DNA of 64,000 nt from Sedimentisphaera salicampi (GTDB lineage: Bacteria > Planctomycetota > Phycisphaerae > Sedimentisphaerales > Sedimentisphaeraceae): NCBI RefSeq assembly GCF_002117005.1, contig NZ_CP021023.1, positions 434,001 through 498,000 on the forward strand, read 5' to 3'. Under the pieces are notes generated by a model. That model had not been told where the DNA came from. It saw nothing but the letters and a program-made list of their open reading frames with translations, and made no database searches. Below are positions 1 to 64,000 of the stretch, in pieces. A program made the position numbers and the translations under genes. Positions within the stretch are counted from its first letter, which is position 1; every line of letters begins with the position of its first letter.

Positions 1-1
1 G

Positions 2-2530
2 GATGTAAAGAACAGCTTTGCAGGATTAGGTTTCTATAACAATGATACTGAATTGTTTGGTATCGGCAACGATTTCGAGTCGGAATATTTCAAATATTAC
101 TCGCCCGGCAGCAGCAATATTATAGGCAAAGCCCCAACACTTGTTGACGGTGAGGTTCATCTTATTGTCGCACGGATAGAGTTTGTTGAGGGGTCAAAGG
201 ATAAATTCACAATCTGGCTTGATCCGCTTGTTAGAAGAGATTTAAGCGATCAAAATGAATGGAAGACTGCCAGAGGAGAGTTTGAATTTGACTTCAATCA
301 GCTCAGGTTAAGAGCTGGAAACGAAGGTAACAAGTGGGAATTTGATGAGTTGAAAGTTGCCTCAGACTGGGATTCGCTGTTTAAAATGAACAATTCTCCG
401 GGCGGAAAGGTTTCAAGGGCAATCAAAAACGCCGACCTTCCCGGCATAAGCGAGAAACTCGATAGAGGCGTTAATCGCTTTTATGCAAAGTATGCTGATT
501 TAGAAGAAATACCTTTTTCTTTTGCAGTTTCCAAAGAGTTTAATAATGTTAAACGTTTGAAGAAATCCCCTGATCTTCAGCCTGTATTTTCTAAAGCCAA
601 TGGACGCAAGTATGTTTACTTTGACACCCCTTCTCATGATGATTTCTACGGAACTGGCGAGGTTCAAGGGGCATTGAGGAGAAACGGCTGCAGGATCATT
701 CTCTACAACAAAGATAACTATAATTACAATGACCCTGACAACCTTTACCAGTCTCATCCTTGGGTCATGGGTGTTCGTCCTGATGGAACCGCATACGGAA
801 TTATTTTTGATACCACATGGAAATCTGAAATTGATTTAAGGGCGGGCATATTGTTTTCCGCTCCTGAGGATGCTGCGGATTTCCCAGTTTACACACTTGA
901 AGCAGAAAGCCCCTCAAGGCTTATGGAGATGTTAGGCGGAATTTCAGGCAAGATGCCTATGCCGCCAAGATGGGCGCTGGGTTATCAGCAGTGCCGCTAT
1001 TCATATTATCCCGACAGCCGAGTTCGTGAGATAGCCCGCGGCTTCAGGCAGAGACAGATTCCATGCGATGTTATCTGGCTTGATATACATTATATGGACG
1101 AATATCGCATTTTCACCTTCGATCCTGAACGTTTCCCCAACCCGAAGGGATTGAATGATTATCTTCATGCCAAGGGATTTAAGAGCGTATGGATGATAGA
1201 CCCTGCACCGAAATATGAAGAGGGGTACTCTGTTTACGACAGCGGGAGCGAAATTGATGCGTGGGTTAAGAACAAAGATGGTGAAGATTATGTCGGCAAG
1301 GTTTGGCCGGGGAAAACCGTCTTTCCTGATTATACTATTCCGCGGGTTAGAAAATGGTGGGCAGGTCTTTATCAGGATTTCCTTGATGAAGGAATTGACG
1401 GCGTATGGAATGACATGAACGAGCCTGCCGTTTTTGAAGAGCCGGAGAAAACTATGCCCTCTGACAATCTGCACAGAGGCGGTGGCAAATTAAAGCAGGG
1501 CAAGCACATACAGTATCACAACGTTTACGGCTATTTGATGATCAAGGCTACAAGAGAGGGAATGCTGCAGTACGCCCCTGACAAGAGGCCGTTTGTATTA
1601 TCTCGGGCGAATTTCCTCGGTGGTCAAAAGTATGGCGCTACTTGGACAGGCGACAACGGATCCACATGGGCTCATTTAGAGCAGTCTATTCCGATGTCTC
1701 TCAATCTTTCTCTTTCAGGACAGCCTTTTAACGGCCCTGATATTGGCGGTTTTGTAGGTGATGCCTCGCCTCAGCTTTTTGCGCATTGGATGAGTGTGGG
1801 TGCATATTATCCATTCAGCAGGGCACATACAATGGTTGGTTCAAAAGATCATGAACCGTGGTCTTTCGGAGAAGAAACTCTTAAAGCCTCCAGAAGCGCT
1901 CTTAATAAGCGTTACAGGCTTATGCCTTATCTTTACACGCTCTTTTGGAACTCTCACAAAAACGGAAATGCCGTGATGAAGCCCGTTTTCTTTGCCGACC
2001 CGGCTGATAAATCCCTCAGAGACGAAGACCAGGCCTTTATGCTGGGTGATAATCTCCTTGTTGTTCCAAAGTGGGCGGAAGATGTTAATTTGCCTGAGGG
2101 CATCTTCAGAAATCTTCAAATCGGCCAAAACGAGCGATGGGATAAGTATCAGTGTAAACTTCTTCAGAAGGGCGGAAGCATTATTCCTGTAGGCGAAAAG
2201 GTTCAGTCAACTGAAGAGCTTGGCTTGCTTAATCCGCTTACGCTTTCTATTGTGCTCGATGAAAATGGAATGGCATCAGGAAGGCTTTATGAAGACAGCG
2301 GCAACGGATACGAATTCAAAGAAGACAAATTCATTGTCTCCAACTTCAAAGCTCAAAGAACTGAAGGCGGAATAAAGGTAACCTGCGAAAAGCAGAATGG
2401 TGAATTCGCTTACGATAAACGGTTTGTAAAGATTGCATGGATCACCAAAGACGGAATAAGCTTCGGTTACGGGGATATATGCAAATCAGTTGAAGTTATG
2501 AAAACAGATAACTTCGAATATATCAAATAA
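2..2530 (+). CDS. GH31 family alpha-glucosidase with N-terminal LamG-like region, 5' partial
   Basis: The frame is open from base 2 to the stop at 2530, so the gene starts upstream of the window and its signal peptide is not visible. A TTG at base 53 lies mid-domain and is not a convincing start. The first ~110 visible residues resemble a concanavalin/LamG-type beta-sandwich. The rest is a full GH31 enzyme: N-terminal sandwich, (beta/alpha)8 barrel with the signature WNDMNEP holding the nucleophile Asp (bases 1412-1414), a downstream TGDN motif with the likely acid/base Asp (1652-1654), then C-terminal beta domains. GH31 enzymes are retaining exo-acting alpha-glucosidases or alpha-xylosidases. 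The alpha-glucan neighbours favour alpha-glucosidase, but this is inference. It heads a run of five same-strand genes to 8474. Confidence 0.9.
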
Positions 2531-2558
2531 TATGGCTGTAATACAGAAAGGTTTTATT

Positions 2559-3392
2559 ATGGCAAATAAAATTAAAGCCAATCAGCATGCCTTCACCCTG
2601 ATAGAGCTGCTGGTAGTAATATCAATAATTGCCATCCTCATGGCTGTTTTGATACCTTCACTGAGTAAGGCGAGAAGGGCGGCAAAAAATATACTCTGTA
2701 AAAACAACTTGAAGCAGTACGGCATTTCAGGGAATATGTACGTAAACGATAATGATTATAAATTCCCCAATGCATGGAACTGCATATTCAAGCCCGATCT
2801 TGCAGGCGGAGATATTAACTGTCAGTGGCATGATGCTGAGAGGAACCCTGTAAACGACGATTATGAACATCTAAGAGGTTCTCTGTTCCCTTATCTGGGA
2901 GATAATACTGAGATTAACCTCTGTCCTGTGTTTGATTCTTTTGCTAAAAGATACGGTTCAGAACACCCTTATCATAATCCTGAGATTGAAATTGAGCCCC
3001 AGTACAGCTACAGTATGAACGCATTCCTTTCTCCAAACTCCAACAACTATACTGACGGCCAGCCGCTGAAGTATGATGCTGTAAAAAGGGCGGGGAATAC
3101 TTTCTTCTTTTCAGAAGAGAATATGTGGCTTCGAGAAGAGGAAGGCGTTCGGAAAAATACCGCTGCTTTGAACGACAATGCTTTATGTGCAAGATTTAGA
3201 AACAATTTTGTTGAGACCAATCTTCCGAAGGACTACGACGGGCAGTTTGATGATCTTTTCGGCAGCTTTCATAAAACTGAATTAAGCGTACAGGAAAGAG
3301 GGGAAGGCGTTGCTAATGCGGTCTTTGTAGATGGCCATGTTGGTGAAGTTCGCTGGCAGGATACATACAGACTGGCATTAGTAAAAAGATAG
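2559..3392 (+). CDS. prepilin-type N-terminal methylation protein with H-X9-DG-like C-terminus (DUF1559-like pseudopilin)
   Basis: A 277-residue protein starting [18 protein letters not shown]. The FTLIELL motif is a prepilin peptidase and N-methylation site followed by a single hydrophobic helix ([19 protein letters not shown]). The C-terminus has FVDGHVGEV, the DG part of the H-X9-DG processing-associated motif that is abundant in planctomycetes. I chose the ATG at 2559 because AGAAAGG lies 7 bases upstream; the ATG at 2532 has no Shine-Dalgarno sequence. It sits 28 bp after the GH31 gene and before a glucokinase. Such proteins are thought to be type II secretion or pilus-like surface subunits; a link to polysaccharide capture is inferred from position only. 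Confidence 0.88.
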
Positions 3393-3435
3393 CATCATCA
3401 GCTGAAAATTATACATTGAATATTTGCAGGAAGAT

Positions 3436-4413
3436 ATGGACACTGATACTAAAGACCTCTTTATTGGGATAGACTTGGGCGGAACATTCGTCAAGATAGG
3501 GTGCTTTAATGAAAGCATGGAGATGCTTTCAAAGATTTCCGTACCAACTGACGATCAACATCCCAAAGTTACTCTCAATTCTGTAGTGAATGCTCTTGCA
3601 AGTCTAGTAAGGCAGGCAGGGCTGCAGTTAGAAAACATAAAGGCTGCCGGAATAGGCTGCCCAGGTGTGTTAGATACGAAAAAGGGGGTTATAATTACCT
3701 CACCGAATCTGCCGATGTATAAGGGGTTTGCGATAAGCAGATTCGTTTCTGAAAAGATCCATGCACCTTGCGTTCTCGAGAATGATGCAAATGTTGCAGG
3801 CTGGGGAGAGTATGTGCTTGGAGCAGCAGAAGACGTGGATGATATGGTTCTTTTAACCCTCGGCACAGGAATTGGCGGTGCGGTGATAACCGACGGCAAA
3901 CTTATTCACAGTGCAGGAAACAGCGCAGCGGAGCTCGGCCATATCATAATCTTTCCTGAGGGCAGGGAGTGCGGCTGCACTCAAAGAGGCTGCGCTGAAA
4001 CCTACGCTTCCGCTACGGCAACTGCCAAGAGAGCAAATGAGATGCTCGAAGAAGGAGCAGTATCATCACTTCAGAACATATTTATCGAAAGAGGCGAAGT
4101 TAGCTGCAAAGAGGTTTACGAACACGCCGCACAAGGTGATAAATTTGCTTATGAAATTACAGAACTGACGGCGAAAGTTATAGGTCTTCTCTGCGTTGAC
4201 ATCTTCTCATACTCAAACCCTGATAAGATTGTTTTCTCAGGCGGAATGATTGCCGCCGGACAAACATTGCTGGATAGAATAAGCTTTTATTTCAATAAAT
4301 TCATCCGCAAAGATATCAATGTAAAGATAGAGTTTTGTTTCGCAAATCTCAGAGAGGATTCCGGGATTATAGGAAGCGCTGCCCTTGCCAGAGATACGTT
4401 CTGCTTAGTTTAA
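3436..4413 (+). CDS. ROK family sugar kinase, probable glucokinase
   Basis: A cytoplasmic ATP-dependent hexose kinase of the ROK family, expected to phosphorylate glucose released by the flanking glycosidases. Visible motifs are the N-terminal phosphate loop DLGGT, GCPGVLD, ENDANVAG with the catalytic Asp, LTLGTGIGGAVI, AELGHI with a zinc-site His, and the zinc-binding CGCTQRGCAETYAS. The length of 325 residues is normal, and there is no N-terminal helix-turn-helix, so it is a kinase and not a NagC/XylR-type repressor. The ATG at 3436 is preceded by AGGA with a short gap; a TTG at 3424 is a less likely start. The true sugar could also be mannose or N-acetylhexosamine, but the locus favours glucose. 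Confidence 0.88.
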   Translation: MDTDTKDLFIGIDLGGTFVKIGCFNESMEMLSKISVPTDDQHPKVTLNSVVNALASLVRQAGLQLENIKAAGIGCPGVLDTKKGVIITSPNLPMYKGFAISRFVSEKIHAPCVLENDANVAGWGEYVLGAAEDVDDMVLLTLGTGIGGAVITDGKLIHSAGNSAAELGHIIIFPEGRECGCTQRGCAETYASATATAKRANEMLEEGAVSSLQNIFIERGEVSCKEVYEHAAQGDKFAYEITELTAKVIGLLCVDIFSYSNPDKIVFSGGMIAAGQTLLDRISFYFNKFIRKDINVKIEFCFANLREDSGIIGSAALARDTFCLV

Positions 4414-4431
4414 AAAAGGATTTATCGTATT

Positions 4432-6912
4432 ATGAATAAAATTGTTGTTATTATCTTAGCTGCCTCTTTTTGCCGTGCAGGATACTATACTGCAAACTCC
4501 TATTCAGATGCAAGGGGTAAGGTCGCTGCCGAAGTTACAGAGACAAACGGCCAAAGAGAGTTTAACTTATCAACATCACTTAGCCTTAGAGACGGCAAAA
4601 ACAGCAAGCTGAATTTTACAGAAAAAGCCTGGCCAAAACTACATTCAGGGTCGAAGCTTTTTGATGCTCTTTTGGCTATGGCTTATTATGAGGCTGAGTT
4701 AAACTCTGTTTCAAGTATCTCAGATAATAGTTTTAATTACAGCAGCAAATTGCAAAAGCCCTACTTCCAGACTGGCGAAAAATGGAAGTATGTCTGGACA
4801 AGAGACCTTGCATATTCAATCGAACTCTCTTTGGCAGGTTTTGACCGCCAGAGATGCATCAATTCGCTTCTATTTAAGACAAGCCGATTTAAGCAAGGCG
4901 TCAAAGGCGGTTTTAAGCCTCAGATTATTCAGGACACCGGTTCAGGCGGGAGCTGGCCTGTTTCTACCGACAGGGTGGTTTGGGCGTTAGCCGCTGAGGA
5001 GCTTGCAAATAATTTGAACGGAATTCTCCGCGAGGATTTTTTGGATGAGTGCTGGCCGATTATTAAGGCAACAGTTGAGCAGGACAGGAAAATTATATAC
5101 GACGAATCTTCAGGACTTTATGCGGGGGAACAGTCGTTTCTGGATTGGCGTGAACAGACCTATCCCTATCGCACAAGAGATAACGTTACACTTATCGCGC
5201 AGTCCAAATCGCTCTCCACAAACGTGCTGCATTACAATGTCCTGAAGTTTGCTGCAAAGCTGGCAGAAAGGAATGATTCGCCTCTCCAGAAGAAGTATTC
5301 TGATTGGTCAGAATCGCTGAGAAAAAGGATAAATGAAAAATTCTACCTCAAAGATAAGGAGCATTACAGCTCGCTTATAATTGAGGGTGATATGACCTTT
5401 AAAACATGCCGCAGGGATCTGCTGGGCGAATCTTTAGCGGTCCTCTGCGGCGTGGCTGATGAGAAAATCGCTGAAAAAATTGTTGAGAATTATCCCACAG
5501 GCAAATTCGGGCCACCGGTGGTTTGGCCGCAGGATAAGAGAGTGGCGATATATCACAATCACGGGATCTGGCCTTTTGTAACTGCATACAGATTGAAGGC
5601 TGCAAAAATAGCACAAAATTCAAAGGCAGTGAATCAGGCAGTTCATTCGCTGGTTTCGCAGGCAGCGCTCAATTTGTCAAATATGGAGAACTACGACTTT
5701 GCTTCCGGCCTTGCCTATGCAGAGTCTAACGGAATAAAAGGCCCTGTTATCAATTCGAGAAGACAGCTATGGTCTGTCGCCGGCTATATCGGTATGGTGC
5801 AGGATGTTATATTCGGATTTGAGCCCGGCTTTCGATCGCTGAAGATTAATCCTTGCGTAACAGGCTGGATACACAGTAATCTCTTTAGAGCCAGTAATAA
5901 GGTTCAGCTCAAAGGTCTTGAATACCATGGCAGGGTTATTAATATCACCCTCCATCTCCCTGATAAACCATCTTCCGGCAGCTGGTATTCGGTGGACGAG
6001 ATAAAACTGAATTCCCAAAAACTTAACTCCTCTCGGGTACTTGAAAGCCAGCTTGCAAAGATTAACAATTTTGACATTAAACTTCTGCCTGAGCAGTCTT
6101 TAAAGGACAAAATCAATAATATCAAGAATCTTTCCGGCAGCGTGATATTCGCTCCCCAAACCCCAAAAAAAGTTGCTGTTGAAAGCAAATTTGGACTTGT
6201 AAATTTGAAATGGCAGGGGCCTCAGAATCCAAATATATACTACAAAGTTTACAGAAACGGAGAGCTCGCAGCAGACCGAATCCGCGGCAACAGCTGGTTG
6301 GATGATCATTCTTCCGGTTTCAGATATACCCCCTATTACTATTCGGTATGCAGCGTTTATGACGACAGCGGGAACACATCACATATAAGCAGGATATTAC
6401 CTGCTGGAGATTATTCTGTTAATGTTGAAGCTTCGGAGATGAAAAATACTGGCGGCAATCTTGTAAACGGCCATCATTTCGAAAACTGGGGCAAACCTGA
6501 GCACAAGATTGAGTGCGAATTTACTGCCGAATATTCCGGCACACACCGGATTTGTGCAGAATACTCTAACGGGTCATTCCAAATTTATTCCGGCATTACA
6601 TGTGCTGTGAAAAATATTAAGGTGGTTGAAAAAGATTCTGATTCAGAAAAAGCTGACGAATACCTCATTATGCCGCATACCGAAGATTATGACAGCCATA
6701 AATCCGGCTGGGATGTTTACAGAGATTCCACTTTCGTATATGCTGAACTCGAAAAAGGCAAAACTTATAAAGTTCTGATAAGTGAGGATGATTATTCACG
6801 TAACATGAGCTATTTTGAACATTATTCACCCTACAAATATTCAGGCGGAGGGGATGAACCATATAATTACACCAACATTTCTCAGTTGAAAGTTCTGCCT
6901 TGCGGGGAATAA
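4432..6912 (+). CDS. secreted six-hairpin glycosidase with Fn3-like and CBM-like C-terminal domains
   Basis: An 826-residue exported protein: MNKIVVIILAASFCRAG is a signal peptide. Residues ~70-520 look like an (alpha/alpha)6 six-hairpin glycosidase of the MGH1/amylo-glucosidase-like superfamily. Motifs include KYVWTRDLAYSIELSLAGF, GGSWPVSTDRVVW and GEQSFLDWREQTYP. Residues ~595-665 resemble a fibronectin type III module (YYKVYRNGEL). The last ~160 residues look like a beta-sandwich carbohydrate-binding module. The exact CAZy family and substrate cannot be told by eye; location between a glucokinase and an amylase suggests an alpha-glucan oligosaccharide. The stop is 2 bp before the next start, so the two genes are very likely co-translated. 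Confidence 0.72.
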   Translation: MNKIVVIILAASFCRAGYYTANSYSDARGKVAAEVTETNGQREFNLSTSLSLRDGKNSKLNFTEKAWPKLHSGSKLFDALLAMAYYEAELNSVSSISDNSFNYSSKLQKPYFQTGEKWKYVWTRDLAYSIELSLAGFDRQRCINSLLFKTSRFKQGVKGGFKPQIIQDTGSGGSWPVSTDRVVWALAAEELANNLNGILREDFLDECWPIIKATVEQDRKIIYDESSGLYAGEQSFLDWREQTYPYRTRDNVTLIAQSKSLSTNVLHYNVLKFAAKLAERNDSPLQKKYSDWSESLRKRINEKFYLKDKEHYSSLIIEGDMTFKTCRRDLLGESLAVLCGVADEKIAEKIVENYPTGKFGPPVVWPQDKRVAIYHNHGIWPFVTAYRLKAAKIAQNSKAVNQAVHSLVSQAALNLSNMENYDFASGLAYAESNGIKGPVINSRRQLWSVAGYIGMVQDVIFGFEPGFRSLKINPCVTGWIHSNLFRASNKVQLKGLEYHGRVINITLHLPDKPSSGSWYSVDEIKLNSQKLNSSRVLESQLAKINNFDIKLLPEQSLKDKINNIKNLSGSVIFAPQTPKKVAVESKFGLVNLKWQGPQNPNIYYKVYRNGELAADRIRGNSWLDDHSSGFRYTPYYYSVCSVYDDSGNTSHISRILPAGDYSVNVEASEMKNTGGNLVNGHHFENWGKPEHKIECEFTAEYSGTHRICAEYSNGSFQIYSGITCAVKNIKVVEKDSDSEKADEYLIMPHTEDYDSHKSGWDVYRDSTFVYAELEKGKTYKVLISEDDYSRNMSYFEHYSPYKYSGGGDEPYNYTNISQLKVLPCGE

Positions 6913-6914
6913 CT

Positions 6915-8474
6915 ATGCGCATCAGCTTATTGATGCTTATTTTCACAATCGCTTATACCTCAGGCGAATCGGCAGGGAAGAACTGGTGGGAGGGAGCAGT
7001 GTTTTACGAGGTTTTTGTAAGGAGTTTTTACGATTCCGATGCCGACGGTATCGGGGATATAAAAGGGCTTACTGAAAAACTAAATTATCTCAATGACGGC
7101 AAACCTGAAACTAAAGGAGATTTAGGGATTGATGCGCTCTGGCTTATGCCGATTATGCCCTCTCCGAGTTATCATGGATATGATGTTACCGATTACCGAA
7201 ACATAAACCCAGATTACGGGAACCTGCCGGATTTCCGCAGATTTCTCAAGGAGGCTCACAGTCGCGGCATAAAGGTTATAATTGATTTTGTGCCCAACCA
7301 CACCTCAAATAAACATCCGTGGTTTAAAAAATCATTGAAAGCCAATCAAAACGCCCAAAACGCCTTCAGAAATTTTTACATCTGGCAGAATGACAATGAA
7401 GTTGGAGCAAACTGGCATAAAACTCCTTCCGGCAGCTATTACGGCTTTTTCAGCCCTGTTATGCCGGACTTGAATTATAAAAACAGGGATGTAAGAAAGC
7501 AGATTGAAAAGGCAGGGAAATTTTGGATTGAAGATGTTGGTGTAGATGGATTTCGGCTTGATGCTGTTAAATATTTGGTTGAGAATGGCGAGAATATTCA
7601 AAACACTAACGGGACTTTGAGAGTGCTGAAAAATCTAAGAAAGGCATGGAAGGGGCTTTCCGAAGATGTTTTTATTATAGGGGAGATATGGGATAATGCT
7701 GAAGTTATCCGTGAATATACGATTAAGGACTGCGTTGATATGGGGTTTGAGTTTCCGTTTGCATGGACGTTAATCGAAGGTATTAAAGACTGCCGACCTG
7801 ACAAAATTGCCCAAAAACTCGAGCGGGCTTGTATTTGCTATCCTGATATGCGTTTTGCGCCGTTTCTTTCAAACCACGACCAGAACAGAATCTTTTCCCA
7901 GATAGGCAAAGATGAGGCAAAAATGAAACTTGCCGCTGCTGTTTTGCTTACCTCTCCGGGAACACCATTTTTGTATTATGGCGAAGAGATTGGTATGGCC
8001 GGCACTAAACCCGACCCTGAAATAAGAAAGCCCATGCAATGGTCTGCGGGTAAAAACGCAGGTTTCAGCAAAGCTCAGCCGTGGCAGAAACCAAACGAAA
8101 ACTTCAGACAGTTCAATGTGCAGAGTATGGAGTTTCAAGAGCAGTCTTTGCTGAACTGGTACAAGAAACTAATAAGGCTAAGAAGCCGCAATAAAGCCTT
8201 AAGCAGGGGAGATTTTACTCTCCTAGAAGCAGGTTGTGATTCGATATTAGCTTTTCAAAGGAGCTGCAAAGGCGAGATAATCGCAGTGGTACATAACTTT
8301 TCTGAAGAGAATGCTGATGTTGATGATCTGATGATCAAAGCTTATGAAACAAACACAGATCTTCGTTTAGAACGCCTTATAGGAAGCCGGCTTGATGCCA
8401 AAGAGAGCTCATTAACCATTACCGGCACAGCCAAACCCTGTTCTACAGAAATCTTCAGGATAACTGCCGATTAG
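6915..8474 (+). CDS. secreted GH13 alpha-amylase family enzyme
   Basis: A 519-residue enzyme with signal peptide MRISLLMLIFTIAYTSGESA. All four GH13 conserved regions are visible: DFVPNHTS, GFRLDAVKYL with nucleophile Asp216, IIGEIWDN with acid/base Glu257, and FLSNHDQNR with Asp322. The layout is an (beta/alpha)8 barrel with a C-terminal beta domain, as in alpha-glucosidase, neopullulanase or alpha-amylase members that act on short or branched alpha-glucans. The ATG at 6915 has GGGGAA 5 bases upstream; this Shine-Dalgarno sequence lies inside the stop region of the previous gene. A TTG at 6900 would put non-signal residues in front. It is the last gene of the plus-strand operon and converges with the GH57 gene, 13 bp apart. 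Confidence 0.9.
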   Translation: MRISLLMLIFTIAYTSGESAGKNWWEGAVFYEVFVRSFYDSDADGIGDIKGLTEKLNYLNDGKPETKGDLGIDALWLMPIMPSPSYHGYDVTDYRNINPDYGNLPDFRRFLKEAHSRGIKVIIDFVPNHTSNKHPWFKKSLKANQNAQNAFRNFYIWQNDNEVGANWHKTPSGSYYGFFSPVMPDLNYKNRDVRKQIEKAGKFWIEDVGVDGFRLDAVKYLVENGENIQNTNGTLRVLKNLRKAWKGLSEDVFIIGEIWDNAEVIREYTIKDCVDMGFEFPFAWTLIEGIKDCRPDKIAQKLERACICYPDMRFAPFLSNHDQNRIFSQIGKDEAKMKLAAAVLLTSPGTPFLYYGEEIGMAGTKPDPEIRKPMQWSAGKNAGFSKAQPWQKPNENFRQFNVQSMEFQEQSLLNWYKKLIRLRSRNKALSRGDFTLLEAGCDSILAFQRSCKGEIIAVVHNFSEENADVDDLMIKAYETNTDLRLERLIGSRLDAKESSLTITGTAKPCSTEIFRITAD

Positions 8475-8487
8475 CAATTTTCGAAAT

Positions 8488-11169
8488 CTATTCGAGCCAG
8501 AATCCTGCCAGAAAAACTGCATCCTGCACGCTCACGGTTCCATCCTGATTGAGGTCTGAACTGCTGCACCACGAATTTGCAGGGGAGCAGTTTTCATTGA
8601 GCCATTTGGAGGCAAATACTGCAAAGTCCTTGAGATCGATCTGTTCGTCAAAATTCAGGTTTCCCTTGATTGGTATCTCTATCAATTCAGTTGCATCAAT
8701 ATTTCCGTCGGAATCCCCTGAGGGTATCTGGGCGATTAATGCACCACCATCCTGAGTTTGATAAGCAGCGAATGCTGCATATATTTTATCAGGCATATCG
8801 CCGAAAGCTTCCGACCAGCTGACCACCGCTTCTGCAATATCTCCGGAGGCGGTTTCACCGCTTGCTTCGAACCAGCCTGTCCAGCCGTTGGTAGATTCGC
8901 AGCCTGCATAAGCCTCCCAACGGCTTACATTTCCTGATTTGGCCCAAGGAGCAGCAGCAGGCGGATTTGCCTGTTTTGAGATAAATATAAAATGATCATT
9001 CTGAGCGGCCGGCGGGCAGGCCAGGTATAATTTCTCGCTGTTCCAATACGCAAAGAGCTGATTGTCCTGATTTTCGCCGATTTTCGCAGCTTTCTCATCT
9101 AACAAACCATCCATCTTGAAAGCCCCATCTTCGCCTCCCCCTGTTGTTCCGCCTGTATCAACGTACGTATGAAGAATTGGTGATCTCTCAACGAGGCCTT
9201 TATTGTCCTCTGCCTCAATGTAGTAATCAACGAGTACGCCTCCTTCCGCCACAATCTCAGGCTCTAAAACGTGAATGTAGTACTGGTCGGCAATTACAAG
9301 AGGCATCTCGAAAAAATCAATCTCCGGATCATTAAAAAAGTTCTCAGGGGGGAAAGTACGTTTTGTCATAGTGCGGCTCCGCCATGCTCCAACCTCGCTG
9401 CCCCCTTGAAATGTTTCGTTCTGATTTGAAGAGAGCGGATTCTTTCCGTCCCTATCAAGCCTGTAATTAAACGTTACTTCCTTCATTCCAGAAACATCGC
9501 TGACGAATGTCCAAATCCAGAAATCCCTTGAATGCTGAACTTCCTGATAGTCCCAAAGCGGGCCGAAACCTTTTCCGCCTGGATTATGCGGAAGCTGCTG
9601 AGGAATCCAGATTGTTGGAGGAGTTTGATCCTGAGACCTGTCCTGAATAGCAAGCTCAGCTTTTTCAACTGCATTGTTGCAAGCGATAGTTGGTTTAACC
9701 TCCATATCAAGAGCAGAGCCGTAATACATATATCCGCTCGTAAGCGCGGGCAGGAAAAAATGCCATGCCAGCTCAGAGTTTGTTGCAGAAGCATCTGGAG
9801 ATTGTATCTGCTCGATCCTTGCGCTGCCTTCAATCTGCTCAGCAGTTTCAACATAATTTTGGGCTGCTGTTATAACTGCCCAGTTTCGCTCGTCTTCAGC
9901 CCAGCCGCCGGAGATGTCGAATTTCCCCGCCTGATTAACCAGCGGCCAATTCCAGTTTATAAAATCAGGAGAGCCGAAATCTCCATCGGCGTTTACCCAG
10001 GAACCATCTTCCACATGAACCACATCATCTTCATCCACCGGATTTTCGGCTAAATACTGCTCTACAACGCTCGGCTTATAGCCAGAATTTGAAGCTGCCT
10101 GAGAAAACTGGGGAACGCTCTGCATATAATACGAAAAACCGCCGCCGAAGGCATTATCTCCATCGTGTGCTAGCACTACAAGAATAGGTTCTTCCGTGCT
10201 TGATGCCCACGAGATCTGGTCTATATCTTCCGTGCCGTAATGCTGATATCCGTCTGTCCAGCTCATTGCCTGAGCTACAGGCACAACAGTTATCTTATAT
10301 TCCTGACCTGTTTCTGGATCAACGTATTTCGCCTTATGGGGCTGATATGAAAAAGGATATGCGTTTGTAGGTGTGCAGCCTCTGTCTATACTTTTGCTGA
10401 ACCAGTTAGACTGAGGCGGATTCTGAATATCTGCCTTGTTCGGGGGCGTGCAGTTTTCTCCGCCGCTGCCTAAGGTAAGCGGAAAATTCTCGCAAGCCCT
10501 TGAGATATGATTATTAGCCACAAACACCCATTCTATACCTTCCTGAACCAATACGGGAATCATTCTCTCGCTGAAAGAAAGCTCAGCGGGGAAAAACCCC
10601 TTTGAGACTCCGCTGCCCCAAACTTCAGGATAAAGCTCTTTGTATATTTGAATCTCTTTTTTCAGGGCTTGGGGGTCTATAAGCGGGCCGAGGGCGTGGT
10701 GATAGGTAAATAAAACAATATCCAGCTTTCTTTTCCCGCCGGAAGTGAGCCAGTTTCTGGCTTCTCTGTTGCTGTTTTCCCAGCCCGAATAATAGCCGAG
10801 TGAGCCGTCTTCTGCAAAACTCATCACGTTTTCAACAAGGCAGCCTGAATATGAAATTTGGGCGCCTGCATCAGGAAACCCCATACTCTCTATTGCGTCT
10901 TTTATTCGATACTGATAAACTGCCACTCTGTCGTCTTTCCCAAAAATGCTTCTCAGATTATTTTCCGGGTGGGGCGATGAGCTTGTCATACTCTCATAGC
11001 CTTTCTGGTAAGTGCTGCTGTTGTAGCTGCTCAGCTCAGGCCAGTATATCGGCTGCTGGAGATGCCAGTGGTATGTGGTGTAAACCTGCGATAAAAGCTC
11101 TCCGCCTGCTGAAAAGATAATAAAAAGCGAAGTAAATATCAGTGAGCTAATCTGCCTTTCTAAATGCAT
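8488..11169 (-). CDS. secreted GH57-like glycoside hydrolase with C-terminal dockerin-like domain
   Basis: An 893-residue exported protein. A hydrophobic signal (SSLIFTSLFIIFSAGG) is followed by YHWHLQQPIYWP, the HxxQP-type first motif of GH57. GFFPAELSFSERMIPVL with GIEWVFVANNH fits the catalytic region of large GH57-like proteins. LVVLAHDGDNAFGGG follows. GH57 members are amylases, branching enzymes or 4-alpha-glucanotransferases, so the activity fits the locus but is not fixed here. The last ~58 residues are two calcium-loop repeats (NLNFDEQIDLKDFAVF and DLNQDGTVSVQDAVFL) ending AGFWLE, a dockerin-like tail. It lies 41 bp downstream of the GH13-dockerin gene and is probably co-transcribed with it. 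Confidence 0.8.
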   Translation of the reverse strand: MHLERQISSLIFTSLFIIFSAGGELLSQVYTTYHWHLQQPIYWPELSSYNSSTYQKGYESMTSSSPHPENNLRSIFGKDDRVAVYQYRIKDAIESMGFPDAGAQISYSGCLVENVMSFAEDGSLGYYSGWENSNREARNWLTSGGKRKLDIVLFTYHHALGPLIDPQALKKEIQIYKELYPEVWGSGVSKGFFPAELSFSERMIPVLVQEGIEWVFVANNHISRACENFPLTLGSGGENCTPPNKADIQNPPQSNWFSKSIDRGCTPTNAYPFSYQPHKAKYVDPETGQEYKITVVPVAQAMSWTDGYQHYGTEDIDQISWASSTEEPILVVLAHDGDNAFGGGFSYYMQSVPQFSQAASNSGYKPSVVEQYLAENPVDEDDVVHVEDGSWVNADGDFGSPDFINWNWPLVNQAGKFDISGGWAEDERNWAVITAAQNYVETAEQIEGSARIEQIQSPDASATNSELAWHFFLPALTSGYMYYGSALDMEVKPTIACNNAVEKAELAIQDRSQDQTPPTIWIPQQLPHNPGGKGFGPLWDYQEVQHSRDFWIWTFVSDVSGMKEVTFNYRLDRDGKNPLSSNQNETFQGGSEVGAWRSRTMTKRTFPPENFFNDPEIDFFEMPLVIADQYYIHVLEPEIVAEGGVLVDYYIEAEDNKGLVERSPILHTYVDTGGTTGGGEDGAFKMDGLLDEKAAKIGENQDNQLFAYWNSEKLYLACPPAAQNDHFIFISKQANPPAAAPWAKSGNVSRWEAYAGCESTNGWTGWFEASGETASGDIAEAVVSWSEAFGDMPDKIYAAFAAYQTQDGGALIAQIPSGDSDGNIDATELIEIPIKGNLNFDEQIDLKDFAVFASKWLNENCSPANSWCSSSDLNQDGTVSVQDAVFLAGFWLE

Positions 11170-11210
11170 TATAAGACACTCTTTGAATTTTGATTGGTAT
11201 AATTGAATTA

Positions 11211-13250
11211 CTATTCAAGCCAGCTGTTTACGAAGATCTGCAAGTCTTCTATGTCCACAGAGCCGCTCATATTGAAATCAGCTCCTCCGCACGAATTCCA
11301 CAAATCACAGCTGCCTCCCCATTGCTCAGAAAACATCTCAAAATCGAGATTATTAACGATAGTATCGCCGTTCATATTGGGCTGGCTGCCCTGCGAAAGC
11401 ACTACCAATGAGTAAGGGCCTATCCCTACGTCTGCGTGGAAGGGCAGGCCGTCTTTGGAACCGAAATAGGCGTAGGTGTCGTTTGAGTTCCAGTTGCCGA
11501 ATTCAGGGTCGTAGCCTTGCCAGTCGCTGTTAAAACGAACCCTCCATCGCCCCTCTCTGGGCATACCGATTCCATAGTTGGTGTAACCAGTGCCGCTGAA
11601 ATTTGCGAGTATTATCACATCATCCCCAGCTCCTCCGTTCCACCATCGGTGATAAGCTATTACTTTCGCTGAATTGTTTACATGAAAAACATTTACATTG
11701 CTTGCTTTGAGTCCGAGGGTGTTTCGGCCAAGGTTTCTTCGCAAAGAGATAAGATGCTCATAAAGCATATTTATTCCGGAAAACGTGTTTTTTCTCGTCC
11801 AGTCCAGAGGGGTATTATCGTGCCAAGCTCCAGTTTCAAGAAATTCCTGCCCCATAAACAGCATAGGAATTCCAGGGCTTGTAAATACGATTCCAGCTGC
11901 AAGGGTTGAGCGTTTTTTAGCCCAGTAGCTTTCGGGGTTATCCCAGTGTATGGCAGAAGGCAGTCTGCTTTTACCGCTGGATGCCCCAGCTTCGTCGTGG
12001 CTCTCAGAATAAATCACCCTTTGCGTATCAGAGCCGTTGTAGAGGTTTGTAATCGCATCTCTAACATCGTACATATTTCTGTTCGGATCATCAGACTGAG
12101 TTACAGCGCCTTTGATTTTGTGGTGAAAGCCGGCATCCCACTGCGAATCAAATCCTGCTCCGCCGGCACCAGTCGATTTTGTTATCCACTCGTTATCCCG
12201 CATATCTTCAGCGATCGAGATCTTCTCAGGGTGCGCAGAATCAATCTCATCATTTATCCACTGCATCAAAGACCAGCCTTCGGGAATCTCAGGCTGCATA
12301 ATCCCTCTTTCACGTATATAAGCAGTTCCGTCCATTCTAAGACCGTCCATATTGTACTCATTGAGCCAGTACATCACGTTATCTCGGATGAATGAACGAA
12401 CCTCACCAACACTGTAGTTCAATCGGGTATCCCCCCAAGGTGTGTATCGGTTGTCATTTTCGTAGAAGTATATCCCTCCTGTATCTTCGTAAGCACTGTA
12501 TCCATCAAACTTCCATATAGATTCATCAAGATCGCTCGGTCCCAAATGGTTGTAAACCAAATCAATCAAAACAGCAATCCCCCTCTTATGGCACTGGTCT
12601 ATGAAAAATTTTAACTGCTCCGGTGTTCCATAAGCGCTTTCAGGGGCAAAAAGATTCACCGGATTATAGCCAAGCGAATAACTGCCTGGGAATTCGCATA
12701 CCGGCATCAGCTGCACCGCATTTACTCCCAGCGAAACGAGGTGGTCGAGTTTCATAGCAGCAGAGTAGCAGGTTCCGGGTTCACCCCCTGGTGCGTCGTA
12801 GAATGTTCCCAGATGCATTTCGTAGATAATCATATCATTCCAGGCAGGCGGAGTGAATTCATCCCAGTCGTACTGATTATCGGTAATAATTGAATTTCCA
12901 ACAGAGCTCACTACATCAAATGCCCGTGGATCGCTTTTCCAGAGATCGCCGTCTATCACATACCTGTATTCATCGGCCTCATCGGCTCCATTAACATCAG
13001 CAGACCACCAACCCCCTGACTCACTGTAGAGCGGAGTTGCTGAGGAGTTCCAATAGTTGAAGTCTCCTGCAACATTAACGGTGTCGGCGTTAGGTGCCCA
13101 AACACGAAATGTCGTTCCTCCCGGGTACAATATTGCACCAACCCCAGACCTTGACGAAGGCTCAGCGATAACCGCCGCTGAGATCAGCAGTACAATCAGG
13201 AAAAATTTGCTGATTGGTTTCAAGCCTGAATAGTATGAAATTTTTAGCAT
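11211..13250 (-). CDS. secreted CBM48-GH13 alpha-glucan enzyme with C-terminal dockerin-like domain
   Basis: A 679-residue exported enzyme with N-terminal signal SKFFLIVLLISAAVIA. Residues ~37-115 form a CBM48-type sandwich (FRVWAPNADTVNVAGDFNYW). The GH13 barrel follows, with VLIDLVYNH, GLRMDGTAYI with the nucleophile Asp, SIAEDMRDN with the acid/base Glu and YSESHDEAG. The order and motifs resemble branching enzymes and debranching-type amylases. A C-terminal beta domain (VIILANFSG) precedes two dockerin-like repeats, NMNGDTIVNNLDFEMF and DFNMSGSVDIEDLQIF, ending VNSWLE. It is the promoter-proximal gene of a minus-strand pair with the GH57 enzyme. Being extracellular and dockerin-tailed, it more likely attacks polymer than builds intracellular glycogen. 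Confidence 0.87.
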   Translation of the reverse strand: MLKISYYSGLKPISKFFLIVLLISAAVIAEPSSRSGVGAILYPGGTTFRVWAPNADTVNVAGDFNYWNSSATPLYSESGGWWSADVNGADEADEYRYVIDGDLWKSDPRAFDVVSSVGNSIITDNQYDWDEFTPPAWNDMIIYEMHLGTFYDAPGGEPGTCYSAAMKLDHLVSLGVNAVQLMPVCEFPGSYSLGYNPVNLFAPESAYGTPEQLKFFIDQCHKRGIAVLIDLVYNHLGPSDLDESIWKFDGYSAYEDTGGIYFYENDNRYTPWGDTRLNYSVGEVRSFIRDNVMYWLNEYNMDGLRMDGTAYIRERGIMQPEIPEGWSLMQWINDEIDSAHPEKISIAEDMRDNEWITKSTGAGGAGFDSQWDAGFHHKIKGAVTQSDDPNRNMYDVRDAITNLYNGSDTQRVIYSESHDEAGASSGKSRLPSAIHWDNPESYWAKKRSTLAAGIVFTSPGIPMLFMGQEFLETGAWHDNTPLDWTRKNTFSGINMLYEHLISLRRNLGRNTLGLKASNVNVFHVNNSAKVIAYHRWWNGGAGDDVIILANFSGTGYTNYGIGMPREGRWRVRFNSDWQGYDPEFGNWNSNDTYAYFGSKDGLPFHADVGIGPYSLVVLSQGSQPNMNGDTIVNNLDFEMFSEQWGGSCDLWNSCGGADFNMSGSVDIEDLQIFVNSWLE

Positions 13251-13588
13251 AAAGATTTATCCTAAATAGTATTTAATTGCGCGGCATCTTCTTAACTTCC
13301 CTTATAGTTGAAAAAAAACTTGTATTTTGTAAGCTAATTTTGTTTTTATTGAACAAAAATATTTCCCTCTAATATATTATTCACGCTGATATTTAAATTA
13401 GAAAAGTTTTTATTTAATTTATTTTTACTTTTAACGTATTATTTATTCTTTTAAATTTGAAATTATTGTTATAATGATTTAAATTATGTTTATCAGCAGA
13501 TATAAGCTATTGTTGTGTTGACCTTTTATGAAGTATAGCTAAAATCTGCATATTGTTTTGAGAGCTACTAAAAACAGGTGAAAGCGGT
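13251..13588. other. AT-rich divergent intergenic region between the alpha-glucan locus and the HPr-domain gene
   Basis: About 340 bp with no credible ORF. It is strongly A/T-rich (long stretches of T and A around 13300-13480) and must hold the promoters of the minus-strand GH13-dockerin gene and the plus-strand HPr-domain gene. A reasonable plus-strand promoter is listed separately. I see no clear minus-strand promoter, palindromic operator or RNA element. Confidence 0.6.
13518..13545 (+). promoter_or_regulatory. putative sigma70-type promoter for the HPr-domain gene
   Basis: TTGACC at 13518-13523 and TAAAAT at 13540-13545, 16 bases apart, about 45 bases before the start codon. Found by eye against the TTGACA/TATAAT consensus. 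Confidence 0.45.
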
Positions 13589-15142
13589 TTGAATTGCATG
13601 ACAGCCCAATACGTCGATGAAACAAAATTCCGCGGACTGGTGCGTCAGAGGAGCAGAATACTTTACAGTTATACGAGCTTTCTGGCAAATCATGAAGACC
13701 CGTACAGGGTGCTTACCAGGCCCCTTGCAGGAATTATACTTTCCCAGTCTATTCAGCTGGAAGAGCTTGTAGATTTCTACGGGGCTCAAAATAACCGCCG
13801 TTGGGCGAGGTTCAGGTCTTTCGTTGCCACTCTCAAGAGATTCAGCGACGTCCTATATGAACTAATACACATCAAATACAGCATTCCAGAATACCGAATT
13901 GAGGAAGAATCTCAGCAGTTTGAACAGAACACAGATGATGCGATATCATACATCAAGAATATTGTACACAATGCAGCCAATCAATTTGTAGAACACTGTA
14001 TAAGACTTGAAATCGATTCGAAACCAATTGAAATACTTGAAGATGAGATTGATGAGCATATTCTGGAGGGCAAACTTAAATACGACCATGAAAGACGACA
14101 CGTTGTAGAGGTTGGAAAGATTGTAACATTTCTCGGAACTTCCTTTTTGAATATGATAGCTGACACTTCTCTCAAAGCCATTGTGGAGGGGGATAAGCCC
14201 TTTGACAATGAATCATATTCAATATCTCCGATAAGCGAAGAAAAGCTCCGGATGCTTGAGCACAATTTCCACAATATGCAGTGTAATTATGACACTTATG
14301 TCTCAAAAACGGACACTGAAAGCCATGATGAATCACTGCCCGTACTCAGGGGTCATGTAAGTGTTGTCTTCCATCTGCTGACTATAGCAGTTTCACTTTC
14401 CCACTATTACGAACGTCATCTCAGCGAATACAGAGATCCTACACAGGAATTCAAAGGACAGCTTGTTGACCCTTCCGGACTGTTGGAAAAGCTCTCAGAC
14501 TACTGCATACATTACATTCGCAACTATGTAAACAGCGCTAAGAATCTCTGCCAGAATATGATCAAGAAATATTCCGAGCAGGGCGAAATAACAGTACCTG
14601 TGCCCAGATACAGGGGCTTTCACGTAAGACCGTCAACACTGATTGCCCTTATAGCCAATCATTACGGCAGTGATCTCAAGATGGATATGCTTGGCGAGGA
14701 GTATGATGCCAGATCTCCGCTCGAGCTTTTCAGGGCAAATGAGGCTATCAATTCGGAAAAAAGGAAGGGGCTCAACAGGGAGGTTCTAAATCTGGACATA
14801 AACCGGAAGGTTGATTCTAATACAGATATGAGGATCATCGTAAATGATCTGGTTATGACTCTGGCAGATCAGGGGAAAATGATGATCTATGATCATCCTC
14901 TTGAAATATCGCCGGATATAAATGAAAGAAAAGAGGCCACATTGATCGACACTATCAGAGATGAAGTAGCCAGGCTTCTTGCTGTTGGAAAAGTTGATAT
15001 CGTTACAGACCTTCAGGCTCATTTCAGGGGCGATAAACGTGTCTTGGAAGACATCAAGCTCCTTGCACATTACGGCTACGGCGAAGATAACCACGGCAAC
15101 AACATTCCTCTTCCGCCGAGCCTGGAGTATCTAAGAAAATGA
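13589..15142 (+). CDS. uncharacterised 517-residue protein with a C-terminal HPr-like phosphocarrier domain
   Basis: I do not recognise the N-terminal ~330 residues, which look mainly helical and soluble. From about residue 335 there is an HPr-like segment: PRYRGFHVRPSTLIALIA matches the active-site region of PTS HPr (G-x-H-x-R-P), with His345 as the phospho-histidine candidate. Ser376 lies 31 residues later, exactly the His15-Ser46 distance of HPr. Another ~80 residues follow. No other PTS gene is in the window, so a regulatory phospho-acceptor role is only an inference. The start is either TTG 13589 (AGGTGA 7 bases upstream) or ATG 13598; residue numbers here use TTG. The stop overlaps the next start by ATGA, implying translational coupling to the aminotransferase. 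Confidence 0.75.
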   Translation: MNCMTAQYVDETKFRGLVRQRSRILYSYTSFLANHEDPYRVLTRPLAGIILSQSIQLEELVDFYGAQNNRRWARFRSFVATLKRFSDVLYELIHIKYSIPEYRIEEESQQFEQNTDDAISYIKNIVHNAANQFVEHCIRLEIDSKPIEILEDEIDEHILEGKLKYDHERRHVVEVGKIVTFLGTSFLNMIADTSLKAIVEGDKPFDNESYSISPISEEKLRMLEHNFHNMQCNYDTYVSKTDTESHDESLPVLRGHVSVVFHLLTIAVSLSHYYERHLSEYRDPTQEFKGQLVDPSGLLEKLSDYCIHYIRNYVNSAKNLCQNMIKKYSEQGEITVPVPRYRGFHVRPSTLIALIANHYGSDLKMDMLGEEYDARSPLELFRANEAINSEKRKGLNREVLNLDINRKVDSNTDMRIIVNDLVMTLADQGKMMIYDHPLEISPDINERKEATLIDTIRDEVARLLAVGKVDIVTDLQAHFRGDKRVLEDIKLLAHYGYGEDNHGNNIPLPPSLEYLRK

Positions 15143-16272
15143 ATTCACCACGAATTGAGCTCTCAGCCCCCGATATTACAGAAAAGGAAATACAGGCAGT
15201 TACAGAAGTCCTGAGAAGCGGAAAACTGTCTTTAGGCCCAAGGCTTGCCGAGTTTGAAGAAGCAGTCAAATCCCTTACCGGAGCGAAATATGCAGTTGCT
15301 GTAAACAGCGGAACAAGCGGGCTTTTCCTTTGCCTGAAAGCTATGGGCATAGCCCCTGGAGACGAGGTAATAACTACTCCGTTTACTTTTATAGCCTCTG
15401 TAAATGTGATTCTGCAAGTGGGAGCGAAGCCTGTGTTTGTTGATATACACCCCGATTATCTGAATATGAACCCTGATTTGATTGAAGAGCAGATTACATC
15501 AAACACAAAAGCTATTGAGGCAGTTCACGCCTTCGGAAACCCGTGGGGTATTGATGAGGTTCAGCGTATTGCACGAAGCAGAGACCTGCTTTTGATAGAA
15601 GACAGCTGCGAGGCGATTGGAACTGTTTACAAAAATATTCCGGCAGGTATGTTCGGCGATGCAGGTTTTTTTGCCTTCTACCCCAACAAACAGATTACTA
15701 CAGGGGAGGGGGGCATTATCATTACAAATAATGAGCTGCTTGCAGATATATGCCGTTCCCTGCGTAATCAGGGGCGAAGCCCTAACGCAGGTTGGCTCAG
15801 CCACGAAAGAGTTGGCTACAATTTCAGGCTTTCTGATATAAACTGCGCTCTGGGAACTGCCCAGCTCTCGAGGTTTGAAGAGATAAAGCAGAAAAGAGCA
15901 CAGGCTGCAGGAAAATATATTGAAAAACTGAATTCGGACAAAAGGCTTATAATGCCTGAACTGCCTGAGGATTGCAATTTCAGCTGGTTTGTCTTTGTTG
16001 TAAGACTTACTGAAGATTACAGCCTGAAACAAAGAAATGAGCTTCTGGATATGCTGAGGTCTGAGGGTGTTTGTGCGAGCAATTATTTTCCGCCCGTACA
16101 TCTCCAGCCGTTTATTAAAGCTCCTCTCGGCATTAAGGAAGGCTGTTTTCCTGTTACAGAAAGCGTTAGCAGCCGTACAGTAGCGCTGCCTTTTTACAGC
16201 AGTTTAAGAGATGAGCAAATTGATTTTGTATGTGAAAAATTGAGCTTGTGTTTAGACAGGCTTTACTTATAA
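15139..16272 (+). CDS. DegT/DnrJ/EryC1/StrS family PLP-dependent aminotransferase
   Basis: A 377-residue sugar aminotransferase of the DegT family, which adds an amino group to keto-sugar nucleotides for surface polysaccharides or glycoconjugates. Visible motifs are AVNSGTSGLFLCLKAM (PLP phosphate contact), ITTPFTFIAS, LLLIEDSCEAIGT with the Asp that pairs with the pyridine nitrogen, and FYPNKQITTGEGG with the Schiff-base Lys. Length is normal for the family. The ATG overlaps the stop of the HPr-domain gene by four bases, so the two form an operon. The precise nucleotide-sugar substrate cannot be read from the sequence. Confidence 0.9.
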   Translation: MNSPRIELSAPDITEKEIQAVTEVLRSGKLSLGPRLAEFEEAVKSLTGAKYAVAVNSGTSGLFLCLKAMGIAPGDEVITTPFTFIASVNVILQVGAKPVFVDIHPDYLNMNPDLIEEQITSNTKAIEAVHAFGNPWGIDEVQRIARSRDLLLIEDSCEAIGTVYKNIPAGMFGDAGFFAFYPNKQITTGEGGIIITNNELLADICRSLRNQGRSPNAGWLSHERVGYNFRLSDINCALGTAQLSRFEEIKQKRAQAAGKYIEKLNSDKRLIMPELPEDCNFSWFVFVVRLTEDYSLKQRNELLDMLRSEGVCASNYFPPVHLQPFIKAPLGIKEGCFPVTESVSSRTVALPFYSSLRDEQIDFVCEKLSLCLDRLYL

Positions 16273-16301
16273 ACTTGTTGCGTACTGGTTGTACTTGACT
16301 C

Positions 16302-16330
16302 GAAGGCGCTGCTTTTTCGGCAGCGTCTTC
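16302..16330 (+). terminator. hairpin between aminotransferase and folP, possible weak terminator
   Basis: An 11-bp stem (GAAGGCGCTGC at 16302-16312 with GCAGCGTCTTC at 16320-16330, one G-T wobble) around a T-rich loop. No clear U-tract follows, so termination is doubtful; it may be an mRNA processing or attenuating structure. Confidence 0.4.
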
Positions 16331-16363
16331 ACTTAATTTGTAAACCTTGCGAACGCTATTAAA

Positions 16364-17197
16364 ATGAAACTCAACATCAAAAACCAGCTTAAAGGAAGAG
16401 ACCTGCCCATGATTATGGGCATACTCAACGTAACTCCGGATTCTTTCAGCGACGGAGGCGATTTTTCTGATTTTCAAAGCGCAGCAAGGCGAGCAGATGA
16501 GCTTGTATCTGAGGGAGCTGATATAATCGACATTGGCGCTGAATCTACCCGGCCCGGAGCTGAGCCGGTGAGCCCTGAGCTTCAGATTGAGCGGTTTTAC
16601 GAAGTAATAAAGGCTGTTAAGGCTAAACACAAGATATGGATAAGCATAGACACTCAGAGCAGCGAGGCAGCTTCAGCAGCTATAGAGGCCGGTGCTGATA
16701 TTATTAACGATATTTCCAGCGGTTCGGACCCGCAAATGTTCAAATTTGCGGCTAAAAAATCTGTCGGCATCGTGCTAATGCATATGCTGGGCACTCCTCA
16801 GACAATGCAGAAAGCCCCTGAATATAAAAACGTTGCAAGTGATGTTATGGCATACCTCCAACAGAAAAAGAAAGCCGCTGTTCAAGCAGGTGTATTGGAA
16901 GATAATATCATACTGGACCCTGGCATCGGCTTCGGCAAAACTCTCAAACACAATTTAGAGCTGACAGGAAATCTGAAAATTTTCACTCAGCTGGGAAGTC
17001 CAGTATTGTACGGGGCGAGCAGGAAGAGCTTCATCGGAAAGATTACAGGAAGAAAAGAAGCAAAGAACCGAGAGGGCGGCACTATCGCCTCTACAATCTA
17101 CGCAATGCAGCAGGGCGTTTCTATAATCAGGGTTCACAGGCCAAGGATAAATCTAGATGCGATGCGGCTTTACAGAAGCATTTTAACTGGAGCTTAA
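16364..17197 (+). CDS. folP: dihydropteroate synthase
   Basis: Condenses p-aminobenzoate with the pterin pyrophosphate to make dihydropteroate in folate synthesis, in the cytoplasm. The 277-residue sequence shows the two PROSITE-type signatures, MGILNVTPDSFSDGG and IDIGAESTRPGAEPV. It also has the catalytic-site stretches ISIDTQSSEAA, INDISSG, LDPGIGFGKT and GASRKSFIG, and a final RVHRP. Length is normal. The start ATG follows a 90-bp gap containing a hairpin. The stop codon overlaps the convergent phosphofructokinase stop within TTAA (17194-17197), leaving no room for a terminator. Confidence 0.95.
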   Translation: MKLNIKNQLKGRDLPMIMGILNVTPDSFSDGGDFSDFQSAARRADELVSEGADIIDIGAESTRPGAEPVSPELQIERFYEVIKAVKAKHKIWISIDTQSSEAASAAIEAGADIINDISSGSDPQMFKFAAKKSVGIVLMHMLGTPQTMQKAPEYKNVASDVMAYLQQKKKAAVQAGVLEDNIILDPGIGFGKTLKHNLELTGNLKIFTQLGSPVLYGASRKSFIGKITGRKEAKNREGGTIASTIYAMQQGVSIIRVHRPRINLDAMRLYRSILTGA

Positions 17198-18519
17198 CCC
17201 TGCATAAGCCTTGGCTGGCCTGTAGCAGACAAAACATCCCTCCATAAAGGTCCGTCGGGATCTATGTAGTTCCTCTTAGAAGTAGCCAAGGGGATTGGAA
17301 TATGAACATAAGTATTGTAAATCATACTTATAAGAAATTCCGTCCTGCCGGCCATTGCACCATGTACTGCATTCGCGCCAAGCCTTGAACAGTAAATCGT
17401 GTCGTTGGGGTTTGGAGGAGCGCTTCTGATTATATAGCTTGGATCTATGTATTTAAGATTAATATCCCAGTTTTTGTTTGAGAAATGCTCTTCAATACTT
17501 TCTTTAAGAAACAGCCCAATATCTGCAAGCCTTTTATTGCCTGATTCATCTTCATCTTTTTCTGCTTTAAGCAGTTCCTGCCCAGCCCCTTCAGCTGCAA
17601 CAATTACGGCATGGTCTTTGTACTTCATTCTTTCTTCAAGCGTTTTAAGGAAGCCGTTTTCTCCATTTAGCTTAAAGGGTACTTCCGGAACAAAAACAAA
17701 ATTTACGTCCTGACTTGCAAGGGCGGTGTGAGCAGCTATAAAGCCCGATTCTCTTCCCATTAGTTTTACCAGCCCCACCCCCATACAGGCATCTTTCGCT
17801 TCTATATGGGCAGCTGCAACAGCATCAATAGCCTTCGAAACAGCTGTCTCAAAGCCGAATGACCGCTCTATGAAGCTCAAATCATTGTCGATAGTTTTGG
17901 GTATCCCTACAACTGATATATTCAGATTTCTTTTTTCTGCTTCTCTCGAAATATCAAGTGATCCCCTTTGAGTGCCGTCGCCGCCGATAACGAAGAGCAT
18001 ATTAATATTCATTCGCTCAACAGCATCAACGATTTCATCCACCCGGTCCCCGTGGCCCCTTGAAGAACCCAGTATTGTGCCGCCCTTAGTGTGTATGTCG
18101 TTAACAGTTTCAGGTGTAATATTAACAGTAGGCAGCCTGAATTCGGGCAAAAAGCCGCGATATCCGTACTGTATCCCTGTAAGCCTTTTAACGCCGTAGC
18201 TGTAGAACAGGGTGTGAGTTATTGAGCGTATAACGGCATTCAGCCCGGGGCAAAGTCCGCCGCAGGTAACAACAGCAGCGTTTACTTTTGCAGGGTCAAA
18301 ATAGATTTTCTGCCTTGGCCCGGCCTTTTCAACCAGCTGATGCATTTTTATATCTAAATTGATGTCTCCTCGAGGAAGCTGGATATTGTAGATAATGCCC
18401 CGTTCATCGCTTGCGTAATTCGCAACATAATCGCCTTGCGTTGTTGAAAAGCTCAGAGGGGAATTAACTGTACATCTGCCGAGTTTTTTTATAGTAAAAT
18501 CATAATTGGTGCCGGGCAT
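17194..18519 (-). CDS. 6-phosphofructokinase, plant/trypanosome-like type with Gly-Lys active-site pair
   Basis: A 441-residue phosphofructokinase acting on fructose 6-phosphate in glycolysis. Motifs: GGLCPGLNAVIRSI, GSSRGHGD, VIGGDGTQRGS, GIPKTIDND, and KLMGRESGFIAAH. GGDGT (Gly at the E. coli position 104) is typical of ATP-dependent enzymes, while PKTIDND (Lys at position 124) is typical of pyrophosphate enzymes. This Gly/Lys combination is known from the long group-X type ATP-dependent enzymes of plants and trypanosomatids. ATP use is therefore more likely than PPi use, but must be measured. The ~95-residue N-terminal extension also fits that group. It lies 18 bp downstream of purE on the same strand. 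Confidence 0.88.
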   Translation of the reverse strand: MPGTNYDFTIKKLGRCTVNSPLSFSTTQGDYVANYASDERGIIYNIQLPRGDINLDIKMHQLVEKAGPRQKIYFDPAKVNAAVVTCGGLCPGLNAVIRSITHTLFYSYGVKRLTGIQYGYRGFLPEFRLPTVNITPETVNDIHTKGGTILGSSRGHGDRVDEIVDAVERMNINMLFVIGGDGTQRGSLDISREAEKRNLNISVVGIPKTIDNDLSFIERSFGFETAVSKAIDAVAAAHIEAKDACMGVGLVKLMGRESGFIAAHTALASQDVNFVFVPEVPFKLNGENGFLKTLEERMKYKDHAVIVAAEGAGQELLKAEKDEDESGNKRLADIGLFLKESIEEHFSNKNWDINLKYIDPSYIIRSAPPNPNDTIYCSRLGANAVHGAMAGRTEFLISMIYNTYVHIPIPLATSKRNYIDPDGPLWRDVLSATGQPRLMQG

Positions 18520-18537
18520 TTTCTCTCCAAATCCGGA

Positions 18538-19041
18538 CTAACTGTTAAGTGATGCGTCTTTAGCAATCACAGCTTCGGTTTGGCGAGTTCTGAACTGTTT
18601 AAGTTTTTTATCTACTTCTTCATCAAAAAGGCTGATTATCTGTGCTGCAAAAATAGCGGCATTTTTTGCGCCGGCTTTGCCAATTGCCATTGATGCCACA
18701 GGCACCCCTGGAGGCATTTGTACAGTGCTGAGAAGGGCGTCCAGTCCGTTAGGCCCTTCTGAGGCCTGCATTGGAACGCCAATTACCGGAAGCTCTGTCC
18801 TCCCCGCAACAGAACCTGCAAGATGAGCCGCCATACCTGCCGCAGCAATTATAACTTTATAGCCTTTTTCCTTTGCCTTATCGGCAAAATCAGCAGCTTC
18901 AAGAGGGGTTCTGTGTGCAGAAATAACCCTCACAGTTGGCTCTATGCCGAAATCCTTGAGAGTGTCAATGCATCTCTGCATAGTAGAAAGATCGCTGTCT
19001 GAACCCATAATAACCGCCACTTTACTGACTTTTTCTTCCAT
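18538..19041 (-). CDS. purE: 5-(carboxyamino)imidazole ribonucleotide mutase (class I PurE)
   Basis: Rearranges N5-CAIR to CAIR in purine synthesis. The 167-residue sequence shows VAVIMGSDSDLSTM at the N-terminus, ISAHRTPLEAADFA with the catalytic His, IIAAAGMAAHLAGSVAG and LPVIGVPM, all standard for bacterial class I PurE. purK is not in the window. It is divergent from amrB across a 107-bp gap and lies upstream of the phosphofructokinase gene. Confidence 0.95.
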   Translation of the reverse strand: MEEKVSKVAVIMGSDSDLSTMQRCIDTLKDFGIEPTVRVISAHRTPLEAADFADKAKEKGYKVIIAAAGMAAHLAGSVAGRTELPVIGVPMQASEGPNGLDALLSTVQMPPGVPVASMAIGKAGAKNAAIFAAQIISLFDEEVDKKLKQFRTRQTEAVIAKDASLNS

Positions 19042-19079
19042 TGCGGTCTTACCCTTCCCATTAAAAAGTACTTTAATTT

Positions 19080-19107
19080 TTGTAAAACGTCTTTTTGATT
19101 GTATAAT
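19080..19107 (+). promoter_or_regulatory. putative promoter for amrB
   Basis: A perfect TATAAT at 19102-19107 with TTGTAA at 19080-19085, spacer 16 bases, 41 bases before the amrB start. AAGGAG at 19138-19143 gives a strong ribosome-binding site. Confidence 0.55.
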
Positions 19108-19148
19108 GATTTTAGGAATAAATTTTAAATTTTCAAGAAGGAGAGAGA

Positions 19149-20030
19149 ATGGTTGACAGAGAGATGATATGTGCCGGAAGCTTTTACCCTTCCCTAAAGA
19201 GCGACTGTCAGAGAGTTATAAACTCTCTGCTTGAGCAGGACACTCAAGCTCAGACATTGGAAAATTTCGAGCCTAAGGCAGCGGTAGTACCCCACGCAGG
19301 ATGGGAGTTTTGCGGAGATGTAACAGCAGCGGTTTTCAATGCCCTTAAACAGAGCAAAATAAGTATTGATGTTTTTCTGCTTTTTGGGGCGGTTCATCTA
19401 AGGGGGGTGCTCAAGCCGGCAGTTTTTGACGGAGCGGCTTGGCAAACGCCAATAGGGATAGTTGATGTAAATCAGCAGCTTGCTGATTTGCTTGTTAAAA
19501 GCAGTTCTGTATTTGAAAAGGACAGCCGCTGCCATAAAGGCGAACACAGCCTTGAGGTAGTCTGCCCGTTCATTAAGCACCTTTACCCTGATGCAGAAAT
19601 ATGCCCTGTTCTTGTACCGCCTTCAGAAGACGCAGTTCAGGCAGGTAAGGATGCTGCTGAGGCGGTAAAAAAAATAGAGGATAAAAATGTTTTCTGCATC
19701 GCCTCCTCTGATCTCACTCATTACGGCAGGAGATTTGATTTCTCTCCGGCAGGCGAAGGAGAGGCCGGCTGCAAATGGGCGAAAGAAGTAAACGATAAGG
19801 CCTTCATTGAAGCAGCCGTGTCTATGAACGCAAAATCTGTATTATCTAAAGGTATATACGAGAGGAGCTCCTGCGGGCCTGGAGCTGTGGCCGCTGCAGT
19901 GGAGTATGCAAGGCAGGTGGGCAGCAAAGAAGGAAAACTTCTGAAACATACTCACAGCTTCGAGGTAATCAGCTCTAACTACCTTTGCAGCAGTGATTCT
20001 ACTGTTGGGTATGCGGGCATCATCTTCTAA
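19149..20030 (+). CDS. amrB: AmmeMemoRadiSam system protein B (MEMO1 family)
   Basis: A 293-residue MEMO-like protein with a dioxygenase-type fold. The metal-site-like residues of the family are visible: PHAGWEFCGDV (His), FGAVHLRG (His), CHKGEHSLEVVCPF, ASSDLTHYG and SSCGPGAVAAAVE (Cys). Length is normal. The bacterial family is named for its usual neighbours, an AMMECR1-domain protein and a radical SAM enzyme; neither is in this window, so it is an orphan here. Biochemical role in bacteria is not established. It has its own good promoter and ribosome-binding site and is divergent from purE. Confidence 0.88.
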   Translation: MVDREMICAGSFYPSLKSDCQRVINSLLEQDTQAQTLENFEPKAAVVPHAGWEFCGDVTAAVFNALKQSKISIDVFLLFGAVHLRGVLKPAVFDGAAWQTPIGIVDVNQQLADLLVKSSSVFEKDSRCHKGEHSLEVVCPFIKHLYPDAEICPVLVPPSEDAVQAGKDAAEAVKKIEDKNVFCIASSDLTHYGRRFDFSPAGEGEAGCKWAKEVNDKAFIEAAVSMNAKSVLSKGIYERSSCGPGAVAAAVEYARQVGSKEGKLLKHTHSFEVISSNYLCSSDSTVGYAGIIF

Positions 20031-20147
20031 CCGGCATAAATTATATGCATATTTATAGAGATTGTTCCCATCTTTATTTTTGCTTTTGGTGAGAATATTT
20101 TTATCATAGTCAAACAATTTCAGAAACATTTTTAGATGGGAATAATT

Positions 20148-21089
20148 ATGATTTATCCGATAAAATTTGAACCAATATTAGTTGAAAAAGTCTGGGGCGG
20201 TAATTCGATATGCAGAAAATTCCTGAATAACCCTTCGGACAATAGGAAAATCGGGGAAAGCTGGCTTCTCTCGGATATACCCGGGGCAAGAAGCAGAATC
20301 GTCAATGGAGAGCTTAAAGGCCTAAGAATAAATGAAATAGTAGAAAAATACCCTTCAGAGCTTTTTGGAGGGAAATTTGCACTCGGTTCATTCCCATTGA
20401 TGATTAAGATTATTGATGCTGGAGACAGGCTAAGCCTTCAGGTTCATCCAGACCAAAAGACCTGCGAAGAAACCGGCAAAGGAAACCCGAAAACTGAATG
20501 CTGGTATATACTTGAAGCCAAGCCTGATTCATTTATTTATAAAGGTCTGAAAGAAGGTGTAACCCCAGATCAGCTCAGGCAAGGAATTGAAAACAGCGAT
20601 TGCGAGAGACTATTACAGAAAGTTCACGTAAAGCCTGGGGAATGCCATTTTATTCCGTCGGGCACGTTTCATGCCATTGGCAGCGGGATTCTCATAGCTG
20701 AGATTCAGCAGCCTTCGGATACTACATACAGAGTTTACGACTGGGGGAGAATGGGTCAGGACGGAAGCCCCCGTCAGCTGCATATTAAAGAGGCTCTGGA
20801 CTGCATAAAAAATATGCCCGATCCAGCCAATGAACCCACAACAGAAGGAAGGCTTGTTGATGCAGATGAATTCAATGTTGATAAGAAGTCCTTGGCCGCT
20901 GGAGAGGGGTTAAAGTGGGACAAAGGTGATTTGGCGGCAGTATTTGCCGCTGAGGGCGAAGGCTCAATCAAAGGCAATTTTCAAGGGGAAGTGAAGTACG
21001 GCCCGGGTGAGTGCATAATCCTCCCGTATTGCTTTGAGGGCGAAATCAAAGCGGCTGAAAAAACTGATATGCTCATTTCAAGGGTTTGA
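20148..21089 (+). CDS. manA: class I mannose-6-phosphate isomerase
   Basis: Zinc enzyme interconverting mannose 6-phosphate and fructose 6-phosphate, linking glycolysis to GDP-mannose and related surface sugars. The 313-residue form is the short Bacillus-like type. Motifs: KVWGGNSI, LSLQVHPDQKTCEETGKG with zinc ligands, KTECWYILEA, FIPSGTFHAIGSGILIAEIQ with the second zinc and active-site region, and SDTTYRVYDWGR. The ATG at 20148 follows GGGA at 20138-20141, spacing 6. An in-frame ATG at 20136 is less likely. A 9-bp inverted repeat in the leader overlaps this ribosome-binding site (see findings). The gene precedes an aminotransferase, 17 bp apart. Confidence 0.92.
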   Translation: MIYPIKFEPILVEKVWGGNSICRKFLNNPSDNRKIGESWLLSDIPGARSRIVNGELKGLRINEIVEKYPSELFGGKFALGSFPLMIKIIDAGDRLSLQVHPDQKTCEETGKGNPKTECWYILEAKPDSFIYKGLKEGVTPDQLRQGIENSDCERLLQKVHVKPGECHFIPSGTFHAIGSGILIAEIQQPSDTTYRVYDWGRMGQDGSPRQLHIKEALDCIKNMPDPANEPTTEGRLVDADEFNVDKKSLAAGEGLKWDKGDLAAVFAAEGEGSIKGNFQGEVKYGPGECIILPYCFEGEIKAAEKTDMLISRV

Positions 21090-21106
21090 AAGATAAAAGG
21101 ATATTT

Positions 21107-22213
21107 ATGAACGTACCTATGCTAGACCTGAAAAAGCAGTTTGCAGGAATAAAGGATGAAGTGATGCCTGCCATAGAAAAGGTCTGCCAGGAGCAGGCCT
21201 GCTGCCTCGGCCCGGCTGTTAAGCAGTTCGAGAAGAACGCTGCACAATTTTGCAACGCTGATTTTGCCGTCGCAGTTTCCAGCGGAACCGACGCGATTCT
21301 TGTCTCTCTTATGGCAGCCGGCATTGGCAGGGGGGATGAAGTTATCCTGCCCTCATTTACCTTCGCTGCAACCACTGGAACCGTTGCAAGGCTTGGGGCT
21401 GTGCCGATTTTTGCAGATATTAACAAAAGAACTTTCAATATAGATCCCGTTAAGATTGATGAAAAAGTTACCTCTAAGACAAAAGCGATTATTCCCGTTC
21501 ATCTTTTCGGACAGATGGCTGATATGATGCCGATAATGGACATAGCCTCAAGGCACGGTTTAACGGTTATAGAGGACGCAGCTCAGAGCATTGGCGCTTC
21601 TCAAGACGGATACTCCAGCGGAACAGTGGGCGATTACGGATGCTTCTCTTTCTACCCCACTAAAAATCTCGGCGCTTTCGGCGATGCCGGAATGATAACA
21701 ACTTGCAGCAGTGAGAATGACAGCATCTGCAGGATGATAAGAAACCACGGACAGAACAAGCAATATGAATACGAGCGTATTGGCGGGAATTTCCGCATGG
21801 ACGGAATTCAGGGAGCTGTGCTGAACGTAAAGCTCAGGCATCTTAAAGACTGGCAGAAAAAGAGACAGGCTAATGCCCGATTGTATGATGAGCTTTTGAA
21901 AGATGTGGAGCAGATTAAACTGCCGTTCATCGAAAGCGGTAATGTCAGCGTTTACAATCAATACACAATCAAGGCCGAAGACAGAGACCAGCTAAAGGAA
22001 TTTCTCCAGAACAGCGGCATAGGCTGCGCTGTTTATTATCCGGCACCTCTGCATAAGCAGAAATGCTTTGAATACTTGAATTGCAGCAGAGAGTCTCTTC
22101 CAATAACTGAAAAAGTATGCAGGCAGGTTCTTTCGATTCCGGTAAGCCCTGAGCTTGAGAGGCAGCAGCTTGAATACGTTGTGGAAAAAATTCGCAAATT
22201 CTACGGCTGTTGA
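21107..22213 (+). CDS. DegT/DnrJ/EryC1/StrS family aminotransferase
   Basis: A second PLP-dependent sugar aminotransferase, 368 residues, beginning MNVPMLDLKKQF. That start resembles WbpE/WecE-like enzymes acting on UDP-keto sugars. Motifs are AVSSGTDAILVSLMA, EVILPSFTFAAT, TVIEDAAQSIGAS with the cofactor-contacting Asp, and FYPTKNLGAFGDAGM with the Schiff-base Lys. The ATG at 21107 has AAAAGGA just upstream; a TTG at 21086 overlapping manA is unlikely. It shares only moderate similarity with the aminotransferase at 15139, so the two probably serve different sugars. The lipB gene starts 8 bp downstream. Confidence 0.9.
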   Translation: MNVPMLDLKKQFAGIKDEVMPAIEKVCQEQACCLGPAVKQFEKNAAQFCNADFAVAVSSGTDAILVSLMAAGIGRGDEVILPSFTFAATTGTVARLGAVPIFADINKRTFNIDPVKIDEKVTSKTKAIIPVHLFGQMADMMPIMDIASRHGLTVIEDAAQSIGASQDGYSSGTVGDYGCFSFYPTKNLGAFGDAGMITTCSSENDSICRMIRNHGQNKQYEYERIGGNFRMDGIQGAVLNVKLRHLKDWQKKRQANARLYDELLKDVEQIKLPFIESGNVSVYNQYTIKAEDRDQLKEFLQNSGIGCAVYYPAPLHKQKCFEYLNCSRESLPITEKVCRQVLSIPVSPELERQQLEYVVEKIRKFYGC

Positions 22214-22221
22214 AAGGTTAA

Positions 22222-22917
22222 ATGCTTGAAATTGCAGATATAGGCAAAACCAATTTCGCTGATGTATTTAGCTTTCAGAAAAGGCTTGCTGATAAAGGCA
22301 GGAGCGGAATAATCCTTCTGACAGAGCATAATCCAGTAATCACCACGGGCATCCGCAAAGATAAGAACGTTCTGCTGAAAGATGAAGAGCTTCTAAAAAG
22401 AAGCGGCATTGAGGTATTCCCTGCAAACAGAGGCGGCGGGGCTACCTGCCATAATCCTGGGCAGCTTGTGGTTTATCCGATAATTGAGCTGAGCAGATAT
22501 CATTTCGGCATTAGAGATTACATCTCAGCTCTTGAGGATTTCGGTCGGCGTTTTTTTTATTCTTTCGGCCTCGAAACTTCAAACAGGGCAGGATATCCCG
22601 GGCTCTGGAAGGGGGGCAAAAAGATTTCCTCAATCGGAGTGAGGATAAATTCCGGCATAAGCTATCACGGCATCGCCTTGAATCTGAGTAACGATCTGGA
22701 TATATTCTCCAATATAGTTCCCTGCGGTCTTGAAGGCGTTGAGGTTACCAGCCTTGAAAAAGAGACCGGAAGTTCAATCGATTTGAATCAAGTAAAGAAA
22801 AGAGCAGCCGAAATTCTTGGCGAAACTTTCAATGAAGAATACAAATACATACAAAAAACGCTTTCCGAGCTGGCTGAAGACAAAGATATCTGCCTCGGGC
22901 AATTATTGCAGAACTGA
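22222..22917 (+). CDS. lipB: lipoyl(octanoyl) transferase
   Basis: Moves the octanoyl group from acyl carrier protein to lipoyl domains, the first step of lipoate synthesis. The 231-residue protein shows RGGGATCHNPGQLVVYP, KKISSIGVRI with the catalytic Lys, YHGIALNLSNDLDIF and IVPCGLEGVEVTSL with the catalytic Cys. The family usually has RGGxxTYHGPGQ, so the Cys-His-Asn stretch here is a small variation. The last ~86 bases are also read in another frame as the start of lipA, so the two genes are translationally linked. Confidence 0.93.
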   Translation: MLEIADIGKTNFADVFSFQKRLADKGRSGIILLTEHNPVITTGIRKDKNVLLKDEELLKRSGIEVFPANRGGGATCHNPGQLVVYPIIELSRYHFGIRDYISALEDFGRRFFYSFGLETSNRAGYPGLWKGGKKISSIGVRINSGISYHGIALNLSNDLDIFSNIVPCGLEGVEVTSLEKETGSSIDLNQVKKRAAEILGETFNEEYKYIQKTLSELAEDKDICLGQLLQN

Positions 22918-23695
22918 AAGAATTATCGATTCGCTTGGTATAAACACAATCTGCGTGGAGGCGAACTGTCCTAATAAAGGCGAATGCTGGTCGAGAGGAA
23001 CAGCAAGCGTTTTGATTCTCGGGAATATATGCACAAGAAACTGCAAGTTCTGCTCTGTTCCTTCAGGCTCTCCAGCACATCCAGATCCTCAGGAACCAAA
23101 GAAGCTCTCAAAGCTAACAAGCGAGCTCGAAATCATCTATCTGGTTATCACTAGCGTTACGAGGGATGACCTCCCATGCGGGGGAGCAGCACATTACAGA
23201 GATACCGTGCTGGAGATTCGAAAAAATAACCCAAATACCTCCTTTGAACTCCTCACGCCGGATTTTGTCGGCTGTTCAGACAAGGCTCTTGATTTTCTTG
23301 CCGAGGCCCTGCCTTTTGTTTATTCGCACAATATCGAAACAGTTGAAGAGCTTTTTCCAAAAGCAAGGCCGCAGGGCAGCTATAAGAGGTCTTTAGAGCT
23401 CCTGAATAAATTTTCCGAGAAATTTCCCGAAGTCCCGCTGAAATCTTCATTAATGCTCGGCCTTGGAGAAACATATTTGCAGGTAGAAAAGCTTCTCCGC
23501 GATTTAAGAAGCTGCGGAGTGCAGCGTGTGGCAATGGGGCAATACCTTAAACCGTCAAAATCCTCACTTGAGGTGCAGGAATTCATAACTCCTGAAAAAT
23601 TCTCATATTTGCGTAATCTTTCGCTCGATATGGGCTTTGAAGCTGTGCAGGCCTCACCTTTCACGAGAAGCTCGTATATGGCAGAGTCTATGTAA
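22832..23695 (+). CDS. lipA: lipoyl synthase (radical SAM)
   Basis: Inserts two sulfurs into octanoyl-lipoyl domains. It has the auxiliary cluster motif CVEANCPNKGEC (CX4CX5C), the radical SAM motif CTRNCKFC (CX3CX2C), PDFVG, and the C-terminal RSSYMAE serine ligand motif. Length is 287 residues. The family-conserved PSWLK stretch is encoded at about 22862-22876, before the lipB stop at 22917. The overlap with lipB is therefore real coding overlap, not a start-calling error. The ATG at 22832 gives MKNTNTYKKRF; a TTG at 22817 is an alternative. The 3' end overlaps the convergent HYExAFE gene by 8 bp. Confidence 0.94.
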   Translation: MKNTNTYKKRFPSWLKTKISASGNYCRTERIIDSLGINTICVEANCPNKGECWSRGTASVLILGNICTRNCKFCSVPSGSPAHPDPQEPKKLSKLTSELEIIYLVITSVTRDDLPCGGAAHYRDTVLEIRKNNPNTSFELLTPDFVGCSDKALDFLAEALPFVYSHNIETVEELFPKARPQGSYKRSLELLNKFSEKFPEVPLKSSLMLGLGETYLQVEKLLRDLRSCGVQRVAMGQYLKPSKSSLEVQEFITPEKFSYLRNLSLDMGFEAVQASPFTRSSYMAESM

Positions 23696-24191
23696 ATATT
23701 TTTCTTTTTAGAAGGGAGGCAGCGGGCACGCTCAATTTCTCAAATATTTTGGAACTCAGACAGATTGTATGCCACTTCGGGCTTCGAAGCTTTGCATTTT
23801 TCAAGTATCTCTCGGCCTCAACAGCTCTGAATATAAACCTGTCCTCCCCGAGCGTATAATCAATATCGTATTCACACATGCAGTATGGGTTATCAAGCCT
23901 GTATGCGAAAACAAACAAAGGCAAAAAGCCTTCGTTCTTTGCCTTAGAGATAAAGTCGCTGTCTCCGGATGTGATCCAGTTTTGAAATGAACTGCAAGTT
24001 ATATTTGTCCGTGTTCTAACTGTTCTGCCTTTGAGTTCCACAGCAGCAGAAAAATCAGGAAATGATACGAGAAAATCAAACCTCTTTAAGCTCGTCTTGC
24101 CTGCCTGAGGGATATATTCAAAACAAAGTCCTTTTTCCTTCAGCCAATAGCTGAAAACTGATTCGTAAATATTTTTATAGCGATCTTCCAT
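23688..24191 (-). CDS. HYExAFE family-like protein with PD-(D/E)XK-like residues
   Basis: A 167-residue protein resembling the planctomycete HYExAFE family: an N-terminal NIYESVFSYWLKEKG in place of HYExAFE, a central LKRFDFLVSFPDFSAAVELK, LPLFVFAYRL, and RSPKWHTICL near the end. The spacing of Asp in FDF and the later E-L-K is that of a PD-(D/E)XK nuclease core, but nuclease activity has not been shown to my knowledge and is inference. The ATG at 24191 is chosen because the TTG at 24230 has no ribosome-binding site, though AAAGGG abuts the ATG without spacing, so the start is uncertain. It is convergent with lipA, overlapping by 8 bp. Confidence 0.65.
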   Translation of the reverse strand: MEDRYKNIYESVFSYWLKEKGLCFEYIPQAGKTSLKRFDFLVSFPDFSAAVELKGRTVRTRTNITCSSFQNWITSGDSDFISKAKNEGFLPLFVFAYRLDNPYCMCEYDIDYTLGEDRFIFRAVEAERYLKNAKLRSPKWHTICLSSKIFEKLSVPAASLLKRKIFT

Positions 24192-24277
24192 CCCTTTGCA
24201 TACCGCTGCTGGTTCTGAAAAAACCAGCAAACTTTGAAATATAAAGCCCTTTTTAACATTCTGTTTCCAGTTACAAC

Positions 24278-24305
24278 TTGTAATATATAGCCAAATGATT
24301 ATATT
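24278..24305 (+). promoter_or_regulatory. possible promoter for pyrF-murD operon
   Basis: TTGTAA at 24278-24283 and TATATT at 24300-24305, spacer 16 bases, about 90 bases before pyrF. Weak by-eye call in AT-rich sequence. Confidence 0.35.
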
Positions 24306-24394
24306 TCAAGTATTCGGCAGCCGCCACAGATTCAATAAGCGTTAGCGGTTTTGCTGATACACGAAAAATAATTTCTTTTTAAAAGGATAAAAAA

Positions 24395-25333
24395 ATGGCT
24401 AAACATTTCGGAGACGCCTTATACAATGCAGTTTTAGACAAAGACAGTATTCTTTGCGTTGGCTTGGATCCTGTGTACGGGCGTCTGCCAGAAGATATAA
24501 GAAAACGTTACGGCAATTCTGCTAACAATATCGATTCGGTTATTGATGCAACTCTCGAATTCTGCACCCGCACCTTGAAAGTGATTTCCGAGCATGTGCC
24601 TGCAGTAAAACTGAATTCAGCATATTTTGAGAAATACTACTGGGACGGAATCGAAGCATACTACAGCCTTATCACAGAGGCTGAATCGCTCGGAGTCCAG
24701 GTGATCGGGGACGTAAAAAGAGGGGATATCGGCCATACCTGCACTGCTTATGCTGACGCCCATATCAAGGAACCCAAATTCAAGAGCCTTAATGTGGTTT
24801 CGCCGAATGCTGTAACAATAAACGGCTTTGCCGGAGCTGATGGAATAATCCCATTTGCAGATGCTGCAAACGATTCAGGCAGCGGCATATTTGTATGGGT
24901 TCGTGCAAGCAATCCTTCCGCAGCGAGGCTTCAGGATGCCTTAACTGAAGAAGGTGTGCCGTTCTATCAGATACTCGCAGAGATAACTGCGGAAATAGCA
25001 GAACAGCCCAAAAGAATCGGTGAGTCCGGCTACAGCAATGTAGGAATGGTTATCGGCGGAACAACTCCCGAGCATACAAGCAGTCTTAGGATGAAATATC
25101 CGGATGTATGGTTCCTTGTTCCGGGCTTTGGAAGTCAAGGCGGAGACCCCACAGACTGCATCAGATTCTGCAAACCTGATAAAACAGGCGCCCTGATCAA
25201 TTCATCTCGAGGTATTATCTATGCCTATGAGAAGCCGGAATACAAAGAACAATTCGGAAACGACTGGGAAAGCTGCATAGAGCAGGCTGTCATAGACGCC
25301 AACGACTCACTGAATCAGGCAATGCAGTTTTGA
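24395..25333 (+). CDS. pyrF: orotidine 5'-phosphate decarboxylase, type 2
   Basis: Final step of UMP synthesis. At 312 residues this is the long, type 2 form, compared with ~240 for type 1. Motifs: CVGLDPVYGRLP near the N-terminus, VKLNSAYFE, VIGDVKRGDIGHTCTAYADA with the catalytic Lys-Asp network, and FLVPGFGSQGGDP. A clear AAAAGGA ribosome-binding site precedes the ATG. murD begins 15 bp after its stop, so it heads the pyrF-murD-adenosyltransferase cluster. Confidence 0.95.
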   Translation: MAKHFGDALYNAVLDKDSILCVGLDPVYGRLPEDIRKRYGNSANNIDSVIDATLEFCTRTLKVISEHVPAVKLNSAYFEKYYWDGIEAYYSLITEAESLGVQVIGDVKRGDIGHTCTAYADAHIKEPKFKSLNVVSPNAVTINGFAGADGIIPFADAANDSGSGIFVWVRASNPSAARLQDALTEEGVPFYQILAEITAEIAEQPKRIGESGYSNVGMVIGGTTPEHTSSLRMKYPDVWFLVPGFGSQGGDPTDCIRFCKPDKTGALINSSRGIIYAYEKPEYKEQFGNDWESCIEQAVIDANDSLNQAMQF

Positions 25334-25348
25334 ATTCTTAGCGGTCTG

Positions 25349-26698
25349 ATGGCAAAAATTCTAAGGGATAAATCCGTTTTAGTAATGGGTCTGGGTAAAT
25401 TTGGCGGCGGGGCGGATGCAGCGCTTTATGCCTCAAAATTTGCCCGAAAAGTAACTGTTACAGACTTATCAAGCAGAGAGGCTCTGCCTCAGGCAGACGT
25501 TCTGGAAGGTAAAGGAATTAACCTCGTGCTCGGTGAACACAGGGAATCTGATTTTGCCCAATGCGATGTGCTTATAGTTAATCCTGCAATACCCGAGGAC
25601 AATAAATTTATAAAGAAAGCTGAAATCTGCGGCGCTTTGGTTACCTCTTCAATAGCTTTATTTTTTCAGGAGTGCAAAGGGGAAATAATCGCAGTTACAG
25701 GGTCAAACGGCAAGAGCACTACGACCTCGCTTATTTACCACATACTCTCTTATGCATCAAAACAAAAATGTATAGATGGGGATGTTTTTTTAAGCGGTAA
25801 TATAGGAAATCTTCCGCTTCTGGAAACTTTACCACAGATCAGAGAGAAAGATAAGGTTGTATTGGAAATCTCCAGCTTTCAGTCCGAACAGCTCGATAAA
25901 TTCGGACTCGGCCCCTGGGCAGCGGTGATTACAAACCTCACGCCTAACCATCTCGACAGGCACGGAACTTTCGAGAATTACTGCAACGCAAAAAAGAAGC
26001 TTTTCTTCAATCAGCCAGAAGGCGGAGTTTCAATCCTGAACAGCGATGATGTGGTTTCGGCAGGGTGGTTTGATGAGTTGAGCAAAACGAGAAAAACTCT
26101 GCTATGCAGCTCCAAATCAATACCCCCTGAAATTACTGCAAAATTCAACCTTCCTGGTGAGGCTAATAAATCGAACCTCGCAGCAGCCATTGCGGCAGCG
26201 GAAGAACTTGGGGTTGATAAGGTTTCGATTTCAAATTCTTTGCCCAGCTTTAAGGCCCTTCCTCACAGGCTTGAGCTCATAACCGAAAAGAACGGTGTGA
26301 GATGGTACAATGATTCCATTTCCACAACACCTGAGAGTACAATCGCAGGCACAGAGGCATTCGAAAACCCTGTTATCCTGATAGCCGGCGGATATGACAA
26401 GAAAATTCCATTTTATGAAATGGCAAAGGTTGTTTCTCAGCGGGCTAAATGTGCGGTACTGATTGGAGACACCGCTGGGAAAATCAAAGAACTTATAGAG
26501 AAAAATCCGAAGAATCGGTGCAGAGTTCATCTGGCAGAAAGCCTTGAGAACGCCTGCCTGAAGGCGTGGGAGGAAGCTGAGGCTGGAGATAATATCCTCC
26601 TTTCGCCAGCCTGTGCGAGCTATGATATGTTTGAGAGTTTTAAGCAGCGGGGAGAGATGTTCACTCAATTTGCTGAAAGGATAACAAACGATGATTGA
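25349..26698 (+). CDS. murD: UDP-N-acetylmuramoylalanine--D-glutamate ligase
   Basis: Adds D-glutamate to UDP-MurNAc-L-Ala in peptidoglycan precursor synthesis. The 449-residue protein has the Rossmann-like N-terminus VMGLGKFGGG, the ATP loop VTGSNGKSTTTSL, NLTPNHLDRHGTFENYCNAKKK with the carbamylated-Lys-type region, WYNDSISTTPEST, IAGGYDKK and LLSPACASYDMFESFKQRG. All match the Mur ligase family and MurD in particular. Its presence argues that this planctomycete makes peptidoglycan. The final bases overlap the next gene by 8 bp. Confidence 0.95.
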   Translation: MAKILRDKSVLVMGLGKFGGGADAALYASKFARKVTVTDLSSREALPQADVLEGKGINLVLGEHRESDFAQCDVLIVNPAIPEDNKFIKKAEICGALVTSSIALFFQECKGEIIAVTGSNGKSTTTSLIYHILSYASKQKCIDGDVFLSGNIGNLPLLETLPQIREKDKVVLEISSFQSEQLDKFGLGPWAAVITNLTPNHLDRHGTFENYCNAKKKLFFNQPEGGVSILNSDDVVSAGWFDELSKTRKTLLCSSKSIPPEITAKFNLPGEANKSNLAAAIAAAEELGVDKVSISNSLPSFKALPHRLELITEKNGVRWYNDSISTTPESTIAGTEAFENPVILIAGGYDKKIPFYEMAKVVSQRAKCAVLIGDTAGKIKELIEKNPKNRCRVHLAESLENACLKAWEEAEAGDNILLSPACASYDMFESFKQRGEMFTQFAERITNDD

Positions 26699-27233
26699 AA
26701 ATGGTTTAGTCCAAATATACACAGGTGAAGGCAAGGGCAAAACTACCGCAGCGCTCGGCCTTTCGCTGCGTGCTGCAGGAGATGGTAATAGGGTTCTTTT
26801 CGCACAATACCTAAAGCCGGAAAATCTACAGCTCAGCGAGAGAAATGCCATTGAACAAAGCAAACTCCCGATAGATTTCAAAACTATTGATATAGACTGG
26901 AATATGTGGAATTCGCCTGATGATTCCGATGAGAGAAAAAAGGCCGCAGAGCTGATAGAGAAGAGCCTTGAACATATAAACACCCTTACTTCTGAGGGGG
27001 TGTATAATGTTGTGGTGCTTGATGAAATAATTTACTGCATAAACATCGGTCTTGCCTCTGTTAACCAAATTCAAAAGCTGATAGAACATAAAGCCGGTAA
27101 AGTGGAGATTGTGCTTACAGGCAGGGGAGCGAAAGAGGAAATTATAAAACTCGCCGATCTTGTATCTGATATTAAATCTGTGAAGCACCCTTTTGCTGAA
27201 GGGTTCAGAGCAAGAAAAGGTATTGAATACTGA
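26691..27233 (+). CDS. cobO: cob(I)yrinic acid a,c-diamide adenosyltransferase
   Basis: Transfers the adenosyl group from ATP to corrinoid, giving adenosylcobalamin. The 180-residue protein is CobO/CobP/BtuR type, with Walker A GEGKGKTTAALGL at residues ~12-24, VVVLDEIIYCINIGL as the Walker B-like strand, and LTGRGA. No other cobalamin genes and no cobalamin riboswitch are seen here, so it may serve salvage of corrinoids. It overlaps murD by 8 bp and is probably expressed from the pyrF promoter. Confidence 0.9.
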   Translation: MIENGLVQIYTGEGKGKTTAALGLSLRAAGDGNRVLFAQYLKPENLQLSERNAIEQSKLPIDFKTIDIDWNMWNSPDDSDERKKAAELIEKSLEHINTLTSEGVYNVVVLDEIIYCINIGLASVNQIQKLIEHKAGKVEIVLTGRGAKEEIIKLADLVSDIKSVKHPFAEGFRARKGIEY

Positions 27234-27301
27234 AATCGAATTTGTAAAATCCTACATCGTTTTGAATCTGGGTGATACCTTAAAAGTTTGAGAGATAAAA
27301 T

Positions 27302-27505
27302 TTGGCAATCGATCAGGAAAAAATAAACGAACTTAGCTTTGAAGATTCTATCGAAAAGCTCAGGGAAATAGTATCAGATATAGAAACCGGCAAAGTGGGC
27401 CTGGAAGAAAGCCTGAGCCAGTATGAGGCCGGTATGAACCTTATTAAGCATTGCAGAGAAATACTCCAGAAATGCGAGGATAAGGTGGAAAAACTCACCG
27501 ACTAA
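27302..27505 (+). CDS. xseB: exodeoxyribonuclease VII small subunit
   Basis: A 67-residue acidic helical protein: LSFEDSIEKLREIVSDIE and GLEESLSQYEAGMNLIKHC match XseB, the small subunit of the single-strand exonuclease VII. The large subunit gene xseA is not in the window. The start is TTG at 27302, since no ATG or GTG lies before the conserved region. The ribosome-binding site is weak, and the gene ends 7 bp before a tRNA. Confidence 0.9.
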   Translation: MAIDQEKINELSFEDSIEKLREIVSDIETGKVGLEESLSQYEAGMNLIKHCREILQKCEDKVEKLTD

Positions 27506-27512
27506 ACATTAA

Positions 27513-27594
27513 GCGAGCGTGGCGGAATTGGCAGACGCGCCAGATTTAGGTTCTGGTATCTTCGGATGTGGAGGTTCGACTCCTCTCGCTCGCA
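27513..27594 (+). tRNA. tRNA-Leu (anticodon UAG)
   Basis: An 82-base class II tRNA. The acceptor arms GCGAGCG (27513-27519) and CGCTCGC (27587-27593) pair fully. The anticodon stem CCAGA/TCTGG encloses loop TTTAGGT with anticodon TAG. A long variable arm and TTCGACT T-loop follow. The discriminator base is A, and no CCA is encoded in the DNA. Confidence 0.96.
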
Positions 27595-27643
27595 TTATAT
27601 TTTACCACATTCAAGTCTTTTATTAGAGTTTGGTCTTTTTTGC

Positions 27644-27671
27644 TTGACTTTAAAATAAGATATGCTAAATT
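27644..27671 (+). promoter_or_regulatory. possible promoter for the DUF11 lipoprotein gene
   Basis: TTGACT at 27644-27649 and TAAATT at 27666-27671, spacer 16 bases, 43 bases before the ATG at 27715. GGGGTG serves as ribosome-binding site. Confidence 0.4.
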
Positions 27672-27714
27672 AAATTATATAATTTAAATATCTTTTGTTT
27701 GTGTGGGGTGCAAA

Positions 27715-29316
27715 ATGAGTGTAAGAACAGTATCATCAATCATTGTAATCATTTCTATGCTTTTGCTTTTCGCAGGCTGCTACAGTTGCGAGAGCTACTA
27801 CGGAATGCAGGGCAAACAGGTGGAGCCGGGAAGTGAAGGAAAAGCTTTCTGGGATGAAGACTGCAAAGTTGTCAGCGAAGAGCCTGTTAAGGAGAAAAAG
27901 AAGCCCAAGCCAACGGTAGAAAAGGCCGCTTACGATTCTGATTCGATGAAGGAAAGTGCGGTTAAATTAAGCAGATTGATTCAGGTTAACAAAAATATGC
28001 CGGAAGAGGTAGTTCTTGGAGAGAAATTCAGCTACACTTTAGATGTGATTAATAAATCTGCCCAAACCCTTTCTGAAGTTACTGTTTACGAGCAGCCTTC
28101 TAAAAGTTTTGAGTTCATTTCCTCAAAACCAAAAGCCCAGATGGAAGACGGCAAGTATAAATTTATGGTTGGCCAGATGGCACCGGATTCATCAAATCAA
28201 ATAGAAATAACGGGTAAAGCAGCGGATATGGCTGCAATTCAGAATTGCACAACTTACTCGTATCTGATTCCTTCATGCAGTTATACAAAAGTTGTGAATC
28301 CTGAGCTGATTCTTGAACAGCAGCTCCCGGCTAAGGCTATTCTCTGTGATGAGATAGTGGCTGAATACACGGTAACCAACCCTGGCTCAGGTGTTGCAAA
28401 AGATGTTGTAATCAGAGAAAATCTTCCTGCCGGAATGCAGCTGAAAGAGGGCGGAAAACAGGTTAGATTTGATGCCGGTGATCTTGCTGCAGGGGAGTCT
28501 AAGACTTTTAATGCAGCTCTATCTGCAAGCAAAGCAGACACCTATAATCTAACACCAATGGCAAATTCAGCTTCTGATCTTGAAGCTTCAGATGAAGATA
28601 AGATTGTATTAGTAAAGCCTGAGATCAAGGTTTCAAGTGAATGCGCTGAAAAGATATTTCTCGGCCGGAACATTGATTATCACTTTACTATCGAAAACAC
28701 AGGTGATGGAGCAGCTAAAAACCTTGTTGTAACTGATTTAGTGCCGCAGGGAACTGAATTCCTCAGCGCATCAAACGGAGGTACATTCCAAGATGGCCAA
28801 GTTGTTTGGAATATTGCTCAGCTTGATGCCGGGAAGAAAATTAATGCAATGGTTAAGGTTAAGCCCTCTAAGATAGGCGATTACACAAATAAAGTTATGG
28901 CAAAATCTTACTGCGCATCTATGAATTCTGCTAACTGCACAACTAAGGTTCTCGGAATACCAGCGATACTTCTTGAAGTTATTGATGTAACAGATCCAAT
29001 CGAGGTTGGCGGTCAGGAAACCTATGTAATCACTGCAACAAATCAGGGTACTGCAGTTGGTACAAATATTGAGATAACTTGCGAACTTGAAGATACGCAG
29101 AGCTTCGTAAGAACTGAAGGTGCAACCGAGGCAAGAGTTTCCGGCAGCACAATTGAATTCAAGCCGCTTGGCAAGCTGGCTCCGAAAGATAAAGCTCAGT
29201 GGAAAGTAATTGTTAAGGCTGAGAGTGCTGGGGATGTAAGATTTAGCGTAAGTATGGTCAGTGATCAGCTCGATCGTGAAGTTATCGAAACTGAATCAAC
29301 ACACCAGTATGAATAA
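27715..29316 (+). CDS. DUF11 repeat lipoprotein, resembling chlamydial cysteine-rich OmcB-type proteins
   Basis: A 533-residue exported lipoprotein. The signal IIVIISMLLLFAGC ends in a lipobox with the lipidated Cys, then more Cys residues (CYSCESYY). After a charged Lys-rich linker come about four DUF11-like beta-sandwich repeats, each with a motif like DKIVLVKPEIKVSSEC or ENTGDGAAKNLVVTDLVPQG. The core is similar to TIGR01451. Cysteines such as NCTTYSYLIPSC and SYCASMNSANC suggest disulfide cross-links, as in the Chlamydia envelope protein OmcB; this relationship is my inference. The start is the ATG at 27715, not the upstream GTG. A strong terminator follows at 29396. Confidence 0.8.
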   Translation: MSVRTVSSIIVIISMLLLFAGCYSCESYYGMQGKQVEPGSEGKAFWDEDCKVVSEEPVKEKKKPKPTVEKAAYDSDSMKESAVKLSRLIQVNKNMPEEVVLGEKFSYTLDVINKSAQTLSEVTVYEQPSKSFEFISSKPKAQMEDGKYKFMVGQMAPDSSNQIEITGKAADMAAIQNCTTYSYLIPSCSYTKVVNPELILEQQLPAKAILCDEIVAEYTVTNPGSGVAKDVVIRENLPAGMQLKEGGKQVRFDAGDLAAGESKTFNAALSASKADTYNLTPMANSASDLEASDEDKIVLVKPEIKVSSECAEKIFLGRNIDYHFTIENTGDGAAKNLVVTDLVPQGTEFLSASNGGTFQDGQVVWNIAQLDAGKKINAMVKVKPSKIGDYTNKVMAKSYCASMNSANCTTKVLGIPAILLEVIDVTDPIEVGGQETYVITATNQGTAVGTNIEITCELEDTQSFVRTEGATEARVSGSTIEFKPLGKLAPKDKAQWKVIVKAESAGDVRFSVSMVSDQLDREVIETESTHQYE

Positions 29317-29395
29317 ACAAAAAGCCGGAAGCTTAAAATGATCGTAAATTATTGTTTTACTTAGATTTACGAAATTTATAAAAGGCTTTAATTTT

Positions 29396-29437
29396 AAACT
29401 GCTGCGGTCTAGAGACTGCGGCAGTTTATTTTTTTTA
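29396..29437 (+). terminator. Rho-independent terminator
   Basis: A 13-15-bp stem with two wobble pairs, AAACTGCTGCGGTCT at 29396-29410 and AGACTGCGGCAGTTT at 29413-29427, is followed by a run of T from 29429. It lies 80 bases after the DUF11 lipoprotein gene and before the IS3 element. Confidence 0.9.
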
Positions 29438-29564
29438 TAAGAAAAATGCAAAATTATTGTAACAAAACACATCAATAAGAAAGCTTGGAAAATCTTCTGT
29501 ATGCTAAGTAAAAAACACTAATGACAAGGGCGGATAAACAAGTTTTTGTGATAACTATGGATTA

Positions 29565-29568
29565 TATT
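29565..29568. repeat. target-site duplication, left copy (TATT), of the IS3 element
   Basis: TATT immediately outside the left inverted repeat; the matching copy is at 31016-31019. Confidence 0.8.
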
Positions 29569-29648
29569 TGGCCCATCCCCCTGAATTAGTTCCATTGACT
29601 ATGTTATGATTTCCTTGTAAATTAGTCTTTTATTACAGGAGAAATCTA

Positions 29649-29918
29649 ATGAAAAAGAAACGTTTTAGTGAAGAGCAGATTGTCAGGATGCTTCGCCAGG
29701 CTGAGACAACCAATCAAACTGTTGCTCAGGTTTGTAAAACCCACGGTATATGTGAGAATACATGGTATCGCTGGAAGAAGAAATTCGGCCAAATGGAAGT
29801 GCCGGATGTTCGCCGTTTGCGTGAGTTGGAAAAGCAAAATTCCCGGCTCAAGCGACTTGTCGCCGAACGCGACCTGGAAATCGACGCTATGCGGGAGGTT
29901 ATCAAGGGAAATTTTTAG
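29649..29918 (+). CDS. IS3-family transposase OrfA (helix-turn-helix subunit)
   Basis: An 89-residue protein: KRFSEEQIVRMLRQAE and VCKTHGICENTWYRWKKKFG form the IS3/IS911 helix-turn-helix, followed by a leucine-zipper-like LRELEKQNSRLKRLVAERD. It binds the element's ends and has a good AGGAGA ribosome-binding site. The final codons contain a slippery A_AAT_TTT (29909-29915) directly before the TAG stop, for fusion to OrfB. Confidence 0.93.
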   Translation: MKKKRFSEEQIVRMLRQAETTNQTVAQVCKTHGICENTWYRWKKKFGQMEVPDVRRLRELEKQNSRLKRLVAERDLEIDAMREVIKGNF

Positions 29919-29965
29919 AAACCGGCCAGCGTCGCAAAGCCGCCGGCATACTGCAAAGGAAAGAC

Positions 29966-30940
29966 GTGTCTCAAAGACGCAGTTGTACATTGGTCAGTAT
30001 CAGCAGATCCAGTTTCGCTTATAAACCAATTGAAAAGGACGATTCAGGAATGATTGAAGAGCTCAAAAAGATTTCAAAGAAGCATCCACGTGAAGGCAAC
30101 CGGAAAGCCTGTGAAAAGCTTCGCAGAAAAGATATTGTAATAAACCACAAAAAAGTCGAACGGCTCTGGCGTGAAAACGGACTTACCGTCCCTGTCAAAC
30201 GCAGAATGCGAAGAAGGGGTAAAGGGCTTGACAGGCCGATCAAACCGTTCTATCCGAATCATGTATGGGCTTATGACTTTATGGAAGATTCGTGCTTAAA
30301 CGGGCAAAAGCTGCGTATTCTTAACATTGTTGATGAATTCACAAAGGAAAGCTTTGAGACGTATGTCGATCATTCGATATCTGCAAAGAAGGTGATTGAC
30401 GTGCTGGAGTTTTTGTTTTTTATACACGGCAGACCGGTTTATCTACGCAGCGATAACGGCCCGGAGTTTATCGCCGAAGCGATTCAAAACTGGCTTAAGC
30501 AACAGAATGTTAGTACTGCTTATATCGAGGCGGGCAAGCCCTGGCAAAATGGTGTCGGCGAAAGCTTCAACTCCAGGCTGCGTGATGAGTGTTTGAATAT
30601 GGAACTGTTTTACGGCCTGAGCGAGGCGCGGGTTACAATTGAAAACTACCGGCGTTATTATAATCAAGAGAGATTGCATGGCTCTTTGGACTATGTTCCA
30701 CCGCTTGAGTTCAAGCAGCAATGGCTGACGGATCATCCGGGTTATCACATGGGGGCTCTGCCCCCAAGCCCCCGGGATTTATCGCTTGATGCATCAAAGC
30801 AGACTGTAAAAGAGAAAAGCCGGACAGCTGACTTGTGCTGCCAGGCTTCTGCTCCGATGACCAGCCAACGCTCAGGTTGCGTCCCCGCAGAGCCTTATCC
30901 TTTGGCTGGTGAAACAATCGTAAACGAAAAGAATATTTGA
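29966..30940 (+). CDS. IS3-family transposase OrfB (integrase core)
   Basis: A DDE integrase of the rve family: VWAYDFMED (first Asp), LRSDNGPEFIAEA (second Asp), and GVGESFNSRLRDECL (Glu). The open frame extends upstream to the slippery site at 29909, so the functional product is likely OrfAB made by -1 frameshifting (frame of 29909). The coordinates given are for the longest GTG-started ORF. The last ~60 residues are a Pro/Ser-rich extension after the usual integrase end. Confidence 0.93.
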   Translation: MSQRRSCTLVSISRSSFAYKPIEKDDSGMIEELKKISKKHPREGNRKACEKLRRKDIVINHKKVERLWRENGLTVPVKRRMRRRGKGLDRPIKPFYPNHVWAYDFMEDSCLNGQKLRILNIVDEFTKESFETYVDHSISAKKVIDVLEFLFFIHGRPVYLRSDNGPEFIAEAIQNWLKQQNVSTAYIEAGKPWQNGVGESFNSRLRDECLNMELFYGLSEARVTIENYRRYYNQERLHGSLDYVPPLEFKQQWLTDHPGYHMGALPPSPRDLSLDASKQTVKEKSRTADLCCQASAPMTSQRSGCVPAEPYPLAGETIVNEKNI

Positions 30941-31015
30941 CGCAAGAATGAAAAAGCTACAATAATAATCGGAAATCATAACCATAAAAATGGACCTAAC
31001 AATGGGGTACAGTCA

Positions 31016-31019
31016 TATT
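31016..31019. repeat. target-site duplication, right copy (TATT), of the IS3 element
   Basis: TATT immediately outside the right inverted repeat; the matching copy is at 29565-29568. Confidence 0.8.
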
Positions 31020-31069
31020 GATAATTTAAATTAATAAAATATACTCATCATATGTAAAGGAATGTGGAA

Positions 31070-32215
31070 ATGAAATTTCGTAGATTTTGCTTACTGTTGG
31101 TCGTTTCTGTTGCTATATCTTGTTTAGGAAATGATTATAACAATTCTGAACATAAGTCACAGAATAGAGACCCAAAACAATGGTCTGAAAAGAAGGCTTG
31201 GCAGTGGTACAATAATCAACCTTGGTTAGTTGGATGTAATTATCTACCTTCTACCGCATCCAATCAACTTGAGATGTGGCAGGCTGATACTTTTGAACCT
31301 GATACTATTGAACAAGAGTTAGAATGGGCTTCAGAGATTGGATTTAATATCGTCCGTGTTTTTCTGCACAATATGTTATGGGAACAAGATTCCAAGGGCT
31401 TTATAAAACGTATCGACAAATTTATTGAAATTGCTGACAAATTCGATATTAAGGTTATGCCGGTATTGTTTGACAGTTGCTGGAACCCTTATTCGTCTCT
31501 TGGCAAACAACCAGAACCTAAGCCGCACGTGCACAATTCTACATGGGTGCAGTGCCCACATATAGAAACCCTCAAGAACACTGAAAGCTGGGATAAGCTT
31601 AAAGCTTATGCCCAAGGGATTGTAAAGCAATATAAAAACGACCCCAGAGTGCTGATATGGGATATTTTCAATGAACCCGGTAATACTAATCAAACTGCTT
31701 ACGGGCATCTTGAACCTGATAACAAAAAAGAGCTGGCTTTGCAGCTTATGAAAAAATCATTTAAGTGGGTAAGAGAATTAAATCCTGAACAACCTCTTAC
31801 AGCCAGTGTATGGGAAGGTAATTGGAAAAAAGGCGATGATATTTCTGCTCTTAATAAATTTGCTTTGGAAAAATCGGATCTTGTGCAGTTTCATGTTTAT
31901 CATAACCCTGAAATAACAAGTAAATGGGTAAATATGCTTAAGGAATATAACCGCCCGATTATCTGCGGTGAATATATGTCAAGGGGGACAGGGAACACAT
32001 TTGAAGATATTCTGCCTATATTCAAAAAACACAGAGTTGCAGCTATAAATTGGGGTTTTGTGGCTGGAAGAAGCCAGACAAATTATCCATGGGACTCTTG
32101 GACAAAGGAATATACCTCAGAGCCCGAACTATGGTTCCACGATATCCTGAGACCTGACGGAACGCCTTATAAACAAAAAGAAGTGGAATTTATTAAAAAA
32201 ATAATTAAACGCTAA
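31070..32215 (+). CDS. secreted GH5-like (clan GH-A) glycoside hydrolase
   Basis: A 381-residue exported enzyme with signal MKFRRFCLLLVVSVAISC, a possible but weak lipobox. The barrel shows GFNIVRVFLHNMLWEQD, VMPVLFDSCWNPY, VLIWDIFNEPGN with the acid/base Glu, and RPIICGEYMSRG with the nucleophile Glu, as in clan GH-A. Homologues of this type are often annotated as cellulase family or 1,4-beta-xylanase, but the substrate is unknown. The ATG at 31070 is preceded by AAAGGA. It follows the IS3 element by 54 bp, so the IS sits in its upstream region and may have separated it from a native promoter. Confidence 0.78.
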   Translation: MKFRRFCLLLVVSVAISCLGNDYNNSEHKSQNRDPKQWSEKKAWQWYNNQPWLVGCNYLPSTASNQLEMWQADTFEPDTIEQELEWASEIGFNIVRVFLHNMLWEQDSKGFIKRIDKFIEIADKFDIKVMPVLFDSCWNPYSSLGKQPEPKPHVHNSTWVQCPHIETLKNTESWDKLKAYAQGIVKQYKNDPRVLIWDIFNEPGNTNQTAYGHLEPDNKKELALQLMKKSFKWVRELNPEQPLTASVWEGNWKKGDDISALNKFALEKSDLVQFHVYHNPEITSKWVNMLKEYNRPIICGEYMSRGTGNTFEDILPIFKKHRVAAINWGFVAGRSQTNYPWDSWTKEYTSEPELWFHDILRPDGTPYKQKEVEFIKKIIKR

Positions 32216-32277
32216 GCAGGGTAATTTAACTTGTAGTTAAATTCAAGGTAACGAATAATTCAATCGGAAAGAATCTA

Positions 32278-33615
32278 ATGAATAATAATAGCTGGTGTTT
32301 ATTGCTGGGGCTTCTGCTAGTCATAGGCTACTGTAAAGCAGATACAAAAGTCTGGAATTGCAAATATCTCAGCAATGATTTGATTGACTTGAAGTTGGTT
32401 CCTGAAATTGGCGGTAGAGTCCTGCAGTACAAACTTGGTGATTATGGCTTCTATTATGTTAACAAAGATTTGTATGACAAAAAACCTCCTGCCAGCGGTT
32501 TAGGGCCAGAGAATTCTTGGTTAAATTATGGCGGTGATAAGCTTTGGCTTGCTCCTCAAGGATGGAGCAATGAAAAGCAATGGCCGGGACCACCGGATCC
32601 TGTTCTCGACGGACAGCCATACAAAATTGAAATTATTAATAACAAAAAGGTTCGCCTGACTAGCAGAGAAGATCTGAGAAGCGGGGTAAAATTATCGCGA
32701 ACAATAGAAATATTCGACGGCACCACCCGGGTTAGCATAGATGCAACAATGAAAAATATCGACACCAAGACTCGCAGGTGGGGGATTTGGGCTCATACCC
32801 AGTTCTATGCAGGTAACAGACATGGCAAAGGCTATAACAAGAATTACTGGGCTTATTGTCCCATAAATGAGAATAGTATCTTTCAAAAGGGATATGGAGT
32901 ACAGTACGGGTTGGTAAATAACATCTCCTATAAGCCTGATTATGATAAAGGGATTATGAAAGTTCACTATCAACGAAGGGTAGGAAAGATAGGCCTTGAT
33001 TCCGCTGCTGGATGGACAGCAACTGTCGATGGTACCGATGGCTATGTTTTTATCCAACGGTTTACTTACAAACCTGAAAAGACTTATCCGGATAATTCAT
33101 CCGTTGAGATATGGATGGATGGTCTTGGGGAATTTGTTGCATGGGGAGAAATCAATCGAATTACCAATGACGACCCTTCGGTTACTCCATATAATTTTGA
33201 AAATGAGCTGATAAGTCCTTATGCAACTTTGAAACCTAGCGAGGAATATAGTTTTCATTATGACTGGTACAGTGCCAAAATACCGGCAAGAAAGGAAATA
33301 GTTAACTGCAGTAATGTCGGGGTAATATGCCAGCCATTAGATGTGATATACAAGGAAGAGGAAATGAATATTACTGGAAAATTCGGAGTGTTTTACGAAG
33401 GGACGATAAAAGCAGTGTTTCTAAATCAAGAAGAAAAGGTAGTAAAAGAAAGTTTTCCGGGAATTTCTGTTTCGCCACTAGAAAGTCTTAATCTTAGTTT
33501 GAAAATCAGCAGACATAAGGAGCTCTCACAGGCAAAAGCTGTTTCAATTGTAGTTTGTGATAAAAATAAAAAGGCTTTAGGAGAACTTGACAGAGTGTCG
33601 ATCTTATCAGATTAA
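32278..33615 (+). CDS. secreted DUF4380-like protein
   Basis: A 445-residue exported protein with signal NNSWCLLLGLLLVIGYCKA. The core (LVPEIGGRVLQYKLGDYGF, ENSWLNYGGDKLWLAPQGW) resembles DUF4380, a beta-sandwich family of aldose-epimerase-like or sugar-binding proteins often found next to glycosidases. I see no proven catalytic motif. It follows the GH5-like gene by 62 bp and is likely in the same operon. Whether it binds or modifies the same glycan is unknown. Confidence 0.68.
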   Translation: MNNNSWCLLLGLLLVIGYCKADTKVWNCKYLSNDLIDLKLVPEIGGRVLQYKLGDYGFYYVNKDLYDKKPPASGLGPENSWLNYGGDKLWLAPQGWSNEKQWPGPPDPVLDGQPYKIEIINNKKVRLTSREDLRSGVKLSRTIEIFDGTTRVSIDATMKNIDTKTRRWGIWAHTQFYAGNRHGKGYNKNYWAYCPINENSIFQKGYGVQYGLVNNISYKPDYDKGIMKVHYQRRVGKIGLDSAAGWTATVDGTDGYVFIQRFTYKPEKTYPDNSSVEIWMDGLGEFVAWGEINRITNDDPSVTPYNFENELISPYATLKPSEEYSFHYDWYSAKIPARKEIVNCSNVGVICQPLDVIYKEEEMNITGKFGVFYEGTIKAVFLNQEEKVVKESFPGISVSPLESLNLSLKISRHKELSQAKAVSIVVCDKNKKALGELDRVSILSD

Positions 33616-33794
33616 ATCATCAGTATCTTTAACCATAGAACCTGCTGGATAAACTGAACAAGCAGTTTGAGTTAAAACCTTTTCGAGAAACACAAACTAT
33701 AAGATCATACACATACATATTTTTTGTCTTGAGGAGTTTTATTTCATCAACTAATGCAACAGAACATAAATTATCATTACTTAACTGAAATATT

Positions 33795-33823
33795 TTGCAC
33801 TTGCGTCCTCCTGCGATTATAAT
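33795..33823 (+). promoter_or_regulatory. putative promoter for hydF
   Basis: TTGCAC at 33795-33800 and a perfect TATAAT at 33818-33823, spacer 17 bases, 33 bases before the hydF ATG. A small hairpin near 33651-33668 in the same gap may end the preceding DUF4380 transcript; it is too weak to list separately. Confidence 0.6.
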
Positions 33824-33855
33824 CACGTGTTAACTATTATTGCGGAGACACATTT

Positions 33856-35085
33856 ATGCAGAAAACACCAAAATCACTGCGGCTTCACATAGGAATCTTC
33901 GGCAAAAGAAACGCCGGCAAGAGCTCAATCCTCAATTCCCTCACCGGCCAATCCTCCTCAATCGTGTCGAGCTATGCAGGCACAACCACAGACCCTGTGG
34001 AAAAACCGATGGAGCTTTTGCCTATTGGCCCTGTGCTTTTTATCGATACTGCTGGAATAGACGATATTGGAGCTCTCGGCGAAATGCGAATAGAGAGAAC
34101 GCGTCAAGTTATAAAACGCACTGATCTTGCTGTTATTGTTATCGAACCTGGAAATTTAACCGAATTTGAGCTCGACCTTATAAAAGAATTTGACCGCTTA
34201 AGCGTACCTTACATTCTTGCAGTAAATAAAACTGACTTAAAAAAACTGAAAGATTCTTCTTTAGAAACATTAAAGCAAAAGACTTCCAATATAGTTATCT
34301 GCTCAGCTGAAACTGGAGACGGCATAACAGAGCTTCGAAAAATGCTCATTAAAACCGCCCCGCCGGATTTTCTGGAGAGCCCTGCCATACTGAGCGATCT
34401 TGTAGGCCCGGGCGGGATAGCTGTTTTGGTTGTGCCGATCGATAAGGAAGCCCCTAAAGGCCGCCTTATAATGCCGCAAGTTCAAAGCATACGGGATCTG
34501 CTTGATGGAGACTCCTCGGCACTTGTCTGCAAAGACAGGGAGCTTATGAGTACCCTTGATAAGCTAAAGCATAAACCCGATCTGGTTGTAACCGATTCGC
34601 AGGCATTTCTCAAGGTGGCCGCAGATACCCCTTTGGATGTCCCAATGACAAGCTTCAGCATTCTTTTTGCCCGCTTTAAGGGTGATCTCGTAGAAATGAC
34701 CAAAGGGGCTATGGTTATAGAAAACCTTGAACCTACAGACAAGATTATGATCTGCGAGTCTTGCACGCACCACCCAATTACTGACGATATAGGAACAGTA
34801 AAAATCCCTCGCTGGCTGCACCAGTTTGTGGGCGGAAAGCTGCAAATAGACCACTGGCGCGGGCACGACTGGCCTGAGAATCTCGAAGAGTACAAGCTCA
34901 TTATCCATTGCGGGGGATGTATGTGGAACAAGAGAGAAATGCTTTCGCGGATAATGACCGCCAGAGAGGCAGGTGTGCCAATAACAAATTACGGCTTAAC
35001 TATCGCCTATACTCTTGGAATATTTGAAAGGTCTTTGAAACCGTTCCCTGCTGCATGGGAGGTTTACAATAAATACAAAACTTGA
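33856..35085 (+). CDS. hydF: [FeFe]-hydrogenase H-cluster maturation GTPase HydF
   Basis: The scaffold GTPase that carries the di-iron subcluster to apo-hydrogenase. At 409 residues it has an N-terminal GTPase: GIFGKRNAGKSSILNSL (P-loop), TTTDPVEK, DTAGIDD and NKTD. A dimerisation domain and a C-terminal iron-sulfur domain follow, with CTHH and HCGGC fitting the CxH...HCxxC cluster motif of HydF. HydE, HydG and the hydrogenase itself are not in the window. It has its own promoter, and the next gene has a separate ribosome-binding site 15 bp later. Confidence 0.93.
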   Translation: MQKTPKSLRLHIGIFGKRNAGKSSILNSLTGQSSSIVSSYAGTTTDPVEKPMELLPIGPVLFIDTAGIDDIGALGEMRIERTRQVIKRTDLAVIVIEPGNLTEFELDLIKEFDRLSVPYILAVNKTDLKKLKDSSLETLKQKTSNIVICSAETGDGITELRKMLIKTAPPDFLESPAILSDLVGPGGIAVLVVPIDKEAPKGRLIMPQVQSIRDLLDGDSSALVCKDRELMSTLDKLKHKPDLVVTDSQAFLKVAADTPLDVPMTSFSILFARFKGDLVEMTKGAMVIENLEPTDKIMICESCTHHPITDDIGTVKIPRWLHQFVGGKLQIDHWRGHDWPENLEEYKLIIHCGGCMWNKREMLSRIMTAREAGVPITNYGLTIAYTLGIFERSLKPFPAAWEVYNKYKT

Positions 35086-35099
35086 TTCAGGAGGAAAAA

Positions 35100-35852
35100 A
35101 TGAAATTTCATTTCCTTTGTTTGCTTCTCATTATGAGCCTTGCTGCGGCTGAACCCCCTTACAACGCACATTACAAAAGTTCTAACGGCGATCTTACTTT
35201 AATAATGAATATAGAAGGCTGGCCGCCCGTTGTAGGGGAAAAAATCAAAATTATTGTTAAAGCCATTTCCATGCCCCCCGCTGTTGATGATAAGGAGGAT
35301 TTGAAGTTTTATTCCTCAAGGCTCAACCGTTTTCTTGACAAATCCTTCGATAATGCCAAACACATTACCCTGCATTCTATAGAACGTGCTGAGAATGAGT
35401 TTGCAGTTAAGGCGGATATAAGGCTTGAAGGCAGATCCCTTTCAAGAATACTGCTAAAAGAAGGGCTTGCAGTAAAGAAACTTAAGCCTGAAAAGGAAGT
35501 TGAAAGCAGGCAAAAAGATTCTAAGCCGGAAGGGAACCGCCCTTCCCAAAAAACAAACATTGAAAAAGAGCACAATACCAGCAGGGAGACGGAGATAAAT
35601 AAGGACACAGCAAAGACTTATGGTAAGGATAAACGTACCGAGAAGAAAGCTGGTTGTTATAAGTTTTGCGCGTCCAAAAACAGCCAGACATTTCACAAAA
35701 CAGACTGCTTTTTCGTAGAAAGAATTTTAGAGAAAAATCTTGTTTATTTCAGCTCCTACAAAGAGGCCGCTGATTCAGGAAGAGAGCCCTGCCAATCCTG
35801 TAAGCCCCAGCCAAGGGAGCAGAAAAATGAAGAAACCGCAAAAAACAAATAA
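35100..35852 (+). CDS. secreted SNase-like protein with C-terminal Ada-like zinc-binding domain
   Basis: A 250-residue exported protein; the AGGAGG ribosome-binding site is followed by ATG at 35100 and MKFHFLCLLLIMSLAAAEPP is the signal. Residues ~20-125 resemble a staphylococcal-nuclease OB-fold or related domain (GEKIKIIVKAISMPP, GRSLSRILLKEGLAVKK). A low-complexity Lys/Glu linker (~130-180) leads to a Cys/His module, SKNSQTFHKTDC ... CQSCKP, like the Ada metal-binding domain found on thermonuclease-family proteins. The usual SNase catalytic Arg and Glu are not evident by eye, so nuclease activity is uncertain. It directly follows hydF. Confidence 0.6.
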   Translation: MKFHFLCLLLIMSLAAAEPPYNAHYKSSNGDLTLIMNIEGWPPVVGEKIKIIVKAISMPPAVDDKEDLKFYSSRLNRFLDKSFDNAKHITLHSIERAENEFAVKADIRLEGRSLSRILLKEGLAVKKLKPEKEVESRQKDSKPEGNRPSQKTNIEKEHNTSRETEINKDTAKTYGKDKRTEKKAGCYKFCASKNSQTFHKTDCFFVERILEKNLVYFSSYKEAADSGREPCQSCKPQPREQKNEETAKNK

Positions 35853-35870
35853 AGGCGGGAAATTTTTAGT

Positions 35871-35898
35871 TTGAAAAATTTAACCTTGCCATTAGAAT
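35871..35898 (+). promoter_or_regulatory. putative promoter for citrate synthase
   Basis: TTGAAA at 35871-35876 and TAGAAT at 35893-35898, spacer 16 bases, giving a leader of about 155 bases. A 7-bp inverted repeat (AACCTTG/CAAGGTT) overlaps the -10 region and could be an operator. Confidence 0.45.
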
Positions 35899-36059
35899 AT
35901 CCAAGGTTTAAATATGCGCTTTTACTTAGAATAAGCGGTTGCTTTTCTCTAAGCAGGCTTTCCGCGGGGAATTAGTGCAAACATTTTTTGTTTGAAAGAC
36001 TGAAGATGGCAGTACTGCGCATATTTCCTTAAAAATATTAAGCATTTAGCGAGGTAAGA

Positions 36060-37412
36060 ATGGATTATGAATTTGAAAAACAGTTCCTTGAAAAGAATGC
36101 GAAATACGCAAAGTCTGCAAACAAGATAGACCTCAGGCATTACGAAAACTACAATGTAAAGCGGGGTCTGCGTAATTCCGACGGCACAGGTGTTTTAGTC
36201 GGACTTACCGAGATAGGCGATGTACATGGCTATATCGTTGACGAGAAGGAAAAAGTTCCAGTAGAGGGTTCATTGAAGTATCGCGGGATAGACCTTCTCG
36301 ACCTTTGCAATGGCTTCCTGAAAGAGAAAAGATTCGGATTTGAAGAAACCGTTTACCTCCTGCTTTTCGGTAAACTGCCAGACAAGGAGAATCTCAGTAA
36401 TTTTAAGCAGCTTATGGCCTCATACAGGGATCTGCCGAGCGAGTACAAAGAGATAAGTATGAAGGCCCCGAGCCGCAATATTATGAATAAACTGGCTCGA
36501 AGTGTGCTTTTTGCTTATTCATACGATAGAAATCCCGAAGGCAGAACATTAAAAACGATACTTCGCCAATGTATTGAGCTTGTGGCGAAATTCCCTGTAA
36601 TGATTGCATACGGCTATCAGGCCAAAATTCATAATTTTGATAATCAGAGCCTCGTTATTCACCGCCCGGACGAAAATATGGGTACTGCGGAAAATTTCCT
36701 AAGGCTAATAAGGCCTGACGGAGCTTTCTCTGAGGTAGAAGCTGAGATCCTCGATCTGGCTCTAGTAGTACACGCAGAACACGGCGGCGGAAACAACTCT
36801 TCTTTCACCACTCATGTGGTTATGAGTTCTGATACCGATATTTATTCGGCAATTGCAGCAGCAATCGGTTCGCTGAAGGGGCTCAAGCACGGCGGCGCAA
36901 ATATCCGTGTGATTGAGATGATGGAAGATATTTCAAGAAACGTAAGCAACTGGACGGATGAAAAAGAAATTGAGGAATATCTCGCACGCATAATACGCAA
37001 GCAGGCATTCGACAGAACCGGCCTTGTTTACGGTATGGGACATGCAGTATATACCAAATCCGACCCAAGAGCTGAAATCTTCAAGAAAAAAGTCGAAGAG
37101 CTCGTTTCGGAAAAGGGTTATGAAAGAGAATTCGAGCTTTACAAAAATGTTGAAAAGCTCACCCCTCAGGTCTTTGCAGACGTGAAGAAGAGCGACAAAG
37201 TAATAAGTGCGAATGTAGATTTCTATTCCGGCTTCGTTTACAAGATCCTCGGAATTCCGACAGATCTTTACACGCCGATGTTTGCAATGGCCAGAATCGC
37301 CGGCTGGAGCGCTCACGCTCTTGAAGAAATAGCAAGCGGCGGAAGAATTATAAGGCCTGCATACAAGAGTGTAGCGAAAAGGAAGCCGTACATACCTTTG
37401 GATGAACGTTGA
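36060..37412 (+). CDS. citrate synthase
   Basis: Condenses acetyl-CoA with oxaloacetate. The 450-residue protein shows GSLKYRGIDLLDLC, HGGGNNSSFTTHVVMSS, GLKHGGANIRVIEM with the first catalytic His, VYGMGHAVYTKSDPRA with the second, and NVDFYSGFVYKILG with the catalytic Asp. The N-terminal extension and sequence resemble the longer type found in anaerobes and some planctomycetes. A good GAGGTAAG ribosome-binding site precedes the ATG, and a strong hairpin terminator follows. Confidence 0.94.
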   Translation: MDYEFEKQFLEKNAKYAKSANKIDLRHYENYNVKRGLRNSDGTGVLVGLTEIGDVHGYIVDEKEKVPVEGSLKYRGIDLLDLCNGFLKEKRFGFEETVYLLLFGKLPDKENLSNFKQLMASYRDLPSEYKEISMKAPSRNIMNKLARSVLFAYSYDRNPEGRTLKTILRQCIELVAKFPVMIAYGYQAKIHNFDNQSLVIHRPDENMGTAENFLRLIRPDGAFSEVEAEILDLALVVHAEHGGGNNSSFTTHVVMSSDTDIYSAIAAAIGSLKGLKHGGANIRVIEMMEDISRNVSNWTDEKEIEEYLARIIRKQAFDRTGLVYGMGHAVYTKSDPRAEIFKKKVEELVSEKGYEREFELYKNVEKLTPQVFADVKKSDKVISANVDFYSGFVYKILGIPTDLYTPMFAMARIAGWSAHALEEIASGGRIIRPAYKSVAKRKPYIPLDER

Positions 37413-37436
37413 AATAATTGCGGCATAATTAATACC

Positions 37437-37477
37437 ACAGGGCAGAATGCAATTATTGCGCTGCCCTGTTTATTTTC
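37437..37477 (+). terminator. Rho-independent terminator after citrate synthase
   Basis: Arms ACAGGGCAG (37437-37445) and CTGCCCTGT (37461-37469) pair perfectly around a loop that can form an inner GCAAT/ATTGC stem. TTTATTTTCTT follows. Confidence 0.85.
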
Positions 37478-37505
37478 TTGGATTTTAATTATGTAAGGAG
37501 TTTGA

Positions 37506-38459
37506 TTGGATTTCCACCTCATATTAGCTCTTCTTGCAAATATTGCCGGTGTTTATATGCTCTGCAAAGGTGCGGATATGCTCGTTGAGAGTTCTGTTTC
37601 TCTTGCAAAGAAGGCTGGAGTAAGCACATTTGTAGTTGGTCTTACGGTAGTTTCCATAGGCACGAGCGCTCCTGAAGTTGCCTCAAGTACAGCGGCAGCC
37701 GTTAAAGGGGCTGGTTCTGCGGCTTTAGGTAACATCTTCGGTTCAAATATTGCCAATATTGCTTTGATAGGCGGCATAAGCTCGCTCATAAGGCCTATGA
37801 CAGTTAGCCGGCGTGTAAGCAGGATTGAAATGCCTGCGATGAATATTATTGTATTACTAATGCTGGCATTCCTCTGGAACTGCTATATCAGCAGAATCGA
37901 AGGGCTTTTTATGCTTTCAGCTTTTATAATTCTGCTGTATCTTGTAGTATATGAGGCCCACAAGGGAAGAAAAATCGCAGCTTTAGAGCCTGTTCCCAAA
38001 ACTCAGATGCCTCTTCGAAAAAGCATCATCATTCTCGCAGCAGGGCTCGTTTTTTTGATTGGCGGCGCAAAGCTTGCGCTGGAAGGGGCTGTGTATATCG
38101 GCAGAGCTATAGGCATAAGCGAGGCTGTAATAGGGTTGATAGTTCTTGCGATAGGGACGAGCCTGCCCGAATTGATTACGTGCGTAACAGCTGCTCTGAA
38201 GGGGCATGAAAATATCTCTGTAGGTAATTTGATAGGCTCAAATATATTCAATGCCCTCCTAGTTACAGGTGTGGCATCTTCTGTGAGCCCTTTCAGCTTT
38301 GAAGCAAGGCTCAAAGGGGCAGACTACCTTCTCGTGCTTGCAACGGGCATAATATTCCAGATCTTTGCAGTTCGAGGAGGAAAAATATCAAGGCCTAACG
38401 GCGCCTTTCTTCTGCTAGTATATATCGCTTATACAGCCTACTGCTTCATTCACGGATAA
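37506..38459 (+). CDS. calcium/sodium antiporter of the CaCA family
   Basis: A 317-residue inner-membrane antiporter with two repeated halves of about five transmembrane helices each. The alpha-repeats are VSIGTSAPEVASSTAAAVK with GNIFGSNIANIALIGG, and LAIGTSLPELITCVTAALK with GNLIGSNIFNALLVTG. These hold the acidic and polar ion ligands known for this YrbG/NCX-like family. The start is TTG at 37506 with AAGGAG 5 bases upstream. The stop abuts the convergent DksA-like gene with no gap. Confidence 0.9.
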   Translation: MDFHLILALLANIAGVYMLCKGADMLVESSVSLAKKAGVSTFVVGLTVVSIGTSAPEVASSTAAAVKGAGSAALGNIFGSNIANIALIGGISSLIRPMTVSRRVSRIEMPAMNIIVLLMLAFLWNCYISRIEGLFMLSAFIILLYLVVYEAHKGRKIAALEPVPKTQMPLRKSIIILAAGLVFLIGGAKLALEGAVYIGRAIGISEAVIGLIVLAIGTSLPELITCVTAALKGHENISVGNLIGSNIFNALLVTGVASSVSPFSFEARLKGADYLLVLATGIIFQIFAVRGGKISRPNGAFLLLVYIAYTAYCFIHG

Positions 38460-38918
38460 TCAGGCGAGATACTGCTTATAGTCTTCAAGATTAACTTCTT
38501 GACCTTCACGTACGAGATTTTTTTCAAGCAGCCTCGCATATGCAATACAATATCTTGCCCATGGCTTTGCCTCGAGCCGCTTTTTGTTAATAGCTTCGCC
38601 AGTAGCTTCGCAGAGACCGTATGTGCCTTTGTCAAACTTCTGTAAGGCGTGCGTGATTTCCGAAAGAGTTTCACGTTCACTTTTCATCAAATTCAGAGCA
38701 AAGTCCTGAGAATAATTATCACTTCCCAAATCAGCCATATGTATCGGCATACTTGAGAGGTCTCCGTTAGACTCGCCCAACGTGTTCTTGAGCGTGTCAT
38801 TCTCTATTTGAGTGAAATCACCAAGTATTTCCGCCCTTCTTTTAAGGAGGAGATATTTGAAATGATTCATTTCCTTATTCGTAAGGTGCTTAGATTTCTT
38901 TGATTTTTTTTGAGCCAT
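38460..38918 (-). CDS. DksA/TraR family regulator with incomplete zinc finger
   Basis: A 152-residue DksA-like protein that would bind RNA polymerase's secondary channel. It has an N-terminal coiled coil (KEMNHFKYLLLKRRAEILGD) and the DFALNLMKSERETLSEI region. In the zinc finger the motif is CEAT-(17 residues)-CIAY, so two of the four usual Cys are Thr and Tyr. This is nearly the CXXT-X17-CXXA form described for Pseudomonas DksA2, which works without structural zinc. The same may hold here. Confidence 0.82.
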   Translation of the reverse strand: MAQKKSKKSKHLTNKEMNHFKYLLLKRRAEILGDFTQIENDTLKNTLGESNGDLSSMPIHMADLGSDNYSQDFALNLMKSERETLSEITHALQKFDKGTYGLCEATGEAINKKRLEAKPWARYCIAYARLLEKNLVREGQEVNLEDYKQYLA

Positions 38919-39040
38919 ACTCTTGACAACCTTTATTGTTGTTTAAATATCGTTCTGAAAGCGTTTAGAATTTTAGAGAATAATATTTTATGTTCAACAG
39001 CAAATTGCTAATTATCAAAACATTTAAATTTTCTTAAAAA

Positions 39041-41149
39041 TTAGATGCCCCAGAAATCGGCTAAATAAATAAAGTCGATATAGTCCACAAAGCCGCTTTC
39101 ATCCAAATCTGTCTTCAGACAATCCTCTTCAGGAGTTTCAAGCCAGCAAGAGGCAAAAATCGATAAATCGCTCTCATTAACCGCACCGTCGCTGTTCAAA
39201 TCGGGAGTCAGCTCGTAAAAACCGAAATCTACTCCTGTTTTCGCCTCCCCTGCGTAAATATCAACGTAATTTTTATTAACATCTGATATTTGAACCAATC
39301 CCTCAGCAAGGCTATATGCGTTCACTCTTTTATAGTATTCGTAAGTGTTTTGGACGTTGTCATTTTCATCGTCCCCATCGTAAATATTTTGGGCAGTTGC
39401 TTTAATTATTTCCCTGAGCTGAGGGAAAGTAAGCTTAGTTCCGCGGAGATCTTCTGAAATCTGCTGGGCTATAACACTCACTCCCGCAAGGATCGGTGAA
39501 GCCTGAGAAGTACCGCTCATAGTTAAAATATTCCCGCTGTTTCCTGCCGCTGTAATCTTCGCTCCAGGAGCCATGAGGCAGGATATCTGATGATGCCTGA
39601 GGCTGAATGGAGTAATTCTGTCTGCATCGGTAGAAAATGCTGTCGCTCCGCCCGAGTAAGACATATAACCGATATCGTCATCAAAAACAGCTCCCACTGA
39701 CATTGTATTCAGATCAGAGGCAGGGTATGAACAGCCCTCGTCAGGAGCGTGGTCTATATAGCTGTTTCCAGCAGAGCAGAATGAAGCTACGCCCATTTCT
39801 GCTAAAGCAGAAAATTCATCATTCAGTCCGTAGCCCGCGGTGAAGCTGTCATTGTTTTCCCCATCTCCCAGCGATATATTAACGCTCGCTATATTATAGG
39901 CTGACGCATTATTCACAACCCACTGGAGTGCTTCTTCTACGTAACCAAAAGTGGCGTTGCCTTCATCATCGAATACTTTAAGGGCAATTATGTCCGCAAC
40001 CGGCGCGATTCCCGGATAGGTATCATCTTCGCCGGCAATTATGCTGGTAACGTGTGTCCCGTGCCCGTCGTAATCTGCAGCCGAGCTGTCATTTTCGGCA
40101 AAGTCATACTGATATACAATCCTGTCGGCCACGCCGTTATTGTCCAGATCAGGGCCGAAAAAACTGTGATCAACATCAATACCTGTATCTATAACAGCAA
40201 CTGCGTATCCTTGGCCGCTGTAGCCGTCGAAGTTGTAATCATTCCGAAAATCACTCATTCCAATCAAATCATTTGTTTCGATCATATCAGGCCTGATTTC
40301 GCTGTCTGTCTGACCCATTTTGAAAAGGGGTGCTTCAGAACCTTTGGTTGTGCAGTCTTCGGAAGGCAAAGGTGCTGCACCCATTTGCTGGGGCTGGAGC
40401 GGAGAGAGCTCATAAGGATAGGTTTGAAGCCATCCAGACTGCGAAATTGCAGATATTAAATGACTGCCTGCCTTGAGTTCTGTAAGGGTATAGTTTCCGC
40501 TTGAATCTGTAACATCGTTTGGCTCATTTGAGTCTAATGTTCCGTTGAAATTCGTGTCAGAATAAACTGTCCAGCCCTGCGGGCCAGTCTCGCCGGCATC
40601 TTTGCTGGCATTAAAATTAAAATCGGTGAATATATTGCCTGATATAGAGCTGTAACCGCCCTGTCCTACGCTGATTATCCGTTCGAAATAATTGTTGGTT
40701 TCATCGCTTTCCTGCACCTCATCGTAATAATCAATCTCCACAGAAATTGTATATGCCCCGGGCTGGAGGCTGCCCAGATATTTATCTGTGTAGAAACTGA
40801 AAGTTTCGCCGGAGAAAAAAGGCCATACGCTGAGATCGAAAATCCAGCTGTTAGTTTCAGGCCCTTCTAAAACAATCCGGACAGAGAAATCCCCTGCCAT
40901 AGAACTGCCTTCATTTTTTACGGCCATATTGTAGTACAAATCGGTCCCGCTGGTGTAGAAAGGATTGGAAGTATGGTTTTCGGAATCGGAAAGCTGCTGA
41001 TAGCCTACAGGAATCTCTTCAAGCCAGTTATCAGGAAGGTACGGGGCTAGATCAGAGGCTGCAGAGGCTGCGTAAGAAAATTCAGTTGATAAAACTCCCG
41101 AAGCAAAAAGTATAAGAAGGCATAAGCTTTTCATTGCTGAATTCGTCAT
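39041..41149 (-). CDS. secreted subtilisin-like serine protease with CARDB, SdrD-B-like and dockerin-like domains
   Basis: A 702-residue exported peptidase S8. The signal is SLCLLILFASGVLSTEFSYA. A CARDB-like sandwich (residues ~55-165) and an SdrD-B-like repeat (NIFTDFNFNASKDAGETG) precede the catalytic domain. The triad is visible: AVIDTGIDVDHSFF (Asp), DGHGTHVTSIIAG (His) and GTSQASPILAGV (Ser), with CSAGNS for the oxyanion site. The tail has two dockerin-like repeats, DLNSDGAVNESDLSIF and DLDESGFVDYIDFIYL, ending ADFWGI. GGGGGG lies 6 bases before the ATG. An IS5-like element is inserted 34 bp upstream of the start codon and may have cut off the native promoter. Confidence 0.87.
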   Translation of the reverse strand: MTNSAMKSLCLLILFASGVLSTEFSYAASAASDLAPYLPDNWLEEIPVGYQQLSDSENHTSNPFYTSGTDLYYNMAVKNEGSSMAGDFSVRIVLEGPETNSWIFDLSVWPFFSGETFSFYTDKYLGSLQPGAYTISVEIDYYDEVQESDETNNYFERIISVGQGGYSSISGNIFTDFNFNASKDAGETGPQGWTVYSDTNFNGTLDSNEPNDVTDSSGNYTLTELKAGSHLISAISQSGWLQTYPYELSPLQPQQMGAAPLPSEDCTTKGSEAPLFKMGQTDSEIRPDMIETNDLIGMSDFRNDYNFDGYSGQGYAVAVIDTGIDVDHSFFGPDLDNNGVADRIVYQYDFAENDSSAADYDGHGTHVTSIIAGEDDTYPGIAPVADIIALKVFDDEGNATFGYVEEALQWVVNNASAYNIASVNISLGDGENNDSFTAGYGLNDEFSALAEMGVASFCSAGNSYIDHAPDEGCSYPASDLNTMSVGAVFDDDIGYMSYSGGATAFSTDADRITPFSLRHHQISCLMAPGAKITAAGNSGNILTMSGTSQASPILAGVSVIAQQISEDLRGTKLTFPQLREIIKATAQNIYDGDDENDNVQNTYEYYKRVNAYSLAEGLVQISDVNKNYVDIYAGEAKTGVDFGFYELTPDLNSDGAVNESDLSIFASCWLETPEEDCLKTDLDESGFVDYIDFIYLADFWGI

Positions 41150-41177
41150 AGCGAACCCCCCTTTGAATTATAAAACC

Positions 41178-41183
41178 TATTTA
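41178..41183. repeat. flanking direct repeat TATTTA, left copy
   Basis: Probable target duplication of the IS5-like element; the matching copy is at 42716-42721. Confidence 0.7.
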
Positions 41184-42715
41184 GTCGTTCCTGAAAAATC
41201 AATGTTTTCGGAAAAATTCCCGAAATATATCAGATCAATTGAGTCTTTAACTTGTTTTTGATTCCCAAATTTCTATAAAATCCAACAATTTGAAGCGTAA
41301 AAATAAGGGCAAAAGTAAACTTCTTTAGAAGTTTACGCATATTGTACCCAAAAGCGCTGCCGAGAGCGTTCATTTTGTCCCCTTCTACACCTTTCAAGAA
41401 GTTTCTTGCCAACCTGTTGTCTTCTTTGAGATGGCCTATCGTTGGTTCTATGCTTGATCTTCTTTTAAGCCACCTCTTGATACTTCGTTTCTTCTTTCGC
41501 CAGCCCCTTTCTACAATCTCAACATTCCCAATATCCTCACAGCCGTGTTTCTTATAACCTCCATCAACATAAACATCTCCAAGCTTCTTACGCCCGATAA
41601 ATTTCATTGTCTGCCTCAGGTTAGCTTGCAGGGTATGGCCATCATAAGGGTTGCCTTCAAAACCCAACGCTCCTACAATGAAATTATTCTTGGCAGTAGT
41701 TACAATTCCAACCTTATTGCCAAACTCATATTTTTTGTGGCTCTTACCTTTCGCAATGCAGCAGACGTGAGGCTCATGAATGCTGTAGAGCTTATTCTTG
41801 CTTTTCTTTGTCTGGGCTAAAAGCTTCTTTGCGGCCTGAAGCAATGTATCAAAAATCATTCTTAACTGATTATTGTCTGCTATATTCCGCTCAATTTCCT
41901 TCGTAATCCGCCGCAGGTAGTTCCTCAATTTCTTCACTTCCTTTTTTGCTTCCTTGAACTTCCTTGCACGTCGATACCTACCCTGCATCACATATGCCCT
42001 TTTCCCAACCCTTTCATAGCTCTGGCGAAGATGGATTTGGGTGGCTTTTGCAAGAGCTACAAGTTTACTGCGAAGTCTGTGGCAGAGTTTTGCATCGGTC
42101 GGATAAGTGATGTTCTTCTGCTGAACGGTTGTATCTGCAACAAGCTTGTTGAAATCGCTCTTCTTGATAACCTTGAGTTTCAAGCCTGCCTTAATAGTTT
42201 CAGCAAGCAGCTCTTCAAGACCATCAGATTTTACCTTATTACGCCATTTAGTCATACTAGTAGGATCTATGGGAGGCTCATGCTGAAAGTATCTCTCACC
42301 GCAGAAATACTGCCAGTAAGGGTTCTCAATCCAGCCGGCAACGACTGCTTCATCGCTGAGATTGAAAGTGTATTTGAGGTATTGAAGGCCGACCATCAGG
42401 CGAATCGGCTTGGCTGGCCTGCCTAAATCAGGACTGTATAAAGTACCAAACTTTTCCTCAAAGCGAGACCAGTTGACAGCTTCTGAAAGTTGTACTAAAG
42501 AATGATCAGGATTTACAAGAGGTTTTAATGGCTGCTGAAAGAGTAAGCCTGCTTTATTGTTTTTTGCCTTCATTATTTTGTCCCAATATTGCAAGGTTTT
42601 GATAGATGTTAGATAAACACTTGCAATATTATACCATATCCTGAAAGCTTTTCAATCATATAAACCATTATTACAAAAGAATTTAAGGAAATTTGCAGAC
42701 TTTTTCAGGGACGAC
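41184..42715 (-). mobile_element. IS5-family-like insertion sequence with short inverted repeats and a 6-bp flanking repeat
   Basis: A 1532-bp element carrying one DDE transposase. The ends are inverted repeats GTCGTTCCTGAAAAAT (41184-41199) and, read inwards, GTCGTCCCTGAAAAAG (42700-42715), with two differences. Direct repeats TATTTA flank the ends (41178-41183 and 42716-42721) and are probably the target duplication. IS5-family members make duplications of various lengths, so the exact subgroup is open; IS1182 is an alternative assignment. Confidence 0.82.
41230..42573 (-). CDS. IS5-family-like DDE transposase
   Basis: A 447-residue transposase with an N-terminal DUF772-like region (RPAKPIRLMVGLQYLKYTF, WQYFCGERYFQHEPP), VADTTVQQKNITYPTD (first Asp), DVYVDGGYKKHG (second Asp) and RSSIEPTIGHLKEDNRL (Glu). 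The reading frame is uninterrupted. ATG at 42573 follows GGGA; a TTG at 42594 is a less likely start. Confidence 0.9.
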   Translation of the reverse strand: MKAKNNKAGLLFQQPLKPLVNPDHSLVQLSEAVNWSRFEEKFGTLYSPDLGRPAKPIRLMVGLQYLKYTFNLSDEAVVAGWIENPYWQYFCGERYFQHEPPIDPTSMTKWRNKVKSDGLEELLAETIKAGLKLKVIKKSDFNKLVADTTVQQKNITYPTDAKLCHRLRSKLVALAKATQIHLRQSYERVGKRAYVMQGRYRRARKFKEAKKEVKKLRNYLRRITKEIERNIADNNQLRMIFDTLLQAAKKLLAQTKKSKNKLYSIHEPHVCCIAKGKSHKKYEFGNKVGIVTTAKNNFIVGALGFEGNPYDGHTLQANLRQTMKFIGRKKLGDVYVDGGYKKHGCEDIGNVEIVERGWRKKKRSIKRWLKRRSSIEPTIGHLKEDNRLARNFLKGVEGDKMNALGSAFGYNMRKLLKKFTFALIFTLQIVGFYRNLGIKNKLKTQLI

Positions 42716-42721
42716 TATTTA
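42716..42721. repeat. flanking direct repeat TATTTA, right copy
   Basis: Probable target duplication of the IS5-like element; the matching copy is at 41178-41183. Confidence 0.7.
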
Positions 42722-42880
42722 AGGTCGATTTATATATCTTGAAGATTTACTTAATATTTTTTAACAATTGAACATAGTATTTTTGGCAAATTAATCATTA
42801 CGCTCAATCTTGTTAATTTACTGCCACTGAAAGATTTTGTTCTTTGATGTTAAAAAACTAGTAAAATAAAAGGGTCTGTT

Positions 42881-44158
42881 TTATTGTTCAAGCCTGATTA
42901 GATCTTCATAAGTTTGACGTTTCCTTATTACCCTGTAATCATCACCGTCCACAAGAACCTCTGGGAGCATTGGCCTGGAGTTGTAGTTGCTTGCCATTGT
43001 AAACCCGTAAGCACCCGCCGTGAAAAGAGCCAACGCATCTGCTCTCTTAAGAGGCGGCAAGAGCCTGTCTTTGGCTAAAAAGTCGCTTCCCTCACAAATC
43101 GGCCCGACTACATCATATTTCTCCAGCCCTTTCATCTGCATATCCTCGGTCCGTTGCTTAGGAACAAATTCCAAGCCCGCTTTCACCGGCCATATAAAAT
43201 GGAATGCTTCATAAAGAGATGGCCTTATCATATCATTCATAGCTGCATCAACAATTGCAAATTTCTTGCTGCCCCCCTGCTTTATATACTGTACTTCAGA
43301 GAGCAGTATTCCGGCGTTAGCGGCAATGCTTTTGCCCGGCTCAAGGATTAGTTTCAGGTTTTTCCCCTTCAGCAGAGGCACAATAGCCTCAGCATACTGC
43401 TTCGCCGAAGGCCCGTATCCGGTTACATAATCCGCACCATATCCGCCGCCTATGTCAAGGGCTTCAATCTCATAACCTTTACTGCGCAGGGTATCCACAA
43501 GAGTTAAGATCTTCTCGATAGCCTCAACATAAGGGTCAACAGTGTTTCCGCCTGAGCCCAGATGAATATGTATCGCCCGAAGCTTAACGCTTGGGTTGTG
43601 GGAGTATGTATCGAAAACCTTTTCAGCCCTCTCAATATCCACTCCGAATTTGCTTTCCTTCTTCCCTGTGGTTATGTATGCGTGGGTTTTAGGATCTACG
43701 TCCGGATTAACCCTCAAGGCAGCTTTAGCTGTGCAGCCCCGCTCAGAGCTCAGCCTGATCAGATTTTCAAGCTCCTCTTCGCTTTCAATGTTGAAATATT
43801 CTATGCCGGCATCAAGGGCCTGCTTAATCTCCTGGTCGGTCTTGCCCACTCCAGCGTAAACAATCTTTTTCATATCCGCGCCGGCCTTAATCGCCCTGAA
43901 GAGCTCGCCTCCGCTTACGATATCAAAACCGGAGCCGTTTTCCCTTAAAAACTTTAGGATATTAATATTGCTGCAGGCCTTTATAGAATAACATACGGTT
44001 GTATCCATTTCTGAGTAGGCGTTCTGGATTTTGTGCAGATGGTCAAGGAAGGTATTCTTACTATACACATAACAGGCAGTACCTACTTCTTCTATAATCT
44101 TTGAAGCAGGGAGCTGCTCTATATACAGCTCCCCGTTTTTGTAGTTGAATCTGTCCAT
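42881..44158 (-). CDS. lysA: diaminopimelate decarboxylase
   Basis: Last step of lysine synthesis: meso-diaminopimelate to lysine, PLP-dependent. The 425-residue protein has CYSIKACSNINIL with the PLP Lys, GSGFDIVSGGELFRA, IHLGSGG, LDIGGGYGADY, LEPGKSIAANAGILL and VVGPICEGSDFLAKDR with the active-site Cys. The order is an alanine-racemase-like barrel and a C-terminal beta domain. It lies 4 bp after the RRM gene and may be co-transcribed with it. Confidence 0.95.
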   Translation of the reverse strand: MDRFNYKNGELYIEQLPASKIIEEVGTACYVYSKNTFLDHLHKIQNAYSEMDTTVCYSIKACSNINILKFLRENGSGFDIVSGGELFRAIKAGADMKKIVYAGVGKTDQEIKQALDAGIEYFNIESEEELENLIRLSSERGCTAKAALRVNPDVDPKTHAYITTGKKESKFGVDIERAEKVFDTYSHNPSVKLRAIHIHLGSGGNTVDPYVEAIEKILTLVDTLRSKGYEIEALDIGGGYGADYVTGYGPSAKQYAEAIVPLLKGKNLKLILEPGKSIAANAGILLSEVQYIKQGGSKKFAIVDAAMNDMIRPSLYEAFHFIWPVKAGLEFVPKQRTEDMQMKGLEKYDVVGPICEGSDFLAKDRLLPPLKRADALALFTAGAYGFTMASNYNSRPMLPEVLVDGDDYRVIRKRQTYEDLIRLEQ

Positions 44159-44162
44159 AAAA

Positions 44163-44741
44163 TCAGCTTTTATTGGTGTAATTTTTGTTTTTTGGTCTGC
44201 GGCTTTTCGCCACGGTTACATTAATAGCCTTGCCTGAGAGATCAGTTCCATTAACCTCTTCGATAGCCTTGCCCGCTTCGGACGGCTTAGACATCTCAAT
44301 AAAACCATAGCCTTTTGAATCGCCTGTCTCTTTATCAGCAATGATTCTTACTGAATTCACCTCTCCGTACTTGGAGAATATTTCCCTGAGATGGGTTTCA
44401 AAAACATCTGAGGCCAAATTTCTTACGTGGATAGTTACAGGTCCTTCTTTGGGAAGTCTCGGTGCAGAAGGCTTTGTGTTTTTGGTGTTCTTGCTGGATT
44501 TGGATTGCTTTGGAGAGCGTTTGCTTCGTTTTGAAGACTGATAAGGACTTTTAGTTTCGCTGAGTCCAAGCACGGCAGTTACATAAACCATAAAAAGGGT
44601 TACAGCACCGTGAAATGCAATCTGCTGGGCAACTTCTTTTTTGCTTGCACCGGAATCCATTGCAAAAGAAATACCTGCTCCAAAAAGCAGTATTAACACT
44701 AATGTAACAACCGGCCACATCGCCTTAAGTTTCTTTAACAT
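44163..44741 (-). CDS. membrane-anchored RRM RNA-binding protein
   Basis: A 192-residue protein with an unusual layout. Two hydrophobic segments near residues 8-28 (WPVVTLVLILLFGAGISFAM) and 42-60 (AFHGAVTLFMVYVTAVLGL) precede a Ser/Lys-rich linker (KSPYQSSKRSKRSPKQ). The C-terminal half is an RRM with RNP2 (IHVRNL) and RNP1 (SKGYGFIEM). Bacterial RRM proteins are usually small, soluble and cold- or stress-linked; membrane tethering is not typical. The first segment could alternatively be a signal peptide, but the second would still anchor it. It lies between lepA and lysA. Confidence 0.82.
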   Translation of the reverse strand: MLKKLKAMWPVVTLVLILLFGAGISFAMDSGASKKEVAQQIAFHGAVTLFMVYVTAVLGLSETKSPYQSSKRSKRSPKQSKSSKNTKNTKPSAPRLPKEGPVTIHVRNLASDVFETHLREIFSKYGEVNSVRIIADKETGDSKGYGFIEMSKPSEAGKAIEEVNGTDLSGKAINVTVAKSRRPKNKNYTNKS

Positions 44742-44781
44742 ATTATCTCCTGATAATTAAACTACATTTACAGAGGGCAAC

Positions 44782-46578
44782 TTATTCACCTGATTTTAGG
44801 ACGCTCTTAAACGCCTCTTGAGGGATTTGTACAGATGCAACACTCTTCATACGCTTTTTGCCCTCTTTCTGCTTTTTTAATACCTTCATTTTGCGGGTAA
44901 TATCCCCGCCGTAAAGCTTAGAGGTTACATCTTTTCTGTACGCCTTGATTGTTTCCCTTGCAATCACTTTTCCGCCGATAGCCACCTGCAGCGGCACCTC
45001 GAACTGCTGCCTCGGGATTGCCTGACGAAGGCGATCGATCATTTTCCGGCCTCTTGTCTCAGCAGATTCCCTGTGAACTATAGTGGATAAGGCATCCACC
45101 TCTACCTTATTAACCAGAATGTCGATTTTTACAAGATCGCTTTTCTCAAAGCCGATAAGCTCATAATCCATCGTTGCATAGCCTCTGGTTGCTCCTTTGA
45201 GGATATCATAGAAATCGTAAACAATCTCGGCGAGCGGAGCCTTAAACTGCATCATTACCCGATTACTTCCGAGATATTCAGTTTTGCCAACTACACACCT
45301 TCTCTGCTCTGCAAGCTGCATAACAGTTCCGATGTAGTCTTTTGGCATAATAACCTCAAGTTTTACAAAGGGCTCCCTGAACTCTTCGATTTCGCTTCTC
45401 TCGGGAAGCTGAGAAGGCGAATCGACCTTGAAAATTTCTCCCGAAGTTGTCATCACCTCATAGCTCACACTTGGCGAGGTTTGGATAACTTCAATATCGT
45501 TCTCTCTTTCAAGTCGCTCCTGAACTATTTCCATATGCAGAAGTCCAAGAAAGCCGCACCTGAAACCAAAGCCCAGAGCCGGCGAATTCTGCGGGAAAAA
45601 CGTAAAGCTTGAATCATTGAGAGCAAGCCTTTCGAATGCAGCTTTCATCTTTGGATAATCGCTGCTCTGAGCAGGATAGAAATCTGAGAAAACCATCTGC
45701 ATTGGTGGTTCATAGCCGGGTAGAGGATTCTCAGCGGGTTCATCAAGGCTGGTGATAGTATCGCCGACACGTACATCCGAGAGGCTCTTTATATTGGCAA
45801 TCATATAGCCAACCTCTCCGCAGCCGAGCTCTTTGCGCTTATCCATCTTTGGTGTAAATTTGCCAAGCTCGGTTACTGTGTAGCTGTGCCCGCAGCTCAT
45901 AAATGATATCTTCTGCCCTTCTTTAATTTTGCCGGAAACAACCCTCAGGTAGCAGATTACTCCGCGGTACTCATCAAAGTGGCTGTCAAAAACCAGGGCC
46001 TGAAGCTTATCATTTATGTTATTTTCCGGAGCAGGCAGTCTTTCAATTATTGCTCCAATGAGCTCATCTATACCTTTTCCGGATTTAGCACTTACCGAAA
46101 TGCACTCTTCCCGTCCAATTCCAAGAATGTTTCCAAGCTCTTCAATCACCGTTTCGGGCATTGCGGCAGGAAGATCAATCTTATTCAACACAGGAATTAT
46201 TTCGAGGTCTTCGTTAATAGCAAGGTATGCATTGGCTACAGTCTGCGCTTCTACGCCTTGAGCAGAATCAACGACAAGAAGAGCCCCTTCGCAGGCAGTC
46301 AGAGCCCGTGATACCTCATAACTGAAATCCACATGCCCTGGCGTGTCAATTAGGTTGAGCATATATCTCTCGCCCTTGTAATTGACATACATGGTAACAG
46401 CGGAGGCCTTGATCGTAATGCCGCGCTCTCTTTCAAGATCCATACTGTCGAGCAGCTGATTATGAAATTCCCTTTGAGTAACCGCTCCTGCATGCAGCAT
46501 AATTCTATCTGCAATAGTGCTCTTGCCGTGGTCTATATGTGCTACTATGGAAAAATTTCTTATATTTGCTAAATTCAT
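44782..46578 (-). CDS. lepA: elongation factor 4 (LepA)
   Basis: A 598-residue translational GTPase that binds stalled or mistranslocated ribosomes. GTPase motifs are FSIVAHIDHGKSTIADR, RERGITIKASAVTM, DTPGHVDFSYEVSRAL and NKIDLPAA. The LepA-specific C-terminus includes GGDITRKMKVLKKQKEGKKR. Normal length for the family. It starts 20 bp after ileS and is probably part of the ileS-lepA-RRM-lysA transcript. Confidence 0.96.
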   Translation of the reverse strand: MNLANIRNFSIVAHIDHGKSTIADRIMLHAGAVTQREFHNQLLDSMDLERERGITIKASAVTMYVNYKGERYMLNLIDTPGHVDFSYEVSRALTACEGALLVVDSAQGVEAQTVANAYLAINEDLEIIPVLNKIDLPAAMPETVIEELGNILGIGREECISVSAKSGKGIDELIGAIIERLPAPENNINDKLQALVFDSHFDEYRGVICYLRVVSGKIKEGQKISFMSCGHSYTVTELGKFTPKMDKRKELGCGEVGYMIANIKSLSDVRVGDTITSLDEPAENPLPGYEPPMQMVFSDFYPAQSSDYPKMKAAFERLALNDSSFTFFPQNSPALGFGFRCGFLGLLHMEIVQERLERENDIEVIQTSPSVSYEVMTTSGEIFKVDSPSQLPERSEIEEFREPFVKLEVIMPKDYIGTVMQLAEQRRCVVGKTEYLGSNRVMMQFKAPLAEIVYDFYDILKGATRGYATMDYELIGFEKSDLVKIDILVNKVEVDALSTIVHRESAETRGRKMIDRLRQAIPRQQFEVPLQVAIGGKVIARETIKAYRKDVTSKLYGGDITRKMKVLKKQKEGKKRMKSVASVQIPQEAFKSVLKSGE

Positions 46579-46598
46579 TTATTCCCTTAAAGGAGTTC

Positions 46599-49436
46599 TC
46601 AAACAGCAGAAGACTGCTTAACAGCTTTGGCGCATCTCTTGCACAAGTCTGGATAGTCTTCATCTTCACCCACTGTAGCGGAGTAGTTCCAGCATCTCTC
46701 GCATTTTTTGTGCTTGGATTTGCTGGCTGTAACCTCCAGATTCTCGCCTCGCTGTATTTCAGCTTCACTGATTATACAGAGCTCCGCAAAATTATCATCA
46801 CCAAATTGTTCAAGCATCTCAGCAGTTTGCTCATCCGCCTTTACGATGACACTTGCCTGCTGGTTTGAGCCTATAGTCTGGTTTTGCCTAAGCTCTTCAA
46901 GTTTCCTGAGAACTTCATCGCGTATTTCAAAAATCGTTTTCCATTTATCCTGCTCAGCAGAACATGGAATCTCCTCGGGAGCATCTATAAGAGAAAGATG
47001 CACGCTTTCGGAATTTTCATCTTTCTGATCAAGTGCTTCCCAAGCCTCTTCTGCGGTATGCACCATTATTGGCGCAATTAACTTAATCAGACCGTTAAGG
47101 ATTTTCCAAAGTACAGTTTGGCAGCTCTTTCTTGAAGGGCTTTCGGGCAGCTCGCAATACAAGCGATCCTTCACAACATCCATGTAAATGTTGCTCATTT
47201 CCACAGTGCAGAAATTGTATATGCCGGCAAATGCCTTATGAAAGACGAAATTATCATAATCTTCGATAACATTTTTGACCATAAGATTATAACGGTAAAC
47301 AGCCCACTGGTCTATCTGCTCCATCTCCTCAACAGCGACAGCTTGTTCAGGCGTAAAGTCCTTTATATTACTCAGCATATACCTTATGGTATTGCGGATT
47401 TTCCTATAAGAATCTCTCATCCTGCCGATGAGCTCATCGCTGCATCGCATATCTTCCTGATAATTCACGCTGGAAACCCAGAGTCTGAGGATATCCGAGC
47501 CGTATTTTTCGATCTCCTCCATTGCGTTTACATAGTTCCCTAAAGACTTGCTCTGTTTGTGCCCTTCAGCATCCACCGTAAATCCGTGGGTGAGAACATT
47601 TTTGAAAGGCGCTTTGTGCATCGCTCCAAGCGCGGGCAGAAGAGAAAGCTGAAACCATCCTCTGTGCTGGTCGCTGCCTTCTAAATACAAATCAACGGGC
47701 AGATCCCATCCCCTGTTTGCTGCAACGCTGTGCCAGCTGCAGCCGGACTCAAACCATACATCAAATATATTTTCTTCTTTTTCCAGATCATCAAAACTGA
47801 AACCCTCAGGCAAATCAAAATCCTCGCCGAGTATTTCTCTCGGGCTGTCGGTAAACCAGCTGTCCGAACCTTTCCTGTCTATATGTTCTGCTGCTGAGGC
47901 AACAGCCTCAGGGGTTAGCAGGCTCCGCCCTTCTGAATTAACAAATACCGGTATCGGCAGCCCCCAGCTTCTCTGCCTGCTGAGACACCAGTCCGGCCTT
48001 GATTCAAGCATACCTGCAATCCGCTTTTTGCCCCAGCCGGGTATCCAGCGAACCTCCTCAGTACTGGCAACAGCCATCTCCCGCAGCGTCTTTCCAGTGT
48101 CCTGAAGCTTTCTGTCCACGCCCACAAACCACTGCTCTGTTGCCCGGAAAATAACAGGCATTCTGCTTCTCCAGCAATGCGGGTAGCTGTGAAGCATATC
48201 TTTTCTTGCAAAAAGAAGGCCGTCTGCTGAAAGCCTTTCAATAACCTCTTCATCCACCTTCAGAACATTCTTGCCTGCAAGGAAATCCGGAACGCTCTGA
48301 TCGTAGTTGCCGTTTTCATCTACAGGCGAGTAAATTTCCAGCCCGTTTTTCACGCCGGTCATATAGTCTTCAGTTCCGTGCCCGGGTGCTGTATGAACGA
48401 GCCCTGTTCCGTCTTCTGTGGTAACGTAATCTGCCTGCACAACGAAATATGCATCTGCTTCAGTAGGTTTTTCAGTGATAAAGGGATGAGTGTATCTCAG
48501 CCCTTCAAGCTCAGAGCCTCTAACCCTCGCCTCAGAAACGGTGAAATCTGTTAGCCCTGCAGCATGGGATGCCGCTTCAATACGCTCAGCGCATATAATG
48601 TCTGCATATTTCTTTCCGTTTCTTTCATACTTTATAGCTGCATATTCAAGCGACGGATTAACAGCAACAGCAAGATTGGCGCAGAGAGTCCAAGGGGTGG
48701 TTGTCCAAATCATAAAGCTTGCTGTTTCGCCCGCCTCTGCAAGGCCGAGCTGTCTCAGCTTTTCTGCTGAATCTTTTTCTGCAGGGAAGTTTACGTAAAT
48801 GCTCGGGGATGTAATGTCTTTATATTCGAGCTCAGCATCAGCAAGAGCTGTCTGGCAGCCTACAGACCAGTGAATCGGCTTGAGCTGCTTGTAAACAAGC
48901 CCCTGCTCTACAAGCTTGCCGAAAACCTCAAGTATTCCCTTCTCGTAAGCGGGCACCATTGTGAGATACGGGTCTTCATAATTTCCGAAAACTCCAAGAG
49001 ATGCAAACTGCTTAGACTGAAGCTTTACATACTTGCTTGCATACTTCTTGCAGCGTTTGCGGATCTCGAGCTTTTCCATATCCGCCGCTTCTTCTCCGAG
49101 CTCAGTCATCACCTTCGCCTCAATGGGCAGCCCATGGCAGTCCCAGCCCGGTACATACGGGGCATCAAAGCCTCTCATAGTCTTGTATTTTACAACAATA
49201 TCCTTGAGTACTTTATTGATCACGTGCCCCATGTGGATGTCTCCATTGGCATACGGAGGGCCGTCGTGCAGAATATATGGCTTGCTGCCCTTCCGGGCTT
49301 CTCTGATTTTCTGATATATCTTTTCCTTCGCCCACTGCTTGCGCATCTGCGGCTCGCGCTGGGTAAGGTTGGCCTTCATTGCAAAAGACGTTTTGGGAAG
49401 ATTCAGCGTTTTCTTGTAATTTTTATTTTCCGACAT
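46599..49436 (-). CDS. ileS: isoleucyl-tRNA synthetase
   Basis: A 945-residue class I synthetase. [16 protein letters not shown] holds the HIGH signature, and [11 protein letters not shown] is the KMSKS loop with Gln for Met. The editing domain includes [14 protein letters not shown]. The C-terminal zinc finger is [20 protein letters not shown] followed by CKRC. Length and domain order are standard for bacterial IleS. A near-consensus promoter lies upstream at 49476-49503 on the same strand. I see no T-box leader. Confidence 0.96.
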
Positions 49437-49475
49437 TTCTACTGTTCCGTTTCTCAGTTAACATATAGACCGTTA

Positions 49476-49503
49476 ATCATAACGTTTACTGAGTTAATGT
49501 CAA
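49476..49503 (-). promoter_or_regulatory. strong putative sigma70 promoter for ileS
   Basis: On the minus strand, consensus TTGACA (plus coordinates 49498-49503) and TATGAT (49476-49481) with a 16-base spacer, 39 bases before the ileS start. Confidence 0.7.
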
Positions 49504-49827
49504 GATATGCTGTCGTGTATTTAGAAGAACGAAAAGTTGAAATACGAAAATCCCAAAATCCAAAGAGCAGCATTTTCAGTCTCTGAGCAGCGTTGATTTT
49601 AGCGAAGGACTTAGTAAACGCTAATCCGCACTAATTTTTGTTGATTATTTATTTATGCGATAAAAGCTGGCGGCAGAAAGCGGCGGCCGCTCTTGTGCGG
49701 GGAATCTTCTCGCCACACGTCAATTGCCCAAAAATCCCAGCAATTTGGTAATATATGTGTTTAATTTGGGATTTACATCCCATCCTTTCAATCCTGTCTA
49801 AAAATAAACCTGAAATATTATTTCATA

Positions 49828-49856
49828 TTGACTTTAATGCCGAAAATATATATAGT
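49828..49856 (+). promoter_or_regulatory. putative sigma70 promoter for kdsB-pyrG
   Basis: TTGACT at 49828-49833 and TATAGT at 49851-49856, spacer 17 bases, 54 bases before the kdsB TTG start. Confidence 0.65.
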
Positions 49857-49910
49857 ATTTAGGCAGTGAGTTTTAGAAAATAAATAGAAAACTAACTGCA
49901 AGGATACAAC

Positions 49911-50642
49911 TTGAAGACTGTTATAATAATTCCCGCCAGATATGATTCCACCCGTTTCAAGGGTAAGATTCTCGCCTCAGAAACTGGCAAATATCTTGTG
50001 CAGCACACTTATGAAACTGCTGCTAAAGCCGAATCGGCAGATAAAGTCATAATCGCCGTTGACAGCGAGAAAGTTTTGCAGGCATGCCAAAGTTTCGGCG
50101 CAGAGTGCGTCCTCACTGACCCTGCTTTGAAGAGCGGTACAGACAGGGTTGCCAAAGCCGCTGAGAACACAGACTGCGATATTATCGTTAATGTTCAGGC
50201 TGATGAGCCTGAGATAGACCCGAAAAATCTCGACCTGCTTGCAAAACTGCTTGAAAACAACAAAGAGGCAGATATGGCAACGCTTGTTACGCCGGTTAAG
50301 GATCGAAGAGAAGCTGAAAACCAGAACGCGGTAAAGGCAGTTGTTGCAGAAAACGGGTATGCGATTTATTTTACCAGACAGCCCGTACCGTACTCACGTA
50401 AAGACGGGCAGCCTAATTTAAGTCTTATGAAACGGCATTTAGGGGTCTATGCGTACAGAAAGGATTTTCTTATGAAAATCACCCAAATGCACCAGACTCC
50501 GCTTGAGATAAGCGAATCACTCGAACAGCTTCGAGCTCTGGAAAACGGCTTCAGGATCATAGCAGATGAAATTCCGGAGGCGCACGAAGGAATAGATACG
50601 GAAAAGCAGTATATGGCTTTTGTTAAAAGAATACTTAAATAA
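49911..50642 (+). CDS. kdsB: 3-deoxy-manno-octulosonate cytidylyltransferase
   Basis: Activates KDO with CTP to CMP-KDO for lipopolysaccharide core synthesis, evidence of a KDO-containing outer membrane. The 243-residue protein has IIPARYDSTRFKGKIL, KSGTDRVAKAAE, IIVNVQADEPEIDP, YFTRQPVPYSR and HLGVYAYRKDFL, all typical of KdsB. The start is TTG at 49911 with AAGGA 6 bases upstream. CTP synthase is directly downstream, matching substrate supply. Confidence 0.95.
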   Translation: MKTVIIIPARYDSTRFKGKILASETGKYLVQHTYETAAKAESADKVIIAVDSEKVLQACQSFGAECVLTDPALKSGTDRVAKAAENTDCDIIVNVQADEPEIDPKNLDLLAKLLENNKEADMATLVTPVKDRREAENQNAVKAVVAENGYAIYFTRQPVPYSRKDGQPNLSLMKRHLGVYAYRKDFLMKITQMHQTPLEISESLEQLRALENGFRIIADEIPEAHEGIDTEKQYMAFVKRILK

Positions 50643-50658
50643 TTTTACGGCGGTAACA

Positions 50659-52434
50659 ATGTCCCAGAAAAGGGAAGATATATTTGCAAGCATCAGCAAT
50701 AAATCCTCGGATACTGAATTCTTCTCTCCCGTACCAAAAGGGTATGTTAAGGGAAAAACTAAGTATGTAGTAGTTCTCGGTACAGTTATGAGCGGATTGG
50801 GCAAGGGTATATTCTCCTCGTGCGTTGCCAAGCTTATGCAGGATAAGGGCCTTAAGGTATCTCCCGTGAAGCTAGAAGGGTATCTCAATATGGATTCCGG
50901 CACGCTTAATCCATTCCGGCACGGAGAGGTTTTCGTTCTCGATGACGGCATGGAATGCGATATGGACCTTGGAACTTATGAGAGAATGCTCAATTTAGAC
51001 CTTTCCAAACAGAATTTCAGCACCAACGGTCAAGTATTCAGTTCTGTGCTGAAAACAGAGAGAGGCGGCGGCTACCTAGGCCGGGATGTTCAAGTTATCC
51101 CTCATGTTACAGGCGAGGTCAAACGCAAGCTTCGTGTGCTTGCAAGAGACAGCGAAGCGGATGTCGTTTTCGTGGAAATCGGAGGAACTGCAGGCGATCT
51201 GGAAAACGCATTCTACATCGAGGCAATGCGTGAACTGGCAAACGAGGAGGGAGACAGCAACTGCTGTTTCGTGGCCCTAACCTATATCCTTGCCCCGCAG
51301 ACCCTCGGAGAGCAGAAATCAAAGGCCGCACAGCTTGGAATAAGGGAACTGCTTCAGAAAGGTATTCAGCCCTCAATTATAGCTTGCAGATGCGAAGAAG
51401 AGGTAACAGAGCAGGTTAGAGAGAAGATCAGCCTTTTCAGCAACGTACCCTTCAGCAACGTATTCAGTATGCACGATTCAAAAAGCATATACCTTATCCC
51501 CGCAATGCTCAGAGACAGCGGCGTGGATTTCAGCATCATAAAAATGCTGGGGATTGAAGACAAGATAGATCTGCGCAAGGAACGCAGTGAATGGGAAAAA
51601 TGGTGCGATTTTACCGATCGGGTAACTAAAGACCATAAAAATGAGGTTACAATAGGGATAACCGGCAAATACATATCCGTACGGGACAGCTATGCATCAA
51701 TCAGCAATGCGATTGAGCACTGCGAGGCATGGCTTGGCTGCAAGGTTAATGTGGAGTGGATAGAGGTTACAGACATCACCCCGGAAAACACTGAAGCTGC
51801 TCTAAGAGGCGTTGACGGGATAATAGTTCCGGGCGGATTCGGCGTACGGGGAACTGAGGGCAAGATAGAATGCATAAGGTATGCAAGAGAGCACGATTTG
51901 CCATATCTGGGGCTCTGCCTCGGCTTTCAGATGGCTGTGATTGAATATGCGAGGAATGTATGCGGGATAAAAGATGCCAACAGCTCTGAAATCGCTCCAA
52001 ACTGCGGCAGCGCAGTGATAAACCTCCTGCCGGAACAGAAAAAGATTGAAGGGCTAGGCGGAAATATGCGTCTTGGGGGAAGGGATGTGGAAATCAAGAA
52101 GGATACGCTTGCTTATAAGCTTTTTGGTGATGAGCAGACCGCAAGGCTCAGATTCAGACACAGATATGAAGTTGACCCTGAATACATAGAACAGCTTCAA
52201 AATGCAGGACTCGTGTTCTCAGGAAAAGCGCCGAACCATCCTATAATGCAAATTCTAGAGCTGCCTGAACACCCGTATTTCATCGGAACTCAGGCACACC
52301 CATGCCTTACATCAAGACCGCTCAATCCCAGCCCAATGTTTCTTGGCCTGATTGTAGCAGCTATGAAGCATAAATACCCGGGAATTTATCCCGAGGACGT
52401 TTCAACCCTTGTTAAAAAGGCGGTGCGTAAATAA
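50659..52434 (+). CDS. pyrG: CTP synthase
   Basis: Makes CTP from UTP and glutamine. The 591-residue protein starts at ATG 50659 (ribosome-binding site GGCGGTAA). An upstream in-frame TTG at 50620, inside kdsB, is unlikely. The synthase domain has LGTVMSGLGKGIFSS in place of the usual VTGGVVSSLGKG, EGYLNMDSGT, DLGTYERML and VFVEIGGTAGDLE. The GATase domain has PGGFGVRGTEGKI, LGLCLGFQMAVIEY with the Cys nucleophile, and HPIMQILELPEHP with EHPYFIGTQAHP. The ~35-residue N-terminal extension is longer than usual. It lies 16 bp after kdsB. Confidence 0.95.
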   Translation: MSQKREDIFASISNKSSDTEFFSPVPKGYVKGKTKYVVVLGTVMSGLGKGIFSSCVAKLMQDKGLKVSPVKLEGYLNMDSGTLNPFRHGEVFVLDDGMECDMDLGTYERMLNLDLSKQNFSTNGQVFSSVLKTERGGGYLGRDVQVIPHVTGEVKRKLRVLARDSEADVVFVEIGGTAGDLENAFYIEAMRELANEEGDSNCCFVALTYILAPQTLGEQKSKAAQLGIRELLQKGIQPSIIACRCEEEVTEQVREKISLFSNVPFSNVFSMHDSKSIYLIPAMLRDSGVDFSIIKMLGIEDKIDLRKERSEWEKWCDFTDRVTKDHKNEVTIGITGKYISVRDSYASISNAIEHCEAWLGCKVNVEWIEVTDITPENTEAALRGVDGIIVPGGFGVRGTEGKIECIRYAREHDLPYLGLCLGFQMAVIEYARNVCGIKDANSSEIAPNCGSAVINLLPEQKKIEGLGGNMRLGGRDVEIKKDTLAYKLFGDEQTARLRFRHRYEVDPEYIEQLQNAGLVFSGKAPNHPIMQILELPEHPYFIGTQAHPCLTSRPLNPSPMFLGLIVAAMKHKYPGIYPEDVSTLVKKAVRK

Positions 52435-52493
52435 TATTTCGCTTTATGTTTCGGGTGAAATTATAAATTACCCGCTGGCTGAGGCTTTAAAAG

Positions 52494-52949
52494 TTATTCC
52501 CGCGGGTCTTCGCCCTGCTCTATTTTGCGAACCTTATCGAGCCTCTGCTGGTGTCTTCCCCCCATAAAGTCTGTCTCCAGCCATACTTCAACTATCCTTC
52601 TTACAGAACTCTCTCCGAGCAAATCGCCGGAAAGACAAAGAACGTTAGCATCATTATGCTGTCTTGAAACGCGCGCATTTATCTCATCAAAGCAGAGAGC
52701 GCCGCGTACATTTTTCACCTTGTTTGCAGTAATACACATACCAATGCCGGTACCGCAAATTAGGATTCCCCTTTCCGCCTCACCGTTAGAAACAGCTATA
52801 GCTGCTGAATAGCCTACATCAGGATAATCAACAGGGCTTTTTCCGTCGGAGCCGTAATCTACGCATTTGTGCCCCATTTTTTCGACAAGGCCTTTAATAA
52901 GTACTTTTGTTTCGTAACCTCTATGGTCGTTAGCTAAAGCTATAATCAT
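52494..52949 (-). CDS. rpiB: ribose-5-phosphate isomerase B
   Basis: Interconverts ribose 5-phosphate and ribulose 5-phosphate. The 151-residue RpiB/LacAB protein has ANDHRGYETK, VDYGSD, SPVDYPDVG, GILICGTGIGMCITANK with the catalytic Cys, and RVSRQHNDANVLCL. It overlaps the upstream YrdC-phosphatase fusion gene by ATGA. The gene order (Sua5, LMW phosphatase, RpiB) parallels the ywlC-ywlE-ywlF set of Bacillus subtilis. Confidence 0.94.
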   Translation of the reverse strand: MIIALANDHRGYETKVLIKGLVEKMGHKCVDYGSDGKSPVDYPDVGYSAAIAVSNGEAERGILICGTGIGMCITANKVKNVRGALCFDEINARVSRQHNDANVLCLSGDLLGESSVRRIVEVWLETDFMGGRHQQRLDKVRKIEQGEDPRE

Positions 52950-54055
52950 AATACAATTTCACCTAATCTTTTATTGACCGAATCTTCCAGCAATTCTACA
53001 AATTTCTGGAAGTCTTCGCCTTTCCCATCCGGCTCAATTATGTCTTTTCCCTTACGCAAAAGATAACATTTATCACGCACTTGAGGGTAAAATTCGAGGA
53101 TCCTTTCCCTCTGTTTTTTTGCCATTACAAATATCGCATCGCTTTCTATAATATCTTTTTCAGAAAGACCGGTAGTTATATGTTCATCGAGATTTCCGCC
53201 GATAGATTTAGCAAATTCCATTGCAGCATTCTGTGCAGGCTTATCTATTTCAATTTTAACACCAGCACATGAGATATTATAGCCTTTTTCCTCGAGCTGG
53301 GAAACACTGCAATCAAAATTTTCCGCAAGACTTTTCCTGCAGAGCTCTGCTGCTATAGGGCTTGAGAGCGTATTGGCCTCGCAGACAAAAAGCAGCTTAA
53401 TCGCTGAAATATCCAAAAGTTCCTGTTCTTTCACAGCTCCTTCCCTGAGAACCATAAGCTTGTTTTGGGATATCATAGCAACTGTGCTGTTCAATGCCTC
53501 GGTGCAAACGCCCCCGTCAATGATAGCATCAACTTTTCCGTCGAACTGCTCTATAACCTCTTCGCCGCTGACAGCCGGTTCTTTTCCGGAAATATTTGCG
53601 CTTGTTGCCACTACGGGAATACCAGCCAGATATAGAAACCTTGCAGCGGTTTCTTCGTCTGGGCATCTGACGCCTACGGTCTGATTGTGGTAAATTGAGT
53701 CCCATTTTTCAGCGAGTTTACGATGATTACGAGGCATTTTTTCGGGCGGGACTTTAAAGACCATAGTAAGCGGTCCAGGCCAGAAGTTATCTACTATCTT
53801 CTTGGATTTAAGATCTATCTCAGGGACATAACTGCTCAAAGCCTCAGGAAATGGTATATGCAGGGAATAATATTTCCCCTCTTTCCTGCTCTTTAGCTCG
53901 CTGAGCTTAGAGGCAGTTTCGCTGTCTGCCCTGGCTGCGAGCCCATAGACAGTTTCCGTTGGGAAGGCTACTATACCGCCCCTTTTCAAAATCTCCGCAG
54001 CTTCGGAAAGCTCTTGGGATTCTATCTCTAAGTTTTGATATATTTTTGTATGCAT
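52946..54055 (-). CDS. Sua5/YrdC/YciO domain fused to LMW protein-tyrosine-phosphatase-like domain
   Basis: A 369-residue fusion. Residues ~1-210 are a threonylcarbamoyl-AMP synthase (t6A tRNA modification): ILKRGGIVAFPTETVYGLAA, FWPGPLTMVF, VGVRCPD, PVVATSANISGKEP, and NSTVAMI. Residues ~218-369 resemble LMW phosphatase/arsenate-reductase proteins, starting LLFVCEANTLSSPIAAELC. The canonical P-loop is CX5R; here Cys225 is kept but the position of Arg is Ser231 (CEANTLS). The phosphatase is therefore probably inactive or altered. The later SDAIFVMAKKQRERILEF fits the family. The gene has its own divergent promoter. Confidence 0.88.
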   Translation of the reverse strand: MHTKIYQNLEIESQELSEAAEILKRGGIVAFPTETVYGLAARADSETASKLSELKSRKEGKYYSLHIPFPEALSSYVPEIDLKSKKIVDNFWPGPLTMVFKVPPEKMPRNHRKLAEKWDSIYHNQTVGVRCPDEETAARFLYLAGIPVVATSANISGKEPAVSGEEVIEQFDGKVDAIIDGGVCTEALNSTVAMISQNKLMVLREGAVKEQELLDISAIKLLFVCEANTLSSPIAAELCRKSLAENFDCSVSQLEEKGYNISCAGVKIEIDKPAQNAAMEFAKSIGGNLDEHITTGLSEKDIIESDAIFVMAKKQRERILEFYPQVRDKCYLLRKGKDIIEPDGKGEDFQKFVELLEDSVNKRLGEIVL

Positions 54056-54064
54056 AGAAATATT

Positions 54065-54092
54065 ATTATATTGTTATTTTAGATAAAATCAA
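54065..54092 (-). promoter_or_regulatory. putative promoter for the YrdC-phosphatase fusion and rpiB
   Basis: On the minus strand, TTGATT (54087-54092) and perfect TATAAT (54065-54070), spacer 16 bases, 9 bases upstream of the start codon. A transcript would have a very short leader. Confidence 0.5.
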
Positions 54093-54108
54093 TCGTTGTT
54101 AATCGTTG
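54091..54108. repeat. direct repeat AATCGTTG, spaced one helical turn, between divergent -35 boxes
   Basis: AATCGTTG at 54091-54098 and 54101-54108, period 10 bases. The left copy touches the minus-strand -35 and the right copy overlaps the plus-strand -35. A candidate operator for both transcripts. Confidence 0.4.
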
Positions 54109-54133
54109 AACAAGCCCAATTGTTGCGTATAAT
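54106..54133 (+). promoter_or_regulatory. putative promoter for the metallophosphoesterase-efflux operon
   Basis: TTGAAC at 54106-54111 and a perfect TATAAT at 54128-54133, spacer 16 bases, 46 bases before the TTG start at 54180. Confidence 0.6.
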
Positions 54134-54179
54134 TCTTTTGCAAATTGATTAAAGCTCTGCTGAATATAAAAGGGATGCC

Positions 54180-55055
54180 TTGAATTTTTTACAACAAAAA
54201 GAACCCGGCATGATAAACGCAGATTTCGAGGATATAACTGCAATGAGAATCCTCAAGGCTGCTGGATTTTGGAAACGTGCCAGAAGAGAGTATTACAACA
54301 TTAAAGTGCGATGCTACAATCTAGCATTTCCCAATTTGCCGGCTTCATTCTCAGGTAAAAAGATTCTATTTATTGCAGATCTACACTACCCGGGCAGAGA
54401 GGGTTTTCACGAAAAGGTGCTTGAGATGGTGAAATCACTCGATTTCGACTATTGTTTTTTGGGCGGAGATTATGCCTGGGGAGACGGTGAATTTCCGGTA
54501 TGGGTATGCAGGTTTATGAACTCGCTTCTGAGAGAAATAAAAAGCAAAACCACAGTAATTCATTCTATTCTAGGAAATCACGATTCCTTGTTCATCTCAG
54601 AACATCTTGGGAATGCCGGTGCTTGTATGCTCATTAACAGCTCCGCAGAGATTGAATCAGAAGCTGGCGAAAAGATCAGCGTTGCAGGCCTTGGAGACCA
54701 CCATAAACTGCGTAATGATGACTGGGATGCCATGATGAGTTCGTTAAACCATGACACAAAATTCCGGATTCTGCTGTGCCACAACCCGAACTACTATTTG
54801 AGGGCTCAGCAGACAAATTTCTCGCTGATGCTTGCAGGACATACCCATGCAGGGCAGTTCTGCCTGCCGAGCGGGATTCCTGTTTTCACTAACTGCCGCG
54901 CTCCGAGGCGTTATGCCAGAGGGCAATGGAAATACAAGAATCTTTCCGGAATAACGACCGCTGGCGTGGGGAGCAGTAGGCTCACAGCAAGGCTGAACTG
55001 CCCTGGAGAAATAAGTATCATAACTTTGCTGAAAGACAAAATGGGAAATGGTTAA
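54180..55055 (+). CDS. calcineurin-like metallophosphoesterase
   Basis: A 291-residue two-metal phosphoesterase of the YkuE/YaeI-like group. Motifs in order are ILFIADLHYPGREG (D-x-H), FLGGDYAWGDG (GD), SILGNHDSL (GNHD), RILLCHNPNYY (H) and LAGHTHAGQFCLP (GHTH). The substrate is unknown; relatives act on membrane lipids or UDP-diacylglucosamine. No clear signal or membrane helix is seen. The start is TTG at 54180 with AAAGGGA 5 bases upstream; an ATG at 54210 is possible. It overlaps the efflux outer-membrane gene by 8 bp and so is part of that operon. Confidence 0.87.
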   Translation: MNFLQQKEPGMINADFEDITAMRILKAAGFWKRARREYYNIKVRCYNLAFPNLPASFSGKKILFIADLHYPGREGFHEKVLEMVKSLDFDYCFLGGDYAWGDGEFPVWVCRFMNSLLREIKSKTTVIHSILGNHDSLFISEHLGNAGACMLINSSAEIESEAGEKISVAGLGDHHKLRNDDWDAMMSSLNHDTKFRILLCHNPNYYLRAQQTNFSLMLAGHTHAGQFCLPSGIPVFTNCRAPRRYARGQWKYKNLSGITTAGVGSSRLTARLNCPGEISIITLLKDKMGNG

Positions 55056-56487
55056 ACTATTGAACATATTTCTTCTTTTCTATGTGATTTTGATTGCCGG
55101 CTGCACGCCAAGAGATTATTACAGCAGAGAAAGATATGCACCTGATGCGCCGGATAAATTTGTAAACCAACCCGAAAGCCTCTCAGGTGCTAATGACGAA
55201 TATGAGTTTTTTTCAGGCAAGTGGTGGGAACAGTTTCAAGACCCGGAGACTAACCGTTTGGTTCAAACGGCCTTAAAGAACAACCCAAGCATTAAATCGG
55301 CATTTTCAAGGGTTAATCAGGCAAAGCAAAATCTCAACATTCAGGCCTCTCAGGACTGGCCTTATGCAAATCTTGAGATGTCTGCATCAAGAGGGAAGGA
55401 CATGCCGGCCTATAAAACTTCTGATAATCTGCAGGCGGGCCTGAGAATCAACTATTTACTCGATCTTTTCGGTAAGCAGGCAGCAGGAGAAAGAGCCGCT
55501 CTTGAGAGATTTTTGGCAAGCAGAGAAAGCAGGCTCTCTGTTATGCATTCGGTTGTTTCAAGCACGGTAAAATTAAGGGCGCTTTCAGTTGTGGCAAGCA
55601 GGCAGCTGGGGGTGAGCAGGCAAAATGCTCGAAGCTGGGAAAAAACCGCTAAGACAGTGGAAAGAAGATATCAGAATGGAGTAGCGAATGTATCTGAAGT
55701 TCATCTTGCAAAGCAGAACCTTGCATCTGTGAGGGCTGAGATACCTGATTATGAAAAACAGCTTAAAAACTATCTTTACTCGCTTGATATAATCCTCGGC
55801 CGCCCGCCCGGCGAAACCCAGCTGAAAGAGGATGAAATCGGGCTGCCCGAACCGGCAGAGCTTGCAGAGATAGTCCCCGCTTCGCTTCTCGATCGCAGAC
55901 CTGATCTCAGAGCCAGCCGTCGCAGGCTCGCAGCGGCAGTTCAGGATTTAAATGTGAGCATCGCTGATATGTACCCGCAGATATCTCTTACAACTTCAGC
56001 GGGGAGGCTTTCTGAGGATTTTTCCGGCCTTTTAGAAAGCAAAAATTCTGTTTACTCCATCGCAGCTAATATTACTCAGCCTTTATTTGAAGGCGGAAGA
56101 TTAAAGGCGGCTGTGAAATACAATAAGGCGAGAGTTGAAGAGCTTGCATTGGAGTATTCAAAATCCTTTCTCGACGCATTAAAAGAGGTTGAAACTCTGC
56201 TGATGCAGGAAAAACTCTACAACATTCGGCTTAAAAATCTTAACGAAAGCCTGAAACAGGCAAAAAAGGCTGAAAGAAGCATTAAGCGTGAATACAACTC
56301 CGGGCTTGCAGCTTTTACCGCCCTTCTACAGGCAGAAAGACGCAGACGGAATACGGAGTTTCAGGTTAATTATATGACAGGTCAGATTTGGGTGAACAGA
56401 TGCAATCTTCACCTTGCCCTTGGTGGTAACTGGGAAATGGGTCAGGATAACAAAAAAACTAAGCGAGGCGGAATAGATGCAAAATAA
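55048..56487 (+). CDS. TolC/NodT family outer-membrane efflux lipoprotein
   Basis: The 479-residue outer-membrane duct of an RND pump. A lipoprotein signal (IFLLFYVILIAGC) gives a lipidated Cys, as in the NodT subgroup. FFSGKWWEQFQDPETNRLVQTALKNN-type residues (positions 50-75) and paired coiled-coil helices (YQNGVANVSEVHLAKQNLAS; YNSGLAAFTALLQAERRRR) are typical OEP repeats. The 3' end overlaps the adaptor gene by 11 bp. Confidence 0.92.
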   Translation: MVKLLNIFLLFYVILIAGCTPRDYYSRERYAPDAPDKFVNQPESLSGANDEYEFFSGKWWEQFQDPETNRLVQTALKNNPSIKSAFSRVNQAKQNLNIQASQDWPYANLEMSASRGKDMPAYKTSDNLQAGLRINYLLDLFGKQAAGERAALERFLASRESRLSVMHSVVSSTVKLRALSVVASRQLGVSRQNARSWEKTAKTVERRYQNGVANVSEVHLAKQNLASVRAEIPDYEKQLKNYLYSLDIILGRPPGETQLKEDEIGLPEPAELAEIVPASLLDRRPDLRASRRRLAAAVQDLNVSIADMYPQISLTTSAGRLSEDFSGLLESKNSVYSIAANITQPLFEGGRLKAAVKYNKARVEELALEYSKSFLDALKEVETLLMQEKLYNIRLKNLNESLKQAKKAERSIKREYNSGLAAFTALLQAERRRRNTEFQVNYMTGQIWVNRCNLHLALGGNWEMGQDNKKTKRGGIDAK

Positions 56488-57652
56488 TGAAAAAGCCGTA
56501 AGGCCCGCTGCTCAGGCAGTTATATTTCTTCTGATACTTTCGGCAGCTGGTCTCGGGGCATATCTTATCTTTAAGACCCGGACGAAAATCACACCGGAAA
56601 AGGCTTCTAAATTAGTGCCGGCAGTGGAAACGTTGGTTGTAAAACTCGAAGACAGACCTGTGATTGTTGAAAATTACGGTAATGTTGTGCCGGAAACATC
56701 ATCGCAAATCATAAGCGAGGTGCCTGGAAAGATTACCCGGTTCGATATAAACAAAGGCGAAGGCTTCAAGAAAGGCAAAACATTGCTTGAGATAGACCGG
56801 CGTGATTACCAAATCGCACTTGAAACAGCAAGGGCTTCCGTTGCAGCGGCAGAGGTGAATCTCGATAAGGAGCTTGCTCAGGCTGATGTAGCAAAAAGGG
56901 AATGGAGAGAGCTTCATCCAGATAAAGAGCCGGCTAACCCGCTTGTATTCAGGATTCCGCAGGTCAATGAGGCAGAAGCTGCTCTTGAAAGCGCAAAAGC
57001 ACGGCTTGAAAAGGCCAAGCTCGATCTTAACAGAACGCGGATTTCAATGCCTTTCAATGGCATTCTCACAGAAAAACTTAAAGAAGAAGGTGAATATATA
57101 GCCCCGGGCGAACCTGCGGGGAAAGTTTATTCAACCGAAATTTTTAATGTTGAAGTGCCTTTGAGAGATGAAGACTTGCAGTGGTTTGCAGTTGGCGGGC
57201 GTAATGGAGGCGAAGTTCAGGTTGAGGCTGAATTTGCCGGGGATAAATACAGCTGGCTCGGGCGGGCTGCAAGAAATGCAGGAAGAGTTAATCGCGGCAC
57301 GAGAATGGTAACTGTAATCGTGGAGATAAGAAAAAAAGGCTTTGAAGGCTCCGGACTAATACCTCTACCCGGGATGTTTGTAAAGGCAAGATTTATCGGA
57401 GATGAGAGAGAAAATATCGCAGCCGTGCCCAGCACAGCGGTTCATAATATGAAAGAGGTTTGGGTAGCAAACACTGAAGACCAGCTTGAAATCAGAAAAG
57501 TTAAAGTTCTTCGCATAGACAGAAAATTTGCATACATATCCGAAGGCCTGAAAGATGGGGAAAAAATAATCACCAGTATGATTGATTCCCCAGTGGAAGG
57601 TATGAAAATCAATCCGGCAGGCAGCGAAAGCAAACAATCGGAGCAGAATTGA
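56477..57652 (+). CDS. RND efflux periplasmic adaptor (MFP/HlyD-type)
   Basis: A 391-residue membrane-fusion protein. One N-terminal helix (AVIFLLILSAAGLGAYLIF) anchors it. Then a split lipoyl/biotinyl-like hairpin (YGNVVPETSSQIISEVPGKI ... ISMPFNGILTEKLKEEGEYI), a coiled coil (AAEVNLDKELAQADVAKRE, AALESAKARLEKAKLDLNRT) and beta-barrel and membrane-proximal domains are seen. It bridges the TolC-like duct to the permease. The stop overlaps the permease start in TGATG. Confidence 0.92.
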   Translation: MQNNEKAVRPAAQAVIFLLILSAAGLGAYLIFKTRTKITPEKASKLVPAVETLVVKLEDRPVIVENYGNVVPETSSQIISEVPGKITRFDINKGEGFKKGKTLLEIDRRDYQIALETARASVAAAEVNLDKELAQADVAKREWRELHPDKEPANPLVFRIPQVNEAEAALESAKARLEKAKLDLNRTRISMPFNGILTEKLKEEGEYIAPGEPAGKVYSTEIFNVEVPLRDEDLQWFAVGGRNGGEVQVEAEFAGDKYSWLGRAARNAGRVNRGTRMVTVIVEIRKKGFEGSGLIPLPGMFVKARFIGDERENIAAVPSTAVHNMKEVWVANTEDQLEIRKVKVLRIDRKFAYISEGLKDGEKIITSMIDSPVEGMKINPAGSESKQSEQN

Positions 57653-60600
57653 TGGATTCAAAGAAAGGGCTGATAAGCTGGTTTGCAGGGAATCACGTTG
57701 CGGCTAATCTGCTTATGTTTGTGATAATAGGCGGAGGTATTGCAGCGTCCTTAACGAGCAATCTTGAGATATTCCCTGATATAGACAACAAGATGATAAC
57801 AATAACTGTTCAGTATCTCGGAGCTTCACCTGAGGAGGTGGAAACAGGGATTTGCCTGCCATTAGAGGAGGCTGTTTCAGGGCTGGAAGACATAAAGAAG
57901 GTTTACTCAACCGCTTCTGAGGGGGTTGGCTGGGTGTTAGTAGAGCTGGAGGATTTTGCTGATACAAGCGAAATGCTCGATGAGATAAAAAAAGAGGTTG
58001 ACCGCATAAGAACATTCCCTGAAGAGGCTGAAAAGCCTGAGATATCCGAGGTTGACCAGTCAGATCATATCGTAACTGTTATGGTTTACGGGAATGCAAC
58101 CCAGAAATCGCTCAGAAAAATAGGCGAAGACGTTCGAGATGACCTTTTAGACAGCGAGAAGATTACCAAATGCAGCATTAAGGGCGCCCCGCCCTACGAA
58201 ATTTCAATTGAAGTATCAGAAAAGTTGCTTCGAAAATACAACCTCACTTTCAGTGAAATCAGCAGAGTTATAGCGGAGTCTTCAATTGATGTACCGGGCG
58301 GTTCGATAGAAACCGGCAGCGGCGAAATTCTCATACGTACGCAAGGACAGATGTATGTTGGCGAGGAATTCGAAGATATTATCGTAAAGACCAACAAGGA
58401 CGGCAGCTTTCTGCGGCTCTCAGAGATCGGCAAAGTGATAGACGGCTTTGAAGAAACTCCTATGATAACAAGATTCAACGGAGAGCCTGCTGTACTCGTG
58501 GAGGTAGGCAGAGTGGGAAGGCAGGATGCTGTTGATATAGCTGCCGCAGTTAATGAATACGTTGAGAAAAACGGAAGCTCTCTGCCAGCCGGCATAAAGA
58601 TGCAAACTTACAACGACTATTCAGTGCATCTGCGATCTCGGCTGAGCCTCCTGCTTAACAACGGACGAAACGGCCTGATTCTTGTATTCATCTGCCTTCT
58701 GATCTCGCTCAATATCCGGCTCTCCTTCTGGACAACCCTCGGGATACCAATCTCATTTATGGGGGCGATGATCATTTTGTCTTTTCTGGGTGTATCGATA
58801 GATATGCTCTCTCTGTTTGCTTTTATAATATGCCTTGGAATTGTCGTTGACGATGCTATTGTTGTAGGCGAGAATATCCATGCGCTCCATCAGAAAGGAG
58901 TACCTGCCTCTAAGGCCGCTGTACAAGGCGCAAAAGAGATGGCGAGCCCTGTTACGATAGCCGTTTTGACCACCATTGTAGCATTCCTGCCTATGATGTT
59001 TACTATTGGGATCATGGGACGAATCCTCAGGGTTATACCAATTGTGGTTATAGCAGTTCTTGCAATATCTCTGGTGGAGTCTTTGCTTATCCTGCCTGCT
59101 CATCTTGATGCTTCTATGAAAAAGACCGGCAGAGACCGCCCGGGAAGGCTCAGAAATCTTATAGATAAATCCTACAAAAAATTCTCCGAAGGGACTTTCA
59201 AAAGGATTATTGAAAAAATTATAAGCTGGCGATACGTTACCATGGCCTGCGGATTGTTTGTTTTGATCATTACATTTGCAGTAATAAGGGCAGGCTATGT
59301 AAAATACACTTTCTTTCCTTCAGTTGATTCGGATACCGTAAGCGTTTCGATAGAAATGCCCGTGGGAACGCCATCTGAGAAAACCCGAAAGGCCGCTGCA
59401 AAAGTTGAAAAAGCCGGCAGAAAAACTGCCTCAGAACTAAACAAATCTGAAAGAGATGAGAAATCAATGCTCAGATACATCACAACGATTGTGGGCAAGT
59501 CTCAGATAGTTGACAATTCGCCCGGGCCTCAGATATCAGACGGGTCTGCATCATCTCATCTTGCTGTTGTGGAAGTTGAGCTTCGTAGTGCTGAAGAGAG
59601 GAGTATTTCCTCGAAAGAATTTGTGAACAGATGGCGGGAAAATGTAGGTCTGATACCCGGACTGAATTCGATTAAATACAACTACACAATGCAGGATGCA
59701 GGGGAGGCAGTGAAAATAGAGCTTGGAAACAGGGATTTTGAAAAACTCAAATCTTCTGTTGAGATTTTCAAAAAACGAATAGCTCAAATCCCGGGGGTAA
59801 AGGACATTAAAGACAACTTTGAGCAAGGCAAAAGAGAAATTAAACTTTCTCTGTCTCGTGAAGGGAGGGACGCAGGGCTCACCCTTGCAGATATTGCCAT
59901 TCAGGCGAGACAGGGATTTTACGGCGATGAGGTTCAGAGGATTCAAAGGCAGAAGGATGAAGTTCGGATTATGCTTAGGTATCCATACGAGAAAAGAACC
60001 ACTCTTAGGGATATTAAGAATGTGATGATTAAAACCCCCGACTCAAGACAGATACCCTTTGAAACTGCTGTCAATATCGAATACGGCAGAGGCTATTCGC
60101 AAATCAACCGCTCAAACAGGCAGCGTACTATCACTGTAAGCGCAGATGTTGACCCGCTTGAGGCAAACTCGCAGGAGGTTAATAACTACATATTCAGCAC
60201 AATCCTTCCTAATATGAAAAGAGATTACCCCAAACTCACCTACGATGTGGAGGGAGAGCAGAAATCGATGAATGAGAGTATGTCGAGCCTTGGAAACGGA
60301 TTCATTTACGCATTTTTCGGCATCTATGCACTCATAGCAGTTCAGTTCAGGAGCTATATTCAGCCGGTAATTGTAATGAGTGCAATCCCGTTTGGGATTA
60401 TAGGCGCTGTTGCAGGGCATTTGCTTATGGGATTCGATTTGTCCCTTATGAGCACTTTCGGAATAGTTGCCCTTACAGGAATTGTGGTAAATGATTCGCT
60501 TATACTCATAGACCTTATCAACAGAGAAAGAAAAAACGGTTTGAGTCTTTATCAGGCTGTTATAGATTCTGCTGTGAGCAGACTCCGCCCTATCCTGCTG

Positions 60601-60807
60601 ACCACATTAACCACCTTTTTCGGCCTTGTTCCAATGATTCTTGAACAGTCCCTTCAAGCACAATTCTTGATTCCAATGGCCGTGAGTCTCGCTTTCGGCG
60701 TCCTGTTTGCTACTTGCATCACCTTGATACTTGTCCCGTCGCTGTATATGATAATTGAGGATATATATTGGTCTATTTTTACGGCGAAAAATGCGCGAAA
60801 AAATTAG
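57652..60807 (+). CDS. RND family efflux permease (AcrB-like)
   Basis: The 1051-residue proton-driven inner-membrane pump with 12 predicted transmembrane helices and two large periplasmic loops. Seen are the N-terminal helix NHVAANLLMFVIIGGGIAAS, the porter motif VQYLGASPEEVETGICLPLE, and TM4 ICLGIVVDDAIVVGENI with the paired proton-relay Asp. Later come VQFRSYIQPVIVMSAIPFG and LTGIVVNDSLILIDLIN. The substrate is unknown (drug, lipid or metal). It completes a tripartite pump with the two preceding genes; 79 bp to NfeD follow with no strong terminator. Confidence 0.93.
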   Translation: MDSKKGLISWFAGNHVAANLLMFVIIGGGIAASLTSNLEIFPDIDNKMITITVQYLGASPEEVETGICLPLEEAVSGLEDIKKVYSTASEGVGWVLVELEDFADTSEMLDEIKKEVDRIRTFPEEAEKPEISEVDQSDHIVTVMVYGNATQKSLRKIGEDVRDDLLDSEKITKCSIKGAPPYEISIEVSEKLLRKYNLTFSEISRVIAESSIDVPGGSIETGSGEILIRTQGQMYVGEEFEDIIVKTNKDGSFLRLSEIGKVIDGFEETPMITRFNGEPAVLVEVGRVGRQDAVDIAAAVNEYVEKNGSSLPAGIKMQTYNDYSVHLRSRLSLLLNNGRNGLILVFICLLISLNIRLSFWTTLGIPISFMGAMIILSFLGVSIDMLSLFAFIICLGIVVDDAIVVGENIHALHQKGVPASKAAVQGAKEMASPVTIAVLTTIVAFLPMMFTIGIMGRILRVIPIVVIAVLAISLVESLLILPAHLDASMKKTGRDRPGRLRNLIDKSYKKFSEGTFKRIIEKIISWRYVTMACGLFVLIITFAVIRAGYVKYTFFPSVDSDTVSVSIEMPVGTPSEKTRKAAAKVEKAGRKTASELNKSERDEKSMLRYITTIVGKSQIVDNSPGPQISDGSASSHLAVVEVELRSAEERSISSKEFVNRWRENVGLIPGLNSIKYNYTMQDAGEAVKIELGNRDFEKLKSSVEIFKKRIAQIPGVKDIKDNFEQGKREIKLSLSREGRDAGLTLADIAIQARQGFYGDEVQRIQRQKDEVRIMLRYPYEKRTTLRDIKNVMIKTPDSRQIPFETAVNIEYGRGYSQINRSNRQRTITVSADVDPLEANSQEVNNYIFSTILPNMKRDYPKLTYDVEGEQKSMNESMSSLGNGFIYAFFGIYALIAVQFRSYIQPVIVMSAIPFGIIGAVAGHLLMGFDLSLMSTFGIVALTGIVVNDSLILIDLINRERKNGLSLYQAVIDSAVSRLRPILLTTLTTFFGLVPMILEQSLQAQFLIPMAVSLAFGVLFATCITLILVPSLYMIIEDIYWSIFTAKNARKN

Positions 60808-60886
60808 AATTTTTATAGCTATTTACCGAGCCTTATGTTAATATTACCAGCAGGTAAAGATTGTTTTTTATTCTAAAGGTATAAAA

Positions 60887-61366
60887 ATGGATTGGCTGAG
60901 CAATTTTACAGATCCCTTTTTTCTTTGGATGGTAGCGGGGATAGTTCTGATTTTTCTGGAGTTCTCTTTCCCCGGATTTATCGTAGTGTTTTTCGGTATA
61001 GGGGCAATTCTAACAGCAGTAATCACTCAGCTGCTTTCCGGATTTGTTACAGTAAGCTTCACTGCGCAGATGATAATGTTCACAGTCTTTTCAGTACTGA
61101 GCCTTATTTTCCTGAGAAAATACGCCAAGCGAATGTTTTACGGCGACCAGAAAAGCGGCGGCCTGAACGACTTTAATGAAGACGATTTTACCGGCAAGAT
61201 TGTAAAGGTTGCAAAAGATATTAAACCTGGTGTTACAGGCAAAGTTGAATTTCAGGGCAGCACATGGAACGCTTCAAGCAAGGAGCGTATAAAAGCCGGC
61301 GAATATGCTGAAATAATCTCGCACGATAACCTCACTCTGAAGGTAAAAAGGTGCGTAGAAGAATAA
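60887..61366 (+). CDS. NfeD family membrane protein
   Basis: A 159-residue protein: three to four transmembrane helices (FFLWMVAGIVLIFLEFSFPG, FIVVFFGIGAILTAVITQLL, MIMFTVFSVLSLIFL) then a soluble OB-fold (GKIVKVAKDIKPGVTGKVEF, GEYAEIISHDNLTLKVKR). This is the short NfeD form without the serine-protease part. It is followed after 28 bp by a stomatin/SPFH gene, the usual partner, thought to act in membrane quality or lipid-domain organisation. Confidence 0.9.
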   Translation: MDWLSNFTDPFFLWMVAGIVLIFLEFSFPGFIVVFFGIGAILTAVITQLLSGFVTVSFTAQMIMFTVFSVLSLIFLRKYAKRMFYGDQKSGGLNDFNEDDFTGKIVKVAKDIKPGVTGKVEFQGSTWNASSKERIKAGEYAEIISHDNLTLKVKRCVEE

Positions 61367-61394
61367 CTGTCAATATTTCTCAGGAGTATTTTAA

Positions 61395-62423
61395 ATGGTG
61401 AATCAGATTATAATAGCAGATGTCTCCACAGGCGGATTACTTGCTTTCCTATTCGGAATTCTGGTCGTTATTGCCCTTATCAAGACAGCAAGGGTTGTTC
61501 CCCAGAAAACCGCATTCATAATTGAAACCCTTGGAAAGTACAAAAAAACCCTCAGTGCCGGTTTCCATATTCTTATTCCGTTTATCGATAAGGTTGCATA
61601 CAAGCATACCCTCAAAGAGCAGGCGATTGACGTGCCCCCACAGCAGTGCATTACTAAAGATAATATTGCCGTTGAGGTAGATGGGGTGCTTTATCTGAGG
61701 GTTATCGATGCAGTAAAGGCATCTTACGGAATTGATAATTATCATTTTGCCTCCATCCAGCTTGCCCAGACAACCATGCGAAGCGTTATAGGCAAATTAG
61801 AGCTCGACAAAACCTTTGAGGTTCGTGAGGAGATAAATCAGACAATTGTTGATGCAGTTGACAAAGCCTCCGACCCTTGGGGAGTGAAGGTTACAAGATA
61901 TGAAGTGAAGAATATCATTCCGCCCCAGAGCATTAAAGATGCTATGGAAAAGCAGATGCGAGCTGAGCGAGAGAAGAGGGCTATGATAGCTGAGTCTGAA
62001 GGTCAGCGGCAGGCTAAAATCAATCGTGCTGAAGGTGTAAAGCAAGAGTCTATAAGCCTCAGTGAAGGTGAGAAAATGAAGCGAATCAATGAGGCTGCCG
62101 GAAGGGCTTCCGAGATCAAGCTCGTTGCTAAAGCCACATCCGAAGGTCTTAAGATGATTTCTACTGCAATCAACGAACCCGGCGGTTCTGATGCTGTTAA
62201 CCTTCGTATTGCTGAGCAGTATATAGGGGAATTCGGCAGGCTCGCCAAAACTAACAACACAATGATAATACCAAGCGACCTTGCAGATATTTCAGGATTT
62301 ATCAAAACTGCTTCAGAAGTGGTTAAAAACCAAAATTTTACTCCGAAAAATTCAGATAACCAGCAGAACCAAAGAAACAGAACCTCAAAGAAGAGCAGCT
62401 CAGAGGGCGAAAATCAAGGATAA
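61395..62423 (+). CDS. SPFH/Band 7 stomatin-like protein (QmcA type)
   Basis: A 342-residue protein with a single N-terminal transmembrane segment (GLLAFLFGILVVIALIKTA) and an SPFH domain: VPQKTAFIIETLGKYKKTL, GFHILIPFIDKVAYKHTLKE and YEVKNIIPP. A helical EA-rich region (MRAEREKRAMIAESEGQRQA) supports oligomerisation. The last ~30 residues are polar and low in complexity. The partner NfeD gene lies upstream. It converges with the radical SAM gene, 9 bp apart. Confidence 0.92.
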   Translation: MVNQIIIADVSTGGLLAFLFGILVVIALIKTARVVPQKTAFIIETLGKYKKTLSAGFHILIPFIDKVAYKHTLKEQAIDVPPQQCITKDNIAVEVDGVLYLRVIDAVKASYGIDNYHFASIQLAQTTMRSVIGKLELDKTFEVREEINQTIVDAVDKASDPWGVKVTRYEVKNIIPPQSIKDAMEKQMRAEREKRAMIAESEGQRQAKINRAEGVKQESISLSEGEKMKRINEAAGRASEIKLVAKATSEGLKMISTAINEPGGSDAVNLRIAEQYIGEFGRLAKTNNTMIIPSDLADISGFIKTASEVVKNQNFTPKNSDNQQNQRNRTSKKSSSEGENQG

Positions 62424-62432
62424 GATTAATTT

Positions 62433-63905
62433 TCAAATCAGCTCTCCGGTAAGGCTTCTGAGCATATGGCCGGTAACTTTAACATCATAAAAACGGCCGA
62501 GCTCTAATCTCTGCCTTACGCCTACGATTATCGGGTAGCTGCCCGGATGCCGCAAAAATGTTACGTTTCCCTCATGGGTTTCTGCAAGAAGGCCGTATAA
62601 TCTATGGCCTTCGGGGAAAATTTTCTCGAGCATTGGAAGGTCTATTTCTTCTCGAATTTTTCGACTCCATGCGGAGTAAAGGTGTTTGTTTTTCCGAAGA
62701 TATCTATCCCCAGCCACTTCATAGAGCCTTGTTCCCGGGAACGGAACAACCTGCCTTATGTTTATCCTGCGAACGAACAGATCTTTCTTGAGCATATCTT
62801 TTAGGGCTTGAAAGTTCAGCTCAAGCGTTCGCTCCGATTCGCCTTCAAGGCCGAGCAGAATATTAATCCCGGGCAGGAGTGCGGGCATTCCATTATCTCC
62901 ATAACTCCGCCCGCATTCGTTAATTATCTCTATCGCTTGAAGGGTATTCTCAGGAGAGCTGTTTAGGTTATTGAGGCGGTAAACCTCAGGGTCAAATGTT
63001 TCTGCGCCCATTGCAGCAGTGCTGCCGGGTGTTAGATATTTAACAAAAAGCTCAGTAAGCTCTTTGGTTACAAAAGCAGGGTTGGCATTGTCAATATGAA
63101 AAACCGAAGGCTCGAGAGCCTTTATTCCTGAGAGAAGCTGCTCTAACTTTTCGGGGCTTGATTTCATATAGCTGTAAATGCAGGACTGCTTGCCGAGCCT
63201 GAAGCGCGCTGCACCGTTTTGTGTTAATTTTTTAACCTCTTCAATAATCAGATCAGGCTCCCTCCAACAGAGCTGCTGCTTGAGAGGCTCGGTGCAGAAA
63301 GAACAGCCGCTCTGACGTGAGCACCCTCTGCCAGTTTCTATTTCGATAATTCTTTCAGCAGTTATTTGTTTGAGAACATCTGCCCCTTTTGTGAAAGCGG
63401 GCTGCATTTCTCTGTAGTCAGCAAATTTATATTCACGAATATGATCGAATATCCCTCTATCAGGCAGCTCAGCAGCAAATCCGCCCATTTGCTGAGTACC
63501 GATTGAAGCGGCAGGGCCTGTGAGTATTTTGGTGGCCTTGAGGGGTTTTAACAGTTTTGAAATTTCTTTGAGTCCGGCAGGCTGGGCTGAGAGGTATTTG
63601 CCCGGAGTTTGCAGGCCTGCAACAACAATAATCTGATCTGCAGAGCTGAGCAGCTGTTTCGCTTTTTCAGGGCTTCTGGTTCGGTTTAAAAGATCAATTC
63701 GTGTTTTAGCTGTTGGAGGATCGAGTTTGCTGGAAGTTAGCTTGATTTGCGCAGAAAAAATTCTCAAATCGTCTATTGTGAGATATTCCGCTTTACCTTT
63801 AAGCTCTCCGAAAACTATCCTTGGATGCGTACCTAAAAATGGAGGCACCCCAAGACCGGCAGGTTCGTCGGTATAACAGTCTATGATTACTCTTTTTCTT
63901 GCCAT
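62433..63905 (-). CDS. radical SAM protein with C-terminal TRAM-like domain (COG1031-like)
   Basis: A 490-residue putative methylthiotransferase-like enzyme. N-terminus MARKRVIIDCYTDEPAGLG; a B12-binding-like or UPF0004-like first half (residues ~1-180); then IEIETGRGCSRQSGCSFC, with the cluster motif CX5CX2C and not the usual CX3CX2C; and NILLGLEGESERTLELNFQA. The end (RQRLELGRFYDVKVTGHM) resembles a TRAM RNA-binding fold. This layout matches COG1031, known mainly from Archaea, but its substrate is unknown to me. ATG at 63905 is preferred to the TTG at 63962, which adds a non-conserved Arg-rich leader. The 95 bases beyond 63905 show nothing recognisable. Confidence 0.75.
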   Translation of the reverse strand: MARKRVIIDCYTDEPAGLGVPPFLGTHPRIVFGELKGKAEYLTIDDLRIFSAQIKLTSSKLDPPTAKTRIDLLNRTRSPEKAKQLLSSADQIIVVAGLQTPGKYLSAQPAGLKEISKLLKPLKATKILTGPAASIGTQQMGGFAAELPDRGIFDHIREYKFADYREMQPAFTKGADVLKQITAERIIEIETGRGCSRQSGCSFCTEPLKQQLCWREPDLIIEEVKKLTQNGAARFRLGKQSCIYSYMKSSPEKLEQLLSGIKALEPSVFHIDNANPAFVTKELTELFVKYLTPGSTAAMGAETFDPEVYRLNNLNSSPENTLQAIEIINECGRSYGDNGMPALLPGINILLGLEGESERTLELNFQALKDMLKKDLFVRRINIRQVVPFPGTRLYEVAGDRYLRKNKHLYSAWSRKIREEIDLPMLEKIFPEGHRLYGLLAETHEGNVTFLRHPGSYPIIVGVRQRLELGRFYDVKVTGHMLRSLTGELI

Positions 63906-64000
63906 AAGAGCTTTTAAGCCCCTTTTCCGCCGCCGAATAAAACCAGCTGCAGACGCGGGCAAAAGGTGTATCCAAAACCAAGGCAGTATTGAGCCACTTC

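Follow-up and report, generated by a model that had tools for sequence, protein, structure and literature searches.

The window (the whole analysed stretch of DNA, 64,000 nucleotides of Sedimentisphaera salicampi contig NZ_CP021023.1, positions 434,001 to 498,000) carries on its reverse strand a small gene whose product appears to join a membrane anchor to an RRM. The locus raises the question of whether such a protein would hold RNA at the membrane and, if so, which transcripts it would act on. The gene is best read as coding for a membrane-tethered post-transcriptional RNA-binding protein.

The gene and the parts of its protein

The following features were assigned (window positions; residues are those of the protein), the start codon and the ribosome-binding site being read from the sequence:

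44163 to 44741, reverse strand: gene of the predicted membrane-anchored RRM protein, 192 aa (open reading frame, RRM_1 profile, AlphaFold model, dN/dS)
44747 to 44751, reverse strand: ribosome-binding site AGGAG, five bases before the ATG start codon of the RRM gene
44655 to 44738, reverse strand: predicted transmembrane helix 1, residues 2-29 (AlphaFold helix; Kyte-Doolittle 2.32)
44562 to 44642, reverse strand: predicted transmembrane helix 2, residues 34-60 (AlphaFold helix; Kyte-Doolittle 1.85)
44442 to 44561, reverse strand: basic Ser/Lys linker, residues 61-100, mostly disordered (pLDDT under 50 at 62-92; net charge +10)
44196 to 44441, reverse strand: RRM domain, residues 101-182 (RRM_1 profile, PDB relatives, AlphaFold model, Foldseek)
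44415 to 44432, reverse strand: RNP2 motif IHVRNL, residues 104-109
44292 to 44315, reverse strand: RNP1 motif KGYGFIEM, residues 143-150

The layout given in a preliminary description of this DNA, namely two hydrophobic segments followed by a Ser/Lys linker and a clear RRM, agreed with the hydropathy (scored as Kyte-Doolittle means over 19 residues), with the helices of the AlphaFold model (mean pLDDT 74.3 and pTM 0.45, built on a 10-row alignment), with the RNP motifs and with the RRM_1 profile (PF00076), which matched residues 105-173 at E 1.6e-20 and 73.2 bits, above the gathering cut-off of 20.7. Ten-residue blocks of the modelled RRM from 101 to 180 averaged pLDDT 90 to 94. The top Foldseek match to the model was RBM39 RRM2, and the best 50 matches are mostly RRM proteins, in part judging by their titles. 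The PDB sequences that matched the protein at E ≤0.001 numbered 290 distinct entries, with 7qzp of Acinetobacter baumannii among the best 60 of the 290. By score and by fold (motifs, AlphaFold model and PDB matches) the window protein is a member of RRM_1. It was scored as a non-member of NCBIfam NF058537 (Rbp_regulator; E 7.6e-25, 87 bits, below the curated cut-off of 100). One other RRM_1 match was present in the same genome, a 94-aa protein devoid of a hydrophobic stretch.

The same layout (two N-terminal hydrophobic stretches, linker, RRM) was found in ten of ten members of a family, the window protein counted, from ten genomes of the order: all five genomes of the window's own family, f1 (G000, the window's genome; G147, a congener; G144, from another genus; G145 and G146), one of f7 (G148) and four of f3 (G103, G107, G127 and G128). 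The protein of G147 (91% identity to the window protein) was used as partner for dN/dS, with few codons available per part. The hairpin gave a dN of 0.06 with a dS of 0.25, the linker 0.12 with 0.96, and the RRM 0.016 with 0.80. Because of these values the open reading frame is regarded as a real coding gene, and the hairpin as kept by purifying selection, less tightly than the RRM. In all ten members the N-terminal tail had a positive charge and the loop joining the two helices a net charge of +1 or less; the linker ranged from +4 to +10 in nine, with a value of -3 in G148. Read with the positive-inside rule, which is established knowledge, this charge pattern would put both ends of the hairpin, and with them the RRM, in the cytosol. 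Insertion into the inner membrane with a cytosolic RRM is hence a prediction with good support, and the tethering of the RRM to the membrane, as first described, was borne out by prediction and conservation (two helices, hairpins in ten of ten members, purifying selection).

Two alternatives bear on the protein itself. Helix 1 might be a cleaved signal peptide, the remainder being exported or released, so that the RRM would be neither cytosolic nor tethered. Residues 25-27 (S-F-A; A-F-A in G147) resemble a signal peptidase I site, but some members, judged by eye, are without such a site, and a second hydrophobic stretch follows in ten of ten members, succeeded by a basic linker in nine. With helix 2 present, cleavage after helix 1 would therefore leave a one-helix anchor and the RRM inside, and release of the RRM is considered very unlikely. 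The other alternative takes the RRM for a protein-binding or structural domain that does not bind RNA. RNP2 position 2 and RNP1 position 8 are usually aromatic; the former was Tyr in five of the ten members and His in five, the latter Met in all ten, and both His and Met depart from the usual pattern. Set against this, the two central RNP1 aromatics (Tyr or Phe at position 3, Phe at position 5) were kept in all ten members, and the RRM has the low dN between the window genome and G147 given above; a domain without RNA binding is judged unlikely. Because of its RRM family membership, the window protein probably binds single-stranded RNA via RNP1 and RNP2.

The family within the order and its gene neighbourhoods

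When 161 genomes of the order were searched by similarity, at least 145 matched, mostly via the RRM. From the matches listed, loci L001-L073 were read (L001-L033 being selected automatically, L034-L073 picked partly for long open frames), and these held 63 distinct RRM open reading frames, of which 10 had two or more hydrophobic stretches, one had a marginal stretch and 52 had none. The membrane RRM family is thus patchy, with at least 10 of the 161 genomes as carriers. A profile of the hairpin alone, run against the same 161 genomes, matched nine members, missed G144 and gave no further clear member (marginal matches in G048, G055 and G111, E 0.002-0.009). The full-length profile matched nine members at E below 1e-60 among 397 genomes of the class (a sample without G127), the next match being an RRM-only one at 5e-39; among 392 genomes of the phylum there were four matches at E ≤1e-41, all of them members already known.

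The kinship of the hairpins was assessed by profiles built without each group in turn and scored against 234 two-helix decoys. Seven of the ten members (G145, G146, G148 and the four of f3) were recovered above all decoys; G000, G147 and G144 were missed, with 85, 61 and 17 of the 234 decoys scoring as high. The kinship of the window's genus and G144 to the rest therefore rests on the RRM and the gene layout. In a tree of the RRM, built from 68 rows and 87 columns, one clade comprised the six members of f1 and f7 (support 98/90) and a second clade the four of f3 (96/86). The members require two changes on this tree, which does not establish one origin for the family; the grouping of all members in one clade is not rejected (p-AU 0.33).

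In the window the RRM gene lies within a likely operon, ileS-lepA-rrm-lysA, which is likewise found in G147:

46599 to 49436, reverse strand: ileS, first gene of the likely operon (TIGR00392, 918 bits, cut-off 621.4)
44782 to 46578, reverse strand: lepA, 40 bases upstream of the RRM gene (TIGR01393, 916 bits, cut-off 533.9)
42881 to 44158, reverse strand: lysA, diaminopimelate decarboxylase, 4 bases downstream of the RRM gene (TIGR01048, 464 bits, cut-off 297.9)
49476 to 49503, reverse strand: promoter-like sequence TTGACA-16-TATGAT before ileS (11 of 12 matches)

Promoter-like sites of such quality numbered 16 in the region, against 10.3 expected in shuffles. An Rfam scan of window positions 38000-52000 gave no match, hence no riboswitch near the RRM gene, and a scan of the same type over nine related loci gave two tRNAs only and no riboswitches. 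Two further open reading frames near the operon were named by reading: a transposase-like one just downstream of lysA (41230-42594, reverse strand), with none at that place in G147, and a subtilisin-like protease with C-terminal dockerin-like repeats (39041-41149, reverse strand), a similar frame to which comes after lysA in G147.

The window's genus and the other genus, G144, share lysA as a neighbour; in G144 it begins 83 bases after the RRM gene, and no lepA is present in the 9.7 kb upstream. In f3 the genes that follow the RRM gene are metXW (G127, G128) or a gene for a NAAT-family transporter with metX behind it (G103, G107). In G148 hom-apgM-lysC lies on the same strand as the RRM gene, beyond two intervening genes; in G145 and G146 the RRM gene stands on the opposite strand, and a single gene lies between it and lysC-apgM-hom, on which it converges. 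The apgM of these loci also exceeds the cut-off of TIGR02535, a proposed homoserine kinase. Within 4 kb, at least one of lysA, metXW, hom, apgM, lysC or the NAAT gene was present at ten of the ten membrane RRM loci and at none of 109 other RRM loci of the control set (13 + 18 + 78, the 18 with flanks of just 2 kb on either side), the query set being without asd, dapA, dapB, thrB and others; thrC, which was added later, gave no match near the 109 control loci. The partner genes are unlinked in the complete genomes of G000 (lysA 477 kb, metX 1016 kb, hom 2132 kb) and G103 (metX 97 kb, lysA 758 kb, hom 2979 kb), and therefore the RRM gene has, from lineage to lineage, different genes of a single pathway beside it. 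Within the order the membrane RRM is genetically associated with aspartate-family amino-acid genes (lysine, methionine, threonine), a post hoc association: the ten loci amount to about four contexts, and the choice of pathway came only once they had been seen.

Membrane RRM proteins in other phyla and the meaning of gene partners

Membrane-bound RRM proteins had at first been described as rare in bacteria, a view that the spread search did not support. Among 80 loci similar to the window protein, a membrane stretch was found in two of 73 RRM open reading frames, one in a Mariprofundaceae MAG (L201, two helices) and one in a Lentisphaerota MAG (L128, one helix), which therefore indicates a minority design, not rarity. 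The L201 query matched 105 of the 299 genomes in its phylum, many through the RRM alone, and the resulting family (about 150 aa) had two N-terminal hydrophobic stretches in 51 of the 51 loci examined, among them that of Aeromonas caviae. The L128 query matched 322 of the 337 genomes in its phylum; among the best 30 loci, one membrane stretch exceeded the threshold in 27, and a sigma-70 gene lay on the same strand in all 30 (26 scored upstream, four with overlapping open frames). Among 78 other named RRM loci, two, each from a Kiritimatiellota-type MAG, also had a sigma-70 neighbour. The L201-type and L128-type sets were chosen for their resemblance to a membrane RRM, and their figures therefore show breadth, not frequency.

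The hairpins of the window family and of the L201 family were not alignable by hhalign (probability 0.4%), which fits either separate origins or divergence beyond recognition. Aspartate-family queries matched at one of 50 L201-type loci (NAAT only) and at two of 30 L128-type loci (thrC), with flanks shorter than those in the order; the aspartate link is therefore not general beyond the order. Phage records gave three matches, all RRM-only, and 191 plasmid records matched the L201 query, none covering 80% of it. As side observations, the pairing of a one-helix RRM with sigma-70 (rpoD-like) was recorded for L274-L303 (for example L274:1501-1932, with sigma-70 upstream), threonine synthase genes (thrC; L128:5314-6747 and L275:97-1476) directly follow a one-helix RRM gene and so give an aspartate-family neighbour in another phylum, and the L201-type two-helix loci are L220 and L223-L272, some with trmA-, glutamate-racemase- or RluA-type neighbours (one member of each checked).

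It is a tentative and rather doubtful proposal that membrane-anchored RRMs are recurrent, overlooked bacterial RNA-tethering regulators that arose several times (with two helices in the window's order and in the phylum of L201, with one helix in that of L128), whose constant gene partners (aspartate-family genes in the window's order, sigma-70 in the phylum of L128) would name the processes controlled from the membrane.

How far the neighbours of the RRM gene point to its function was weighed against two further explanations. In the preliminary description the position after ileS and lepA had suggested a link with translation or membrane-localised mRNA. A helper of membrane-localised translation tied to LepA or IleS would suit the likely operon of the window and G147, but ileS-lepA adjoins the RRM gene in these two congeners only, and a scan of six other members with at least 9.5 kb readable upstream gave neither gene (the contigs of G145 and G107 end 2 and 330 bases upstream of the RRM gene, too soon for a judgement). 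The special link to translation was not sustained by this distribution, such a tie is held to be quite improbable, and ileS-lepA was rejected as a general feature, only G147 of nine related loci scanned having both genes (two being unreadable upstream). A link of the window protein to membrane-localised mRNA is possible. The broader explanation is a general membrane RNA chaperone with no tie to its neighbours, the aspartate neighbourhoods then being due to chance or to shared operon ancestry. It has the anchor and the binding of RNA in common with the best explanation, so that the likelihoods assigned to the two are not exclusive. The one-helix proteins beside sigma-70 would fit a general chaperone, as would clusters of trmA, glutamate-racemase and RluA-type pseudouridine-synthase genes at 10, 10 and 13 of 50 L201-type loci; the contrast of ten of ten with none of 109 loci near aspartate-family genes, and the lack of linkage among the partner genes, argue against it. 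It is regarded as a real possibility, although on the doubtful side.

Proposed function and comparison with known RRM proteins

The best explanation, which we consider fairly probable, is an inner-membrane-anchored single-RRM RNA-binding protein that holds or modulates chosen transcripts and most likely tunes the mRNAs of aspartate-family genes or of its own operon. The two-helix hairpin, with both ends in the cytosol, would anchor the protein in the inner membrane, and the flexible basic linker of about 40 residues, which may itself touch RNA or lipid, would let the RRM reach RNA near the membrane. On the cytosolic face the RRM would bind single-stranded RNA via RNP1 and RNP2 and thereby hold or modulate chosen transcripts. 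From the neighbourhoods we infer that the likeliest targets in the order would be mRNAs from the adjacent amino-acid genes or from the operon that encodes the protein, and the most likely effect would be a tuning of their translation or decay. To our knowledge, little is understood of how mRNA is placed or controlled at the bacterial membrane, and dedicated tethers are few. A small protein that combines an anchor and a flexible basic arm with a standard RNA-binding domain makes a simple candidate tether, for which the conserved gene neighbourhoods supply named candidate transcripts.

No description of a membrane-anchored bacterial RRM was found in the open-access literature with narrow search terms, which is weak evidence of absence, and none of the L201-type two-helix family with similarly narrow terms. 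Cyanobacterial Rbp proteins are reportedly linked with the localisation of thylakoid mRNA, as the title of the 2020 paper by Mahbub et al. suggests. The cyanobacterial proteins Rbp1-3 have a single RRM, like the window protein, together with a C-terminal region that is Gly-rich, of another type or absent, and an N-terminal anchor is not mentioned in the available text (PMC9333190). RbpB of Bacteroides is a global RNA binder by CLIP-seq and, grouped by assumption with NF058537, resembles the window protein as a single bacterial RRM_1; the available text mentions no anchor (PMC11697453), whereas the window protein carries an anchor of two helices followed by a basic linker. The other RRM proteins of the order contain the same RRM_1 but, apart from the single marginal case, are free of hydrophobic stretches, and many of them, by reading, have a Gly/Arg-rich tail. 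The L128-type proteins share the order of membrane stretch, linker and RRM but have one helix and adjoin sigma-70. The L201-type proteins, that of Aeromonas caviae included, have the same layout as the window protein, with a hairpin that is unalignable to its own and with other neighbours.
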